Source: Rubrivivax sp. (GTDB lineage Bacteria; Pseudomonadota; Gammaproteobacteria; Burkholderiales; Burkholderiaceae_C). From it: DNA of 64,000 bases. The notes beneath the pieces are model-generated. The model searched no databases. It saw only the letters and a program-made list of their open reading frames with translations, and was not told where the DNA came from. The translations under genes and the position numbers were made by a program. The stretch spans positions 62,001-126,000 of the forward strand of contig JALHMT010000007.1 in assembly GCA_022843905.1 (NCBI GenBank), read 5' to 3'. Positions 1 to 64,000 of the stretch are shown here, one piece after another (position 1 is the first letter of the stretch; each line of letters begins with the position of its first letter).

Positions 1-333
1 GCCGAGGACACGTTCCGCCCGCCCTGGTACCACCGCAATCTGATGGCCGAGTTCATGGGGCTGGTCTACGGGCAGTACGACGCCAAGCCCGAAGGCTTCC
101 GCCCCGGCGGCATGAGTCTGCACAACACCATGGTGCCGCACGGGCCCGATGCCGAGGCTTTCGATCGCGCCAGCAACGCGCCGCTGGCGCCGCACAAGCT
201 GGACAACACGCTGGCCTTCATGTTCGAGAGCCGCTGGACCATGCGGCCGACCGAGTTCGCGCTGTCGTGCGGCGCGCTCGACGGCAGCTACGCGGACTGC
301 TGGCAGGCGCTGGACGATCGGTTCACCGGCTGA
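1..333 (+). CDS. hmgA: Homogentisate 1,2-dioxygenase, C-terminal part (5' truncated by window edge)
   Basis: Frame 1 reads [50 protein letters not shown]..., the conserved HGO C-terminus; followed by fumarylacetoacetase. Confidence 0.95.
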
Positions 334-347
334 GGAGGCGACTTGCC

Positions 348-1700
348 ATGAACACTTCCACCTCCTTCGCCACGACTATCACGACGTCGACCGACGGTAC
401 GAACGACCCGGCCTTGCGCAGTTGGGTCGCCTCGGCAGCCCGCGAGGCCGGCGACTTTCCCATTCAGAACCTGCCCTACGGCCGCTTTCGCCGCCGCGGC
501 AGCGGCGAGCCCTGGCGCATCGGCGTGGCCATCGGCGACGACGTGCTGGACCTGCGTGCCGCCTTGCCCGCGGTGTCCTGGCCTGCGCCCGTCGCTGCGG
601 CGATGGCGCCATTGGCCGACGGTGATCTCAATGCCTTCATGGCCTTGGGGCGGCCGGTCTGGCGCGCCACACGTGCAGCCCTGTCGGCCGCATTGGCCGT
701 GGGCAGCACGGCGCAGGCGTCTTTGGCTCCCTGCCTGGTGTCGCAGGCCGAGGCCGAGATGACGCTGCCCTGCCGTGTGGGCGACTACACCGACTTCTAC
801 ATCGGCATCCATCACGCCACCGCGGTCGGCAAGCTGTTCCGACCCGACAACCCGCTGCTGCCCAACTACAAGTGGGTGCCCATCGGCTACCACGGCCGCG
901 CCTCCAGCCTGGGGGTCGGCGGCGACATCCGCCGGCCGGCCGGCCAGCTGAAGGCCGCGGGCGACGAGCCGCCGGTCTTCGGCCCCTGCAAGCGGCTCGA
1001 CTACGAGCTGGAGCTCGGCGCGCTGATCGGCACCGCCAACGAACAGGGCCGGCCGGTGACGATCCAGGCGGCCGAGGACGCACTGTTCGGCCTGACCGTG
1101 CTCAACGACTGGTCGGCGCGCGACATCCAGACCTGGGAGTACCAGCCGCTGGGGCCCTTCCTCAGCAAGAGCTTCGCCACCTCGATTTCTCCCTGGGTGG
1201 TGACGATGGAGGCGCTGGCGCCGTTCCGCCGGCCCTTCGTGCGGCCTGATGGTGACCCGGCGCCCCTGCCTTACCTCGACTCGCCGTTCAATCGCGCTGC
1301 CGGTGCGCTCGACGTCACGTTGGAGGTCTGGCTGGAAACGGCGGCCATGCGCGCCGCCGGCGCGCCCGCCGTGCGGCTGTCGCAATCGAACGCGCTGGAC
1401 GCCGCGTACTGGACCTGGGCGCAGCTCGTGGCGCACCACACCAGCAACGGCTGCAACCTGCAGCCTGGCGACCTGCTTGGCAGCGGCACCTTGTCGGGCC
1501 CGGGTGCCGGCCAGGCGGCATCGATGCTGGAGCTGTCGGTGGGCGGCAAGCAGCCGCTGCTGCTGCCCGGCGGCGAGCAGCGCACGTTCCTGGCCGATGG
1601 AGACAGGGTGACGATGCGAGCCTACTGCCAGGCCGTGGGCACGGCGCGCATCGGCCTGGGGGAGGTCAGCGGCACGGTGCAGGCCGCCGCGGCCGGCTGA
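348..1700 (+). CDS. fahA: Fumarylacetoacetase
   Basis: FPIQNLPYGRFRR, DYTDFYIGIHHATAVGKLFRPDNPLLPNYKWVPIGYHGRASS, NDWSARDIQTWEYQPLGPFLSKSFATSISPWVV; start at ATG 348 after a GGAGG-like RBS. Confidence 0.95.
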   Translation: MNTSTSFATTITTSTDGTNDPALRSWVASAAREAGDFPIQNLPYGRFRRRGSGEPWRIGVAIGDDVLDLRAALPAVSWPAPVAAAMAPLADGDLNAFMALGRPVWRATRAALSAALAVGSTAQASLAPCLVSQAEAEMTLPCRVGDYTDFYIGIHHATAVGKLFRPDNPLLPNYKWVPIGYHGRASSLGVGGDIRRPAGQLKAAGDEPPVFGPCKRLDYELELGALIGTANEQGRPVTIQAAEDALFGLTVLNDWSARDIQTWEYQPLGPFLSKSFATSISPWVVTMEALAPFRRPFVRPDGDPAPLPYLDSPFNRAAGALDVTLEVWLETAAMRAAGAPAVRLSQSNALDAAYWTWAQLVAHHTSNGCNLQPGDLLGSGTLSGPGAGQAASMLELSVGGKQPLLLPGGEQRTFLADGDRVTMRAYCQAVGTARIGLGEVSGTVQAAAAG

Positions 1701-1834
1701 GCCCGGCCGATCCGAACCGAGTGCTGGCTTGCGCGCCGATCCCCCGTGTTCGGGGGGGTATCGCATGGGCGTCTGGGGGTGGCGAAACGCGTACGGTCCT
1801 GCGACCATGGCGGCTGCATGGGAGAACCCCCAAC

Positions 1835-2032
1835 ATGAAGTCCGATCCGCGACGCCATCGACCAACCCACCCGCTCGTCGAGCCGGCGGCGAAGTCCGCT
1901 GCGCCGGACGCCGGGCGTGGCTACTTCCTGTCTTCGATCGACCTGCAGACAGGTCTCGAAGTCAGCGAAGAAGAGATGCAGTCGCTGCCACCCGAGTTCG
2001 CCGCGGTCTTCGGCGAGAGACACCCCGGTTGA
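1835..2032 (+). CDS. Hypothetical small protein (65 aa)
   Basis: Isolated ORF with start 1835 (MKSDPRRHRPTHPL...); no recognised domain. Confidence 0.45.
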   Translation: MKSDPRRHRPTHPLVEPAAKSAAPDAGRGYFLSSIDLQTGLEVSEEEMQSLPPEFAAVFGERHPG

Positions 2033-2057
2033 GTCGGCCCACCTGCGCGGCCGCGCG

Positions 2058-3137
2058 CTATCCGGCGTCCGAGGTTTCGACCTTGCGTTCGCTGTCGTCG
2101 ACCCAGGCCAGCAGCAGCGTGTAGGTGACGGCCAGCACCACCGGCCCGACGAAGATTCCCACCAGCCCGAAGGCCAGCAGGCCGCCGATCACTCCGGCGA
2201 AGATCAGCATCAACGGGAGATCGGCACCCATGCGGATCAGCAGCGGGCGGATGACGTTGTCCAGGGTCACCACCGCGGCGGTGATGACCAGCAGGAAGAT
2301 CGCCCAGCCGATCTGCCCTGACCAGAACAGCCAGATCACCGCCGGCACCAGCACCGGCGCCGGGCCGATCTGCGCGATGCACAGCATGAACATCAAGGCC
2401 GTGAGCAAGCCTGCGAAGGGCACGCCGGTGAGTGCCAGCGCGAGACCGCCGGCCACCGACTGCAGAAGTGCCGTGACGCCCACGCCGAGGGCCACGCCGC
2501 GGATCGCGTCCCCGGCGAGTTGCGCGGCGTCGGCGCCGCGCGTGCCGGCCAGGCGGAAGGCCAGGCGGCGTACCAGGGATGCGGCCTCTTCGCCCTGGGC
2601 GTACATGACCGCTGCCAGCAGCACCGTCAGCAGGAACTGCAGCAGCAGGAAGCCCAGGTTGCCCACCTCGGCGACGAACCAGCGCGTGACGTTGCCTGCA
2701 TAGGGCGAGAGCTTGCCGAAGAGCCCCTTCAACCCGGCCGCAGCGAGCTGTTCCCACAGGCCCCCCAGCAACTCGCCCAGCAAGGGAATGGCCAGCACCC
2801 AGGGCGGCGCCTCGTCGGGCATGTCCCAGGTGGCGGCCAGCCGCGCCCACTCGATGAGCCGATCTGCATTGCCGACGATGGTGCCGATGGCCACCGTGAG
2901 CGGCACCACGAACAGCAGCAGCAGGAACACCGTCATCAGCGCCACCGCCAGCGAGCGCCGGCCCCACAGCCGGGCCTGCACGCGCAGCATCAGCGGCCAG
3001 GTGGCCACCACCACCATCGCGGCCCAGATGGCCGGACCGATGAAGGGGCGCAGGATCCACAGCGTGGCGCCGAGCATGGCCGCCAGCGCCACCACCGCCA
3101 GCGTGTTGCGGGTCAGGTCGCCGGGCACGCCCTTCAT
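2058..3137 (-). CDS. AI-2E/PerM family transporter
   Basis: Polytopic membrane protein MKGVPGDLTRNTLAVVALAAMLGATLWILRPFIGPAIWAAMVVVATWPLMLRV... typical of the AI-2E transporter family. Confidence 0.88.
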   Translation of the reverse strand: MKGVPGDLTRNTLAVVALAAMLGATLWILRPFIGPAIWAAMVVVATWPLMLRVQARLWGRRSLAVALMTVFLLLLFVVPLTVAIGTIVGNADRLIEWARLAATWDMPDEAPPWVLAIPLLGELLGGLWEQLAAAGLKGLFGKLSPYAGNVTRWFVAEVGNLGFLLLQFLLTVLLAAVMYAQGEEAASLVRRLAFRLAGTRGADAAQLAGDAIRGVALGVGVTALLQSVAGGLALALTGVPFAGLLTALMFMLCIAQIGPAPVLVPAVIWLFWSGQIGWAIFLLVITAAVVTLDNVIRPLLIRMGADLPLMLIFAGVIGGLLAFGLVGIFVGPVVLAVTYTLLLAWVDDSERKVETSDAG

Positions 3138-3802
3138 CAACGCTTCTCGACGTAGGGCTCCACGAGCTTCGCATCGATGCGGTAGCTGCTCGCGCCCATG
3201 TAGGAGTCGGTTCGCGTCTGCCGCATCACGCCGCTGATCCACACCGCATCCATCGAGCGCACACCCTTGGCCGCCGTCTGCGGCAGCACGTGAACGATCT
3301 GGTTGGCCGGCGGCGGCGGTGAATGGATGCAGGCGCCGAAGTAGGGCACCAGCAGGAATTCCTTCAAGCCGTCCTTGGTTTCTTCGAGGGGCACGACGAA
3401 GCCCGGGATGCGCACGCTCTGGCCTTCCAGCGCCGCGTTGGAGGGCGCGTTGTCCCAGACTTCCCGCATGCGCTTGAGCATCCGCAGGGCGCGCACGTCG
3501 GAGTCGTTCAGGGTGGCGATGTCGAAGTCCTTGAACTCCTTCATCGGGTCCCAGCCCGCCGGCACCAGCTCGTCCCAGTTGATGACGCGGTAGGGACCGA
3601 CGAAGACCGGCGCGGGCTTGGCTGCCGGCTTGGGCGTGCTCCTGGGCTCGGCGGCCTTGCTCTCGGCCGGCTTGGCCGGTGCACTGCCCAGGGGCGGGCT
3701 CAGCAGCGGCACGCCCTGGGGAGCCTGGGCTCCGACCAGCGATGGGCCTCCCAGCGCACAGGCCAGCGCCAGGGCGCGGAAGCAGGCGGATGCATGGTTC
3801 AT
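3137..3802 (-). CDS. DUF3299 domain-containing exported protein
   Basis: Signal peptide MNHASACFRALALACALGG..., then INWDELVPAGWDP...IPGFVVPLEE...EFLLVPYFGACIHSPPPPANQIVHV, the DUF3299 signature; TGATG overlap with the downstream PerM gene. Confidence 0.85.
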   Translation of the reverse strand: MNHASACFRALALACALGGPSLVGAQAPQGVPLLSPPLGSAPAKPAESKAAEPRSTPKPAAKPAPVFVGPYRVINWDELVPAGWDPMKEFKDFDIATLNDSDVRALRMLKRMREVWDNAPSNAALEGQSVRIPGFVVPLEETKDGLKEFLLVPYFGACIHSPPPPANQIVHVLPQTAAKGVRSMDAVWISGVMRQTRTDSYMGASSYRIDAKLVEPYVEKR

Positions 3803-3807
3803 GGCGA

Positions 3808-5094
3808 TCAGCTTCTCGGTGAGAGCCCGTCGGCCAGCGACAGGCGGTAGGCGCGCAGGGCCGGCACCAGTGACGCGAGCATACCGGCCGCCAGCACGGC
3901 TGCCATCAGCCCCCATTGCACGGGGGTCGGCGGCTCCAGTGCGAGCACGATGCCGAAGCGCGACTGCATCCAGGGCCCGGCCGCGGCCACCAGCAGCGTG
4001 CTGGCCAGGGCGCCCAGCACGGCGCCCAGCAGCGTGACCAGACCCCCTTCCACGGCCAGCAGGCCCATCACGTGGCGCGGCCCGGCACCGACGGCGCGAA
4101 GCACGGCCAGTTCGCGCCGGCGCTCGTTCAGTCCGGCCAGCACCACGGCCACCAGACCGGCCAGGCTCACCAGGCCGACCATGGCCGACATGCCCAGCAG
4201 CGCGCGTTCGCCGACACCGACGACGTCCCACAGCTCGTCGAGTGCCACGCCCGGCAGCACCGCCAGCAGCGGCTCGCCTTCGTAGGCGGCAACATGGCGC
4301 TGCACCACGAACACCGCGGCACGGCTCTTCAGGCCCACCAGCGCGGCGGTGACGCGCTTGGGTTCGAGGTCGAACTTGCGCGCCTGCTCGGGCGCGATGC
4401 GCACGCCCGGCAACGGTGCGCCGCCGACCCAGTCGAGGTGGATCGCCTCGATGGCCTGCAGGCTGACATGCACCGTGCGGTCCACCGGCGTGCCGGTGCG
4501 CGCCAGCACGCCGACCACCGTGAAGGGCTTGTCGGCGTGCTCGGACGACAGTGCACCACCCGGGGACGGCGTCATGCCGTGACTGAGCGTGATGCGCTGG
4601 CCCGGAGCGTAGCCCAGCGCATCGGCGACCTCGGCGCCCAGCACCGCCTCGTACAGGCCGTCGAGCGTGCCGTCGAAGGCGCGGCCTTCGGCCAGCGCCA
4701 GCGGCTGCCGGTCGCCGTACAGGAAGCGCGTGAAGTACTCGGGCGTGGTGCCCAGCACCGGGTAGCCGCGATGCGAGTCGCCCAGGGCCAGCGGCACCAT
4801 CCAGGCCACGGCCCGGTGCTGGGCGATGTCCTTCAGGCTGTCCATGCGCACGTCGTTGGTGGCGCCGCCGATGCGGAACACCGCGTAGAGCATCAGCTGC
4901 ATCGGCCCGGTGCGCGCGCCGATCACGAGGTCGGTGCCGCTGACCGCCTGCGAGAAGCTGGCGCGGATGTCGGTGCGCATGCGCTCCAGCGTCAGCAGCA
5001 GGAAGGTGGCCAGCGCGATCGAAGCCACCACCAGCATCAGCGTGCCGCGCCGGTGCCAGGCGCTTCGTGCCGCCAGCGTCAGCAGGGACTTCAT
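3808..5094 (-). CDS. ABC transporter permease, MacB/FtsX type
   Basis: MKSLLTLAARSAWHRRGTLMLVVASIALATFLLLTLERMRTDIRASF...GLNERRRELAVLRAVGA; FtsX-like permease C-terminus. Confidence 0.9.
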   Translation of the reverse strand: MKSLLTLAARSAWHRRGTLMLVVASIALATFLLLTLERMRTDIRASFSQAVSGTDLVIGARTGPMQLMLYAVFRIGGATNDVRMDSLKDIAQHRAVAWMVPLALGDSHRGYPVLGTTPEYFTRFLYGDRQPLALAEGRAFDGTLDGLYEAVLGAEVADALGYAPGQRITLSHGMTPSPGGALSSEHADKPFTVVGVLARTGTPVDRTVHVSLQAIEAIHLDWVGGAPLPGVRIAPEQARKFDLEPKRVTAALVGLKSRAAVFVVQRHVAAYEGEPLLAVLPGVALDELWDVVGVGERALLGMSAMVGLVSLAGLVAVVLAGLNERRRELAVLRAVGAGPRHVMGLLAVEGGLVTLLGAVLGALASTLLVAAAGPWMQSRFGIVLALEPPTPVQWGLMAAVLAAGMLASLVPALRAYRLSLADGLSPRS

Positions 5095-5777
5095 GCGGCC
5101 ACCGCCCGGTTCAGCGCCGGCAGCGACAGGCGTTCGTCGAAGCGCAGCGCCAGCCGCTCGTCGTGGCTGACGAAGACCAGCGTGCTGCCGCTGGCGCGGC
5201 AGGCACCCAGCAGCAGGTCCATGAAGGCATCGCGCAGCGCGGCGTCCAGCGCCGACGTGGGCTCGTCGGCGATGACCAGTTCCGGCGCGCCGATCAGCGC
5301 GCGTGCCGCTGCCACGCGTTGCTGCTGGCCGACCGACAGCTCGCCCGCCGGCCTGCGCCAGCACGCGACAGGCAGCTCGACCTTCTGCAGCAGCGCCTGC
5401 GCCGCGTCGTCAGCACTGCCGTTCTGCGCGGCACGGGCCGCGCGTGCGCTGGAGAAGCGGCAGGCCAGCAGCACGTTGTCGACGACGCTCAGGTAGGGCA
5501 GCAGATTGAACTGCTGGAAGATGACCCCCAGGTGATCGGCGCGCAGTGCGTCGCGTCGCGACGCCCGCAGCGCCGCCCAGTCCTGGCCCATCACCTCGAC
5601 GCTGCCCTGTCCGGCCACCAGCACGCCTGCCAGCAGGCCCAGCAGGGTGCTCTTGCCGCAGCCGCTGGGGCCGTGAAGGAAGACGGCGCTCCCGGCGGCC
5701 ACGTGCAGGGACTCGATATCCAGGCAGTCGGCCGCAGCACGCGGCCAGCGGTAGCGCACCTGTCGAAGCGAGATCAC
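5091..5777 (-). CDS. ABC transporter ATP-binding protein
   Basis: Walker A GPSGCGKSTLL, signature LSVGQQQRVAAARAL, Walker B LVIADEPTSALD; likely GTG start at 5777 (ORF extends to 5861). Confidence 0.9.
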   Translation of the reverse strand: MISLRQVRYRWPRAAADCLDIESLHVAAGSAVFLHGPSGCGKSTLLGLLAGVLVAGQGSVEVMGQDWAALRASRRDALRADHLGVIFQQFNLLPYLSVVDNVLLACRFSSARAARAAQNGSADDAAQALLQKVELPVACWRRPAGELSVGQQQRVAAARALIGAPELVIADEPTSALDAALRDAFMDLLLGACRASGSTLVFVSHDERLALRFDERLSLPALNRAVAA

Positions 5778-5984
5778 CCCAGCCTCCCGGGTACCGGCAA
5801 AGGCGCCGTGCCGATCGTCATCTTCGCGTGGCTGGAAGGCATGCTGGGGCGGGCTCCGCAAGGCCCGGAGCGGGCCGAAACGCCCGGATTCTCGCGCCAG
5901 GGCGCAAGGGCCTTCTCGACGGCGGGAAGAAGCGGCAGGAAGAAACGGCGGCCGGACGCTTCGGCGCGCGAGGCGGACAGTCGC

Positions 5985-6218
5985 CTATTGAAGGCCGTAG
6001 AGCACGGCCATCCCGGCGCCGAGCATCAACGCCGACAGGGGCAGGCTCAGTCGCAGCAGGGCCTGACGCGCGCGGTTCTCGGCAGCCTCGGGCGTCGCAG
6101 CGGACGCGTCGTCCAGGTCCTCGGCGAAGGCTTCGCTGCGGTACATCCATGACTGCGACACGGGGTCGTCGGCGACAGGCACCAAGGGCACGGCTTCTGC
6201 AGTGGGCGAGGCGCTCAT
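5985..6218 (-). CDS. Hypothetical small membrane protein (77 aa)
   Basis: MSASPTAEAVPLVPVADDPVSQSWMYRSEAFAEDLDD... with one C-terminal TM segment (SLPLSALMLGAGMAVLYGLQ). Confidence 0.6.
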   Translation of the reverse strand: MSASPTAEAVPLVPVADDPVSQSWMYRSEAFAEDLDDASAATPEAAENRARQALLRLSLPLSALMLGAGMAVLYGLQ

Positions 6219-6355
6219 GGTGTGGTCCCTGAAGGTCGTGTTCGAGTCGGTTCGTGAGATCGTGCGGACAGTGTGCCTGCAGCATGTTTCGGCGGCATGA
6301 CCGAATGTGTGCAGCTGTTCGCGCTGTGACAAAGTGGCCTCGCTATCATCGGCCG

Positions 6356-7264
6356 ATGGGGACGTCACTGGAGGGTCGGCTGGTCGTCGCGATCTCTTCG
6401 CGTGCACTATTCGACTTCGAGGAAGAGAACCGGCTCTTCGAAGCCAGCGACGACCGCGCCTACATGCAGCTGCAGCTGCAGCGGCTGGACGAGCCCGCCC
6501 GGCCGGGTGTGGCCTTTTCGCTGGTGCGCAAGCTCCTGGCCTTCAACGCCGATGCGCCGCGTGTGGAGGTGGTGATCCTGTCGCGCAACGATCCCGTTTC
6601 CGGCATGCGCGTGTTCCGATCCGCGCAGCACTATGGCCTGCCGATCGAGCGCGGCGTCTTCACGCGCGGCCAGGCGCCCTGGCGCTACCTCCGTCCGCTG
6701 GCGGCCAATCTGTTCCTTTCCACCAACGAAGCCGACGTGCGTTCGGCGCTGGAGGCCGGCGTGCCGGCGGCGCGCGTCTTTCCGCACAGCGCGCGGGCGT
6801 CCGACGCTCACCCCGACGAGGTGCGCATCGCCTTCGATGGCGACGCGGTGATCTTTTCCGACGAGGCCGAGCGCGTGTTCCAGCGTGAGGGTCTGCACGC
6901 CTTCCAGACCCACGAACGCGACCAGGCCGCCACGCCGCTGGCGCCCGGGCCGTTCAAGCCCTTGCTGGTCGCGCTGCAGCGGCTGCAGGCGGCGTCGGGG
7001 CCGGGCATGCGCATCCGCACCGCGCTCGTCACCGCGCGCAGCGCGCCAGCGCACGAGCGTGCCATCCGCACGCTGATGGACTGGCGCATCGAGGTCGACG
7101 AGGCGCTGTTCCTGGGCGGCCTGCCCAAGGGCGAGTTCCTGCGCGAGTTCGAGCCCGACTTCTTTTTCGACGACCAGACCGGCCACATCGAGAGTGCCGC
7201 GCGCCACGTGCCCGCCGGCCACGTCGCCGCCGGCGTTTCCAACCCTCGCCCGTCGGTGGTGTGA
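6356..7264 (+). CDS. 5'-nucleotidase (cytosolic NT5C1-like family)
   Basis: LVVAISSRALFDFEEENRLFE...VVILSRNDPVSGMRVFRSAQHYGLPIERGVFTRG...NLFLSTNEADVRSALEAGVPAARVFP...IAFDGDAVIFSDEAERVFQ. Confidence 0.88.
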   Translation: MGTSLEGRLVVAISSRALFDFEEENRLFEASDDRAYMQLQLQRLDEPARPGVAFSLVRKLLAFNADAPRVEVVILSRNDPVSGMRVFRSAQHYGLPIERGVFTRGQAPWRYLRPLAANLFLSTNEADVRSALEAGVPAARVFPHSARASDAHPDEVRIAFDGDAVIFSDEAERVFQREGLHAFQTHERDQAATPLAPGPFKPLLVALQRLQAASGPGMRIRTALVTARSAPAHERAIRTLMDWRIEVDEALFLGGLPKGEFLREFEPDFFFDDQTGHIESAARHVPAGHVAAGVSNPRPSVV

Positions 7265-7298
7265 CGGTGCAGCGGCCCCCGTCCGAGGGCCGGATGTC

Positions 7299-10028
7299 TC
7301 AAGGCTTGAAGTCGCCGCCCCAGGCCAGCGCCCAGCGCGCCGGATCGATGTACTTGCGCAGGGCCGCGTTGACCTGCTCGACGGTGAGCGCGGCAAGCTG
7401 CTCGTCGACCCGCTGCGAGACCGCGAAGCTGCGGCCCAGGTAGAGGTTGCGCAACAAGCCGCCGGCGACTGCAGCATCCTGCGCCCGCGTCAGGCGCCGC
7501 TGCTGCAGCAGCCCGTCCCGCATGCGCTGGAACTCCTCGGGCGTGAAGCCGTCCCGACGTGCCCTGTTCGTCTCTTCGATCAGAGCGGCTTCCATGCGCG
7601 CCAGATTCTGCGGCGCAAAGATGCCGCCGATGACGAAGCGCGAGTTCGGTTCGAAGGCGTTCCAGCCGATGCCCGAGCCGACGCCGTAGCTCAGACCCTC
7701 GCGTTCTCGCACTCGCTCCCACAGGCGCGAACCCGGCCCGGCGCTGAGCAGCTCGTTGGCGACCATCAGCGCCGGGTAGTCGGGGTCGTTCTCGCGCAGC
7801 GGCAGCGACAGGTGCAGGCGCAGGTTGGCGTTCTGCTTGTCGGGCGTGCGCAGCAGCAGCCGCGCCGGGGTCTGGGCAATGAAGGGCCGAGGCGCGCGCA
7901 GGTAGGGCAGCGCACCGGCGGACGGCGTGCGCCAGTCGCCGAAGGCCGGCTCGAGCGCCGCACGCACGGCGGCGGGGTCGAAGTCGCCCACGGCCGCGAA
8001 CTGGGCGTTTGCGGCGCTGTAGAAGCGACGATGGAAGTCGCGCAGCTGGTCCACCGACAGGGCCCGCGTGTCCTGCACCTGCTCGTCGAAGTTCGCGGCG
8101 TGCCGCAGATCGCCCCGCGGATAAGGGTTGTCGTGGCGATCCAGCGCCATCGACACCACGCTGCCGGGCTCGTCCCGGCTGCGTTCGATGGCCGCCAGAC
8201 GCGCCCGCCGCACCTCTTCGAGGGCCTCGGCAGGCAGTGCCGGCTCGCGCACCAGGCGGCCGATCAGCGTCAGCACCTCGGGCAGCTGTTCGCGCCGCGT
8301 GGTGATGCTGACCACCAGCGACTGCTCCTCGGCGCCGAAACCGACTTCGGCACGCAGGCGGTCGAACTGGTCGCTGATCTGCTGGCGCGTCAGGCCGGCA
8401 CCGCCCTTGTCGAGCAGGGCGGCGAGCATGCTGCCCTGGCCCTGGCGACCGCGCAGGCTGTCCACGTCACCGTAGTTCATCCGCAGCCGGGCATGCACCA
8501 CGCCGCCGCGAGACCCCTTGGGCAGCAGACCCAGCTTCATGCCCGAGGGCAGCGTGGCGCTGACGGTGCGCGCGTCCAGGTTGGCCGGGGTGGGGTCGAA
8601 GGTCTCGACCTGGGCTTTCAGGTCCTCGCCCCGGTAGTCCTTCACCAGCGCCGCCACGTCGACGCGCTGCGGTGGCGGTGCGCGTTCCGGCTGCGCCGTG
8701 GGCAGGTAGGTGCCGATGGTGCGGTTGTCGCGCTTCAGCCGCTCGGCCGCCACCCGCCGCACGTCGGCCAGCGTCAGCTTGCGCACGTGGTCGCGGTCGA
8801 GAAAGTACAGCCGCCAGTCGCCCAGCCCGATCGCCTCCGACAGCTGGACGCCCACCATCTCGGGGTCGGTGAAACCCTGCTCCCAGGCATTGAGCAGCTG
8901 GGTGCGGGCGCGTTCCAGCTCCTCGGCGGTCACCGGCTCGTTGACCAGCGAGTCGATGGTGGAAAGCATCTCGGCACGCGCCTTCTCGACGTCCTGCCCA
9001 GGCGCGAGCTGCCCGCCGAGGATCAGCACCGAAGGTTCGGCCAGTGCCCAGGAGAAGCCGAAGGTCGACGCGGCGAGCTGGCGCTCGACCACGCGCTTGT
9101 GCAGACGGCCGCCGGGCGTGTCGCCCAGCACCTGGGCCAGCACCTGCACGGCGGCGAAGTCGGGATGCGAACCGGCGGGCACGTGGTAGCCGATGTAGAC
9201 CACGGGGTTGCCGCCCACGCGGCGCAGCGTCACCGTGCGCTCGCCGTCCTGCGCCGGATCGAGCGTGTAGCTCGGCGTCAGCGTGCGCTGCGGGCGTGGC
9301 AGCGGGCCGAAGTACTGCTGCACCCAGCCCAGCACGAGTGCGGTGTCGAACTTGCCGGCCACGATCAGCGTGGCGTTGTCGGGCTGGTAGTGCTTGCGGT
9401 AGAAGGACTGCAGGTTCTCGATGGCCACGTTCTCGACGTCGCTGCGTGCGCCGATGATCGACTTGCCGTAGTTGTGCCACTGGTACATCGCCGCCATGGT
9501 CTGCTGCAGCAGGATGCGGCTGGGGTTGTTCTCGCCCGACTCCATCTCGTTGCGCACCACCGTCATCTCGGTGTCGAGATCGCCGCGCGCGATGAAGCTG
9601 TTGACCATGGCGTCGGCCTGCCAGGACAGATACCAGCGCAGCGTCTCGTCGTTGGCCGACCAGCTCGCGAAGTAGTTGGTGCGGTCATAGGACGTGGTGC
9701 CGTTGGCGCGCGCGCCGCGCCGGCTGAGCTCTCCCAGGACGTTGCGCGTGGTCGGCGTGCCTTTGAAGATCAGGTGCTCCAGCAGGTGAGCCATGCCGGT
9801 CTCGCCATAACCCTCGTGGCGCGAGCCGACGCGGTAGGTGACGTTGACGGTGGTGGTGGGCTTCGACGCGTCGGGCACCAGCAGCACCTGCAGCCCGTTG
9901 GGCAACCGATATTCGCTGATGCCTTCGACGGTGGTCACCGCCGTCAGGGGCGGCGCTTGCTGCGCCTGGCCCGGCGTGGCGGACGACAACACCAGGAACA
10001 GCATCAACAGCAGGCTTCGGATCGACAT
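7299..10028 (-). CDS. M16 family zinc metallopeptidase, two-repeat form, secreted
   Basis: Signal peptide MSIRSLLLMLFLVLSSATPGQAQ; inverzincin HLLEH in ETGMAHLLEHLIFKGTPT; downstream VVRNEMESGENNP; second M16 repeat in the C-terminal half. Confidence 0.93.
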   Translation of the reverse strand: MSIRSLLLMLFLVLSSATPGQAQQAPPLTAVTTVEGISEYRLPNGLQVLLVPDASKPTTTVNVTYRVGSRHEGYGETGMAHLLEHLIFKGTPTTRNVLGELSRRGARANGTTSYDRTNYFASWSANDETLRWYLSWQADAMVNSFIARGDLDTEMTVVRNEMESGENNPSRILLQQTMAAMYQWHNYGKSIIGARSDVENVAIENLQSFYRKHYQPDNATLIVAGKFDTALVLGWVQQYFGPLPRPQRTLTPSYTLDPAQDGERTVTLRRVGGNPVVYIGYHVPAGSHPDFAAVQVLAQVLGDTPGGRLHKRVVERQLAASTFGFSWALAEPSVLILGGQLAPGQDVEKARAEMLSTIDSLVNEPVTAEELERARTQLLNAWEQGFTDPEMVGVQLSEAIGLGDWRLYFLDRDHVRKLTLADVRRVAAERLKRDNRTIGTYLPTAQPERAPPPQRVDVAALVKDYRGEDLKAQVETFDPTPANLDARTVSATLPSGMKLGLLPKGSRGGVVHARLRMNYGDVDSLRGRQGQGSMLAALLDKGGAGLTRQQISDQFDRLRAEVGFGAEEQSLVVSITTRREQLPEVLTLIGRLVREPALPAEALEEVRRARLAAIERSRDEPGSVVSMALDRHDNPYPRGDLRHAANFDEQVQDTRALSVDQLRDFHRRFYSAANAQFAAVGDFDPAAVRAALEPAFGDWRTPSAGALPYLRAPRPFIAQTPARLLLRTPDKQNANLRLHLSLPLRENDPDYPALMVANELLSAGPGSRLWERVREREGLSYGVGSGIGWNAFEPNSRFVIGGIFAPQNLARMEAALIEETNRARRDGFTPEEFQRMRDGLLQQRRLTRAQDAAVAGGLLRNLYLGRSFAVSQRVDEQLAALTVEQVNAALRKYIDPARWALAWGGDFKP

Positions 10029-10254
10029 GGGTCTTTGGCGGGGGGCGACGAACGGCGCGACGGGATGCCGCGGTCAGCGGATCAGTGTAGGACGATGGGC
10101 CTGGCGCAGTGCGCGCCGGGGTCGTGCCGTCCCGCCCGGCCATGCGGTCAATGACAGGGGTGGCCATCACGGCCGGCTCCCGGCCCGAGGCCGGTCAGCA
10201 CGTGCGCCTGGCGGCGGCCGGCGGCCTTCTCCCCGCCGTCGATCCGGCAGCATC

Positions 10255-10440
10255 GGGGACCGCGGATACTTCAGGCTGGTCGATCGCAGGAAGGACATGA
10301 TCCTGGTCAGCGGATTCAACGAAGTTCCCGACGAGGTCGCGCATGTGCCCGCCCGGATGCCCGAGGGGCCGGAGTGCGCCGCCGTCGGCAGGCCTGGCTG
10401 CGAGGTGGGCAGTGTCCTGCGGCGTGCAGGGCGCAGCTGA
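10255..10440 (+). pseudogene. Remnant of long-chain fatty acid-CoA ligase (FadD-like) C-terminal region
   Basis: Frame 1 reads [48 protein letters not shown], matching the FadD core (RGY..[22 protein letters not shown].V...PGV.ECAAVG); no intact upstream ORF. Confidence 0.8.
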
Positions 10441-10454
10441 GGACCGGCCCCGGC

Positions 10455-11177
10455 ATGCCTTTGCGATTGTTCGTCGACGAGATGCTGCAGGCCGGTGCCG
10501 AGCTGGCCCTGCCGCCTGGCGCAGCCCGCCATGTCCAGGTGCGGCGCCTGCAGCCCGGAGATGACTTGCTGCTGTTCGACGGCCGGGGCGGCGAGTGGAC
10601 CGCCGATGTGACCGCCATGGGTCGCAGCAGTGTCGCCGTGCGCGTGGGCGACCGGGTCGAAGCTTCGCGCGAACTGCCGCTGGACATCACGCTGGCCGTG
10701 GGCATGCCGGCCAACGAACGCATGGACTGGCTGGTCGAGAAGGCCACCGAACTGGGGGTGGCGCGTATCCGTCCGCTGATTTGCGAGCGCTCGGTGCTTC
10801 GCCTGGCGGGTGAGCGCGCCGACAGGAAGCGGGAACACTGGCAGGCTGTGGCGGTGGCGGCCGCCGAACAGAGTGGCCGCACCCGCGTGCCGGTCGTCGA
10901 ACCCGTCGCCGCGCTGCTGGCTTTCGTTGCTGAACCGGGCGGCAGCGCACGGCGCTGGCTGCTCAGCCCGCGAGCGCAGACGAGTCCCTCGGCGATGGGA
11001 CTTGCCGGTCCGGTCCGCTCGATGGTGGTGCTCAGCGGCCCCGAGGGCGGCCTGAGCCTGGCGGAGGAGACGGCCGCTTTGGCTGCGGGCTTCGACGCAG
11101 TCCGTCTGGGTGACCGGGTGCTGCGAGCCGACACGGCGCCGCTCGCGCTGCTGGCCTGGCTGTCACTGTCGTTCTGA
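10455..11177 (+). CDS. rsmE: 16S rRNA (uracil(1498)-N(3))-methyltransferase
   Basis: MPLRLFVDEMLQAGAELALPPGAARHVQVRRLQPGDDLLLFDGRGGEW...KATELGVARIRPLICERS...VVLSGPEGGLSLAEE...VRLGDRVLRADTAPL. Confidence 0.95.
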   Translation: MPLRLFVDEMLQAGAELALPPGAARHVQVRRLQPGDDLLLFDGRGGEWTADVTAMGRSSVAVRVGDRVEASRELPLDITLAVGMPANERMDWLVEKATELGVARIRPLICERSVLRLAGERADRKREHWQAVAVAAAEQSGRTRVPVVEPVAALLAFVAEPGGSARRWLLSPRAQTSPSAMGLAGPVRSMVVLSGPEGGLSLAEETAALAAGFDAVRLGDRVLRADTAPLALLAWLSLSF

Positions 11178-11295
11178 GCCGCTGGCAGCGGGACCCACCG
11201 GCCCGGGCGGGCTCAAGGTCTTGGCTTCTCCCCTTGTCGGATGTCGGCGGCGCTCCCAGAATGTTCGGATCCATCCACGCAGTAACGGAGATCTC

Positions 11296-11757
11296 ATGAG
11301 CTTGCTCAATTCGGTGATCGGTGCACTGGGCCAGGCACAAGGCGGCGGTGCTGCCGGAGGCGGGCAGGCACAACTGATCAACCTCGTGCTGGGCATGCTG
11401 GCCAACCAGGGCGGGGGTCAGGGGGGCAACGCAGCCGCGGGCGGGCTCGGCGGCCTCGGCGGCCTGCTCGAGAAGTTTCAGCAGAACGGCCTCGGTGATG
11501 TCGCAGCCTCTTGGGTGTCGACCGGGCAGAACCAGCCGATCTCGCCCGACCAGCTGGGCAACGTGCTGGGCAAGGACGTCCTGGGCGGCCTGGCGCAGCA
11601 GTGCGGCATGACCCCCGGCGATACGGCGGGACAGCTCTCGCAGATGCTGCCGCAGCTGATCGACCGCCTCACGCCCAACGGGCAACTGCCCAAGGGTGGC
11701 CTGGATGTCGCCGGCCTGGACGTCGGCAGCCTGCTCGGGGCCTTCCTGAAGCGGTAG
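11296..11757 (+). CDS. YidB family protein (DUF937)
   Basis: MSLLNSVIGALGQAQGGGAAGGG...LINLVLGML...GLGGLLEKFQQNGLGDVAASWVSTGQNQPISPDQLGNVLG. Confidence 0.88.
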   Translation: MSLLNSVIGALGQAQGGGAAGGGQAQLINLVLGMLANQGGGQGGNAAAGGLGGLGGLLEKFQQNGLGDVAASWVSTGQNQPISPDQLGNVLGKDVLGGLAQQCGMTPGDTAGQLSQMLPQLIDRLTPNGQLPKGGLDVAGLDVGSLLGAFLKR

Positions 11758-11778
11758 AACCGCGGTCCTGCGGCGGAC

Positions 11779-11804
11779 GCTGATCCGGCCGGGGTCGGAT
11801 CAGC
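11779..11804. terminator. Candidate terminator hairpin between convergent yidB-like and hemL genes
   Basis: GCTGATCCG-N8-CGGATCAGC, perfect 9-bp stem; no clear U tract. Confidence 0.5.
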
Positions 11805-11814
11805 GATGCCGTGC

Positions 11815-13134
11815 TCAGCTGCGAAGCGCCGACCGTGCCGCCTCGACCGTCGCCGCGATGTCGTCGGCCGTGTGGGCGGCGCTGACGAAGCCCGCCTCGT
11901 AGAGCGCTGGGGCCAGGTAGACGCCGCGGTCCAGCATGGCGTGGAAGAAGCGGTTGAAGCGCTCCTTGTCGGTGGCCAGTACCGCCGGGTAGTTCTGCGG
12001 CAGGTGGTCGGCGAAGAAGAAGCCGAACATGCCGCCTTCGCTGTCGGTGGTCAGCGGCACACCGGCATCGCTCCCGGCGGCAGCCAGGCCTTCGGTCAGG
12101 CTGCGTGTGCGCGCCGCCAGGGCGTCGAAGAAGCCGGGGCGCGAGATTTCGCGCAGCGTGGCCAGTCCGCAGGCCGTGGCGACGGGGTTGCCGCTCAGCG
12201 TTCCGGCCTGGTAGACCGGGCCCAGCGGGGCGAGCTGACCCATCACGTCGCGCGAGCCGCCGAAGGCCGCCAGCGGCATGCCGCCGCCGATGACCTTGCC
12301 GAACACGCTCATGTCCGGCACGAAGCCGGGGATCAGCTTCGCGTAGACGCTTTGCGCACCACCCAGGGCGACGCGGAAGCCCGTCATCACCTCGTCGAAC
12401 ACCAGCATCGCACCATGCTGCGTGCACAGTTCGCGAAGGCGCGTCATGAAGGGCACGCTGGCACGCACGAAGTTCATGTTGCCGGCGATGGGCTCGATCA
12501 TCGCGCAGGCGATCTGCGGGCCATGCGTGGCGAAGGCCTCTTCGAGCTGGGCCACGTTGTTGTATTCGAGCACCAGCGTGTGCTGCACCACCTCGGGCGG
12601 TACGCCGGCGCTGGTCGGGAAGCCGAAGGTGGCCAGGCCGGAGCCGGCCTTCACCAGCAGGGCGTCGGCATGGCCGTGGTAACAGCCCTCGAACTTGATG
12701 ATCCTGGCGCGGCCCGTGGCGCCGCGCGCCAGCCGCAGCGCGCTCATCGCGGCTTCGGTGCCGCTGCTCACCAGCCGCACCTGCTGCACGCTGGGCACCT
12801 GGGCGATGATGGCCTCTGCCAGTTCGACCTCGGCATCGGTGGGCGCGCCGAAGCTGAATCCCTGCGTCGCCGCCTTCTGCACCGCTTCCAGCACGGCCGG
12901 GTGGCCATGGCCCAGGATCATCGGCCCCCAGGAGCCGATGTAGTCGATGTAGCGCTGGCCCTCGACGTCCCACATGTACGCGCCCTGCGCACGCGCGATG
13001 AAACGCGGCGTGCCGCCGACGGCGCGGAAGGCGCGCACCGGCGAGTTCACGCCGCCGGGGATGACGCGCTGGGCGCGCTCGAACGAGGCAGCATTGCTGC
13101 CGGACTTTCCGGTGGACCGGGATTCAATGGACAC
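11815..13134 (-). CDS. hemL: Glutamate-1-semialdehyde 2,1-aminomutase
   Basis: [59 protein letters not shown]...[14 protein letters not shown]; likely GTG start at 13134 ([12 protein letters not shown]...). Confidence 0.95.
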
Positions 13135-14077
13135 GACGCGGGGCTCCTTTGGTCGTCGGTTCTTCTTCACTGGTCGCCTCGGTGGGCTCGTCACCTTCGC
13201 TGCCTTCTTCAGGAGGCGGCAAGGCCCAGAAGAAGCGGTCGGGCACGATGTTGCCCATGCCGGGGCGGAAACCTGAGTCGAGCGCCTGGTCCAGGAAGGA
13301 CAGGGCTTCGCCGACGGCGGCCTGCAGTTCGCTGCCGGCCGCCAGCAGCGCGGCCAGCGTGGCCGACAGGGTGTCGCCCGCCCCGACGAAGCCGGCGTCG
13401 AAGCGTTCGAACTTCTCGCCCGTGAGCGCACCCTGCGGCGAAGCCAGCACGTTGTCGATGAACTGCTCGGTGCCCTTGGAGGCCAGCATCACACCGGTGA
13501 CCAGCACGTAGCGCGTGCCGTGCTCGGCAGCGGCCACCGCGAGCTCGCGCGCCGACGGCGGCCGTTCGCTGTCCCACTCGGGCAGCAGGAAGTCGGTGAG
13601 CGTCTTGTGGTTGCCCACCAGCACCTCGGTGGCCGGCAGGATCAGTTCACGGTAGGCGTCGAGGTAGGGCTGCTGCTGGTCCTCCTCCAGCCAGGACAGG
13701 CTGGGCATGTAGGCCACCAGCGGCACCTCGGCATAGTCGGACAGCACCTCGGCCACGGCGCTGACGTTCTCGGCCGAGCCGAGGAAGCCGACCTTGAAGC
13801 CCACCACGGTGACGTCTTCGAGGATGTAGCGCGCCTGCTCGGTCACCGAGTCGGCGTCGAGCGCGTGCTGGTCGAAGATCTCGGCGGTGTCGCGCATCAG
13901 GATCGTGGTGGTCACGGGAAGCGCGTGCGCCCCCATGGCCGCCACGGCTGCCACGTCGCAGGGCAGGCCGCCGGCGCCAGTGGGATCGCTTGCGTTGAAG
14001 CACATCACACAGGCCGGAGCGGGTGGTTCCATCGCCGGGTCGGTGATGCCCGGGGCTGGCGTGTTGTCGGTGCTCAT
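13124..14077 (-). CDS. thiD: Bifunctional hydroxymethylpyrimidine kinase/phosphomethylpyrimidine kinase family protein
   Basis: [42 protein letters not shown]...[14 protein letters not shown]...[15 protein letters not shown]; unusual acidic C-terminal tail; 3' end overlaps the hemL start. Confidence 0.88.
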
Positions 14078-14189
14078 GAGCGGGTCCTGGGCTGTGCGGT
14101 GAGCGTGCAAACGAGAAATAGGGCAGGGATGCCACGTCTTATGTTGCGTTGGCGCTCACATTTCCTTGTAACCCGGCAGGGACGCCTAG

Positions 14190-14211
14190 CTACAATCCGC
14201 AGCCATTGTAG
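14190..14211. promoter_or_regulatory. Inverted repeat overlapping a putative -10 upstream of the rubredoxin-pil gene cluster
   Basis: CTACAAT-ccgcagcc-ATTGTAG, perfect 7-bp arms with 8-nt spacer; TACAAT resembles a -10; GTG start of rubredoxin at 14230. Confidence 0.45.
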
Positions 14212-14229
14212 TGACCCCCAAGTCCCCAA

Positions 14230-14403
14230 GTGAGCGAACCCAAAAGCTGGATGTGCCTGATCTGCGGCTGGTTGTACGACGAAGCCGCGGGCGACCCCGA
14301 CAGTGGCATTGCGCCGGGAACCGCTTGGGCCGACGTGCCCATGAACTGGACCTGTCCAGAGTGCGGGGCGCGCAAGGAAGACTTCGAGATGGTCGCGATC
14401 TGA
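14230..14403 (+). CDS. Rubredoxin
   Basis: GTG start; MSEPKSWMCLICGWLYDEAAGDPDSGIAPGTAWADVPMNWTCPECGARKEDFEMVAI with two CxxC iron ligand pairs; absent from the supplied ORF track. Confidence 0.93.
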   Translation: MSEPKSWMCLICGWLYDEAAGDPDSGIAPGTAWADVPMNWTCPECGARKEDFEMVAI

Positions 14404-14450
14404 CCCCGGCCCTGTCGCCTGGCCGAGGGCCGGGTCTGTTGGAGGACAAC

Positions 14451-14864
14451 GTGCAAGATGGCAGCGGATCCACCGGCCAGACCGGCGCCAAGGTGCTGGT
14501 GATCGACGACAGCAACACCATCCGCAGAAGCGCGGAAATCTTCCTGCGCCAGGGTGGCCACGAGGTGGTGCTGGCCGAGGACGGGTTCGACGCGTTGTCG
14601 AAGGTCAACGACCACGGCCCGGAGCTCATCTTCTGCGACATCCTCATGCCGCGGCTGGATGGCTACCAGACCTGCGCGATCATCAAGCGCAATCCCCGCT
14701 TCGCCCAGGTGCCCGTGATCATGCTGTCGTCCAAGGACGGGCTGTTCGACAAGGCCCGCGGACGCATGGTCGGCTCGGAGGAGTACCTCACGAAGCCCTT
14801 CACCAAGGAACAACTGCTCAAGGCGGTCGAGTCCTTCCGTCGCATTTCGCAAGCTTCGCCATAG
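14451..14864 (+). CDS. pilG: Twitching motility response regulator PilG
   Basis: VLVIDDSNTIRRSAEIFLRQGGHEVVLAEDGFDALSKVNDHGPELIFCDILMPRLDGYQTCAIIK; GTG start after GGAGG; order pilG-H-I-J-chpA. Confidence 0.9.
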   Translation: MQDGSGSTGQTGAKVLVIDDSNTIRRSAEIFLRQGGHEVVLAEDGFDALSKVNDHGPELIFCDILMPRLDGYQTCAIIKRNPRFAQVPVIMLSSKDGLFDKARGRMVGSEEYLTKPFTKEQLLKAVESFRRISQASP

Positions 14865-14914
14865 TCTCCACGGTGGCGCCAGTCGCGAACCGCTGCAAAC
14901 CGAGGACCCGTTCG

Positions 14915-15286
14915 ATGCCCATCCAGAAAATCCTGGTCGTTGACGACTCCAAGACCGAACTGCACCACCTGTCCGAGATGCTCGGCAAGCGCGGCTACCG
15001 CGTGCGCACCGCGGAAAACGGCGAGGAAGCACTGCGTCGCCTGGCCGAGGACAAGCCCGACCTGATCCTGATGGACGTGGTGATGCCGGGACAGAACGGA
15101 TTCCAGCTCACCCGCAGCATCACCCGGGATCCGCGGTACGCGGGCGTTCCCGTGATCATGTGCACCAGCAAGAATCAGGAGACCGACAAGGTCTGGGGCA
15201 TGCGCCAGGGCGCCCGGGATTACATCGTCAAGCCTGTCAGCGGTGAGGAACTGTTCGCCAAGATCAAGGCCTTCGACGTCGCCTGA
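14915..15286 (+). CDS. pilH: Twitching motility response regulator PilH
   Basis: MPIQKILVVDDSKTELHHLSEMLGKRGYRVRTAENGEEALRRLAEDKPDLILMDVVMPGQNGFQLTRSITRDPRY. Confidence 0.92.
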   Translation: MPIQKILVVDDSKTELHHLSEMLGKRGYRVRTAENGEEALRRLAEDKPDLILMDVVMPGQNGFQLTRSITRDPRYAGVPVIMCTSKNQETDKVWGMRQGARDYIVKPVSGEELFAKIKAFDVA

Positions 15287-15307
15287 CGGCGCACTCATCC
15301 GCGACCC

Positions 15308-15826
15308 ATGGCCAACAGAGAAGCACTCCGCCAGCTCCAGGCACGCCTTGCCGACCGGCTGCAGCAGGTGCGCACCGACGTGCGCAGCACCTCGTGGCTG
15401 GCCGTCGAATGTGGCCGGCACGGCTTCCTGTTCCCCTTGGCCACGGCTGGCGAGATCTTTCCGGCCAGCGCGCTGATGCCGGTGCCGCACACGGTGCCGT
15501 GGTTCGCGGGTGTGGCCAACCTGCGCGGCGGGCTGCACGGCGTGATCGACCTGGCGGTGTTCCTGGGACTGGAACCCAGCGTGCAGTTGCGCGACGCGTC
15601 GTCGCTGATCGCGCTGAACCCGACGCTGGGCAGCCACAGTGCCGTGGTGGTGCAGCGCCTGGCCGGGCTGCGGGCCGCGGACCAGCTCGAGGCAGAGCCT
15701 GAGGAAGGCGGGCCGCGGCCGGCCTTTGCCGGTGGACGTTGGCGTGATGCCGGCGGCCGCATCTGGCAGGAAATCGACCTGGCTGCCTTGTCGCGGCACG
15801 AGCAGTTTCTTGCGATCGCCCGGTGA
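15308..15826 (+). CDS. pilI: CheW-like chemosensory protein PilI
   Basis: MANREALRQLQARLADRLQQ...PVPHTVPWFAGVANLRGGLHGVIDLAVFLGL; CheW domain between pilH and pilJ. Confidence 0.9.
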   Translation: MANREALRQLQARLADRLQQVRTDVRSTSWLAVECGRHGFLFPLATAGEIFPASALMPVPHTVPWFAGVANLRGGLHGVIDLAVFLGLEPSVQLRDASSLIALNPTLGSHSAVVVQRLAGLRAADQLEAEPEEGGPRPAFAGGRWRDAGGRIWQEIDLAALSRHEQFLAIAR

Positions 15827-15881
15827 TCTTGTTGCCCCGGCGGGCGGCGGTCGAGGGTCGGAATGAATCGATGAGGACGAC

Positions 15882-18233
15882 ATGAGCTTCCTGGACAAGA
15901 TCAAGGGCAAACAGCAACAGCCGCAGGACGACCAGGAGTCGTTGATGCCCTTGCCGTTGGGCGACAACCCGTCGACCCAGAGTCCCACCGAGCAGACCCT
16001 CAGGCTGCCCGCGGGCAGCGGGGTGCCCGACAGTGCCTTCTCGCAGCGTGACAGCAGCTTCGCGCAGACGCGCGACAGTGCTTTCCCGCGTGGAGGTGAC
16101 ACTTCCATCATTTCCGAGGCCGAGCCTTCCGAACTGGCCCCACTGGGCGACGACGAGCGCGACGCCTCGCCCGTGCTGGCCAGCGGCCTGCCGCTGATCG
16201 GCCACTGGCCCATCGAGCGCCAGCAGCGCACGCTGCTCGCGCTGGCCGGCGTCGGCCTGGCGGCGCTGGTGGGCGTGGCGGTCTATGCGCTGACCACTGG
16301 CAACCGCAGCAGTCAGCAGGTGGCGGCCACGGCCCAGGCGCAGACGCAGTCGCAGCGCCTGGCCAAGTCGGTTTCGCAGGCCCTGCTGGGCAGCCCGGCG
16401 GCCTTCCCCGAGGTGCGAGAGAGCGTCGACATCCTGGCGCGCAACGTGCGTTCGCTGCGCGACGGTGGCGAAGTCGCCGCCGCTCCGGCCGAGTACCAGG
16501 GCGACATCGACAAGCTGCTCGTCCTGGTCGACCGCGCCGAGAAGAGTGCCGGGGCAGTGCTGGCGCAGCAGAAGACGCTGACCCAGGTCGGCACGGCGCT
16601 GAAGGCCATCAACCGCCAGTCGGGCGACCTGCTGGAAACGGCCGAATCGGTGTCCTCGCTGAAGCTGCAGCAGGGTGCCTCCGCGGCAGAGATCTCTGCC
16701 GTGGGCCAGCTCGTCATGCTCACGCAGCGCATCGGCAAGAGTGCCAACGAATTCCAGACCATGGAGGGTGTCAGCCCCGAGGCGGTGTTCCTGCTGGGCA
16801 AGGACCTCAACTCCTTCCGCGAGATCAACGACGGCCTGATCAGTGGCAGCGCCGACCTTCGCCTGCCCGCCGCCCGGGACGGCCAGGTGCGCGAGCGGCT
16901 GGAGCAGTTGCGCAAGCAGTACGACGACCTGCGCAACGAGGCGAGTGCCATCCTGGGCAACCTGCAGGGGCTGGTGGCCGCGCGCGAGGCGCAGAACGTC
17001 ATCGTTGCCGACAGCGAGCCACTGCGTCGCGGTCTCGACGGCGTTCAGGTTTCGCTGTCGGGCGATGGCCGCTTCGGCTTCGGTCAGGGCATCGCCGCGT
17101 TGCTGTCGGTGCTCCTGCTGGGGGCCGGTGCGCTGGGTCTGCTGCGGCTGTTCGTGCTCGACCAGACCGCGCGCTCGCAGATGGCCGAAGCCCAGCGCCG
17201 CGAGGCCGAGCGCCAGGAGCAGGAAGCCAAACGCGTCAACGACGCCAACCAGGCCGCCATTCTCCGGCTCATGAACGAACTGCAGACGGTGGCCGAAGGC
17301 GACCTCACGCAGCAGGCCACGGTCACCGAGGACATCACCGGCGCCATTGCCGACTCGGTGAACTACACGGTGGAAGAACTGCGCACGCTGGTGGAGGCGG
17401 TGCAGACCACGGTGGCCCGGGTGACCGAGACCACGCAGCAGGTGGAACAGACCTCCACCGAACTGCTGGCCACGTCCACGGAGCAGTTGCGCGAGATCCG
17501 CGAGACCGGCGAATCGGTGCTGCAGATGGCAGGCCGCATCAACGACGTGTCGGCGCAGGCGCAGCAGACCGCCCAGGTGGCGAGACAGTCGCTGGTGGCG
17601 GCGGAATCGGGCCTCACCGCGGTGCAGAACGCGATCGGCGGCATGAACTCCATCCGCGACCAGATCCAGGACACTTCCAAGCGCATCAAGCGGCTGGGCG
17701 AGTCCTCGCAGGAGATCGGCGAGATCACCGAACTGATTTCCGACATTACCGAGCAGACCAACGTGCTGGCCCTCAACGCCGCCATCCAGGCGGCCTCGGC
17801 GGGTGATGCGGGTCGCGGCTTCTCGGTGGTGGCCGAGGAAGTGCAACGCCTGGCCGAGCGGTCGGCCGATGCCACCAGGCAGATCGCCGCCATCGTGCGC
17901 ACCATCCAGACCGACACGCAGGACGCGGTGGCCGCCATGGAACGGTCCACGCAGGGTGTGGTCGAGGGCGCGCGGCTGTCCGATGCCGCGGGTTCCGCGC
18001 TGGGCGACATCGACCGCGTGACGCACCAGCTGTCCGCACTCATCGAACAGATCTCGCAGCAGGCGCTGCGAGAGGCCGACTCCGCCAACGGCCTGGCCGC
18101 CAACATCCAGCACATCTTCGCCGTCACCGAGCAGACCGGGCAGGGCACGCGCTCGACGGCGCAGATGGTGCGCGAGCTGTCGCGCTCCGCCGAGGAACTG
18201 AAGGCGTCGGTGGCGCGATTCAAGGTCAGCTGA
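15882..18233 (+). CDS. pilJ: Methyl-accepting chemotaxis protein PilJ
   Basis: Two TM regions, C-terminal MCP signalling tip [59 protein letters not shown]. Confidence 0.93.
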
Positions 18234-18259
18234 ACGCGGCTGCGACAGACGGACATCAG

Positions 18260-21200
18260 ATGACGATCCCAGCCGCCGGAGCAGGCTCCGCCACCGAAGA
18301 CCTCAGTGCCCTGTCGTGGGTGGCAGGCGAACTGCAACGTTCGCTCGATGCCGCGCACAAGGCCTTGCGTCGGTTCCTGAAGGAAGCGCAGGCCATCGGC
18401 GTGTCCGACGTCGACTCTGCAGACACCTCGATCCTGCGGGGCGCACGCGTGCACCTGCACCAGGGCGTCGGCGCGCTGGAGCTGGTCGGCCTGGCCGTGC
18501 CCGCGCGTGTGATGCGTGCCAGCGAAGCTGCCGTGCAGCGCATGATCGGCAAGCCTGCGCTGGTCAACGAGGCCGCAGTGGTGGCGCTCGAAGGCGCCTC
18601 GTTCGCCGTCGTCGACTATCTCAACCGCCTGCTCGCGCGCCGTCCGGTCTCGGGCGTGGCGATGTTCCCGCAGTACCGGGCGGTGCAGGAACTGGCCGGT
18701 GGCGACCGTGTGCACCCGGCCGACCTCTGGAGCGCCAACTGGCACTGGCAGCAGTTGCCCGCCGAAGCCGGCACCACCCCGCGCCCTGCCGACGATGCCG
18801 CTCGCAGCGCCATGGAATCCCTGGTGCTGTCCTTGATGCGCCGGGCCGATGCCGCGTCGATGTCGCGCATGAGCGGCTTCTGCGCCGAACTGGGCGCCGG
18901 CGCCCGGGCGCCGATGGCCGCGACCACGTGGCGACTGGCGTCGGCCTTCTTCGATGCACAGTCGGCAGGCCTGCTCGACAGCGATCTTTACGCCAAGCGC
19001 ATGGCGTCGCGACTGCTGGCCCAGTTGCGCGCCAACGTGCGCAGTGACGACGAGGTCTCCGAACGCCTGGCCAGCGACCTGCTCTTCTTCTGTGCCCGCG
19101 CACGCAACCCGCAAGGGGTCGAAAGCCTGGCGCCCCGCCTGGCCGCGGTGCGCCGGGCCTGGCAGCTCGGCGACACCACGGCGCTCACCGACTACGAGAC
19201 GCCGCGACTGGGACGCTTCGACCCGAGCTGGATCGCCCAGGCGCGAAAGCGCGTGGCAGCGGCCAAGGAAGTCTGGTCGGCGGTGGCCGGTGGCGACGCG
19301 CGCCGGCTCAACGGCGTGGCCGATGCCTTCTCGCTGCTGGGTGAGTCACTGGAGCGTCTCTTTCCCAGCGGGCAGCGCCTGTCGACCTCGCTGCAAAGGG
19401 CCGGTTCGAGCACCGTGGCCTCGGGGGGGCCGCCTTCGGCGCCGCTGGCCATGGAAGTCGCCACGGCGGTGCTGTACCTCGACGCAGCCCTGGAAGAGGG
19501 TGAACTCGACGCTCCCGAGCTCGGCCAGCGCGTCGAGCGCCTGGCGCAGCGCATCGACGAGGTGACGGCTGGCGGTGAGGCGCAAGCGCTGGAACCCTGG
19601 ATCGAGGAGCTGTACCGCCGCGTCAGCGACCACCAGACCATGGGCAGCGTCGTTCAGGAACTGCGCGCTTCCCTGACCGAGGTCGAGAAGAACATCGACC
19701 AGTACTTCCGCGATCCGTCGCAGCGCGAGGTGCTGGTGCCGGTGCCCGCCCAGTTGCAGGCCATGCGGGGCGTGCTGTCCGTGCTGGACCTGGAACATGC
19801 GTCGCAGGCCGTGCTGCACATGGGCAAGACGGTCGACGACCTGACCATCACCGAGATCGACCCGGTGCATGCCCGGGAGACCGGCACCTTCGACCGCCTG
19901 GCCGACAACCTCGGTGCACTGGGCTTCATGATCGACATGCTCAGCGTGCAGCCGCAGCTGGCCAAGTCCCTGTTCCGTTTCGACCCGGCCGCCGGGCGGT
20001 TGAGCGCCGTGATGGGGCTGGCATCGCGACCCTCGGTGTTCGCCGGACTGGGGGTCGATGCGACCCCGGCCGCCGAGCCCTTGACCGACCAGGTGCAGAC
20101 GCTGGCGCAGGCGGCCGTCACCTCGGACCTCAGCGACGAGGACCTGTCGCGTCAGCTCGAGCAGTTGTCCCAGCGAGCTGTCGCCGCCGATCAGTCGGGG
20201 CTGGCGCGTGTCGCGTCGAAGGCCCAGCAGGCTCTGGGCAGCGCGCCCGACGAGGAGTCGAGGCAAGCCGCTCGCGTCGAGATGGCGCAGGCGATGACCG
20301 AGTTCGTGCAGCCCGTGGCCGCGCCCGAGGCGCCACCCTCGGCGCCGATTCCCGTCAGCCGCCCGGCACCGCCGGGGGGGACGGGTCTCGAAGACGATCC
20401 GGAGATGCGCGGCATCTTCATCGAAGAGGCGCGTGAGGTCATCGACAACGCGCAACAGGCCTTGCGCCGCCTGGCCGGCAACGCCGAGAACGTGTCCGAC
20501 ATGACGGAAGTGCGTCGCGCCTTCCACACGCTCAAGGGCAGTTCGCGCATGGTCGGCCTGAACGACTACGGCGAAGCCGGCTGGGCTTGCGAACAGCTCT
20601 ACAACTCCCGACTGGCCGACGACCCGCGTGTCGACCTGACGCTGCGGGAGTTCACCGGCGAAGCCCTGGCCTACCTGTCGGACTGGATCGAGGCCATCGA
20701 CGCCGGCGAGCATCGCGGCCACGCGTCGGCGCCCATCGTGCAGGCGGCCGACGCGCTGCGCCAGGGCGGCCAGCGCTTGCCCGTCTCGTTGCCCGCGGCT
20801 GCGGCGACTGCGCCCGCCACCCCGACCGAGCTTGCATCGCCGGCGCCGCCGGCGCAGGTGCCGGACGAAGAACAGACCCTGCCGTTGCTGCCTGTGCTGG
20901 ATGCTCCTGCTGGTCCACCGGTGGCCGACGGCGAGCCGTCGGAGAGTCCTCTGCCGGCGATTGCTGCCGGCCTGGCGGCCGGTGCCGCCGTCGCGCCTTC
21001 GCTGGCCAGCCTGGTGCCAGACCTGCCCAGCGCCAGCGACCTGGACCTGCCTTCACTGCCCGAGATCGACCTTCCCGACCCGGTGCAGGCCGAGGCCTCG
21101 ACTCCCGCAGAGTCGAGCGACTCGCCGACGCTGGACGGCGCTGACGAACTCTTGCCGCTGGAGCCCTGGCTGCCGGAGACGCCACAGACGCCCGAGCCAG

Positions 21201-24200
21201 CACCGCTGCCGGCCGAAGCGCTGAGCTTCGAGCTCGATCTGCAGGCGCTGGAAGCCGCCGAGCCGGCGCCGCCCGAGGCGGCCCGCCTGCCGGCAGACAT
21301 TCCGCAGATCGCCGAAGCCGTCGAGCTCGATTTCGACGCGTACGATCAGTTCGAGACCCAGGCGGCGGCAGCCGAGGCGACGCAGCCCTGGGTTCCCGCG
21401 ACGGAGTCGACCGAGTCCGCAGAAGCGCAAAGGGAACTCCAGGCGGCCTTCGATGCGCTGCTCGAACCCGAGGCCAGTGCATCGGCGTCGGTGGCGGCGG
21501 AGATTCCCACCGAGCCGGGTGCGCAGGTGCCCGATGCCGAGTCGCCGGGCTTGCCCGACCTGTCCGACATCGTCGGCGCGCCCGTCGGCATCGACGGGCC
21601 GACGCCGGAGGAGCCGTCGGCGGAGCGCGGCGACATGCCCAGCCTGAGCTGGCCGTCGCTTCCAGCGCTGGCCTCCAGCGATGAGACGACGGTGGGTGAG
21701 GAGCCCGCGGCGATTGCTTCGGCTGAAGCTGTTGCAGAAGCCGGCGCCTTCCCTGCCCCTGCTGCCGGCGAGGTCGACCGGCGGATCGACGCCACCGTGG
21801 ACAGTGAGCGGGTCCTTGCTGAAGCCGACGACGGGCTTGTCGCCGATGCCATGGCGGACAGTCTGGCCGATGCCGATGCGGTGTCGCCATCCGGCGAGCC
21901 TGCGGACCTGGAGCCGGCGCGCCTGCTCGACGAGTCCGTGTCCGCTCCCGAGATGGCCGACGCCGCTCGGCCCGAAGCTGCCGCGTCCGAGCCTTCGCTC
22001 GAGCCCGAATGGGGCGCAGCCGCCGCGGCAGCGGCCGCTGTCGCCGCGCTCGCGGTCGGGCAGATGCCGGCCGGCGGAGCTGCCGACGACGAGATGCAGG
22101 CGGTCGATGAAACCGCTTCGGACCCGGCGCCTGAGATGGCGGTCGACACGGATGCGGAAACCGTCGACGAAGAGCCGGTCAAGATCATCGGTCCTCTGCG
22201 CGTCAGCATCCCGCTCTTCAACATCTTCCTCAACGAGGCCGACGAGCAGTCCCGGCGCCTGGTCACCGAACTGGCGGAGTGGTCGCACGAACACCGGCAT
22301 CGCCCGGTGTCGGAGGCGTCTGTCGCACTGGCGCATTCCCTGGCCGGCAACTCCGCCACGGTGGGCTATGCGGACCTGTCGTCGCTGGCACGGTCGCTGG
22401 AGCATGCGCTGATGCGCTCGCAGGCCGGGGGTGTCGGACGCGATGGCGAACCCGAGCTGTTCAGCGACACCGCCGAGGAAATCCGGCGCCTGCTGCACCA
22501 GTTCGCTGCAGGTTTCCTCAAGCCCGTGCCTCCGGAATTGCTGGAGCGGCTGGCCGATCACGAGCGCTGGCCGCCGCTCGAGAGTACGGGCGAGATCGAA
22601 CCGGCGTTCGCGCCCGACGACGAAGAGGACGCCTGGCCGCCGGCGGCACCGCTGCCGCCCGTCGATGCGCAGTCCATCGAGGCGGATGTGGTCGATGCCA
22701 TCGACCCCGACCTGTTGCCGATCTTCGAGGAAGAGGCCGAGGAACTGTTGCCTCAGCTGCAGCAGCGCATGCGTGAATGGATCGCCCATCCCGGCGACCG
22801 TTCGCATGCCGAGGCCTGCCTGCGGACGCTGCATACCTTCAAGGGCGGCGCGCGTCTGGCCGGCGCGATGCGCGCGGGCGAGGCGGCGCACCAGCTCGAA
22901 AGTGCCATTGAACACAAGCTCGCGTCCGAGGCGGTCTCGGCCCAGGAACTGGAGCCACTGCAGGCACAGATCGATCACATCGTCGCCAGCCTCGAAGCGT
23001 TGCGCAAGCCCTCGTCTCGCAGTGCGCAGACGTCGGCCTCGCCGTGGCCCGTGGCCGACGCCGGCGGCGTGCAGCCGGCCGCCGACGCGGCCGACCTGCC
23101 ACTGGACTTCGACCTCGGCGTCCAGGCTGCTGAAGCGCTGGCCCCGATGTCTTCCCTCGTCGGTGTGCCGGAGCCTGTGGAGCTGGACGGGCCCGCGGAG
23201 GCCGGGGTCGAGCCGATGGAAGACCCGGCTGCCGTCGGCGCCGTCGAAGCGGCTCCTGTCGAGCAGACGCCCGAAGTGCCTGCCGTGGCGCCCGCAGCGC
23301 CGGCTCGCATCGACTGGAGCCGGTTCAGCACCACGGCCGGGACGGCACCCGATGCTGCCGCGACCGCGCCGGGCGCCGGCGGCGGTGTCGTGCGCGTTCG
23401 CACGAGCCTGATCGACCGCCTGGTCAACGAGGCGGGCGAAGTCAGCATCACGCGCGCGCGCATCGAGTCCGACGTGCGGCAGCTGCAGGGCTCGCTCAAC
23501 GAGCTGACGGGCAGCCTGGACCGGATGAGACGCGAACTGCGCGACATCGAGGTGCAGGCCGAAACGCAGATCACCTCGCGCATCGAGGCCGCGAAGCAGG
23601 CATCGCAGGAGTTCGATCCGCTGGAGATGGACCGCTTCACGCGGCTGCAGGAGCTGACCCGCATGATGGCCGAGTCGGTGAACGACGTGGCCACCCTGCA
23701 GCGCAGCCTGCAGCGCACGCTGCAGTCGACCGAGGACCAGCTGGCCGCGCAATCGCGCCTGACGCGCGAACTGCAGGACGACCTGCTTCGCACGCGCATG
23801 GTCGACTTCGAGACCTTGTCGGAGCGACTGCACCGGGTGGTGCGTCAGACCGCCAAGGACACCGGCAAGCAGGTGCGGCTGGACATCACGGGCGGCTCGA
23901 TCGAGGTCGACCGCGGCGTGCTCGACCGCATGATCGGTCCCTTCGAGCACATGCTGCGCAATGCCGTGGTGCACGGTATCGAGTTGCCCGAAGCGCGCAC
24001 CACGGCGGGCAAGGAGCGCAGCGGCGTGATTGCGATCAACGTCACGCAGACCGGCAACGAAGTCGGCGTCGAATTCGCTGACGATGGCGCCGGCCTGGAC
24101 CTGCGCCGCATCCGGGATCGTGGTGTCGACCGGGGTTTGCTGTCGGCAGAGTCCCAGCCCAGCGACGCAGAACTGGCGCATCTGATCTTCGTGCCCGGAT

Positions 24201-25216
24201 TCACCACCGCCACCACCGTCACCGAACTGGCGGGGCGAGGCATCGGCATGGACGTGGTGCGCGCCGAGGTCAATGGCATGGGCGGACGCATCGAGACCTC
24301 GACCCGCGAAGGCCAGGGCACCGCCTTCAGACTCGTGCTGCCCCTGACCACGGCCGTGACGCAGGTGGTGATGCTCCGGTGCGGCGAACTCACCGTGGCC
24401 GTGCCCTCGACGCTGATCGAGGTCGTGCGACGGGTGCCCACCGACGAGGTGCGCCAGGCCTATGAAGCCGGCAGCCTCGCCTTCGGCGACGAGCGTGTGC
24501 CCTTCTTCTGGATGGCCTCACTGCTGCAGGGCGGCGAAGGCGGCATCCTGGAGGGCAGAACGCAGTCGGTGGTGGTCATCCGCAGCGCCTCGCAGCGCGT
24601 GGCGCTGCACATCGACGAAGTCGCCGGCAACCAGGAAGTGGTCGTCAAGCATCTGGGCCCGCAGCTGTCGCGCATGCCGGGCCTGGCGGGCGTCACCTTG
24701 CTGCCCTCGGGCGCAGTGGCGCTGATCTACAACCCGGTGGCCCTGGCGACCTTGTACGGCGACGAGCTGCGCGCCAGGCGTGACTCTGGCGCTGCCGTCG
24801 CCGCGCCGGTGCAGGCCGCCGCAGCCGACGTGGTGCATCCGCCGCTCGTGATGGTGGTGGACGATTCCCTGACCGTCCGCCGCGTGACGCAGCGCCTGCT
24901 GGAGCGGGAAGGCTACCGTGTGCTGCTTGCCAAGGACGGCGTCGACGCGCTCGAGCGGCTGGTCGACCAGTCGCCGGTGGTGATCCTGTGCGACATCGAA
25001 ATGCCACGCATGGACGGCTTCGAGTTCGTGAGGCACCTGCGGGCCGACGCGCTGCGCGCCGACGTGCCGGTCATCATGATCACCTCGCGCATCGCGCAGA
25101 AGCACCGTGACCATGCCGCGCAGCTCGGCGTGGCGCACTACCTGGGCAAGCCCTTCTCCGAAGACAAGCTGCTGGAGCTGGTGTCGGAGTACGCCCGGAT
25201 CGCGCCCCATCTTTGA
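18260..25216 (+). CDS. chpA: Multi-Hpt hybrid histidine kinase/response regulator ChpA (PilL-like)
   Basis: 2318 aa; Hpt-type modules (RRAFHTLKGSSRMVGL; AHSLAGNSATVGY; LRTLHTFKGGARLAGA), CheA P3/HATPase (MIGPFEHMLRNAVVHGIE, GRGIGMDVVRAEV), CheW-like and C-terminal REC (PLVMVVDDSLTVRRVTQRLLEREGYRVLLAKDG). Confidence 0.93.
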   Translation: MTIPAAGAGSATEDLSALSWVAGELQRSLDAAHKALRRFLKEAQAIGVSDVDSADTSILRGARVHLHQGVGALELVGLAVPARVMRASEAAVQRMIGKPALVNEAAVVALEGASFAVVDYLNRLLARRPVSGVAMFPQYRAVQELAGGDRVHPADLWSANWHWQQLPAEAGTTPRPADDAARSAMESLVLSLMRRADAASMSRMSGFCAELGAGARAPMAATTWRLASAFFDAQSAGLLDSDLYAKRMASRLLAQLRANVRSDDEVSERLASDLLFFCARARNPQGVESLAPRLAAVRRAWQLGDTTALTDYETPRLGRFDPSWIAQARKRVAAAKEVWSAVAGGDARRLNGVADAFSLLGESLERLFPSGQRLSTSLQRAGSSTVASGGPPSAPLAMEVATAVLYLDAALEEGELDAPELGQRVERLAQRIDEVTAGGEAQALEPWIEELYRRVSDHQTMGSVVQELRASLTEVEKNIDQYFRDPSQREVLVPVPAQLQAMRGVLSVLDLEHASQAVLHMGKTVDDLTITEIDPVHARETGTFDRLADNLGALGFMIDMLSVQPQLAKSLFRFDPAAGRLSAVMGLASRPSVFAGLGVDATPAAEPLTDQVQTLAQAAVTSDLSDEDLSRQLEQLSQRAVAADQSGLARVASKAQQALGSAPDEESRQAARVEMAQAMTEFVQPVAAPEAPPSAPIPVSRPAPPGGTGLEDDPEMRGIFIEEAREVIDNAQQALRRLAGNAENVSDMTEVRRAFHTLKGSSRMVGLNDYGEAGWACEQLYNSRLADDPRVDLTLREFTGEALAYLSDWIEAIDAGEHRGHASAPIVQAADALRQGGQRLPVSLPAAAATAPATPTELASPAPPAQVPDEEQTLPLLPVLDAPAGPPVADGEPSESPLPAIAAGLAAGAAVAPSLASLVPDLPSASDLDLPSLPEIDLPDPVQAEASTPAESSDSPTLDGADELLPLEPWLPETPQTPEPAPLPAEALSFELDLQALEAAEPAPPEAARLPADIPQIAEAVELDFDAYDQFETQAAAAEATQPWVPATESTESAEAQRELQAAFDALLEPEASASASVAAEIPTEPGAQVPDAESPGLPDLSDIVGAPVGIDGPTPEEPSAERGDMPSLSWPSLPALASSDETTVGEEPAAIASAEAVAEAGAFPAPAAGEVDRRIDATVDSERVLAEADDGLVADAMADSLADADAVSPSGEPADLEPARLLDESVSAPEMADAARPEAAASEPSLEPEWGAAAAAAAAVAALAVGQMPAGGAADDEMQAVDETASDPAPEMAVDTDAETVDEEPVKIIGPLRVSIPLFNIFLNEADEQSRRLVTELAEWSHEHRHRPVSEASVALAHSLAGNSATVGYADLSSLARSLEHALMRSQAGGVGRDGEPELFSDTAEEIRRLLHQFAAGFLKPVPPELLERLADHERWPPLESTGEIEPAFAPDDEEDAWPPAAPLPPVDAQSIEADVVDAIDPDLLPIFEEEAEELLPQLQQRMREWIAHPGDRSHAEACLRTLHTFKGGARLAGAMRAGEAAHQLESAIEHKLASEAVSAQELEPLQAQIDHIVASLEALRKPSSRSAQTSASPWPVADAGGVQPAADAADLPLDFDLGVQAAEALAPMSSLVGVPEPVELDGPAEAGVEPMEDPAAVGAVEAAPVEQTPEVPAVAPAAPARIDWSRFSTTAGTAPDAAATAPGAGGGVVRVRTSLIDRLVNEAGEVSITRARIESDVRQLQGSLNELTGSLDRMRRELRDIEVQAETQITSRIEAAKQASQEFDPLEMDRFTRLQELTRMMAESVNDVATLQRSLQRTLQSTEDQLAAQSRLTRELQDDLLRTRMVDFETLSERLHRVVRQTAKDTGKQVRLDITGGSIEVDRGVLDRMIGPFEHMLRNAVVHGIELPEARTTAGKERSGVIAINVTQTGNEVGVEFADDGAGLDLRRIRDRGVDRGLLSAESQPSDAELAHLIFVPGFTTATTVTELAGRGIGMDVVRAEVNGMGGRIETSTREGQGTAFRLVLPLTTAVTQVVMLRCGELTVAVPSTLIEVVRRVPTDEVRQAYEAGSLAFGDERVPFFWMASLLQGGEGGILEGRTQSVVVIRSASQRVALHIDEVAGNQEVVVKHLGPQLSRMPGLAGVTLLPSGAVALIYNPVALATLYGDELRARRDSGAAVAAPVQAAAADVVHPPLVMVVDDSLTVRRVTQRLLEREGYRVLLAKDGVDALERLVDQSPVVILCDIEMPRMDGFEFVRHLRADALRADVPVIMITSRIAQKHRDHAAQLGVAHYLGKPFSEDKLLELVSEYARIAPHL

Positions 25217-25223
25217 CTCCCGG

Positions 25224-25260
25224 CCCCGTCGCCTTGCGACACAATCGCGCAAGAACGGGG
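25224..25260 (+). other. Leader hairpin between chpA and the diguanylate cyclase gene
   Basis: CCCCGT-cgc-CTTGCG-acacaatcg-CGCAAG-a-ACGGGG, 6+6 bp stem; followed by AGGAGG RBS. Confidence 0.45.
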
Positions 25261-25288
25261 AGGACCACCACAGGAGGTCCGCGCAGGC

Positions 25289-26326
25289 ATGTCTCAGGTA
25301 GTCGAACACCTCGCCGAGCTGACCGGTTTCCGCGACCGGGACGTTCTCGACGTCACGCTGGTGGGTGCGCTCCGCGAGGTGCTGCATCCTCAGTGCGTGG
25401 CCATTTACCGTCCCGTCGGCGATGCCGACGACGAGCGCTGGCTCACGCGGGCGCGTCAGCGCGCCGGCGACCGTGTGCCCTGCGCCGACCCCTTGTGGAT
25501 CGACCTCGAGAGCCTGCCGAGGCTGGCCGCGCACCCCGAGAGACTGGCCTGCCTGCGCCTGGCGCAGATTCGCACGGCGATGGGCGCCGGCGTGGTGACG
25601 CTGTTCCCCTTGTGCACCGAGCGTGATGTCGTGGCCGTTCTCGAGGTCGAGACGGCGCGGCCCATCACGCGAGAGGACGTCGCCCTGGTGTCCAGCATCC
25701 TGAAGGTCTACCGCAACGTGCACAGCCTGCTGGACTACAGCGAACGCGACACGCTGACCGGCCTGCTCAACCGCAAGACCTTCGACGAGAGCTTCCTTCG
25801 CACGCTGGCGTCGATGCAGCAGGCCCTCGACGCCGAAGGAGCAGCGCTCGAGATGGAGCGCCGCACCCTCAACGCCACCCGGTACTGGCTGGGCGTGATC
25901 GACATCGACCACTTCAAGGCGGTCAACGACAACCACGGACACCTGATCGGCGACGAGGTTCTGCTCTTGCTGTCCCGGCTGATGCGCGGCAACTTCCGTC
26001 TGCACGACCAGCTCTACCGTTTCGGCGGCGAGGAGTTCGTCGTGCTGCTGCGGGCGGCCCAGGCGGCCGATGCCGCAGCGGCGTTCGAGCGCCTGCGCGG
26101 GGCTGTGCAGGACCACAGCTTTCCCCGTGTGGGCAGCATCACGGTGAGCGTGGGCTTCACCGATGTACGCCCCAGCGACAGTCCCACCGGCGCCTTCGAA
26201 CGCGCCGACAAGGCGGTCTACCACGCCAAGCAGAACGGCCGCAATCGTGTGGCCGACCACGGCGCCCTGGTGTCGGCCGGCATCTTCGCCGAAGACGGGC
26301 CGACGAACGAGGTCGAGCTGTTCTGA
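25289..26326 (+). CDS. Diguanylate cyclase with GAF-like N-terminal sensor region
   Basis: RDTLTGLLNRKTFDESF, LGVIDIDHFKAVNDNHGHLIGDEVLLLLSRLMRGNFRLHDQLYRFGGEEFVVLL: GGEEF active site with RLHD I-site five residues upstream. Confidence 0.93.
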   Translation: MSQVVEHLAELTGFRDRDVLDVTLVGALREVLHPQCVAIYRPVGDADDERWLTRARQRAGDRVPCADPLWIDLESLPRLAAHPERLACLRLAQIRTAMGAGVVTLFPLCTERDVVAVLEVETARPITREDVALVSSILKVYRNVHSLLDYSERDTLTGLLNRKTFDESFLRTLASMQQALDAEGAALEMERRTLNATRYWLGVIDIDHFKAVNDNHGHLIGDEVLLLLSRLMRGNFRLHDQLYRFGGEEFVVLLRAAQAADAAAAFERLRGAVQDHSFPRVGSITVSVGFTDVRPSDSPTGAFERADKAVYHAKQNGRNRVADHGALVSAGIFAEDGPTNEVELF

Positions 26327-26410
26327 AGTTCGAGGGTCGATGCCGGCGGGCGTGTTTCGCCCCGGCACGGCAGCGCCATCCGGGTAAAGACCTTGGTGCA
26401 AACCCGTGTT

Positions 26411-26426
26411 AAACAAACGTTTGATT
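26411..26426. promoter_or_regulatory. Putative TetR-family operator
   Basis: AAACAAACGTTTGATT: perfect 10-bp palindrome CAAACGTTTG (26414-26423) extended to 16 bp with one mismatched pair, immediately upstream of the TetR gene. Confidence 0.55.
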
Positions 26427-26445
26427 CCGTGGCTACACTCGCGCC

Positions 26446-27168
26446 GTGGCCGCCCAATCCGTCTCTCCGATTCCGCCTGGTGCTCCTCTCGAAGGCGATG
26501 GTCTCAAGCCTGCATTGAAGGAGGACGCGCGTGAGCGCTTGCTCCAAACGGCTCTGAGGCTGTTCGCCCATCAAGGTTTCACGAAAACCTCGACCCGTGA
26601 GCTGGCCGAAGCGGCGCAGGTCAACGTGGCGTCCATCAGCTACTACTTCGGTGACAAGGCCGGCCTGTACCGTGCCGTGTTCTTCGAGCCGATGGGGGGT
26701 TGCGAACCCGACATGGCGCTGGTCACCGACCCCGAGGCGGCCTTGCCGCAGGCGCTTCGCGGCTTCTTCGCAGGCTTTCTGGAACCTCTGCGCCTGGGCG
26801 ACGCGGCGCAGCTCTGCATGAAGCTGCGCTTTCGCGAGATCCTCGAGCCCACCGGACTCTGGCAGGAAGAGATCGCCCTGGGCATCAAGCCCATGCACGA
26901 CGGCCTGGTCGACGTGCTCTGCCGTCACTTGCACAGTCCGCCCGACGAGCACGTCCAGCGGCTGGCGACCTGCCTGGCCGGCCTTGCCGTGCACCTGCAC
27001 GTCGGCCGCGACATCACCGAAGCGGTGGCTCCGGGGCTCAACGACGGCCCCGACGCGGTCGACCGCTGGATCGACGTCCTGGTGATGTACGGCCTGGCGA
27101 TGATCGATGCCGAGGCCGGACGCCGTGCGGCCTCGGACGACGCGCAGCGTCAGGGGGCCGCTCGATGA
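26446..27168 (+). CDS. TetR/AcrR family transcriptional regulator with CerR-type C-terminal domain (DUF1956)
   Basis: ARERLLQTALRLFAHQGFTKTSTRELAEAAQVNVASISYYFGDKAGLYRAVFFEPMGG; GTG start. Confidence 0.9.
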   Translation: MAAQSVSPIPPGAPLEGDGLKPALKEDARERLLQTALRLFAHQGFTKTSTRELAEAAQVNVASISYYFGDKAGLYRAVFFEPMGGCEPDMALVTDPEAALPQALRGFFAGFLEPLRLGDAAQLCMKLRFREILEPTGLWQEEIALGIKPMHDGLVDVLCRHLHSPPDEHVQRLATCLAGLAVHLHVGRDITEAVAPGLNDGPDAVDRWIDVLVMYGLAMIDAEAGRRAASDDAQRQGAAR

Positions 27169-28625
27169 GCCGCCCTGCGTTGCACGGGCCGGCACTGGCC
27201 CTGGCCTGGCTGCTGGGCGGCTGCGCCAGTCTCGGGGGTGCGCCGGCAACAAAGGCTCTGCCGGAGCCGTCCGCGCTGGCCTCGCAGTGGCGCAATGCGC
27301 CGCCGCCACTGGCCCAGCCCCTGTCCGCGCTGACGACATCGGCGGCTTGGGCGCAGATCGACGAGCCGCTGCTGCCCGAATTGATCGCCGCGGCCGAGCT
27401 GGCCAGTCCGTCGCTGGCCGCCGCCGCCGCCCGCATCGAACGTGCACGCGCGACGCGCGCCGCCGCAGGCGCCGCACTGCAGCCGCGTCTGAATGCAGTC
27501 GCCGCTGCGCAGAGCGGGCGCAGCCTTCCTGGCAGCCCTGGCGTCGGCAGTGCCAGCCTGGGCGCGCAGGCGGGATGGGAAATCGATCTGTTCGGCGGCC
27601 TGTCGGCGTCGGCAACGGCTGCCCAGGCCCGCATCGACGCGGCCGATGCGCAGTGGCATGCCGCGCGCACTGCAGTGGCCGCCGAGACCGTCACCAGCCT
27701 CGTGGGTCTGCGGGCCTGTCGGGCCCTGGCGCGGCAGACGCAAGCCGATGCAGCCTCGCGCGAAGAGACATCGCGCCTGACGGAGCTGCGCGCCCAGGCC
27801 GGCTTCTCGGCACCGGCCGAAGCGGCACTGTCGCGGGCCAGCGCGGCGCAGGCGCGCAGCCAGCTTGCCGCCCAGCAGGCGCAATGCGAGGGACTGCTGC
27901 AGTCGCTCATCGAACTGACGGCATTGCCCGCCGCCGACCTGCTGCAGCGCCTGGCGCCGGGCGAAGCCCGCGTGCCTTCGGTGGCCCAGGCCGGCATTGC
28001 TGCCGTGCCGGCCGACCTGCTCGCGCTGCGTCCGGACGTGCACGCCGCGGGTCGCGAGGTGATTGCCGCCGCGGGCGACCGCAAGGCGGCCGAGGCTGCG
28101 CTGCTGCCGCAGATCTCGCTGGCCGGCTCCATCGGCCTGGCATCGGCGCGCAGCATGGGCGTCACGACCAGCGGCAGCACGTGGTCGCTCGGCCCGCTGC
28201 AGGTCTCGCTGCCCATCTTCGACGGCGGCCGCAACCGGGCCAACGTCGCCGCCTCGCGCGCCGAGTACGACGCCGCGGTGGTCAGCTACCAGGGCCAGAT
28301 CCGCCGCGCCGTGCGCGAGGTCGAACAGGCCCTGCTGTCCTTGCAAAGCACGGCCGACCGGTCGGTCGACGCGCGCGCCGCGGCCGAAGGCTTCGAGGCC
28401 TCGCTGCGCGCCACCGAAGCCCGCTACCGCGGCGGTCTGGCCAGCCTGTTCGAGCTCGAGGACTCGCGCCGCAGTGCCGTGGCGGCGCAAAGCGCGCTCA
28501 TCGAGTTGCAGCGCGATCGCGCCATCGCCTGGGTCGACCTCGTGCGTGCCCTGGGCGGCGGCTGGCGCGCTCCCGATGTCCAGGCCGCCGCTGCGCAGAC
28601 CAGACTTCCGGCCGCCCGCCCCTGA
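27165..28625 (+). CDS. RND efflux outer membrane lipoprotein, NodT family
   Basis: Lipobox LAWLLGGCASLGG; AARIERARATRAAAGAALQPRLNAVAAAQSGRS, LSLPIFDGGRNRANV; ATGA overlap with the TetR gene. Confidence 0.92.
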   Translation: MSRPALHGPALALAWLLGGCASLGGAPATKALPEPSALASQWRNAPPPLAQPLSALTTSAAWAQIDEPLLPELIAAAELASPSLAAAAARIERARATRAAAGAALQPRLNAVAAAQSGRSLPGSPGVGSASLGAQAGWEIDLFGGLSASATAAQARIDAADAQWHAARTAVAAETVTSLVGLRACRALARQTQADAASREETSRLTELRAQAGFSAPAEAALSRASAAQARSQLAAQQAQCEGLLQSLIELTALPAADLLQRLAPGEARVPSVAQAGIAAVPADLLALRPDVHAAGREVIAAAGDRKAAEAALLPQISLAGSIGLASARSMGVTTSGSTWSLGPLQVSLPIFDGGRNRANVAASRAEYDAAVVSYQGQIRRAVREVEQALLSLQSTADRSVDARAAAEGFEASLRATEARYRGGLASLFELEDSRRSAVAAQSALIELQRDRAIAWVDLVRALGGGWRAPDVQAAAAQTRLPAARP

Positions 28626-28650
28626 AGAAACCAACGGACATCTCCCAGGC

Positions 28651-29799
28651 ATGAAGACATCCCCGATCACCCCCTGGGCCGTGGCCCTGGCCCTGTTCGT
28701 CGGCGTCGGCAGCGCCACGCTGGCGGTGCGTGCCGACGACCCTGCCAAGCCTGCTGCGGCCGCGCCCAAGCCCGCACTGAGCGTCGTCACGGTGCAGCCG
28801 CAGCGCAGCACACTGCCGGTGGCCGTTTCCGCCAACGGCAACATCGCCGCCTGGCAGGAGGCCATCGTCGGCGCCGAGAGCAACGGCTGGCGTCTGGCCG
28901 AGGTGCGCGTGAACGTCGGCGACGTGGTGCGCAAGGGCCAGGTGCTGGCCACGTTTGCCGCCGACATGGCGCAGGCCGACCTGGCGCAGATCCGCGCCAG
29001 CGTGGCCGAAGCCGAAGCCACGTTGGCCGAAGCGGCCGCCAATGCCGAGCGTGCCCGCGGACTGCAGGCCAGCGGAGCGCTGAGCGCGCAGCAGATCAAC
29101 CAGTACATGACCGCCGAGCGCACGGCCGCCGCGCGACTGGAAGCGCAGCGCGCCGCCGCACGCGTGCAGCAGCTTCGGCTGGCGCAGACGCAGGTGCTGT
29201 CGCCCGACAGCGGCGTCATCTCGGCACGCAGTGCCACCGTCGGCGCGGTCGTGCCCGCCGGGCAGGAACTGTTCCGGCTGATCCGCCAGGGCCGGCTGGA
29301 GTGGCGAGCCGAGGTCGCCTCCACCGACCTGGCCGCCATCAAGCCTGGCCAGCCGGTGCGACTGTCGCCGGCAGGTGCCGGTTCACTGGTGGGCAAGGTG
29401 CGCATGGTGGCCCCCACGGTCGAGGCCAGCACGCGCAACGGCCTGGTCTATGTCGATCTGCCCGCCGCGGGCGCGGCCAAGGCCGGCATGTTCGCGCGCG
29501 GCGAGTTCGAGATCGGCCAGACCTCGGCGCTGACCCTGCCGCAGGCCGCCGTGCTGCTGCGCGACGGTTTCGCCTGGGTCTTCGTCGTGGGAGCCGACTC
29601 GAAGGTGGCGCAGTCCAAGGTGAAGACCGGGCGCCGCGTCGGCGAGCGCATCGAGGTCCTCGAAGGACTGGACCCGGCGGCGCGCGTGGTCGCGTCGGGG
29701 GGTGGCTTCCTGGCCGATGGCGACACCGTGCGCGTCGTCGCCTCGGCTCCTGCCGCGACAACGGCGCCCGTGGCCTCCGCGCCGCTGGCGCGTCGCTGA
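28651..29799 (+). CDS. RND efflux periplasmic adaptor (membrane fusion protein)
   Basis: VSANGNIAAWQEAIVGAESNGWRLAEVRVNVGDVVRKGQVLATF...RAPDSGVISARSATVG-type hairpin/lipoyl/beta-barrel layout. Confidence 0.92.
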   Translation: MKTSPITPWAVALALFVGVGSATLAVRADDPAKPAAAAPKPALSVVTVQPQRSTLPVAVSANGNIAAWQEAIVGAESNGWRLAEVRVNVGDVVRKGQVLATFAADMAQADLAQIRASVAEAEATLAEAAANAERARGLQASGALSAQQINQYMTAERTAAARLEAQRAAARVQQLRLAQTQVLSPDSGVISARSATVGAVVPAGQELFRLIRQGRLEWRAEVASTDLAAIKPGQPVRLSPAGAGSLVGKVRMVAPTVEASTRNGLVYVDLPAAGAAKAGMFARGEFEIGQTSALTLPQAAVLLRDGFAWVFVVGADSKVAQSKVKTGRRVGERIEVLEGLDPAARVVASGGGFLADGDTVRVVASAPAATTAPVASAPLARR

Positions 29800-29836
29800 G
29801 CCCTTTGCCGCAGCACGGTCACGAAGGCCCGCCGAC

Positions 29837-32800
29837 ATGAACGTCTCCGCCTGGTCAATCCGCAACCCGATTCCTTCGGTGATGCTGTTCATCATGCTCA
29901 CGCTGGTGGGCCTGCTGGCCTTCGAGCGCATGAAGATCCAGCAGTTTCCCGACATCGATCTGCCCACCGTCAGCATCACGGCATCGCTGCCCGGCGCGTC
30001 GCCGGCGCAGCTGGAGACCGAAGTCGTCCGCAAGCTCGAGAACTCGGTGGCCACGCTGCAGGGCGTCAAGCACATCTACTCGAAGGCGATGGACGGCACG
30101 GCCACCGTCACCGTCGAGTTCCGGCTCGAGAAGCCCACCCAGGAGGCAGTGGACGACGTTCGCGATGCCGTCTCGCGCGTGCGCTCCGACCTGCCGGGCG
30201 ACCTGCGCGACCCCGTCGTCAGCAAGCTGAACCTGTCGGGCTCGCCCATCCTGACCTACACCGTGGCCTCCACGCGCATGGACGACGAACAGCTGTCCTG
30301 GTTCGTCGACAACGACGTCGCCAAGGCGCTGCTGAGCGTGCCCGGCGTCGGCGCGGTCACGCGCGTGGGCGGCGTCACGCGCGAGGTGCAGGTCGAGCTC
30401 GACCCGGGCAGGCTGCTGGCCCTGGGCGCCAGCGCCGCCGACATCTCGCGTCAGCTGCGCAGCGTGCAGCAGGATGCTTCGGGAGGCCGTACCGACCTGG
30501 GCGGCGCCGAACAGTCGGTGCGCACCATCGCCACCGTGCAGACCGCCGCGGAACTCGGCCGTCTCGAGATCCCCTTGAGCGATGGTCGCCGTGTCCGGCT
30601 GGACCAGGTCGCCACCGTCACCGATACCGTGGCCGAGAAGCGCAGCGCCGCGCTGCTCGACGGCAAGCCGGTGGTCGGCTTCGAGATCGTGCGCTCGCTG
30701 GGCTCGGGTGAGGTCGAGGTCAAGGACGGGGTGCTGGCCCAGCTCGATCGCGTGCGGGCCGCGCATCCCGACATCCAGCTCACCGAGGCCTTCAACTTCG
30801 TCGATCCGGTCGAGGACAACTACAAGGGCTCGATGTACCTGCTGTACGAGGGCGCGGCACTGGCCGTGCTGGTCGTGTGGCTGTTCCTGCGCGACTGGCG
30901 CGCCACCTTCGTGGCCGCCACCGCCCTTCCGCTTTCGGTGATCCCGGCCTTCGCGGTCATGCACTACCTGTTCGGCTTCACCGTCAACACCGTCACCTTG
31001 CTGAGCCTGTCGCTGGTGGTCGGCATCCTGGTGGACGATGCGATCGTCGAGATCGAGAACATCATGCGGCACCTGGCCATGGGCAAGAAGCCGCTGGAAG
31101 CGGCGATGGAGGCGGCCGACGAGATCGGCATGGCTGTCATCGCCACCACCTTCACGCTGATCGCAGTCTTCCTGCCCACGGCCTTCATGAGCGGCGTGCC
31201 GGGCAAGTTCTTCGTGCAGTTCGGCTGGACGGCGGCCATCGCGGTGTTCTTCTCTCTGGTGGTCGCGCGCATGCTCACGCCGATGATGGCGGCCTACATC
31301 CTGCGGCCGCCGAAGAAGCAGCACACCGACGCGCGCTGGATGAAGATCTACATGGTGTGGGCTGCGTGGTGCCTGAAGCACCGCATCCTGACGATGCTGG
31401 GCGCCGCGGTGTTCTTCGTCGGCAGCTTCGCCCTGGTGCCCTTGCTGCCGACCGGCTTCATTCCGCCCGACGACCTGAGCCAGACCCAGGTCACGGTCAC
31501 GCTGCCGCCGGGCAGCACCTTCAGGCAGACACTCGCCGCGGCCGAGACCGCGCGCGCACTGGTCGAGAAGAACCCGCACGTCAAGCTCATCTACACCGCG
31601 GTGGGTGGCGGCGCGACGGGCAGCGACCCGTTTGCCGGCGGCGGCGGCGGTGCGGACGTCACCAAGGCCACGCTGACCCTGCAGATGACGCCTCGCGGGG
31701 AGCGCCGCGGCATCAGCAAGCAGGACATCGAAGCCGAGCTGCGCCGCTCGCTCGAAGCCGTGCCCGGCGCGCGCGTGAAGGTCGGCTTCGGCGGCAGCAG
31801 CGAGAAGTACGTGCTGGTGCTGGCCGGCGAAGACGGCCGCACCCTGGGCGAACACGCCCAGCTCGTCGAGCGCGAACTGCGCACCCTCCCCGGCATCGGT
31901 GCCGTCACGTCCACGTCCAGCCTGGTGCGGCCCGAGCTGGTGGTGAGGCCTGATGCCGCGCGCGCGGCCGACCTGGGGGTCACTTCGGCTGCCATCGCCG
32001 ACACCCTGCGCGTGGCGACCGCCGGCGACTACGACCAGGCCTTGGCCAAGCTGAACCTCGCCGAACGCCAGGTGCCGGTGGTGGTGAAGCTGCGCGCCGA
32101 TGCGCGCACCGACCTCGACCTCATCGCGCGCCTTCCCGTGCCCGGAGCGCGCGGACCGGTGCCCCTGGGCAACGTGGCCACCCTGGCCATCGAGAGCGGG
32201 CCGGCGCAGATCGACCGCTACGACCGCCTGCGCAACATCAACATCGAGATCGAGCTGAACCAGCAGCCGCTGGGTGCGGTGGAGAAGGCCGCGCTGGCCC
32301 TGCCCAGCCTGCAGAACCTGCCGCCGGGCGTCATCCAGACGACGGTGGGCGACGCCGAAGCGATGAACGAGCTGTTCGACAGCTTCGGCCTGGCCATGCT
32401 GACCGGTGTGATGTGCATCTACATCGTGCTGGTGCTGCTGTTCAAGAACTTCGTGCAGCCGGTGACGATCCTGGGCGCGCTGGTGCTGTCGATCCCCGGC
32501 GCGTTCCTGGCGCTGTTCGTCACGCAGACGGCGATCTCCATGCCGTCGATGATCGGCCTGATCATGCTGATGGGCATCGCCACGAAGAACTCCATCCTGC
32601 TGGTGGACTACGTCATCATCGCGCGGCGCGACCACGGCCTGCCGCGCGCCGAAGCCATCCTCGACGCCTGCCACAAGCGGGCGCGGCCGATCGTGATGAC
32701 CACCATCGCGATGGCCGCCGGCATGCTGCCCATCGCGCTGGGCATCGGCACCGATCCGAGCTTCCGCGCACCCATGGCCATCGTGGTGATCGGGGGGCTC

Positions 32801-32950
32801 ATCACCTCGACCTTCCTCAGCCTGCTGGTGATTCCGGTGCTCTTCACCTACGTCGACGACGCGGTGCAGCGTCTACGCCGGCTCTTCACGCGGCGCCGCC
32901 CGGCCGCCCCTTCCGGTGGCGCGGCCGAAGCCGCCGGGGCGGCCGAATGA
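29837..32950 (+). CDS. RND (HAE1/AcrB type) efflux permease
   Basis: MNVSAWSIRNPIPSVMLFIMLTLVGLLAFERMKIQQFPDIDLPTVSITASLPGASPAQLETEV...LVDDAIVEIENIMRHLAMGKKPLEAAMEAADEIG...IMLMGIATKNSILLVDY. Confidence 0.95.
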   Translation: MNVSAWSIRNPIPSVMLFIMLTLVGLLAFERMKIQQFPDIDLPTVSITASLPGASPAQLETEVVRKLENSVATLQGVKHIYSKAMDGTATVTVEFRLEKPTQEAVDDVRDAVSRVRSDLPGDLRDPVVSKLNLSGSPILTYTVASTRMDDEQLSWFVDNDVAKALLSVPGVGAVTRVGGVTREVQVELDPGRLLALGASAADISRQLRSVQQDASGGRTDLGGAEQSVRTIATVQTAAELGRLEIPLSDGRRVRLDQVATVTDTVAEKRSAALLDGKPVVGFEIVRSLGSGEVEVKDGVLAQLDRVRAAHPDIQLTEAFNFVDPVEDNYKGSMYLLYEGAALAVLVVWLFLRDWRATFVAATALPLSVIPAFAVMHYLFGFTVNTVTLLSLSLVVGILVDDAIVEIENIMRHLAMGKKPLEAAMEAADEIGMAVIATTFTLIAVFLPTAFMSGVPGKFFVQFGWTAAIAVFFSLVVARMLTPMMAAYILRPPKKQHTDARWMKIYMVWAAWCLKHRILTMLGAAVFFVGSFALVPLLPTGFIPPDDLSQTQVTVTLPPGSTFRQTLAAAETARALVEKNPHVKLIYTAVGGGATGSDPFAGGGGGADVTKATLTLQMTPRGERRGISKQDIEAELRRSLEAVPGARVKVGFGGSSEKYVLVLAGEDGRTLGEHAQLVERELRTLPGIGAVTSTSSLVRPELVVRPDAARAADLGVTSAAIADTLRVATAGDYDQALAKLNLAERQVPVVVKLRADARTDLDLIARLPVPGARGPVPLGNVATLAIESGPAQIDRYDRLRNINIEIELNQQPLGAVEKAALALPSLQNLPPGVIQTTVGDAEAMNELFDSFGLAMLTGVMCIYIVLVLLFKNFVQPVTILGALVLSIPGAFLALFVTQTAISMPSMIGLIMLMGIATKNSILLVDYVIIARRDHGLPRAEAILDACHKRARPIVMTTIAMAAGMLPIALGIGTDPSFRAPMAIVVIGGLITSTFLSLLVIPVLFTYVDDAVQRLRRLFTRRRPAAPSGGAAEAAGAAE

Positions 32951-33909
32951 AGCGCCGTCCCTTCCTGCGTGTCCTGGGCGGCGCCGCGCTGCTGGCGCTG
33001 GCACCGGCGGTGCGTGCCGAGGACGCGCACCCCTTCGGCGTGACCGACCTCGACTGGCACGACGCCGCGCGCCAGCGCGACGTGCCCGTGCGCCTGTACC
33101 TGCCGGCATCGGCCAGCAGCCTGCGCCCGGCGCCGCTCGTGGTGTTCTCGCACGGCATCGGCGGCTCGCGCACCGGTTACCGCTATCTGGGCAGCCACTT
33201 TGCCAGCCAGGGCGTGGCCAGCCTGCACCTGCAGCATGTCGGCAGCGACCGCAACCTGTGGAGCGGCAGCGTGTTCTCGCTGGTCGCGCGCTTGCAGGGT
33301 GCAGCGCAGGAGGGCGAAGCCTTGTCGCGTGCGCGCGACCTTCGGTTTGCGCTCGACCAGGTGCTGGGCGGCGAGTTCGCGGCGCGGCTCGATGCTTCGC
33401 GTGTCGTCGCGGCCGGCCATTCCTACGGTGCCAACACCTCGCTGCTCGCGGTCGGGGCGCGCGTCGAGCGGCAGGGCGAGGTGGTGGATCTGCGCGACAC
33501 GCGCCTGCGTGCCGCCATCGTCATCTCTGCACCGCCCTTCTACGGTGAGAGCGAACCACAAAGGATCCTCGCGCCGATCCGCGTGCCCACGCTTCACATC
33601 ACCGCCACCGAGGACATCATCCGCATCCCCGGCTACTACAGCGCTGCCGACGACCGCATCGCGGTGTTCGACGCCATCGGCAGTTCCCGCAAGACCCTGG
33701 CCGTGTTCGAAGGCGGCTCGCACAGCATGTTCACCGACCGCCGGGGCACCGGTGGAGCGGCCCTCAACCCGCAGGTCAAGATGGCCACCCAGGCCTTGTC
33801 GATGGCCTTTCTGCACAGCGTGTTCGACGGCGACGATGGCGCCCTCAGGCGCTGGCCGCAGCGCTACGGCGGCATCGTCGCTCGCTTCGCCAGCGCCGGC
33901 ATGGGTTGA
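32947..33909 (+). CDS. Alpha/beta hydrolase (platelet-activating factor acetylhydrolase-like), Tat-type signal
   Basis: MKRRPFLRVLGGAALLALAPAVRAED (Tat-like twin Arg); VVFSHGIGGSRTGY; nucleophile GHSYGANTS; GGSHSMFTD; ATGA overlap with the RND permease. Confidence 0.85.
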   Translation: MKRRPFLRVLGGAALLALAPAVRAEDAHPFGVTDLDWHDAARQRDVPVRLYLPASASSLRPAPLVVFSHGIGGSRTGYRYLGSHFASQGVASLHLQHVGSDRNLWSGSVFSLVARLQGAAQEGEALSRARDLRFALDQVLGGEFAARLDASRVVAAGHSYGANTSLLAVGARVERQGEVVDLRDTRLRAAIVISAPPFYGESEPQRILAPIRVPTLHITATEDIIRIPGYYSAADDRIAVFDAIGSSRKTLAVFEGGSHSMFTDRRGTGGAALNPQVKMATQALSMAFLHSVFDGDDGALRRWPQRYGGIVARFASAGMG

Positions 33910-35385
33910 TCAGCCCGCGGCCTTCACGACCGCGTAGCGCTGCAGCGTGCGCGCGCGCGCCTCGTCGTGCTGCACCACAGGCGCCGGATAGTCGCGGCCC
34001 AGTTCGACGCCGGCGGCCTGCAGGTCCAGCGGCCGCGCCTGCCAGGGCGCATGGATCAGCTTGTCGGGCAGGGCCGCCAGCTGCGGCAGGTAGCGGCGGA
34101 TGAAGCGTGCCTCGGGGTCGAACTTCTCGCTCTGCGTGACCGGATTGAAGATGCGGAAGTAGGGCTGGGCGTCGCAGCCGGTCGACGCAGCCCACTGCCA
34201 GCCGCCGTTGTTGGCCGCGAGATCGAAGTCGTTGAGCTTCTCGGCGAAATAGCGCTCGCCTCGGCGCCAGTCGATGCCCAGATCCTTCACCAGGAAGCTG
34301 GCCACCACCATGCGCAGGCGGTTGTGCATGTAGCCGGTCTGGTTGATCTGCTGCATGGCGGCGTCCACCAGCGGGTAGCCGGTGCGGCCTTCGCACCAGG
34401 CGGTGAACAGCGTGTCGGCGTGCTTGCCGTGTTCCCAGCGGATGCGGTCGTACTCGGGCTTGAAGGCCTGGCCGACCACGCGGGGGTGGTGGTGCAGGAT
34501 CTGGTGGTAGAAGTCGCGCCAGATCAGCTCCGACAGCCAGACCTCGGCGCCGCGGGAGCCTGCAGCCATGCGCTGGTGTGCCAGCCGCGCCAGGTGGCGC
34601 ACCGACACGGTGCCGAAGCGAAGGTGCGTGCTCAGGTAGCTGGGGCCCTTGACGGCAGGATAGTTGCGTGTTTCCTCGTAGCGGTCGATGCGTTCGAGGA
34701 AGTCGTCCAGCAGCTCCGCGGCACCCGCCGGGCCGCTCGGCAGGCGCAGCGTGTGCAGGTTGGTGGGCTGGAAGCCGATGTCTTCAAGTGCTGGTAGCCC
34801 GCGCAGGCCCTGGGGCACCGGCGACAGGGCCGATGCGTGGCGTGCCACCGGGTAGGCCCCCAGGAAGTACTCGTCGACCTTGCGCAGCCAGGCGTTCCTG
34901 TAGGGAGTGAACACGCTGAACGGGGCCCCGGCCTGCGTCAGCACCTCGCTTCGCTCGAACACCACGTGGTCCTTGGACGTGTGGAACACCACGCCGTGGT
35001 CGGCCAGCCGGCCCAGCACGCGGGCGTCTCGCGCCAGGGCGTCGGGTTCGTCGTCGTGGTTGGCGTAGACCGCCTGCACGCCCAGCTGGGCGGCCAGGCG
35101 CGGGATCTCGTCGACTGCCAGGCCGTGAACGACGATCAGGCCGGTTCCGGCCGTGCCGTGCGAGGCGCCCAGCGCATGAAGCGCCGCGTCGACCCCCTCC
35201 AGGCTGTCGCGCAGGAACTCGACGCGGCGGTCGGCGCGTGGCAGCGGGTCGAGGATGGCGCGGTCGAAGACGAAGGCGCACCACACCTGGCGCGCCGCCC
35301 GCAGCGCGTGGTGCAGCGCGGCGTGGTCGTCGGCCCGCAGGTCGCGGCGAAGCCAGACGAGGGCACGGTCAAAAGTTTTGTTCAC
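33910..35385 (-). CDS. phrB: Deoxyribodipyrimidine photo-lyase
   Basis: ALVWLRRDLRADDHAALHHAL...LRFGTVSVRHLARLAHQRM...WLSELIWRDFYHQILHHHPRVVGQAFKPEYDRIRWEH...MHNRLRMVVASFLVKDLGIDWRRGERYFAEKLNDFDLAANNGGWQWAASTGCDAQPYFRIFNPVTQSEKFDP; likely GTG start. Confidence 0.95.
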   Translation of the reverse strand: MNKTFDRALVWLRRDLRADDHAALHHALRAARQVWCAFVFDRAILDPLPRADRRVEFLRDSLEGVDAALHALGASHGTAGTGLIVVHGLAVDEIPRLAAQLGVQAVYANHDDEPDALARDARVLGRLADHGVVFHTSKDHVVFERSEVLTQAGAPFSVFTPYRNAWLRKVDEYFLGAYPVARHASALSPVPQGLRGLPALEDIGFQPTNLHTLRLPSGPAGAAELLDDFLERIDRYEETRNYPAVKGPSYLSTHLRFGTVSVRHLARLAHQRMAAGSRGAEVWLSELIWRDFYHQILHHHPRVVGQAFKPEYDRIRWEHGKHADTLFTAWCEGRTGYPLVDAAMQQINQTGYMHNRLRMVVASFLVKDLGIDWRRGERYFAEKLNDFDLAANNGGWQWAASTGCDAQPYFRIFNPVTQSEKFDPEARFIRRYLPQLAALPDKLIHAPWQARPLDLQAAGVELGRDYPAPVVQHDEARARTLQRYAVVKAAG

Positions 35386-35419
35386 CCGCCGGAGTGTGCC
35401 GCGGGAATAAAATGATCGC

Positions 35420-36001
35420 ATGGCCTCCGCCGATCGCATCGATCTCACCAACCAGTTCCTGATCGCCATGCCCGGCATGGCCGACGAGACCTTTGCCGGT
35501 ACCGTGGTCTACCTGTGCGAGCACACCGAGAAGGGCGCGCTGGGCCTGGTCATCAACAAGCCCATCGACATCAAGCTGAAGAACCTGTTCGAGAAAGTCG
35601 AACTCTCGCTCGACCGCGAGGAACTGGCCGAGCAGCCCGTGTACTTCGGCGGTCCGGTGCAGACCGAACGCGGTTTCGTCCTGCACGAAAAGCTGGGCGA
35701 GACCGGCAGCGTCTACAGCTCCACCATGTCCATACCCGGCGGGCTGGAGATGACCACCAGCAAGGACGTGCTGGAAGCCATGGCCAACGGCGCCGGCCCC
35801 AGGAAGGTGCTGATCACCCTGGGCTACAGCGGCTGGCAGGCCGGTCAGCTGGAAGAAGAGCTGGCGCGCAACGGCTGGCTGACGGTCGACGCCGACCCCC
35901 AGGTGATCTTCGACACGCCCATCGAAAAGCGCTACGACCGCGCGCTGTCGCTGCTGGGCTTCGATCCGCGCATGCTGTCCCAGCAGGTCGGCCACTCATG
36001 A
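35420..36001 (+). CDS. YqgE/AlgH family protein
   Basis: LTNQFLIAMPGMADETFAGTVVYLCEHTEKGALGLVINKP...VYFGGPVQTERGFVLHE. Confidence 0.95.
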   Translation: MASADRIDLTNQFLIAMPGMADETFAGTVVYLCEHTEKGALGLVINKPIDIKLKNLFEKVELSLDREELAEQPVYFGGPVQTERGFVLHEKLGETGSVYSSTMSIPGGLEMTTSKDVLEAMANGAGPRKVLITLGYSGWQAGQLEEELARNGWLTVDADPQVIFDTPIEKRYDRALSLLGFDPRMLSQQVGHS

Positions 36002-36026
36002 TCGGCCCCCACCCCGGAGCCCCGGC

Positions 36027-36458
36027 GTGACGGCCCTCGTGTCGCCGACGTCCGTGGCCCGCGTGCATTCCTTTCTGGCTTTCGATTTCGGCACCCGCCG
36101 CGTCGGCGTGGCCACGGGCAACAGCCTGCTTCGCAGCGCGCGGCCCTTGAAAACCCTGCAGCAGCAGGGTGATGCCCGCTTTGCCGCCATCGGCGCACTG
36201 CTGAAGGAATGGCAACCCGACGCGCTGGTCATCGGGGTGCCGTTCCACCCCGATGGTGCAGAGCACCGCAACACCTTGCTGGCGCGACGCTTCGGCCGCC
36301 AGCTGCACGGCCGCTTCGGCCTGCCGGTGCACGAGGTCGACGAGCGTTACACCACCACCGAGGCGCTGTCCGAAGGCGCGCGCGATGCCGACGCCGCCGC
36401 CGCGGCCCTGATCCTCGACCAGTACCTGCGGAGCCTGCCCGACGATGCTGCAGCTTGA
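36027..36458 (+). CDS. ruvX: Holliday junction resolvase RuvX (YqgF)
   Basis: FLAFDFGTRRVGVATGNSLLRSARPLKTL...LVIGVPFHPDGAEH...VHEVDERYTTTEA. Confidence 0.94.
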   Translation: MTALVSPTSVARVHSFLAFDFGTRRVGVATGNSLLRSARPLKTLQQQGDARFAAIGALLKEWQPDALVIGVPFHPDGAEHRNTLLARRFGRQLHGRFGLPVHEVDERYTTTEALSEGARDADAAAAALILDQYLRSLPDDAAA

Positions 36459-36942
36459 CGCCGAATCGCTCTATGCCGAACTGCGCCAGGGCGTGCGCAG
36501 CCTGCTCGTGCCCGACGCCGCGCTGGTGGGCATCTGGTCGGGCGGTGCCTGGCTGGCCGAACGCCTGCAGGCCGACCTGGGCCTGCCGGGCCGGCACGGC
36601 GTCATCTCCAGCACGCTGCACCGCGACGACTTCGGTTCGCGCGGCCTGGCCTCGGGCACCGACGCCACCGACCTGCCCTTCGCCATCGAAGGCCGCCACA
36701 TCCTGCTGATCGACGACGTGCTCTACACGGGGCGGACGATCCGTGCCGTCGTCAACGAACTGTTCGACTTCGGCCGCCCGGCCAGCGTCACGCTGGCCGT
36801 GCTGGTCGACCGCGGCGGCCGCGAGCTGCCCATCGCCGCGGCCTTCGCCGCCGCGCGCATCGTGCTGCCGTCCCGCCAGCGCCTGTCGCTGGCTCGCAGC
36901 GACGACGGCGGGCTGCGCTTCGATCTGCGCGAATCCAACTGA
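36445..36942 (+). CDS. pyrR: Bifunctional pyr operon transcriptional regulator/uracil phosphoribosyltransferase
   Basis: [15 protein letters not shown]...[10 protein letters not shown]...[47 protein letters not shown]. Confidence 0.93.
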
Positions 36943-36980
36943 CGTCCGACGACTCCACCGCATTCCCACCCCAAGCCCAG

Positions 36981-37943
36981 ATGCTGTCACGCCGCAATCC
37001 CCAGCTGAACAAGAACGGCGAGCTGATCCACCTGCTGTCCATCGAAGGCCTGCCCAAGGCCGTGCTGACGCAGATGCTCGACACCGCCGGCACCTTCCTC
37101 AGCGTCAACGACCGCGAGGTCAAGAAGGTGCCGCTGCTGCGCGGCAAGAGCGTGTTCAACCTGTTCTTCGAGAACAGCACGCGCACCCGCACCACCTTCG
37201 AGATCGCCGCCAAGCGGCTGAGCGCCGACGTCATCAACCTCGACATCGCCAAGTCGAGCGCCAGCAAGGGCGAAAGCCTGCTCGACACCATCGCCAACCT
37301 GTCGGCCATGCATGCCGACATGTTCGTCGTGCGCCACAGCGAGAGCGGCGCGCCCTACCTCATCGCCCAGCACTGTGCGCCGCACGTGCACGTGGTCAAT
37401 GCCGGCGACGGCCGCCACGCGCACCCCACCCAGGGCCTGCTGGACATGTACACCATCCGCCACTACAAGCCCGACTTCACGCAGCTGAGCGTGGCCGTGG
37501 TGGGCGACATCGTGCACTCGCGCGTGGCGCGTTCCGACATCCACGCGCTCAGTACGCTGGGCGTGCCCGACATCCGCGCCGTCGGCCCCAAGACGCTGGT
37601 GCCCGGCGACCTGAAGGAGATGGGCGTGCGCGTGTGCCACGACATGGCCGAAGGCATCCGCGGTGCCGACGTCATCATCATGCTGCGCCTGCAGAACGAG
37701 CGCATGAGCGGCGCCATGCTGCCCAGTGCCGGAGAGTTCTTCAAGACCTTCGGTCTGACGCCCGAGAAGCTGGCGCTGGCCAAGCCCGATGCCATCGTGA
37801 TGCATCCCGGCCCCATCAACCGCGGCGTCGAGATCGACTCGACGGTGGCCGACGGCACGCACAGCGTGATCCTGCCCCAGGTCACCTTCGGCATCGCGGT
37901 GCGCATGGCCGTCATGTCGACCATCGCCGGGAACCAGGCATGA
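36981..37943 (+). CDS. pyrB: Aspartate carbamoyltransferase catalytic subunit
   Basis: [70 protein letters not shown]...[20 protein letters not shown]...[13 protein letters not shown]. Confidence 0.96.
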
Positions 37944-39256
37944 AGATCCTCATCCGCCACGGCCGCGTCATCGACCCCGCCTCGGGCCGGGACGAACCGG
38001 CCGACATCGCCATCGCCTCCGACCGCATCGTCGGCATCGGCAGCCCCGGCAGCTTCGGCGACTTCCAGGCCGACCGCAGCATCGACGCCAGCGGCCTCGT
38101 CGTCGCGCCCGGCCTCGTCGACCTCGCCGCGCGGCTGCGCGAGCCCGGGCAGGAACACGAAGGCATGCTGGAAAGCGAGCTGGCGGCCGCGGCGGCCGGC
38201 GGCGTCACCAGTCTCGTGTGCCCGCCCGACACCGATCCCGTGCTCGACGAGCCGGGGCTGGTGGAGATGCTCAAGTTCCGCGCGCGCAAGCTCTCGCGCT
38301 GCCGATTGTTCCCGCTGGGCGCACTGACGCGCGGCCTGGCCGGCACCACCTTGACGGAGATGGCCGAGCTCACGGAGGCCGGCTGCGTCGGCTTCTCGCA
38401 GGTCGACACCCCCGTGTCCGACACGCTGGTGCTGATGCGCGCGATGCAGTACGCCTCGACCTACGGCTACGCCGTGTGGCTGCGGCCGCTGGACGCCTGG
38501 CTGGGCAAGGGCGTGGCGGCCTCGGGCGCAGTGGCCACGCGGCTGGGCCTGTCGGGCGTGCCGGTGGCGGCCGAGACCATCGCGCTGCACACGTTGATCG
38601 AACTCGTGCGCGTCACGCGGGCCCGCGTGCACCTGTGCCGCTTGTCCAGCGCCGCCGGCGTGGCGCTGGTGCGCGCCGCCAAGGCCGAAGGTCTGCCGAT
38701 CACGGCCGACGTCAGCATCAACTCGCTGCACCTGACCGACGTCGACATCGGCTACTTCAACGCCGACATGCGCCTGACACCGCCGCTGCGCCAGGGCGCC
38801 GACCGCACGGCGCTGCGAGAGGCGCTGGCCGACGGCACGCTCGATGCCCTGGTGTCCGACCACAACCCAGTGGCCGAGGACATGAAGAACCTGCCCTTCG
38901 GCGAGGCCGAGCCCGGCGCCACCGGGCTGGAACTGCTGCTGAGCCTAGCGCTGCGCTGGGGAGCGGACAGCGGTCTGCCGCTGCCTGCCACCCTGGCGCG
39001 CGTGACCAGCGAGCCGGTGCGCGTGCTGGGCGATGCCATTGGCTCGCTGTCGTCCAGCGCAGGCCGCCTCGTCGAAGGCGGCGTGGCCGACATCTGCGTC
39101 TTCGATCCGCAGGCCGAATGGACGGTGCAGCCCGCCGCCTTGTTGAGCCAGGGCAAGCACACGCCCTTCGCGTTCAGCGGCACCGGCATGGCGCTGCCCG
39201 GCCGCGTGCGCGTCACGCTGGTGGCCGGCACCGTGGCCTACGAAGCGCGCGGCTGA
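37940..39256 (+). CDS. Dihydroorotase-like protein lacking zinc ligands (PyrC'/PyrX-type pseudo-dihydroorotase)
   Basis: [16 protein letters not shown]...; canonical VDxHxHLREPG replaced by [11 protein letters not shown]; canonical TPHHLLLTD replaced by [13 protein letters not shown] overlap with pyrB. Confidence 0.9.
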
Positions 39257-39326
39257 ATGGGCCCGCTCCCTGCGCGCTCGGCCGGATCGGGCCGACGCGC
39301 GCCGGATCACTGAGATCGGACCGGCC

Positions 39327-40088
39327 TTGCTCACGCTGCGCGCCTGCCTCCGCCTGCTGGGAGCCGTGCTGCACGGCCTGCACGGCGTGGCCATCGTGCT
39401 GCTGCGCTTCCCTGCGCTGGACGCGACGCGCCGTCGCGAACGCATCCAGTGGTGGTCGCGCGGCATGCTCGCCCGGCTCGGACTCGAATTGCGGGTGCAG
39501 GGCAGTTTCAGGCCGGGTCCCAAGCTGCTGGTGTGCAACCACGTGTCGTGGCTGGACATCATGGCCGTGCACGCCGTGTGCCCCGAGGCCCGTTTCGTCT
39601 CCAAGGCCGAGGTCAGGCACTGGCCGCTGGTGCACCGCCTGGTGAGTGCTGCCGACACGCTCTACATCGAACGCGAACGCCGCCGCGACGCCTTGCGCGT
39701 GGTGCACCAGATGGCCGAGGCGCTGACAGCGGGTGACACGGTGGCGGTGTTCCCCGAGGGCACGACGGGCCCCGGCCATGAACTGCTGCCTTTCCACGCC
39801 AACCTGCTGCAGGCCGCCATCGCCACCAGCACGCCCGTGCAGCCCGTGGCGCTGCGTTACGCGGACCGGCATGCGCGCTTCAGCACCGCGGCCCAGTTCC
39901 TCGGTGAGACGACCCTGCCGCAGACGCTGTGGAAGCTGGCCCGGGCCGAGGGCCTGAAGGCGCATGTCACGGTGCTGGCGGCGCAGGGCACGCGCCACGC
40001 CGACCGGCGTGCCCTGTCTGAACATTTGCGGGATCAGATCGCCGACGCGCTGGCCGCCGTCGACGAGCCGATGGCCGGCCCTGGCTAG
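39327..40088 (+). CDS. 1-acyl-sn-glycerol-3-phosphate acyltransferase family
   Basis: Acyltransferase motifs NHVSWLDIMAVHA (HX4D) and VAVFPEGTTGPGHELLPFHANLLQAAI. Confidence 0.92.
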   Translation: MLTLRACLRLLGAVLHGLHGVAIVLLRFPALDATRRRERIQWWSRGMLARLGLELRVQGSFRPGPKLLVCNHVSWLDIMAVHAVCPEARFVSKAEVRHWPLVHRLVSAADTLYIERERRRDALRVVHQMAEALTAGDTVAVFPEGTTGPGHELLPFHANLLQAAIATSTPVQPVALRYADRHARFSTAAQFLGETTLPQTLWKLARAEGLKAHVTVLAAQGTRHADRRALSEHLRDQIADALAAVDEPMAGPG

Positions 40089-40089
40089 T

Positions 40090-40833
40090 TCAGGCCTTGC
40101 CCTGGGACGCGACGGCAGCCGCCGCGCGCGCTGCCGCTTCGGCGTCGCCCAGATAGCGGCTGCCCAGCGGCTTCAGGTCGGCGTCCAGTTCATAAACGAG
40201 CGGGATGCCATTGGGAATGTTCAGGCCGACGATGTCGGCGTCGCTGATGCCGTCGAGGTACTTCACCAGCGCGCGGATGCTGTTGCCATGGGCCGCGATC
40301 ACCAGCCGCTGGCCAACGCGGATGGCCGGCGCGATGCGCTCGTTCCAGCACGGCATCACCCGTGCCACGGTGTCCTTCAGGCATTCGGTGAGCGGCACCT
40401 GGTCGGGTGAAAGCTTGGCGTAGCGCAGGTCCTGGCGCTGCCCGCGGGGATCGTCGGCATCCAGCACCGGCGGCGGCGTGTCGTAGCTGCGGCGCCAGAT
40501 CAACACCTGTTCGTCGCCATACTGGCGCGCCATGTCGGCCTTGTTGAGCCCCTGCAGCGCGCCATAGTGACGCTCGTTCAGGCGCCAGTCGTGCACGATG
40601 GGCAGCCAGGTGCGGTCCATCTCGTCCAGGCAGTGCCACAGTGTCCAGACCGCACGCTTGAGGACCGAGGTGTAGGCCACGTCGAACTCGAATCCTTCTT
40701 CCCGCAGCAGGCGTCCGGCCTGCTTGGCCTGCTCGACGCCGGTGGCCGTGAGCGGCACGTCGGTCCAGCCGGTGAAGCGGTTCTCGAGGTTCCAGGTGGA
40801 CTCCCCGTGGCGGATCAGGACAAGTCTGTACAT
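40090..40833 (-). CDS. gpmA: 2,3-bisphosphoglycerate-dependent phosphoglycerate mutase
   Basis: [43 protein letters not shown]...[20 protein letters not shown]...[17 protein letters not shown]. Confidence 0.97.
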
Positions 40834-40844
40834 GAGTCGAATTC

Positions 40845-40850
40845 TATAAT
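40845..40850 (+). promoter_or_regulatory. Putative -10 box for the rhodanese-grxC-secB-gpsA cluster
   Basis: Exact TATAAT in the divergent gpmA/rhodanese gap; -35 not convincing. Confidence 0.35.
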
Positions 40851-40886
40851 CCGCCCCTTTTGTCCTGGCTTCGCCGCCTTGCTCCC

Positions 40887-41297
40887 GTGAATTTCTTCGT
40901 CGAAAACTGGATCCTCATCCTCGTGGCCTTCGTGTCGGGCGGCCTGCTGGTCTGGCCCATGGTCAACCGCGGCGGCGCCAGCGCCGTCCCCGCCGGCGAA
41001 GCCGTGCGGCTGATCAACCGCGAGAAGGGTGTGCTCATCGACGTCAGCGAGCCGGCGGAGTACGCCGCCGGTCATGCCGGCGGTGCGCGCAACATCCCCT
41101 TCGGGTCGCTCGAAGGTTCGAAGGATCTGCCCACCAACAAGGGCCTGCCGCTGCTGCTGCTGTGCCCGTCCGGGGCGCGGGCGTCACGCGCGGCCGGGTT
41201 GTTGCGCAAGGCCGGCTACGAGAAGGCCGTGGCGGTGGCAGGCGGCACTGCCGCATGGCGCGAAGCCGCCCTGCCGGTCGAGAAGTCGGCCGGCTGA
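40887..41297 (+). CDS. Membrane-anchored rhodanese-like domain protein
   Basis: [28 protein letters not shown] anchor; [60 protein letters not shown]. Confidence 0.9.
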
Positions 41298-41386
41298 CCC
41301 GCGCGTCTTGACAGGGTGCGGCGCAGGGTGATGCGCCCTGCACCACAATGCAGGTACGCCGCCGTGGAGGGCGGATCGAGGGACCC

Positions 41387-41653
41387 ATGAACCCCGTCAG
41401 GATGTACACCACCCAAGTCTGCCCCTACTGTGTGCGCGCCAAGGCGCTGCTCAAGCAGAGGGGCGTGGCGCAGATCGACGAGATCCGCGTCGACCTCGAT
41501 CCCGCCCAGCGCGACCAGATGATCGAACTGACCGGTCGCCGCACCGTGCCGCAGATCTTCATCGGCGACACCCACGTCGGTGGGTGCGACGACCTCATCG
41601 CGCTCGACCAGCGCGGCGGCCTGATGCCCATGCTCGGCGCCGCAGCAGCCTGA
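41387..41653 (+). CDS. grxC: Glutaredoxin 3
   Basis: VRMYTTQVCPYCVRAKALLKQRGV...RRTVPQIFIGDTHVGGCDDLIALDQRGGL. Confidence 0.96.
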   Translation: MNPVRMYTTQVCPYCVRAKALLKQRGVAQIDEIRVDLDPAQRDQMIELTGRRTVPQIFIGDTHVGGCDDLIALDQRGGLMPMLGAAAA

Positions 41654-41782
41654 TCGCTGTCGCGACTTTTGCAGCGACGCGCCCGTCAGGGTGGCTCGAT
41701 CGCAGGGCGCGCTCGTTCATAATCCTGCCTGCAGTCGGCTGCCATTCGGCGGCCGATTTTGCTTATCGGAAAAACTCTCACC

Positions 41783-42253
41783 ATGGCCGATCAGACCCCC
41801 GTCTTCCAGATCCAGCGCATGTACCTCAAGGACCTGTCGCTGGAGCAGCCGAACTCCCCGAAGATCCTGCTCGAGCAGACACAGCCGCAGGTCGACATCA
41901 ACCTCGGCGTCAGCGCCGAGCCCGTCACCGACGGCATCTTCGAGGTGTGCGTGACCGCCACCGTCACCACCAAGGTCGGCGACAAGGTGCTCTTCCTCGT
42001 CGAGGCCAAGCAGGCGGGCATCTTCGAGATCCGCAATCTGCCGCAGGAACAGATGCAGGGCATCGTCGGCATCGTCTGCCCGCAGATGATCTACCCGTAC
42101 CTGCGTGCCATCGTCTCCGACGTCTGCACGCGCGCCGGCTTCCCGCCGATCCTGCTGACGGAAGTCAACTTCCAGGCGATGTACGAAGCCCAGCAGGCTC
42201 AGGCGGCGGAAGCCAACGGCAGCGGGTCGCGCATCATCACCGGCGCGAACTGA
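41783..42253 (+). CDS. secB: Protein-export chaperone SecB
   Basis: [80 protein letters not shown]. Confidence 0.97.
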
Positions 42254-42290
42254 CCGACGCCGGGCGCGCTGCGCGCGACACACCCGGCGC

Positions 42291-43331
42291 ATGAAGATCT
42301 CCCTGCTCGGCGCGGGTGCATGGGGCACGGCCCTGGCCAGTGCCGCAGCGCGTCGGCACGACGTGCTGCTGTGGGCGCGCGATCCGCAGCAAGCCGGGCG
42401 CCTGTCCACGACACGGCGCAACGAGGCTTATCTTCCCGGCGTGGCATTGCCGCAGCAACTGCGCTGCACGGCCGACTTCGATGCAGCCGTGGAGCATGCC
42501 GCCGGCGGGCTGCTGGTCATCGCCACGCCCATGGCTGCCTTGCGTGACGGTCTGCAGCGGCTGCCTGCCGGCCGCGCTGCGCTGTGGCTCTGCAAGGGCT
42601 TCGAAAGTGGCAGTGGTGCGCTGGGCCACGAGGTGGCCGCCGCCGTGCGCCCGGGAGCGGCCTGCGGTGTGCTTTCCGGCCCCAGCTTCGCCCTGGAGGT
42701 GGCTCGCGGCCAGCCTACCGCGCTGTTGGCCGCCAGCCAGGACGCCTCGCTGCTCGATCTGGCCGTCGAGGCCTTCCACGGCGACGCGCTTCGCATCTAC
42801 AGCAGCGACGACGTGATCGGCGTCGAGGTCGGTGGCGCCGTCAAGAACGTGCTGGCCATCGCCACCGGCATCTGCGACGGCATGGCCGCCGCCCCGACTG
42901 CCGACCTGCCGCCGCCGGGCCTGAACGCACGAGCTGCCCTCATCACGCGCGGGCTGGCCGAGATGACGCGACTCGGGCTCGCACTGGGCGCCCGCGCCGA
43001 GACCTTCATGGGTCTGTCGGGGCTGGGTGACCTGGTGCTCACGGCCACCGGCGAGCTGTCGCGCAACCGGCGCGTGGGACTGGGCCTGGCTGCCGGCCGG
43101 GCCTTGCCGCAGGTGCTGTCGGAACTGGGCCACGTCGCCGAGGGCGTCTACAGCGCCGCCACCGTCGTCCAGCGTGCTCGCTCGCTGGGCGTCGAGATGC
43201 CCATCAGCGAAGCGGTGGTCGAGGTGCTCGCCGGCCGCGTGGCGCCGCAGCAGGCGCTGTGGCAGTTGATGTCGCGCCAGCCGCGCGCCGAGAGTCAGCT
43301 GGCCGGGCTGCCTCAACTGCCGCCGGCGTAG
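42291..43331 (+). CDS. gpsA: NAD(P)H-dependent glycerol-3-phosphate dehydrogenase
   Basis: [36 protein letters not shown]...[22 protein letters not shown]...[29 protein letters not shown]. Confidence 0.97.
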
Positions 43332-43783
43332 CCGTTCTGCCGCCAGGCTTCGAACACGGCCACGGCCACCGCGTTGCTGAGGTTCAGGCTTCGCTGACCA
43401 GGACGCAAGGGCAGTCGCACGCGCTGTGCAGGCGCAAAGCTCTCGCGCAGCGCGGCCGGCAGGCCGGCGGTCTCGCTGCCGAAGATCAGCCAGTCGCCCT
43501 CGCGCCAGGCGACGTCCCCGAGGGGCCGGCTGCCATGCGTGGTGAAGGCGAAGCAGCGGTCGGGATCGGGGCGTTCCGTGTCGACGAAGGCAGTCCAGGA
43601 AGCGTGGCGTCGCACCGGCGCGTACTCGTGATAGTCCAGGCCGGCGCGCCGCAACTGCTTGTCGTCCATCGAAAACCCGAGCGGCTCCACCAGATGCAGC
43701 GCACAGCCGGTGTTGGCCGCCAGCCGGATCACGTTGCCGGTGTTGGGCGGGATCTCGGGCGCCACGAGCACGATGCGGAACAT
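43313..43783 (-). CDS. trmL: tRNA (cytidine(34)-2'-O)-methyltransferase
   Basis: [55 protein letters not shown]...[16 protein letters not shown]...[18 protein letters not shown]. Confidence 0.95.
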
Positions 43784-43805
43784 GGTCTGGACTTCCCGTG
43801 GGACT

Positions 43806-44501
43806 TCAGTGCGCCGGGGTGCGCGTGAGTACCCAGACCTGCACGTCGGCTGCGCCGGCACGCAACAAGGCCTGGGTGCACTGCTCCGCGGTGGCGCCGG
43901 TGGTCATCACGTCGTCGACCAGGGCGATCCGCCGGCCGGTGATGGTGGCGCCGCTCAGGCTGCCGACGAGAAAGGCAGCGCGCAGGTTGGCCAGGCGTTG
44001 CGAGCGCGGCAACTCCGCCTGGTGGGCCGTCGGCACGGCGCGTTGCAGCAGATCGGCACGTGCCGGCAGGCCGAGCGCAGCGCCGCAGCGGCGTGCCAGC
44101 TCCCAGGCCTGGTTGTAGCCGCGCTCGGCCAGGCGCGCGGTGTGCAGGGGCACCGGCAGCACGAGCTGGGGCAGCGCGAGGCCGGCGTCACGCACCGCGT
44201 CGCCGACGGCCTGCGTCAGGCGACCCGCCAGGGCGGCGGCCAGCTCCGAACGGCCGTTGAACTTGAAGTCGGCCACCAGCTTGTCCCAGGGGAACGCGTA
44301 GTCGGCCACGCACACCGTGCGGCTGAAGGAAGGCCGCTGCACGGCGCAATCACCACAGGTGGCGTGTTCCGAGGGCAGCCGCAGCGCGCAGCGGGCGCAA
44401 CGCAGCGATCTGCCGGAGTGTCGGGTGGCGCAGGCGTCGCAGATCCGCTGCCCGTCCCAGCGGCGACAGACCTCGCATTGGCTGGGCATCGACCAGGGCA
44501 T
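43806..44501 (-). CDS. ComF family phosphoribosyltransferase-like protein
   Basis: Zn-ribbon CxxC pairs (CEVCRRWDGQRICDAC, CARCALRLPSEHATCGDC), VCVADYAFPWDKLVADFKF, RIALVDDVMTTGATAEQC. Confidence 0.93.
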   Translation of the reverse strand: MPWSMPSQCEVCRRWDGQRICDACATRHSGRSLRCARCALRLPSEHATCGDCAVQRPSFSRTVCVADYAFPWDKLVADFKFNGRSELAAALAGRLTQAVGDAVRDAGLALPQLVLPVPLHTARLAERGYNQAWELARRCGAALGLPARADLLQRAVPTAHQAELPRSQRLANLRAAFLVGSLSGATITGRRIALVDDVMTTGATAEQCTQALLRAGAADVQVWVLTRTPAH

Positions 44502-44521
44502 CGCGTCAATATACTGCGCCC

Positions 44522-45430
44522 ATGGCCGACCCCGAGGGATTGCCGACCTCCGCCCGCCCGATCGACCGTATCGCCCTGCAGCGGGTGAGGGCGCGCCTTC
44601 GTGCTGCTGCGCAGGCGCCGTGGCTGCACGGCGAGGTCGCCAGACGCATGGCCGAGCGCCTGCCCGTGATCAAGCTGAAGCCGCAGCGCGTGGTGGACTG
44701 GTGGGCGCCGCTGGGCGCCAGCCGCGAGGTGCTGGAGCGAGCCTGCCCGCAGGCCGCGCTGATCGAGGTCGTCGAGTCCGACCCGGGCGAGGCGCCCGAC
44801 CGCCGCTGGTGGCATCGGCTCCTGGGACGCCGGCGCGAAGCGGTGGTCGAAGAAGGCCTGGCGGCGGCCGGCTGTCAGATGCTCTGGTCGAACATGGGCC
44901 TGCACCTGTCTGCCGACATCGAGGACTTGATGCAGCGCTGGCGACGTGCCGTGGCCGTCGATGGCTTCCTGATGTTCTCCACCCTCGGGCCGGGCACGCT
45001 GGGAGAACTGCGCGCCTTGTATCGCCAGGAGGGCTGGTCGTCGCCGATGGCGCCGCTGGTGGACATGCACGACCTGGGCGACATGCTGGTGCATGCCGGC
45101 TTTGCCGATCCCGTGATGGACCAGGAGACGATCACGCTGACCTGGCCCACGGCCGACGCGATGCTGACCGAACTCCGAAGCCTGGGCGCGAACATGGACC
45201 CACGGCGTTATGCCGGCCTGCGCACGCCTCGTTGGCGCCGACGTCTGGGCGAAGGACTGGAGGCTCGGCGCGACGCCGCGGGCCGGGTCGCGATGAGCTT
45301 CGAGATCGTCTACGGCCACGCGTTCTGCCCCCCTCCGCGGCCACGCGTTGCCGAACAGACCACCGTCAGCGTCGACGAGATGCGCCGCATGGTCCGATCG
45401 GGCAGAAAGCCGACTCCGCCGGGCCGGTGA
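44522..45430 (+). CDS. SAM-dependent methyltransferase (BioC-like)
   Basis: IDRIALQRVRARLRAAAQAPWLHGEVARRMAERLPVIKLKPQRVVDWWAPLG...GFLMFSTLGPGTLGELRALY...DMHDLGDMLVHAGFADPVMDQETI. Confidence 0.85.
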   Translation: MADPEGLPTSARPIDRIALQRVRARLRAAAQAPWLHGEVARRMAERLPVIKLKPQRVVDWWAPLGASREVLERACPQAALIEVVESDPGEAPDRRWWHRLLGRRREAVVEEGLAAAGCQMLWSNMGLHLSADIEDLMQRWRRAVAVDGFLMFSTLGPGTLGELRALYRQEGWSSPMAPLVDMHDLGDMLVHAGFADPVMDQETITLTWPTADAMLTELRSLGANMDPRRYAGLRTPRWRRRLGEGLEARRDAAGRVAMSFEIVYGHAFCPPPRPRVAEQTTVSVDEMRRMVRSGRKPTPPGR

Positions 45431-45572
45431 TCCTGGCCGCTGGCAGGGATTAGCCTGAGCTAGAATCCTGCTGCTTGACCGGGGTCAGAGACAGGGCGTT
45501 TCGAGAGGCCGTTCCGCCATGTCGAAGCTACCCGCCGCTCCTGATCTTGCCCTTGGTCAAACCGCCTGATCC

Positions 45573-46172
45573 ATGTCCTTCACCCTCTCTCCTGCTCCCT
45601 GGCCTGCTCCCGCCTCTCAGGCGCAGGGATCCGCTCGGAAGTTCGGCGTGCCGGTGAGCGTGGCCGGCCCCGACGGCCTCGAAGCAGGCTGGCTGTGGCT
45701 GATGAAGCGCAACTGTTCCCTGGCTCCCGGCCAGTTGCTGCGGGTCTACCTATCGATGTGCGTCGTCTCGACAGTCATCGCGGTGGGCTTCTACCTGCAA
45801 GGCGCGTCTTTCGTGCTTTATTTCGCAGGCTTCGAGCTATTGCTGCTGGGCGTGGCCCTGCTGGTGTACGCACGTCACGCTGCCGATCGCGAATCGATCA
45901 CGCTGGTCGGTCGTCGTGTGCACGTCCTGCAGTGTCACGGCAGCCGGGAAGTGCACGCCGAGTTCCGCGCCGAATGGCTGGCCGTCGAACCCAGCGCCGG
46001 CCAGGGCTCTCTGCTCGAGTTGTCGGCGCAAGGGCAGCGCGTGCGGATCGGCCGCTTCCTGCGGCCCGACCAGCGTGCCGCGTTCGCCCACGAACTTCGC
46101 CAGGCGCTGCGCCGTGCCTGCCTCCATCTTTCGCCCGAATCCACCGATTCAGAAACCAAGTACGCAAGATGA
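45573..46172 (+). CDS. DUF2244 domain-containing membrane protein
   Basis: MKRNCSLAPGQLLRVYLSMCVVSTVIAVGFYLQGASFVLYFAGFELLLLGVALLVYARHAADRESITL, immediately upstream of coxB. Confidence 0.85.
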   Translation: MSFTLSPAPWPAPASQAQGSARKFGVPVSVAGPDGLEAGWLWLMKRNCSLAPGQLLRVYLSMCVVSTVIAVGFYLQGASFVLYFAGFELLLLGVALLVYARHAADRESITLVGRRVHVLQCHGSREVHAEFRAEWLAVEPSAGQGSLLELSAQGQRVRIGRFLRPDQRAAFAHELRQALRRACLHLSPESTDSETKYAR

Positions 46173-47338
46173 TCACGATGTCCTCTTTCTGGCAGCGCCT
46201 CTCGCAGGCCGCGGCGTTCTTCGGGGCCCTGGCGGTCACCCAGGCCGCGCGCGCCGTCAACGATCTGCCGGGTGGGCCGGCCGTCAACCAGATCGACCTG
46301 CATCCGCCGATGTCGAAGATCGCGGAGCAGCAGCAGTGGCTGCACAACTTCGCGCTGATCATCTGCGTCGTGATCTTCGTCGCCGTGTTCGGGGTGATGT
46401 TCTATTCCATCCTGAAGCATCGCAAGTCGGTCGGCCACAAGCCTGCCAACTTCCACGAGAGCGTGGCGGTCGAGATCGCCTGGACCATCGTGCCCTTCAT
46501 CATCGTCATCTTCATGGGTGCCATGGCCACGCGGACCGTGGTGGCGATGAAGGACACCTCCAACGCCGACATCACCATCAAGGCCACCGGCTACCAGTGG
46601 AAGTGGGGCTACGACTACCTCAAGGGCGACGGCGAGGGCATCAAGTTCCTCTCGACGCTGGATGTCGCTCACCGCGAGATGTCCGACTCCGGCAAGCCGT
46701 CCGGGGACAACTACCTGCTCAAGGTCGACAACCCGCTGGTCGTGCCGGTGGACCGCAAGATCCGCATCGTGACCACGGCCAACGACGTCATCCATGCCTG
46801 GATGGTGCCGTCCCTGGGCGTGAAGCAGGACGCGATCCCCGGTTTCGTGCGCGACACCTGGTTCCGTGCCGACAAGACGGGCGACTTCTACGGCCAGTGC
46901 GCCGAACTGTGCGGCAAGGAACACGCCTACATGCCCATCCACGTCAAGGTGCTGAGCCAGGCCGACTATGCCAAGTGGGTGGAGGGCAAGATGAAGGAGA
47001 TGGCGGCGCTGGCCGACGACCCCAACAAGGAGTGGAAGCTCGAGGAGCTGATTGCGCGGGGCGAGAAGGTCTACAACGCCAACTGTTCCGCCTGCCATCG
47101 CCCCGACGGCAAGGGCGCCGGCCCGATCAAGGCGCTCGACGGCAGTGCGCTGGTGCTCAACGACCCTGCGGCGCAGATCAACATCTTGCTGAACGGGGCC
47201 GCCAACGGTGCGATGCCGGCGTGGAAGACGCTGTCCGACACCGAACTGGCCGCCGTCGCCACCTTCACCAAGAACGCCTGGGGCAACAAGACCGGCAAGG
47301 CGATCCAGCCTGCCGAAGTCGTCGCTGCCCGCAAGTGA
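46169..47338 (+). CDS. coxB: Cytochrome c oxidase subunit II with C-terminal cytochrome c domain (caa3 type)
   Basis: CuA motif CAELCGKEHAYMPIHV and heme c motif NANCSACHRPDGKGAGPIKALDGSALV. Confidence 0.95.
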   Translation: MITMSSFWQRLSQAAAFFGALAVTQAARAVNDLPGGPAVNQIDLHPPMSKIAEQQQWLHNFALIICVVIFVAVFGVMFYSILKHRKSVGHKPANFHESVAVEIAWTIVPFIIVIFMGAMATRTVVAMKDTSNADITIKATGYQWKWGYDYLKGDGEGIKFLSTLDVAHREMSDSGKPSGDNYLLKVDNPLVVPVDRKIRIVTTANDVIHAWMVPSLGVKQDAIPGFVRDTWFRADKTGDFYGQCAELCGKEHAYMPIHVKVLSQADYAKWVEGKMKEMAALADDPNKEWKLEELIARGEKVYNANCSACHRPDGKGAGPIKALDGSALVLNDPAAQINILLNGAANGAMPAWKTLSDTELAAVATFTKNAWGNKTGKAIQPAEVVAARK

Positions 47339-47396
47339 TCGCCATCCTGCCAGACCTCTCGCGCAGCTGTTCGCAGCGGCCAGCCAAGGAAATTTC

Positions 47397-49010
47397 ATGA
47401 GCGCAGTTCTCGACCACCACGGCCACCACGCCGATGACCACGGCCATCCGCATGGCTGGCGCCGCTGGCTGTTTGCCACCAACCACAAGGACATCGGCAC
47501 GATGTACCTGCTGTTCAGCTTCGCGATGCTGATGGTGGGCGGCGTGCTGGCACTGGGCATCCGCGCAGAGTTGTTCCAGCCCGGCCTGCAGTTCGTGAAC
47601 CCGGAACTGTTCAACCAGTTCACCACGATGCACGGGCTGATCATGGTGTTCGGCGCCATCATGCCGGCCTTCGTCGGCTTCGCGAACTGGATGATCCCGC
47701 TGCAGATCGGTGCCGCGGACATGGCGTTCGCGCGCATGAACAACCTCAGCTTCTGGCTGCTCATCCCGGCGGCCCTGATGCTGGTGGGTTCGTTCTTCAT
47801 GCCCGGCGGCGCCCCCGCAGCCGGCTGGACGCTCTACGCGCCGCTGACGCTGCAGATGGGCCCGAGCATGGACGCCGGCATCTTCGCGATGCACATCATG
47901 GGCGCCAGCTCGATCATGGGCTCGATCAACATCATCGTCACGATCCTGAACATGCGCGCCCCCGGCATGACGCTGATGAAGATGCCGCTGTTCTGCTGGA
48001 CCTGGCTGATCACCGCCTACCTGCTGATCGCCGTGATGCCCGTGCTGGCCGGCGCCATCACGATGACGCTCACCGATCGCCACTTCGGCACCAACTTCTT
48101 CAATCCCGCTGGCGGTGGCGATCCCATCATGTACCAGCACATCTTCTGGTTCTTCGGGCACCCCGAGGTCTACATCATGATCCTGCCGGCGTTCGGCATC
48201 GTGAGCGCCATCATCCCGGCGTTCGCGCGCAAGCGCCTGTTCGGCTACACCTCGATGGTCTACGCCACCGGTTCGATCGCGATCCTGTCGTTCATCGTGT
48301 GGGCGCACCACATGTACACCACGGGCATGCCGGTGACCGGGCAGCTCTTCTTCATGTACGCGACGATGCTGATCGCGGTGCCCACGGGCGTGAAGATCTT
48401 CAACTGGATCGCCACCATGTGGCGCGGCTCGATGACCTTCGAGACGCCGATGCTGTTCGCCGTCGGTTTCCTGTTCGTGTTCTCGATGGGTGGCTTCACC
48501 GGCCTCATCCTGGCGATGGCGCCGGTCGACATCCAGCTCCAGGACACCTACTACGTCGTGGCGCACTTCCACTACGTGCTGGTGGCCGGCTCCCTGTATG
48601 CGCTGTTCGCCGGCGTCTACTACTGGGGCCCGAAGTGGACCGGCGTGATGTACAGCGAGACGCGCGGCAAGATCCACTTCTGGGGCTCGCTGATCTTCTT
48701 CAACATCACCTTCTTCCCGATGCACTTCCTCGGCCTGGCCGGCATGCCCCGTCGTTACGCCGACTACCCGATGCAGTTCGCCGACTTCAACATGATCGCG
48801 TCCATCGGCGCCTTCGGTTTCGGCTTCATGCAGGTGTATTTCTTCCTCTTCGTCGTCGTGCCGATGATGCGCGGCAAGGGTGAGCCTGCCCCCCAGAAGC
48901 CCTGGGAAGCCGCCGAAGGTCTGGAGTGGGAAGTGCCTTCGCCTGCGCCCTGGCATACCTTCGAGACGCCTCCCAAGCTCGATGCCACCGCCACGCGGGT
49001 GGTGGGCTGA
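47397..49010 (+). CDS. coxA: Cytochrome c oxidase subunit I
   Basis: RRWLFATNHKDIGTMYLLFSF...IFWFFGHPEVYIMILPAFGIVS...VWAHHMYTTGMP...QDTYYVVAHFHYVLVAGSLYALFAGVYYW. Confidence 0.98.
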   Translation: MSAVLDHHGHHADDHGHPHGWRRWLFATNHKDIGTMYLLFSFAMLMVGGVLALGIRAELFQPGLQFVNPELFNQFTTMHGLIMVFGAIMPAFVGFANWMIPLQIGAADMAFARMNNLSFWLLIPAALMLVGSFFMPGGAPAAGWTLYAPLTLQMGPSMDAGIFAMHIMGASSIMGSINIIVTILNMRAPGMTLMKMPLFCWTWLITAYLLIAVMPVLAGAITMTLTDRHFGTNFFNPAGGGDPIMYQHIFWFFGHPEVYIMILPAFGIVSAIIPAFARKRLFGYTSMVYATGSIAILSFIVWAHHMYTTGMPVTGQLFFMYATMLIAVPTGVKIFNWIATMWRGSMTFETPMLFAVGFLFVFSMGGFTGLILAMAPVDIQLQDTYYVVAHFHYVLVAGSLYALFAGVYYWGPKWTGVMYSETRGKIHFWGSLIFFNITFFPMHFLGLAGMPRRYADYPMQFADFNMIASIGAFGFGFMQVYFFLFVVVPMMRGKGEPAPQKPWEAAEGLEWEVPSPAPWHTFETPPKLDATATRVVG

Positions 49011-49023
49011 TTCCCGGATCAGT

Positions 49024-49146
49024 ATGGACATCGACAAGAGCGGCCAACGCAAGGCCAATGTCAGGCTCGCCCTGATCCTGGCCTCCGCCGCGGCCATGTT
49101 TCTCGCCGGGTTCGTCGCCAAGATCCTCTGGCTCGGCCCCAACTGA
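49024..49146 (+). CDS. Small single-TM cytochrome oxidase-associated protein (40 aa)
   Basis: MDIDKSGQRKANVRLALILASAAAMFLAGFVAKILWLGPN, between coxA and ctaG. Confidence 0.75.
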   Translation: MDIDKSGQRKANVRLALILASAAAMFLAGFVAKILWLGPN

Positions 49147-49153
49147 GACCATC

Positions 49154-49783
49154 ATGACCCCATCGTCGCTGCTCTCCACCGACAACCGTCGACTGCTCAT
49201 GAAGCTGATCGTCGTGGTGACGATGATGTTCGGCTTCGGCTATGCCCTGGTGCCGATGTACCGTGCCATCTGCGAAGCGCTCGGCATCAATGTGCTGAGC
49301 CTGGCCGAGCAGCGCAGCGCCTCGGGCAGCTGGACCGGGCGCAAGCCGGCCACCAACACCCAGGTCGACACCACGCGCAGCATCACGGTCGAATTCGACG
49401 CCAATTCGCGGGGCCCCTGGGATTTCAAGCCGGCACAGAGCTCGATGCAGGTGCATCCCGGGCAGATGATGACGGTGATGTACGAGTTCAGGAACATCCA
49501 GAACCGCACCATGGCCGCCCAGGCCATCCCGAGCTACGCGCCCCGTCAGGCCAGCCCGCACTTCAACAAGCTCGAGTGCTTCTGCTTCAACGAGTACACG
49601 CTGGCTGCCGGCGAGAGCAGGCAGTGGCCGGTGGTCTTCATCATCGACCCCAAGCTGCCGAAGGACGTCACCACCATCACCTTGTCGTACACCTTCTTCG
49701 AAGTCGGCGGCAAGGTGCCTGCAGCACCTGCGGGTGGCCTGGTCCAGGCGCCGGCGCCGTCATCTGAAGGGTCGGGGGCGTGA
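49154..49783 (+). CDS. ctaG: Cytochrome c oxidase assembly protein CtaG/Cox11
   Basis: FGYALVPMYRAICEALGINV...VHPGQMMTVMYEFRNIQNRTMAAQAIPSYAPRQASPHFNKLECFCFNEYTLAAGESRQWPVVFIIDPKLPKDVTTITLSYTFFEV. Confidence 0.97.
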   Translation: MTPSSLLSTDNRRLLMKLIVVVTMMFGFGYALVPMYRAICEALGINVLSLAEQRSASGSWTGRKPATNTQVDTTRSITVEFDANSRGPWDFKPAQSSMQVHPGQMMTVMYEFRNIQNRTMAAQAIPSYAPRQASPHFNKLECFCFNEYTLAAGESRQWPVVFIIDPKLPKDVTTITLSYTFFEVGGKVPAAPAGGLVQAPAPSSEGSGA

Positions 49784-49992
49784 GCGATCCCGCCAAGGGC
49801 GGCATGCTGGCCACGATGCGGGCGGTCGGCTGGTCCTTCCTGGGCATCCGGCGGGCGGCGGATTACGAAAAGGACGTGCAGCGGTTGAACCCGGTGCACG
49901 TGATCATTGCCGGCGTGGCCGGTGCGGCGATCTTCATTGCCGTGCTGGTGCTGGTCGTCAAATGGGTCGTCGCAAGCGGAGTGGCTGCCTGA
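49780..49992 (+). CDS. DUF2970 domain-containing protein
   Basis: MLATMRAVGWSFLGIRRAADYEKDVQRLNPVHVIIAGVAGAAIFIAVLVLVVKWVV; ATGA-type overlap with ctaG. Confidence 0.85.
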   Translation: MSDPAKGGMLATMRAVGWSFLGIRRAADYEKDVQRLNPVHVIIAGVAGAAIFIAVLVLVVKWVVASGVAA

Positions 49993-50040
49993 GGCAGCCC
50001 CGCGAGACCCGCTGGTTCAGTTCCGAGGAGAAAGATCAAG

Positions 50041-50925
50041 ATGTCGGCCATGACGCCCCAGGGCACCACGCCCTACTACTACATCCCGTCGCCGTCACGT
50101 CACCCGGTGCTGTCGGCATTCGGCCTGTTCCTGGTCATCCTGGGCGCAGGTCAATGGGTGAACGGGTCCGGCTGGGGCGCCTACGTGCTGCTGGCCGGCA
50201 TGGCGGTGTGGCTGACGGTGCTGTTCCAGTGGTTCAGCGAAGCCATCCACGAAAGCGAGAGCGGCCTCTATTCCGACCGCATCGATGTCTCGTACCGCTG
50301 GAGCATGAGCTGGTTCATCTTCTCCGAGGTGATGTTCTTCGCCGCATTCTTCGGCGCCCTCTATTGGGCCCGCGTGCACTCGGTGCCGATGCTGGGCAAC
50401 CTGGACCACCAGATCCTCTGGCCCGACTTCAAGGCCATCTGGCCGAGCGAGGGGGGTGGTGTCACCGCGTCGCCTGCAGGCACCGTCGAGCCCTTCTCGA
50501 CCATCGGCCCGTGGCCGCTGCCGACCATCAATACCGCACTGCTGCTCACCTCGGGTGTGACGCTGACCATCGCCCACCATGCCCTCCTCGCCGGCAAGCG
50601 CAGCAAGACCATCGCCTGGATGTGGATCACCGTGGCTCTGGGCGCCATCTTCGTGGTCGTTCAGGCCTTCGAGTACGTTCACGCCTATCGTGATCTGAAC
50701 CTCAAGCTCAGCTCGGGCATCTTCGGCTCGACCTTCTTCCTGCTCACCGGCTTCCACGGCTTCCACGTCTTCGTCGGCATGCTGATGCTGATCTTCATCA
50801 CGCTGCGTCTGATGAAGGGCCACTTCAGCCCGGAGCGCCACTTCGGTTTCGAAGGCGCTGCCTGGTACTGGCATTTCGTGGACGTGGTCTGGCTCGGCTT
50901 GTACTTCCTGGTCTACTGGCTCTGA
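50041..50925 (+). CDS. coxC: Cytochrome c oxidase subunit III
   Basis: YYYIPSPSRHPVLSAFGLFLVILGAGQWVNG...SEVMFFAAFFGALYWAR...FLLTGFHGFHVFVGMLMLIFITLRLMKGHFSPERHFGFEGAAWYWHFVDVVWLGLYFLVYWL. Confidence 0.98.
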   Translation: MSAMTPQGTTPYYYIPSPSRHPVLSAFGLFLVILGAGQWVNGSGWGAYVLLAGMAVWLTVLFQWFSEAIHESESGLYSDRIDVSYRWSMSWFIFSEVMFFAAFFGALYWARVHSVPMLGNLDHQILWPDFKAIWPSEGGGVTASPAGTVEPFSTIGPWPLPTINTALLLTSGVTLTIAHHALLAGKRSKTIAWMWITVALGAIFVVVQAFEYVHAYRDLNLKLSSGIFGSTFFLLTGFHGFHVFVGMLMLIFITLRLMKGHFSPERHFGFEGAAWYWHFVDVVWLGLYFLVYWL

Positions 50926-50945
50926 CCGGGAAGCTCGCCCCCAGC

Positions 50946-50970
50946 GACGCCGCCTCGAGCGGCGTCTTTT
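50946..50970 (+). terminator. Rho-independent terminator after coxC
   Basis: GACGCCGC-ctcga-GCGGCGTC-TTTT, 8-bp perfect stem followed by T run. Confidence 0.85.
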
Positions 50971-51033
50971 CTTTGCGCTGGGCTGCGGCCCTGCGCTCCC
51001 GGGGGCCGAAGTCTCGGCGCAGGGTGCCGGCGT

Positions 51034-51255
51034 TCAGATGCCGACCGGGATTCCGGTCGGTCGCACCCAGCCCATCGCCCAGCTCAAGAGAATGAACAGG
51101 AACACCGCCACCGACAACGCCACCCGGATGGCGAGGGCACGTGCCATGCGCTGGTCGCGGCTGCCGGGCTCACGGCCCTTGCGCAGCATGAAGACGCCGG
51201 CACTGGCCAGCGCGCCGAGCACGGCGACCAGCATCAGGACGATGATGACTTTCAT
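51034..51255 (-). CDS. Twin transmembrane protein (DUF2909 type)
   Basis: MKVIIVLMLVAVLGALASAGVFMLRKGREPGSRDQRMARALAIRVALSVAVFLFILLSWAMGWV; two TM segments, antisense within the cox cluster. Confidence 0.8.
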   Translation of the reverse strand: MKVIIVLMLVAVLGALASAGVFMLRKGREPGSRDQRMARALAIRVALSVAVFLFILLSWAMGWVRPTGIPVGI

Positions 51256-51306
51256 GCCGGCAGTGTATGGCAGCCCCGCCTCTGCGTTGCCCGCAGGGCC
51301 GCCTCC

Positions 51307-52044
51307 ATGAAGGCCGAGCGCGTCGTCGTGCTGCTGGCTGCCGCGCTGGCTGCTGCAGGAACGGCGCGACTGGGCGTCTGGCAACTCGACCGCGCTGCGC
51401 AGAAGAACGCGATCCAGGCAGCGCTCGACTCCCGGCGCGACCTGCCACCCCTGCCGCTGAGCGAGCTGGCGCTCGATGCCGCAGCGGCTGCCGAACAGCA
51501 TCACCGTGCCATCGAGCTCAGCGGCCGCTGGATGTCGGACCAGACGATCTTCCTCGAGAACCGTCAGATGGACGGCCGGCCCGGCTTCTACGTCGTCACG
51601 CCCATGCTGCTGGCCGACGGCACGGCGGTGGTCGTGCAGAGAGGTTGGTCACCTCGCAACCTGCTGGACCGCACCGAGGTCATCGCGCCACCGCTTCCCG
51701 CGGGTGTGGTCGCGTTGCGCGGTCGCATCGCCCCGGCGCCCGGGCGGTTGTACGACTTCGAAGGGGCGGCCAGCGGGCCGATCCGGCAGAATCTCGACTA
51801 CACCGGGTTTTCCCGCGAGGTCGGCCGCTCGCTGCGGCCCCTGTCGGTGTTGCAGGAAGACGGCAGCGGGCCCCTGGCGACTGCATCCGATGGCCTGCTT
51901 CGGAACTGGCCGCGGCCGGCGGCCGATGTTCACAAGCACTACGGATACGCCTTCCAGTGGTTCGCGCTCAGCGCTCTCATCGTGGGTCTGTATGTCTGGT
52001 TCCAACTCGTCCGCCCCCGGCGGCAAGGCCGAAACGATGCCTGA
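51307..52044 (+). CDS. SURF1 family protein
   Basis: TARLGVWQLDRAAQKNAIQ...ELSGRWMSDQTIFLENRQMDGRPGFYVVTPMLLADGTAVVVQRGW...YGYAFQWFALSALIVGLYVWFQ. Confidence 0.93.
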   Translation: MKAERVVVLLAAALAAAGTARLGVWQLDRAAQKNAIQAALDSRRDLPPLPLSELALDAAAAAEQHHRAIELSGRWMSDQTIFLENRQMDGRPGFYVVTPMLLADGTAVVVQRGWSPRNLLDRTEVIAPPLPAGVVALRGRIAPAPGRLYDFEGAASGPIRQNLDYTGFSREVGRSLRPLSVLQEDGSGPLATASDGLLRNWPRPAADVHKHYGYAFQWFALSALIVGLYVWFQLVRPRRQGRNDA

Positions 52045-52699
52045 TCCCGTGAGCTTCACCGTCCACAACGTGGCCGCGCCCGATCTCGGAATGGACGCCA
52101 AGCGCACCCGCATCGGTCGCGTGAAGATGCTGCTGGTCCTGCTGTTCTGCGCAGCCCCGGTCATCGCCTCGTACCTGACCTACTTCGTCATCCGCCCGGA
52201 AGGCCGGTCCAACTACGGCACCCTGATCCAGCCCACGCGCTCGCTGCCGACCGTGCCCGCCACCGCCCTCGACGGCACGGCACTGGACCTGTCCACCCTG
52301 AAGGGTCAGTGGCTGCTCGTCGTGGTCGGACCCTCGAGCTGCGCCGAGGACTGCCAGAAGCGTCTGTACACCCAGCGCCAGTTGCGCGAGATGCTCGGGC
52401 GCGAGCGTCACCGCTTGGACAAGATCTGGCTCGTGACCGACAGCGGCCCCGTGGCGCCCGAGCTGCAGCAGGCCATCGCCGCGGTGGCGCCCCCGACCGT
52501 CGTGCGCCTGCCCAGGGAGGCGGTCGCGGCCTGGCTGCAGCCCGAGCCCGGTCACGCGCTGGAAGAACACCTGTACGTCGTCGACCCGATGGGCGAGTGG
52601 ATGATGCGCATGCCGGCGCAGCCCGAACCGGGTCGGGTCAAGCGCGACCTCGACCGCCTGTTGCGCGCGTCCGGCTTCTGGGACCAGGCAGGGCGCTGA
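52037..52699 (+). CDS. Membrane-anchored thioredoxin-fold/Sco-like protein of the cox cluster
   Basis: TM anchor [75 protein letters not shown] with CxxxC; overlaps the SURF1 3' end. Confidence 0.75.
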
Positions 52700-52707
52700 C
52701 GCCGGCG

Positions 52708-53844
52708 ATGGACACGCCGCTCGTCGATCTTGCACCCATCGCGCGCCTGGCGATGATGGCGGCGCTCTTCGCGCTGCTGCCCTTGTCCTGGGTGTGGTTG
52801 CGCCGTCGCGGCGCCGACACGCGGGGCCGCCTGGCGGCCATCACGGCGCTGACGCTGTTCCTGACCTTCGATCTGGTGGTCTTCGGTTCCTTCACCCGGC
52901 TGTCGGACTCCGGGTTGGGCTGCCCGGACTGGCCCGGCTGTTATGGCAAGGCCAGCCCCCTGGGGGCGCATGCCGACATCCAGGCGGCGCAGACGGCCAT
53001 GCCGACCGGCCCGGTGACCTTCAGCAAAGCCTGGATCGAGATGATCCATCGCTATCTGGCGATGACCGTCGGTGTGCTGATCATGGTGATGGCGGCGGTG
53101 AGCTGGCTGGAGCGCCGGCGCCTGCCGCACTCCCCCTGGTGGGCCACGGCCACGCTGGTCTGGGTCATCGTGCAAGGGCTGTTCGGCAAGTACACCGTGA
53201 CGCTCAAGCTCTATCCCGCCGTCGTCACTCTGCACTTGCTGGGCGGGTTGTTGCTGTTGGCGATGCTGGCGATGCAGCACGAGGCCTTCCGCGACCGTGC
53301 CCTGTCGCTCGGAGCAGGCACCCGTCGCCTGGTGCTGGCGGCTCTGGCAGTCCTGGGCGTCCAGATCGCTCTCGGGGGCTGGGTCAGCACCAACTACGCT
53401 GTGCTGGCCTGTACCGACTTTCCGCTGTGCAACGGCCAGTGGCTGCCGCCGATGGACTTCGCCAACGGTTTCACCGTGCTGCGCGAACTCGGCCAGACCG
53501 CCAGCGGCAGCTATCTGCCCTTCGAGGCGCTGGTGGCGGTGCACATGGTGCACCGCTGGTTCGCCGTGGTCGCAGCAGCGGTGGTGATCTGGTTGGCGCT
53601 GCGTCTGCTGCGCGATACCGACGCTGGCGTGCGGCGTTACGGCTGGGGCCTCGTCGCCTTGTTGGTGGCTCAACTGGCCAGCGGTTTGTCCAACGTCGTG
53701 CTCGGATGGCCGCTGGCTGCGGCCCTGGCGCATTCGGCGGGCGCGGCCGCTTTCGTCCTGGTGCTCGCCTCGTTGCTGGCGCGCAGCGCCAGGCGCCGCA
53801 CCGTGCACAGTACCCGTCCCGGACGCGCGGCCTGGGCTGCCTAG
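52708..53844 (+). CDS. ctaA: Heme A synthase (COX15/CtaA)
   Basis: [26 protein letters not shown]...[21 protein letters not shown]...[28 protein letters not shown]...[10 protein letters not shown]. Confidence 0.96.
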
Positions 53845-53852
53845 AATCGGCC

Positions 53853-54770
53853 ATGGCCCAGACCCTCACTGCCGCCGCACCCGCGCCCTCCCGCTGGGCG
53901 CAGTTCTACGCGCTGACGAAGCCGCGTGTCGTGCAGCTCATCGTCTTCTGCGCCCTCATCGGCATCCTGCTGGCGCAACCGGGCATGCCCGACCTGCTGC
54001 GCGCGGGCGCGGCCACCCTGGGCATCTGGCTGGTGGCCAGTGCCGCTGCGGCCTTCAACTGCCTGGTGGAGCAGCACATCGACGCCCGCATGGCGCGCAC
54101 CGCCTGGCGCCCCACGGCCAAGGGCCAGCTCAGCAACTCGCAGACGCTGCTGTTCTCCGGCGTGCTGTGCGCGCTGGGCAGTCTGGTGCTGTGGGTGTGG
54201 GTCAACCCGCTGACCATGTGGCTCACCTTCGCCACCTTCGTTGGCTACGCCATCATCTACACCGTGCTCCTGAAGCCGCGCACGCCCCAGAACATCGTCA
54301 TCGGAGGGGCCTCGGGTGCGATGCCGCCCGTGCTGGGCTGGGCGGCCATGACCGGCGACGTCGGTCCCGAGGCGATGATGCTGTGCCTGATCATCTTCCT
54401 GTGGACGCCGCCGCACTTCTGGGCGCTGGCGCTGTACCGCGCCGAGGACTACCGCAAGTCCGGCCTGCCCATGCTGCCCATCACGCACGGCCCCGAGTTC
54501 ACGAGGCTGCAGATCCTGCTCTACACGCTGGTGCTGTTCGCCGCCACCTTGCTGCCTTTCCTGTACGGCATGAGCGGCTGGATCTACCTGCTGGCGGCCC
54601 TGGTGCTGGGGGTGGGCTTCATCGTCTATGCCGTGCAACTCTGGCGCGAGTACAGCGACGCGCTGGCCCGCAAGACCTTCCGCTTCTCGATCTGGCACCT
54701 GTCGCTGCTGTTCGCCGCGCTGCTGGTCGACCACTACCTGACGCCATGGCTCAACATCCTCGTCGCCTGA
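53853..54770 (+). CDS. ctaB: Protoheme IX farnesyltransferase (heme O synthase, COX10/CtaB)
   Basis: [23 protein letters not shown]...[30 protein letters not shown]...[31 protein letters not shown]. Confidence 0.97.
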
Positions 54771-55354
54771 TCCTCGCGCTGGCCGCCGCCGGCCTGCTGG
54801 CGGCATGCGACCGCCTGCCGGGGTCGGCTGCGCCCTCGTTCAAGGCGATCGACATCACCGGCGCCGACTATGCGCGTGAATTGAACCTGTCCGACGCCGA
54901 TGGCAAGCCGCGCTCGCTGGCCGAGTTCAAGGGCAAGGTGGTGCTGGTCTTCTTCGGCTTCACCCAGTGCCCCGATGTCTGCCCGACCACCATGCTCGAG
55001 CTGGCGGCGGTGAAGAAGTCGCTGGGCGCCGACGGCGACCGCGTGCAGGGACTGTTCGTGACGATCGACCCCGAACGCGACACCGCCGAGGTGCTCAAGG
55101 CGTATGTGGCCAGCTTCGGCCCCGATTTCGTCGGCCTGCGAGGCGACGCACAACAGACCCAGGCGGCGGCCAGGCACTTCAAGGTCTTCTACGCCAAGGT
55201 GCCGGGCAAGACCGAGGGCAGCTATTCGATGGACCACACGGCGGGCTCCTACGTCTTCGATGCCAAGGGCCGGGTGCGTCTGTTCACGCGTTATGGCACG
55301 GGCGCCGAGGCGCTGACACACGACCTCAAGCTGCTGCTGGCCGAGGCGGCCTGA
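54746..55354 (+). CDS. SCO1/SenC family copper chaperone lipoprotein
   Basis: Lipobox [36 protein letters not shown]...[23 protein letters not shown]; start overlaps the ctaB 3' end. Confidence 0.95.
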
Positions 55355-55360
55355 AAGCAG

Positions 55361-55388
55361 ACGGCCCGCCGGGGGACCGGCGGGCCGT
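55361..55388. terminator. Strong hairpin between convergent SCO and rpoH genes
   Basis: ACGGCCCGCCGG-ggga-CCGGCGGGCCGT, perfect 12-bp stem with 4-nt loop; on the minus strand followed by CTGCTTTC. Confidence 0.7.
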
Positions 55389-55414
55389 CGGGGCCGAGCG
55401 TGCGGACGCGCGGG

Positions 55415-56338
55415 TCAGGCGGCGACTTCCAGCGTCTTGCGCATCTTCTTCATGGCCGCGACTTCGATCTGACGGATGCGCTCGGCGCTCACGCCGTACT
55501 CGGCCGCCAGCTGGTGCAGGGTCATGCCGCCCGAAGAATCGTCGTTCACCTTCAGCCAACGCTCCTCGACGACGCGGCGGCTGCGCTCGTCCAGCACGTT
55601 CAGCGCCTGCGCGATGCCGTCGCCCGACAGCCAGTCCCGGTGGCGCGCTTCCAGGGTGCGCGTCGGCTCGCTGGAGTCGTCGGCCAGGTAGGCGATGGGG
55701 GCGTAGGCTTCTTCGCCATCATCGTTCTGGGATTCCATCGCGATGTCGCCACCCGACAGCCGGGTTTCCATCTCGATCACTTCCTCGGGCTTGACGTTCA
55801 GCTCGCGCGCCACCGTGTTCACCTCGGCTGGCGTCAGCGTGCTGCGGTGCGTGTCGGCATCCAGCGCGTCTTCCTTCAGTCCCTGCTTCATCGAGCGCAG
55901 ATTGAAGAACAGCTTGCGCTGGGCCTTGGTGGTGGCCACCTTGACCATGCGCCAGTTCTTCAGGATGTACTCGTGGATTTCGGCGCGGATCCAGTGCAGG
56001 GCATAGCTGACCAGGCGCACGCCCTGTTCGGGGTCGAAGCGCTTGACCGCCTTCATCAGGCCCACGTTGCCTTCCTGGATCAGGTCGCCCTGCGGCAGAC
56101 CGTAGCCCAGGTACTGACGCGAGACAGACACCACAAGCCGCAGGTGCGACAGCACCAGGCGTCCGGCAGCTTCCAGGTCGCCCGTGCTCTGCAGCCGGCG
56201 CGCCAGCGAAACCTCTTCCGGCTGCGTCAGCATCGGAAGTCGGTTGACGGCGCTGATGTACGCGTCGAGGTTGCCCAGCGACGGCACCATGGCCCAGGGG
56301 TCACGGACGGACAGTGCGGTGACAGAAGTTGCGTTCAT
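55415..56338 (-). CDS. rpoH: RNA polymerase sigma factor RpoH (sigma-32)
   Basis: NRLPMLTQPEEVSLARRLQSTGDLEAAGRLVLSHLRLVVSVSRQYLGYGLPQGDLIQEGNVGLMKAVKRFDPEQGVRLVSYALHWIRAEIHEYILKNWRMVKVATTKAQRKLFFNLR. Confidence 0.98.
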   Translation of the reverse strand: MNATSVTALSVRDPWAMVPSLGNLDAYISAVNRLPMLTQPEEVSLARRLQSTGDLEAAGRLVLSHLRLVVSVSRQYLGYGLPQGDLIQEGNVGLMKAVKRFDPEQGVRLVSYALHWIRAEIHEYILKNWRMVKVATTKAQRKLFFNLRSMKQGLKEDALDADTHRSTLTPAEVNTVARELNVKPEEVIEMETRLSGGDIAMESQNDDGEEAYAPIAYLADDSSEPTRTLEARHRDWLSGDGIAQALNVLDERSRRVVEERWLKVNDDSSGGMTLHQLAAEYGVSAERIRQIEVAAMKKMRKTLEVAA

Positions 56339-56379
56339 GGCGTGTGTGATCCGTGCAATTCGCTGAGGTTCCACAAATA

Positions 56380-56406
56380 TTAGCACTCACCGGGCTCGAG
56401 TGCTAA
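56380..56406 (-). promoter_or_regulatory. CIRCE element (HrcA operator) upstream of rpoH
   Basis: TTAGCACTC-accgggctc-GAGTGCTAA, exact match to the CIRCE consensus TTAGCACTC-N9-GAGTGCTAA; about 41 nt upstream of the rpoH ATG. Confidence 0.95.
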
Positions 56407-56578
56407 AGAGGGTCCGAAGTTGAACGATGTGAGTGCGGGCTCTCGTCCGAAACTGCACGAAACGGAACGGCGGCGTGGCGGATTCCCTCCGTGACACGAG
56501 GGTCGCCGCGCCTCGGGCCGGCACCTTGGGCTGCCGGCTCAGCGAGACGGCCGTTGCTGTACCGGCCAGCCGCCCGGC

Positions 56579-57073
56579 TCAGCCCCGGGCGGGCGTCGTC
56601 GCGGGTGTCGGCGCCGTGCTGTTCGGCGCCTTCGTCACACGGACCCGGCTGCCGGTGGTGACGATGATCACCGCATCGCCCGGGGTGAGCGTCTCGCCGG
56701 CCTTGGCCTGCACGATGGACCGGCGCTCGCCGTTCTTCAGTTGCACCAGCAGCTCCACGGCTTCTTCCCGTGTGGCCGCCCGTTCGGTCGCGTTGCCGAT
56801 CACGCCGCCGACCACTGCGCCGAGCACCCCGACCACGGCCGCCTCCCGCCGTCCGCCTACCGAGGACCCGGCGATGCCGCCGACCAGCCCGCCGGTGACG
56901 CCCCCGATGCCGCTCTGCGAGCCGTCGACGACCACCGGACGGACCGACAGCACCACGCCGTCGATGACGGTGGACATGCGTTGGGCATCGCTGCGGCTGA
57001 TGACATCCGGGCTGGTGGTGGTGCAGGCGGCCAAGGTCAAGGCGATCGCCAGTGCGACGACGGTGCGGTTCAT
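56579..57073 (-). CDS. Glycine-zipper outer membrane lipoprotein (SlyB-like)
   Basis: Lipobox MNRTVVALAIALTLAACTTT; GGVTGGLVGGIAGSSVGGRREAAVVGVLGAVVGGVIGNATERAATREEAVELLVQLKNGERRSIVQ. Confidence 0.85.
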   Translation of the reverse strand: MNRTVVALAIALTLAACTTTSPDVISRSDAQRMSTVIDGVVLSVRPVVVDGSQSGIGGVTGGLVGGIAGSSVGGRREAAVVGVLGAVVGGVIGNATERAATREEAVELLVQLKNGERRSIVQAKAGETLTPGDAVIIVTTGSRVRVTKAPNSTAPTPATTPARG

Positions 57074-57212
57074 ATCGGGCTTTCGAAGCTGAGGTCGGTC
57101 CAACGCCGGGGCGCGGGCCGGCGTTGACGTCGGCTCGTTGGAGCTTGGAGGCCTTCGAGGCGTCTCGGGTTCCCCCATCGGCCGCTTCAAGGCCAGGGAC
57201 GGTTGATCGATC

Positions 57213-57770
57213 TCAACCGTGCAGGCGGCTGCTGCGGGGGACGGAGGCCAGCAGGAAATCCATCTGGTCGGCGAAGATGCGCCGGCCTCGCAGGATCATG
57301 TCCTCGTGCAGGTTGGGCACGTAGGGCAGGTACAGCAACGACATGCGCGCTTCTTCGGGAACGCGGTTGCCCTTGCGGCCGTTGCAGGCGCGGCAGGCGG
57401 TGATGCAGTTCATCCAGGTGTCGTGTCCGCCACGGGACACCGGCACGATGTGTTCCCGAGTCAATTCCTCGAAGTGGAAATGACCGCCACAGTAGGCACA
57501 GACGCTGCGGTCGCGCGCGAACAGCTTCGGATTGGTGAGCGCCGGCGCCTGGCGCCAGGCCCGTGTGGGCACGGCACCGCGCACTGCCACGATGGGATGC
57601 ACGGCGATGCGCGACTGAATGCCCGTGGTGCGCTGGATGCCGCCGCGCAGCACATGGAAGGCGTCACCCAGCGTCCAGGCCACGGCGTCGCTCGCATACA
57701 GGAGCGCCGCCTCCCGCGGCGAAATCCAAGCCTGGGGTCGACCGGACACATCGAGTTGCAGCACGTCCAT
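57213..57770 (-). CDS. HNH endonuclease
   Basis: CAYCGGHFHFEELTREHIVPVSRGGHDTWMNCITACRACNGRKGNRVPEEARM: HNH with two CxxC pairs. Confidence 0.93.
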   Translation of the reverse strand: MDVLQLDVSGRPQAWISPREAALLYASDAVAWTLGDAFHVLRGGIQRTTGIQSRIAVHPIVAVRGAVPTRAWRQAPALTNPKLFARDRSVCAYCGGHFHFEELTREHIVPVSRGGHDTWMNCITACRACNGRKGNRVPEEARMSLLYLPYVPNLHEDMILRGRRIFADQMDFLLASVPRSSRLHG

Positions 57771-58010
57771 GCCCGGAGAGTACCGAATCTGCCGTGATCG
57801 CTCAATGACAGGGGCCAATGCGTTGCGGATGTGGCGTGTTCGCGGCACGTTCAAAACGACTGACGGCGCGTTCGCGGCGGTGCGCCCATCTGCGCGGAAT
57901 CTCACGCTTCTAGGACCGATCCCCTAGAAATTCGGCCCGACTGCCGGCATGGAGACCCGGAAGGTCTGCAAAATAGCACGATCGTTCGTTTTGTTGGAGG
58001 CGCGCTGACC

Positions 58011-58697
58011 ATGCAGATCCCCCCGGGCCCGACGCGTCCCGTCATTGCCACGCAGCGTCTGCAAGGCAAGGGAGTGCAGACGCGCGCCGCGATCCTGGAC
58101 GCCGCACTCGGCCTGGCCTCGCACATGGGCCTGGAGGGCCTGTCCATCGGCGCCCTGGCCGAGGTCACGAACATGAGCAAGTCCGGCGTGTTCGCCCATT
58201 TCGGCTCGCGTGAAGAGCTGCAGATCTCCGTGATCCGCGAGTATCACGCGCGCTTCGAGGAAGAGGTCTTCTTCCCGGCGATGAAGGAGGCACGCGGCCT
58301 GCCGCGGCTGAACGCGCTGTTCGAGCGCTGGATCAGGCGTGTCTCGGTCGAGCTCGACTCCGGCTGCATCTACATCAGCGGCGCCGTCGAGTTCGACGAC
58401 CGCCCCGGCCCCGTTCGCGACGCACTCGCCGAGATGGTCCGGGCCTGGCACTCGGCGCTGCAGCGTGCCATCACGCTGGCGATCGACCGGGGCCATCTGC
58501 GCGAAGACACCGATCCGACGCAGATGCTGTTCGAGATCCACGGCCTGATCCTTGCCCTGCATCACGACGCACGCTTCCTTCGCAACCCCGGCGTGCTGGA
58601 CCGCGCACGCTCGGCCTTCACCCGCATCGTGCAGCACTACCAGGCGCCGGGCGCCGAGTCGCTGCGTCCGTCTCGCCAGCGCGCCGCGCGCGGCTGA
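58011..58697 (+). CDS. TetR/AcrR family transcriptional regulator (fatty-acid operon)
   Basis: KGVQTRAAILDAALGLASHMGLEGLSIGALAEVTNMSKSGVFAHFGSREELQISVIREYHARFEEEVF. Confidence 0.92.
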   Translation: MQIPPGPTRPVIATQRLQGKGVQTRAAILDAALGLASHMGLEGLSIGALAEVTNMSKSGVFAHFGSREELQISVIREYHARFEEEVFFPAMKEARGLPRLNALFERWIRRVSVELDSGCIYISGAVEFDDRPGPVRDALAEMVRAWHSALQRAITLAIDRGHLREDTDPTQMLFEIHGLILALHHDARFLRNPGVLDRARSAFTRIVQHYQAPGAESLRPSRQRAARG

Positions 58698-58724
58698 CCC
58701 TTTCCCCTTCCCCAGGAGCCTTCG

Positions 58725-60515
58725 ATGCCCCAGTACACCCCCCCGTTGCGCGACATGCAGTTCGTGCTGCACGAACTGCTCAAGGTCACGGAGACCCTGC
58801 GCACGCTGCCCCGTCACAAGGACATCGACGTCGACACCATCAACGCCGTGATCGAAGAGGGCGGCAAGTTTGCCGCCGAGGTGGCCTTTCCCCTGAACCT
58901 CAGCGGCGACCAGGAAGGCTGCACGCTGGACAAGAGCACACACGAAGTTCGCGCGCCGAAGGGTTTCAAGGAGGCCTATGCACGCTACGTCGAGGGCGGC
59001 TGGCCCAGCCTGAGCTGCGACCCGGCCTACGGCGGCCAGGGCCTGCCGGTGCTGCTGAACCAGTGCTTCTACGAGATGCTGAACTCGGCCAACCAGGCCT
59101 GGACCATGTACCCCGGTCTGTCGCACGGTGCGTACGAATGCCTGAAGGCCCATGGCACCGAGGCGCAAAAGGCCACCTATCTGCCCAAGTTGACCAGCGG
59201 CGAGTGGACCGGCACCATGTGCCTGACCGAGCCGCATTGCGGCACCGACCTCGGCCTGCTGCGCACCAAGGCCGAACCGCTGCCCGATGGCCAGTACAGG
59301 CTCAGCGGGCAGAAGATCTTCATCTCGGCCGGTGAGCACGATCTGGCGCCCAACATCATCCACCTGGTGCTGGCGAGGCTGCCCGACGCTCCGGCCGGCA
59401 GCAAGGGCATCTCGCTGTTCGTGGTGCCCAAGTACCTGGTGAATGCCGACGGATCGGTGGGCGAGCGCAATCCCATCTTCTGCGGCGCTCTGGAGCACAA
59501 GATGGGCATCCACGGCAATGCCACCTGCCAGATCAACCTCGACGGCGCCGTCGGCTCGCTGGTGGGCGAACCACACCGGGGACTGGCGGCGATGTTCGTG
59601 ATGATGAACGCCGCTCGACTGGGCGTGGGCAACCAGTCGCTCGGGTTGACCGAGGTGGCCTACCAGAACGCCGTGGCCTACGCCAAGGACCGCCTGCAGA
59701 TGCGCAGCCTGACGGGCCCCAAGGCCGCAGACAAGCCGGCCGACCCTATCATCGTGCACCCCGATGTGCGCAAGATGCTGCTCACGGCGCGTGCCTATGC
59801 CGAAGGCGGCCGCGCGCTGGCCATCTACATCTCGCTGCTGCTCGACCAGGAGATCGCCACCGAGGACGAGGACGAGCGCAAGGAGTGCGCCGACCTCGTG
59901 GCGCTGCTGACGCCGATCGTGAAGGCCTTCCTGACCGACAACGGCTGGATCGCCACCTCGCACTGCCAGCAGGTGTACGGCGGCCACGGCTACATCAAGG
60001 AATGGGGCATGGAGCAATACGTGCGCGATGCCCGCATCAACATGATCTACGAGGGCACCAACACCATCCAGTCGCTCGACCTGCTGGGCCGCAAGGTGCT
60101 GGGCGACAACGGCGCCAAGCTGAAGAAGTTCGGCCGCCTGATCGCCGAGTTCGTCGAGGAAGTGGGCGTGCGCGAGGACATGCAGGAGTTCGTCAACCCG
60201 CTGGCCGACCTGGGCGACAAGGTGACCAAGCTCACCACCGAACTGGGCATGAAGGCCATGCAGAACGCCGACGAGGTGGGCGGCGCCGCGGTGGACTACC
60301 TGCGCGTGCTGGGGCACCTGAGCTTCGCCTACCTGTTCGCCCGCATGGCGAAGATCGCGCTGGACAAGAAGGACTCCGGCGACCCCTTCTACACCGCCAA
60401 GCTGCATACGGCGCGCTTCTACTTCGCCAAGCTGCTGCCCGAGACGGCCGGCCTCATCCGCAGCGCGCGCAGCGGCGTGGCGCCGCTGATGGCGATGGAC
60501 GAAGCGCTGTTCTGA
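58725..60515 (+). CDS. Acyl-CoA dehydrogenase
   Basis: GTMCLTEPHCGTDLGLLRTKAEPLPDGQYRLSGQKIFISAGEHDLAPNIIHLVLARL...QQVYGGHGYIKEWGMEQYVRDARINMIYEGTNTIQSLDLLGRKVL. Confidence 0.96.
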   Translation: MPQYTPPLRDMQFVLHELLKVTETLRTLPRHKDIDVDTINAVIEEGGKFAAEVAFPLNLSGDQEGCTLDKSTHEVRAPKGFKEAYARYVEGGWPSLSCDPAYGGQGLPVLLNQCFYEMLNSANQAWTMYPGLSHGAYECLKAHGTEAQKATYLPKLTSGEWTGTMCLTEPHCGTDLGLLRTKAEPLPDGQYRLSGQKIFISAGEHDLAPNIIHLVLARLPDAPAGSKGISLFVVPKYLVNADGSVGERNPIFCGALEHKMGIHGNATCQINLDGAVGSLVGEPHRGLAAMFVMMNAARLGVGNQSLGLTEVAYQNAVAYAKDRLQMRSLTGPKAADKPADPIIVHPDVRKMLLTARAYAEGGRALAIYISLLLDQEIATEDEDERKECADLVALLTPIVKAFLTDNGWIATSHCQQVYGGHGYIKEWGMEQYVRDARINMIYEGTNTIQSLDLLGRKVLGDNGAKLKKFGRLIAEFVEEVGVREDMQEFVNPLADLGDKVTKLTTELGMKAMQNADEVGGAAVDYLRVLGHLSFAYLFARMAKIALDKKDSGDPFYTAKLHTARFYFAKLLPETAGLIRSARSGVAPLMAMDEALF

Positions 60516-60552
60516 CCCGCGTTCCCACCCTCAACAAAGACGGAGACAAGCC

Positions 60553-60987
60553 ATGACGATGAAGACCGTGTTCGCTGCCTTCTGCCTGATCGCCAGCAGT
60601 GCCGCATTCGCTCAGGCCACGCCGACCGGGGTGTGGAAGACCATCGACGACGAGACCAAGCAGGAGCGCTCGATCGTGCGCATCACCGAGGCCGGCGGCG
60701 CCCTCAGCGGCAAGATCGAGAAGCTGCTCGATCCGACCAAGCAGGACGCCAAGTGCGACAAGTGCACCGACTCGCGCAAGGACAAGCCGGTGATCGGCAT
60801 GACCATCATCGAAGGCGTGAAGAAGAACGCCGCAGATGATCACTGGGACGGCGGCACCATCCTCGACCCGAACAATGGCAAGACCTACAAGGTGCGCCTG
60901 ACGCCCAAGGACGGCGGCAAGGTGCTGGAAGTGCGCGGCTTCATCGGCCCCTTCTACCGCAACCAGATCTGGCAACGCGTCGAATGA
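60553..60987 (+). CDS. DUF2147 domain-containing exported protein
   Basis: Signal peptide MTMKTVFAAFCLIASSAAFAQA; TPTGVWKTIDDETKQERSIVRITEAGGALSGKIEKLLDP...GKTYKVRLTPKDGGKVLEVRGFIGPFYRNQIW. Confidence 0.92.
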   Translation: MTMKTVFAAFCLIASSAAFAQATPTGVWKTIDDETKQERSIVRITEAGGALSGKIEKLLDPTKQDAKCDKCTDSRKDKPVIGMTIIEGVKKNAADDHWDGGTILDPNNGKTYKVRLTPKDGGKVLEVRGFIGPFYRNQIWQRVE

Positions 60988-61001
60988 CGCCTGGAGAGAC
61001 C

Positions 61002-63401
61002 ATGAACCGATTCAATGTCCGCAAGGTCGCCGTGCTGGGCGCCGGCGTGATGGGCGCGCAGATCGCCGCGCACCTCGTCAACGTGCGAGTGCCCGTCATC
61101 CTGTTCGACCTGCCGGCCAAGGAAGGCCCGAAGAACGGCATCGTGAGCAAGGCCGTCGAAGGCCTGAAGAAGCTCAAGCCGGCGCCGCTGGGCGTGCCGG
61201 AGGAGGCCGCGCTGATCGAGCAGGCCAACTACGAGGAGCACCTGGACAGGCTGGGCGAGTGCGACCTGATCATCGAGGCCATCGCCGAGCGCATGGACTG
61301 GAAGCTCGACCTCTACCGCCGCATCGCGCCGGCGCTGGCGCCGCATGCCATCGTCGCCAGCAACACCTCGGGCCTGTCGATCACCACGCTGAGCGAAGCG
61401 CTGCCCGAGTCGATCAAGCCGCGCTTCTGCGGCATCCACTTCTTCAACCCGCCGCGCTACATGGCGCTGGTGGAGCTGATCGACACGCCGGCCACCACGC
61501 CCGAGGTGCTGGACCAGCTCGAGGCTTTCGTCACCACGGCGCTGGGCAAGGGCGTCGTGCGGGCCAAGGACACACCGAACTTCATCGCCAACCGCGTCGG
61601 CATCGCCGGCATGCTGGCGACGATCAAGGAAGCCGAGACCTTCGGGCTGGGCTACGACGTCGTCGATGACCTCACGGGCAAGAAGCTGGGGCGTGCCTCG
61701 TCAGGCACCTTCCGCACCGCCGACGTGGTGGGGCTGGACACCATGTCGCACGTCATCCGGACGCTGCAGGACAACCTGGGCGAAGGCAAGCGCATTGCCG
61801 ACCCGTTCGCGCCGATGTACGCCACGCCGCCGGTGCTGGGGCGCCTGATCGAGCAGGGCGCGCTGGGGCAGAAGAGTGGCGCCGGCTTCTACAAGAAGGT
61901 CGGCAAGGACATCCTGCGGCTCGACCCCGCCAAGGGCGACTACGTGCCGGCCGGCGGCAAGGCCGAGCCCTTGATCGATCGCATGCTGAAGAAGGCACCG
62001 GCCGAGCGGCTGAAGCTGCTGCGCGAGTCGAGCAACCCGCAGGCCCAGTTCCTGTGGGCCATTCTGCGCGACGGCTTCCACTACGCCGCCGTGCACCTGG
62101 CCGACATCGCCGAGAGCGCGCGCGACATCGACTTCGCGATGCGCTGGGGCTTCGGGGTGAAGCAGGGCCCCTTCGAGCTGTGGCAGGCGGCCGGCTGGCA
62201 GCAGGTGGCCGAGTGGGTGAAGGCCGACATCGACGCCGGCAAGGCCTTGAGCAGCGCACCCCTGCCGGCCTGGGTCTTCGATGGCCGCAGTGGCGTGCAC
62301 ACGCCCGAAGGTTCGTGGAGCCCGGCGAAGAACGCCTACATCCCCAGGCGCACGCTGCCGGTCTACCAGCGCCAGCACTTCCCCGAGGACGTGATCGGTG
62401 CGGGCGGTGTCGAGCCGCTGAAGAGCGGAACCGAGGTCTTCTCCAATGAGGAAGTGCGCGTCTGGACGCTGGACGGCGAGGTGCTCATCGCCAGCATCAC
62501 CGCCAAGCTGCACCTCATCAGCCCGACCGTGGCCGAGGGCCTGCAGGTGGCGCTGGACCGCGCCGAGGCCGGCTACAAGGGCCTGGTGATCTGGTCGCCC
62601 GACGACGTGTTCTCGGCCGGTGCGAACCTCGAGGCACTGATGCCGGTGTTCATGAAGAGCGGCGCCAAGGGCATCGCGCCCGAGCTGAAGAAGTTCCAGG
62701 ACTTCATGCTGCGCCTGCGCTACGCGCAGGTCCCGGTGATCAGCGCCGTCCGCGGCATCGCCCTGGGCGGCGGCTGCGAACTGGCGGTGTACTCCAGCCG
62801 GCGCGTGGCAGCGATGGAGTCGTACATGGGCCTGGTCGAGGTCGGCGTGGGCCTGGTGCCCGGCGCGGGCGGGCTGACCTACATCGCGCGCCGTGCCGCC
62901 GAAATGGCGTCGGCTGCCAATGCGGGCGCCGACATCCTGAAGTTCGTCACCGACGGCTTCACGAACGCAGCCATGGCCAAGGTGGGCACCAGCGCCATCG
63001 AATCGCGCAAGCTCGGCTACCTGCTGTGGAGCGACGTCATCGTGCCGCACAAGGACGAACTGCTCTTCGTCGCCACGCAGCAGGCCAGGGCGATGTTCGA
63101 CAGCGGCTACCGCCCGCCGGCCAGGACACCCTTCCCGGTGGCCGGCCGCAGCGCCATCGCCACCATCAAGGGGCAGCTGGCCAACATGCGGGATGGCGGC
63201 TTCATCAGCGCGCACGACTTTCACATCAGCGCCCTGATCGCCGATGTGGTGTGCGGGGGCGAAGTGGATGCCGGCTCGCTGGTGACGGAGGAGTACCTGA
63301 TGGCGCTGGAGCGCAAGCACTTCTGTTCGCTGCTGGAGAACCCCAAGAGCCAGGAACGCATCATGGGCATGCTGCAGACGGGCAAGCCTGTGAGGAACTG
63401 A
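61002..63401 (+). CDS. 3-hydroxyacyl-CoA dehydrogenase/enoyl-CoA hydratase (HAD N-terminal, crotonase C-terminal; FadN-like domain order)
   Basis: VRKVAVLGAGVMGAQIAAHLVNVRVPVILFDL...GIHFFNPPRYMALVELIDTP...GLVIWSPDDVFSAGANLEALMPVF...RGIALGGGCELAVYSSRRVAAMESYMGLVEVGVGLVPGAGG. Confidence 0.95.
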   Translation: MNRFNVRKVAVLGAGVMGAQIAAHLVNVRVPVILFDLPAKEGPKNGIVSKAVEGLKKLKPAPLGVPEEAALIEQANYEEHLDRLGECDLIIEAIAERMDWKLDLYRRIAPALAPHAIVASNTSGLSITTLSEALPESIKPRFCGIHFFNPPRYMALVELIDTPATTPEVLDQLEAFVTTALGKGVVRAKDTPNFIANRVGIAGMLATIKEAETFGLGYDVVDDLTGKKLGRASSGTFRTADVVGLDTMSHVIRTLQDNLGEGKRIADPFAPMYATPPVLGRLIEQGALGQKSGAGFYKKVGKDILRLDPAKGDYVPAGGKAEPLIDRMLKKAPAERLKLLRESSNPQAQFLWAILRDGFHYAAVHLADIAESARDIDFAMRWGFGVKQGPFELWQAAGWQQVAEWVKADIDAGKALSSAPLPAWVFDGRSGVHTPEGSWSPAKNAYIPRRTLPVYQRQHFPEDVIGAGGVEPLKSGTEVFSNEEVRVWTLDGEVLIASITAKLHLISPTVAEGLQVALDRAEAGYKGLVIWSPDDVFSAGANLEALMPVFMKSGAKGIAPELKKFQDFMLRLRYAQVPVISAVRGIALGGGCELAVYSSRRVAAMESYMGLVEVGVGLVPGAGGLTYIARRAAEMASAANAGADILKFVTDGFTNAAMAKVGTSAIESRKLGYLLWSDVIVPHKDELLFVATQQARAMFDSGYRPPARTPFPVAGRSAIATIKGQLANMRDGGFISAHDFHISALIADVVCGGEVDAGSLVTEEYLMALERKHFCSLLENPKSQERIMGMLQTGKPVRN

Positions 63402-63432
63402 CACATGGCGCTGTCGCTGCCCCCGCGTTCCT

Positions 63433-63468
63433 CCCTCTCCCGCTTGCGGGAGAGGGCTGGGGTGAGGG
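63433..63468 (-). repeat. REP-like 36-nt palindromic unit, left copy
   Basis: CCCTCTCCCGC-TT-GCGGGAGAGGG (perfect 11-bp stem) followed by CTGGGGTGAGGG; reverse complement differs from the right copy at 2 of 36 positions. Confidence 0.9.
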
Positions 63469-63854
63469 CTGGTGAACTTCGCCGCAACTCGACCGACGCA
63501 GAGAGCGTCCTTTGGCGTCATCTGCGCAATCGCCAGCTCGAAGGATTCAAGTTCCGCCGACAACACCCGATCGGGCCGTTCTTTGCCGACTTTGCCTGCA
63601 TCGAAGCAGGGCTGGTGATCGAACTCGACGGCGGGCAGCACTTCGAGCCGCAGGCTCAGGTGGCCGATCAGGAGCGTTCCAGGCGCATCAGCGCAGAAGG
63701 GTTCGCGGTCATGCGCTTCGACAATCGTCAGTTGCTGCAAGAGACAGAAGCGGTCCTGCACGCCATCAGAGCCCGGCTGCTGAGTCGACACCCTCACCCC
63801 AACCCTCTCCCGCAGGCGGGAGAGGGGGTTACATCCACAAGGAGCTCGACATGA
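63462..63854 (+). CDS. DUF559 (Vsr-like, PD-(D/E)XK) endonuclease domain protein
   Basis: ELRRNSTDAESVLWRHLRNRQLEGFKFRRQHPIGPFFADFACIEAGLVIELDGGQHFEPQAQVADQERSRRISAEGFAVMRFDNRQLLQETEAVLHAI; ORF runs from 63405 (ATG) or possible GTG 63462; reads through both REP units; stop overlaps the next ATG. Confidence 0.9.
   Translation: MRAGELRRNSTDAESVLWRHLRNRQLEGFKFRRQHPIGPFFADFACIEAGLVIELDGGQHFEPQAQVADQERSRRISAEGFAVMRFDNRQLLQETEAVLHAIRARLLSRHPHPNPLPQAGEGVTSTRSST
63791..63826 (+). repeat. REP-like 36-nt palindromic unit, right copy (inverted relative to left)
   Basis: CCCTCACCCCAA-CCCTCTCCCGC-AG-GCGGGAGAGGG. Confidence 0.9.
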
Positions 63855-64000
63855 GCAAGCAAGTTCAAGACGCCTACATCGTCGCCGCCACGCGCACGCC
63901 CATCGGCAAGTCCGGGCGCGGCTACTTCCGCAACACGCGGCCCGACGACCTGCTGGTGGCGGCCGTGAAGAGCGCGCTGGCGCAGGTGCCCTCGCTCGAC
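63851..64000 (+). CDS. fadA: Acetyl-CoA C-acyltransferase, N-terminal part (3' truncated by window edge)
   Basis: MSKQVQDAYIVAATRTPIGKSGRGYFRNTRPDDLLVAAVKSALAQVPSLD: thiolase N-terminus. Confidence 0.93.
   Translation, partial: MSKQVQDAYIVAATRTPIGKSGRGYFRNTRPDDLLVAAVKSALAQVPSLD

Follow-up and report, generated by a model that had tools for sequence, protein, structure and literature searches.

Inverted intrastrand-triplex motifs flanking a DUF559 nuclease gene as a candidate bacterial mobile element

Introduction

Repeats predicted to form intrastrand triplexes, known as TM_ECO and earlier as PIT (Hoyne et al., cited there), with BoxC mentioned beside them, were treated by Holder et al. 2015 (PMC4666352). 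Each consists of a purine-motif hairpin and a mirrored third strand; they are intergenic, sometimes lie in inverted pairs and occur in many genomes. Catalogues of them span hundreds of bacterial genomes, and they have been linked to instability of the genome. E. coli K-12 has 23 copies, and cyanobacteria and Neisseria are rich in them. Triplex formation by the E. coli motif was observed in vitro by NMR and CD, and was not seen in double-stranded DNA nor by footprinting in cells. No mobility functions were found around the repeats, and earlier work, as stated in the same paper, had found no promoter or terminator activity (PMC4666352). In the open-access literature that we searched, no partner gene is reported for them.

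A second point of comparison is the REPIN-RAYT (TnpA_REP) system, in which short inverted palindromes are accompanied by a single-domain nuclease gene that is flanked by, and clade-matched to, the same palindromes (PMC3116915, PMC8266576); GTAG or CGTC tags at such palindromes are named in PMC3733652. A third is the protein family DUF559 (PF04480), which includes NGO0050 of N. gonorrhoeae (structure 3hrl) and YcjD of E. coli (PMC1189080), the latter with no function or mobility assigned to it. Another DUF559 protein, Caulobacter VsrA, has been linked to DNA damage in cells without cytosine methylase (PMC12907096), so at least one member is likely to be an active nuclease.

The locus described here combines features of all three. 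Whereas no mobility gene accompanies the known triplex repeats, a DUF559 gene lies inside the inverted pair, in an arrangement that recurs across phyla with repeat and gene matched in type. In contrast to REPIN-RAYT systems, the predicted nuclease is of the PD-(D/E)XK rather than the HUH Y1 kind, the ends are triplex motifs, and the gene-bearing copy itself can occupy several places in one genome.

Results

The locus lies in a 64,000-nucleotide stretch of DNA, referred to here as the window, and its parts are listed in Table 1. Two 36-nt repeat units stand in inverted orientation with 322 nt between their arms; they are complementary at 34 of 36 positions (94%), and each has a perfect 11-bp stem, CCCTCTCCCGC/GCGGGAGAGGG, just as a preliminary description of this DNA had claimed. 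Its assignment of the enclosed reading frame to DUF559 was borne out by a profile search (PF04480, 121.7 bits against a curated cut-off of 20.6, E 1.6e-35), and its placement of the locus in a beta-oxidation operon agrees with the fadB-like gene to the left and the thiolase start to the right. The coding extent calls for revision. The reading frame from the ATG at 63405 is present as described, but the likelier protein start, judged from the sequence, is an in-frame GTG at 63462 within the arm of the left repeat, so most of that repeat would be 5′ untranslated rather than coding. The stem's GGGAGAGG (63446–63464 region, with the arm GTG) is a possible ribosome site for the gene, and the repeat may supply its translation start. 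At the other end, the DUF559 TGA stop (63852–63854) overlaps the thiolase ATG in the sequence ATGA (63851–63854), an overlap that may couple translation across the inserted element.

Table 1. Features of the DUF559 locus, in window coordinates
Feature	Position	Strand	Basis
fadB-like 3-hydroxyacyl-CoA dehydrogenase/enoyl-CoA hydratase, left host gene	60984–63401	+	ORF and profile
DUF559 longest ORF, from ATG 63405	63405–63854	+	ORF
Proposed mobile unit, 394 bp at its minimum, from one hairpin to the other	63433–63826	+	Inferred from homologous copies and empty junctions; putative ends
Left triplex repeat, whole	63433–63468	+	Strict triplex finder, 9/9 triads (locus L016)
Left repeat hairpin, CCCTCTCCCGC-TT-GCGGGAGAGGG	63433–63456	+	Sequence
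Left repeat turn, CTG	63457–63459	+	Sequence
Left repeat third strand, GGGTGAGGG	63460–63468	+	Arm towards gene
DUF559 (PF04480) Vsr-like PD-(D/E)XK nuclease gene, activity predicted	63462–63854	+	Profile, alignment, model and fold matches
DUF559 core	about 63462–63779	+	Within DUF559 gene
Right triplex repeat, inverted copy	63791–63826	-	Strict triplex finder, 9/9 triads
Right repeat third strand, complement CCCTCACCC	63791–63799	-	Followed by turn
Right repeat hairpin, CCCTCTCCCGC-AG-GCGGGAGAGGG	63803–63826	-	Sequence
fadA-like thiolase start, right host gene, runs off window	63851–64000	+	Thiolase_N (weak, truncated); junction alignments

The protein was compared across 117 DUF559 loci. A similarity search with the window protein supplied 26 of them from named genome contigs; the others are the window copy itself and the strongest stand-alone hits in 300 genomes of the order. 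Internal stops are absent from 113 of the 117 cores, and 18 of 20 pairs have a dN/dS below 0.35; on these comparisons the protein is under purifying selection. The putative catalytic residues noted in the preliminary description are kept, the candidate active-site motif E-x-D-G-x-x-H being present in 115/117 cores and invariant in alignment A2; the invariant residues are E14, W18, F44, E54, D56, G57, H60, D69, R72 and R85. An AlphaFold model (pLDDT 86) matches 3hrl with an E-value of 5.8e-8 and, next closest, the catalytic domain of the homing endonuclease I-Bth0305I (3r3p; E 4e-4), with a weaker match to Vsr (1cw0; probability 0.98 but E 0.1). The model thus places the protein in the Vsr-like PD-(D/E)XK fold, with nuclease activity as a prediction. 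Unlike I-Bth0305I and Vsr, to which the likeness is one of modeled catalytic fold, the window gene stands outside an intron, with no conserved gene target and no mismatch-repair context, and is flanked by triplex repeats. Nor does it have the setting of a homing endonuclease gene (an intron, an intein or a conserved gene target), since its family is found at varied intergenic places.

When hairpin types were compared across loci, the arm, which typically comes after a short turn, was found to mirror the purine strand of the stem, G to G and A to A or T. The stem/arm types include GGGAGAGGG/GGGTGAGGG, GGGGGAAGG/GGATGGGGG, AAAGGGGGG/GGGGGGATTT and GGGAGAAGGG/GGGATGAGGG. These correspondences are the triads permitted in an antiparallel purine-motif triplex. 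Among asymmetric stems, a perfect mirror arm was found with its own stem in 51% of cases, compared with 4% for other stems, 6% for the direct orientation and 1% for shuffled arms; the asymmetric types rule out duplex pairing of the arm, which would require a direct, non-mirror relation to the stem. A hairpin counted as a triplex motif (class II, TM/PIT) when the third strand behind it mirrored it in the purine motif over 8 triads or more; both window ends show 9 of 9. By sequence, then, the window repeats are triplex-code motifs, and they may fold as such in the cell.

The stem occurs at 18 places in the 7.43-Mb genome from which the window comes. Counting stem and arm together gives about 28 units, most of which belong to inverted pairs (about 13), against 0 for a reversed-pattern control, so the arrangement is not due to chance. 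Hairpins lie outside and arms inside in about 11 of the pairs, as they do around the gene. Apart from the window copy, which alone is long and holds the genome's only DUF559 gene, the pairs are short. As two short palindromes, inverted and repeated in the genome, the pairs resemble REPINs. The RAYT side of the comparison fails: no HUH Y1 transposase (Y1_Tnp, PF01797) was detected in this genome, the element's gene being DUF559, and neither a GTAG nor a CGTC tag is present in the window unit. Because the HUH nuclease and the tag are absent, the element would work like a REPIN with its RAYT without being a member of that group.

Pairs that lack the gene were sought in the same 300 genomes with three exact patterns derived from DUF559-flanking motifs, some source loci of the second and third patterns lying in the sampled genomes. 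DUF559 was present in 17 of the 18 genomes with gene-less pairs against a background of 129/300 (P = 3.5e-6, on small counts) and, by genus, in 13 of 14 pair-bearing genera against 71/135 (P = 0.001, genera not being independent); the exception, G293, has gene-less pairs and no detected DUF559. What lies between the two ends of a gene-less pair shares no homology with the gene-bearing element, which means that these pairs are not simple deletion derivatives of it. Y1_Tnp was not significantly enriched (14/18 pair-bearing genomes versus 180/300, P = 0.09), and none was detected in the pair-bearing genomes G171, G219 and G118. RAYT involvement is ruled out for the window's own genome and unsupported across the order.

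At the 117 DUF559 loci, a flank-to-flank inverted pair scoring at least 16 was found in 83 (71%), compared with 6 of 1170 control places in the same loci (0.5%). An inward-pointing strict triplex motif was present at 84 loci (72%) versus 11/585 control places (1.9%), and strict motifs stood at both ends in 40 loci versus 1/585; at 33 of the 117 the strict motif was not found. The loci sampled include Chloroflexi, Kapabacteria, KSB1, Desulfobacterales, Sphingomonads and Rhizobium, with the arrangement of variable clarity, and kindred arrangements were recognized by eye on plasmids of Cyanobacteria (a pure-G type) and Deinococcota (arms outward). Two faecal phage scaffolds carry DUF559 with hairpins and no clear triplex motif; in one of them the gene lies between a pair of AGCTCCCCC hairpins without a third-strand arm.

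Between host families, motif type tracks the DUF559 sequence. Protein identity and motif distance were correlated with a Mantel r of -0.457, whereas 2000 permutations gave a standard deviation of 0.047 and a minimum of -0.165. The same matching is seen within genomes. G062 has three DUF559 paralogues, no two with the same motif type, and each motif resembles the one carried by the closest relative of its gene in another family; the two paralogues of G295 and the two of G182 likewise differ in motif and match their nearest relatives in other families. Neither host phylogeny nor base composition readily accounts for such matching of gene and motif inside a single genome.

Signs of movement were found in several lineages. 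The complete genome G217 has three full copies that are 95–99.7% identical over about 592 bp and have unrelated flanks. A further copy carries an internal deletion, some hairpins occur alone with these same outer ends, and about 100 matches to the repeat were found. Outer modules, putative parts of the element, extend about 30–36 bp beyond the hairpins and are shared by the solo copies. Four species of this genus differ at one locus: the element is present in G217 and G277, a solo motif in G360 and nothing in G359; a joined-flank search in the genus gave no base-exact junction, and presence or absence is scored at the level of the locus. In two Deinococcus species the element sits in the same operon at different junctions: one has it between an NAD(P) oxidoreductase gene and hpaE, the second between hpaB and the oxidoreductase gene. 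Each junction is without the element in the other of the two species, and the DNA homology of the element spans motif end to motif end. At the window's own site, the fadB-fadA junction is empty (8–27 nt) in 13 of 30 genera, which rules out a vertical, static arrangement; it is filled by a DUF559 element with one of two motif types in five genera (the window's included) and by a gene-less pair in one. The two motif types suggest at least two insertions at this junction. At the fadB-fadA, G217-genus and Deinococcus junctions we found no target-site duplication or target consensus, and no close empty site that resolves the target.

E. coli populations were considered for testing whether movement is recent, and were rejected for this purpose. 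There ycjD is present once, as a long-standing resident whose ends have decayed, with triplex-motif remnants beside the gene. With only this one ancient locus, and with a different insert behind sapF in some strains, no clean empty site was obtained. In some strains (L213–L215) ycjD is absent and an efflux gene cluster is found downstream of sapF instead.

Discussion

The association, the matching of motif to clade, the movement of gene and ends together, the empty sites and the purifying selection form the sequence basis for regarding the nuclease and its two repeats as one evolutionary and mobile unit, and we hold this with high confidence. The fuller explanation, in which DUF559 acts on the repeats as its own ends, is the one we favor, with moderate confidence. 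The window would then hold the gene-bearing member of a small mobile-element family whose ends are inverted intrastrand-triplex hairpins and whose only gene encodes a DUF559 Vsr-like PD-(D/E)XK nuclease, and the shorter gene-less pairs elsewhere in the genome would be its non-autonomous relatives, comparable to REPINs. In the mechanism we envisage, replication or transcription would expose the G-rich strand of an end as a single strand, and the hairpin and arm would fold into a triplex. The cognate DUF559 protein would recognize this shape and nick at it, and from that nick the unit would be copied or moved to a new intergenic location. We infer three parts of this scheme: that the triplex folds in the cell, that DUF559 recognizes and cleaves it, and how the unit is inserted.

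The preliminary description had proposed one mobile unit resembling a REPIN plus RAYT, with a Vsr-like nuclease in place of the usual one. None of the three conditions that it had named as refuting came true: the repeat recurs in the genome, its association with DUF559 is strong across phyla, and the fadB-fadA junctions of many relatives are empty. The joint movement of gene and repeats also speaks for that proposal, which is partly supported: action of the nuclease on the repeats is putative, and the ends are not mere palindromes, the arm being a candidate triplex third strand. Its suggestion that the system was undescribed holds for the nuclease partner, which is new as far as the open-access papers searched go, and not for the repeat class, which is known (PMC4666352).

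A homing-like route of spread is unlikely, yet of the alternatives it survives best. DUF559 would cut DNA where a motif or an intergenic target already exists, or close by, and break repair would copy the element in, the motifs serving as target and recombination sites rather than as transposon ends. The fold, nearest after 3hrl to that of I-Bth0305I, fits such a route, as do the graded series of element, solo motif and nothing at one locus in the genus of G217 and the recurrence of different element types at the fadB-fadA junction. Against this, the insertions are intergenic and at unrelated places rather than at one conserved gene site, the multiplication of gene-less pairs would still need a reason, and the agreement of motif type with nuclease clade is what element ends should show. 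As to route, the data are compatible both with transposition from a structure-specific nick and with homing-like copying.

It is improbable that DUF559 is a static host gene, a repair or defence nuclease around which the motifs act as terminators or insulators. The action of VsrA on DNA in Caulobacter (PMC12907096) would suit a host function, and so would the proximity of some DUF559 genes to methylase or BREX genes on cyanobacterial plasmids. However, the motif is widely present without the gene, gene and motifs relocate together, related genomes have empty sites, the motif types are clade-specific where terminators need not be, and promoter or terminator activity is reported to be lacking (PMC4666352).

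A further alternative, compatible with mobility, concerns the fold only: the functional structure could be a G-quadruplex of the G-rich strand GGGAGAGGGCTGGGGTGAGGG, with the mirror a by-product of equal G-tracts. The window's repeat type does have four G3 tracts, but the types GGGGGAAGG/GGGATGGGGG, AAAGGGGGG/GGGGGGATTT and GGGAGAAGGG/GGGGATGAGGG keep mirrored A positions without four equal tracts, and NMR and CD of the E. coli motif favor the triplex (PMC4666352), so that we give the quadruplex little credence. Least probable of all is that a Y1/RAYT-type or other transposase encoded elsewhere moves the palindromes with DUF559 as frequent cargo: Y1_Tnp is common in the order and REPs elsewhere are ascribed to RAYTs (PMC3116915, PMC8266576), but four pair-bearing genomes, the window's among them, have no detected Y1_Tnp, the domain is not significantly enriched where pairs occur, and the DUF559 clade predicts the motif type.

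A widespread bacterial repeat class of unexplained origin probably owes its spread to DUF559 as the partner that had been missing. More tentatively, and at somewhat less than an even chance, we suggest that these loci represent a previously unrecognized class of mobile element, spread over Proteobacteria, Cyanobacteria, Deinococcota and other phyla. A cognate single-domain PD-(D/E)XK nuclease would recognize the ends of such an element as three-stranded DNA, and the dispersed triplex repeats of bacteria would derive from this class. The triplex repeats gain a concrete partner of matching specificity in a conserved nuclease family of unknown function, and their origin becomes testable in E. coli K-12, where ycjD and the 23 copies are present together. 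If the proposal is true, a large DUF family would gain a role, and a different nuclease fold together with triplex recognition would underlie a transposon-like system.

Several minor observations concern individual loci. In G217, solo repeats of about 100 nt (L217, L218) consist of one hairpin plus the outer modules of the DUF559 element, as if the two hairpins had recombined, by analogy with solo LTRs. Four motif pairs of the GGGATGGGGG type lie in tandem, about 233 nt apart, at G157:C142:15877–16614. On the Deinococcus plasmids (L258, L262, L263), where the arms point outward, there are further outer inverted repeats that differ between copies, for example GGGCCAGCGTTGCTG in L262. DUF559 adjoins BREX PglX or DUF1156 genes on the cyanobacterial plasmids L256, L260 and L261. 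Two DUF559 copies of one Sphingomonas genome (L023, L028) are found at contig ends, as expected of repeats that break assemblies.
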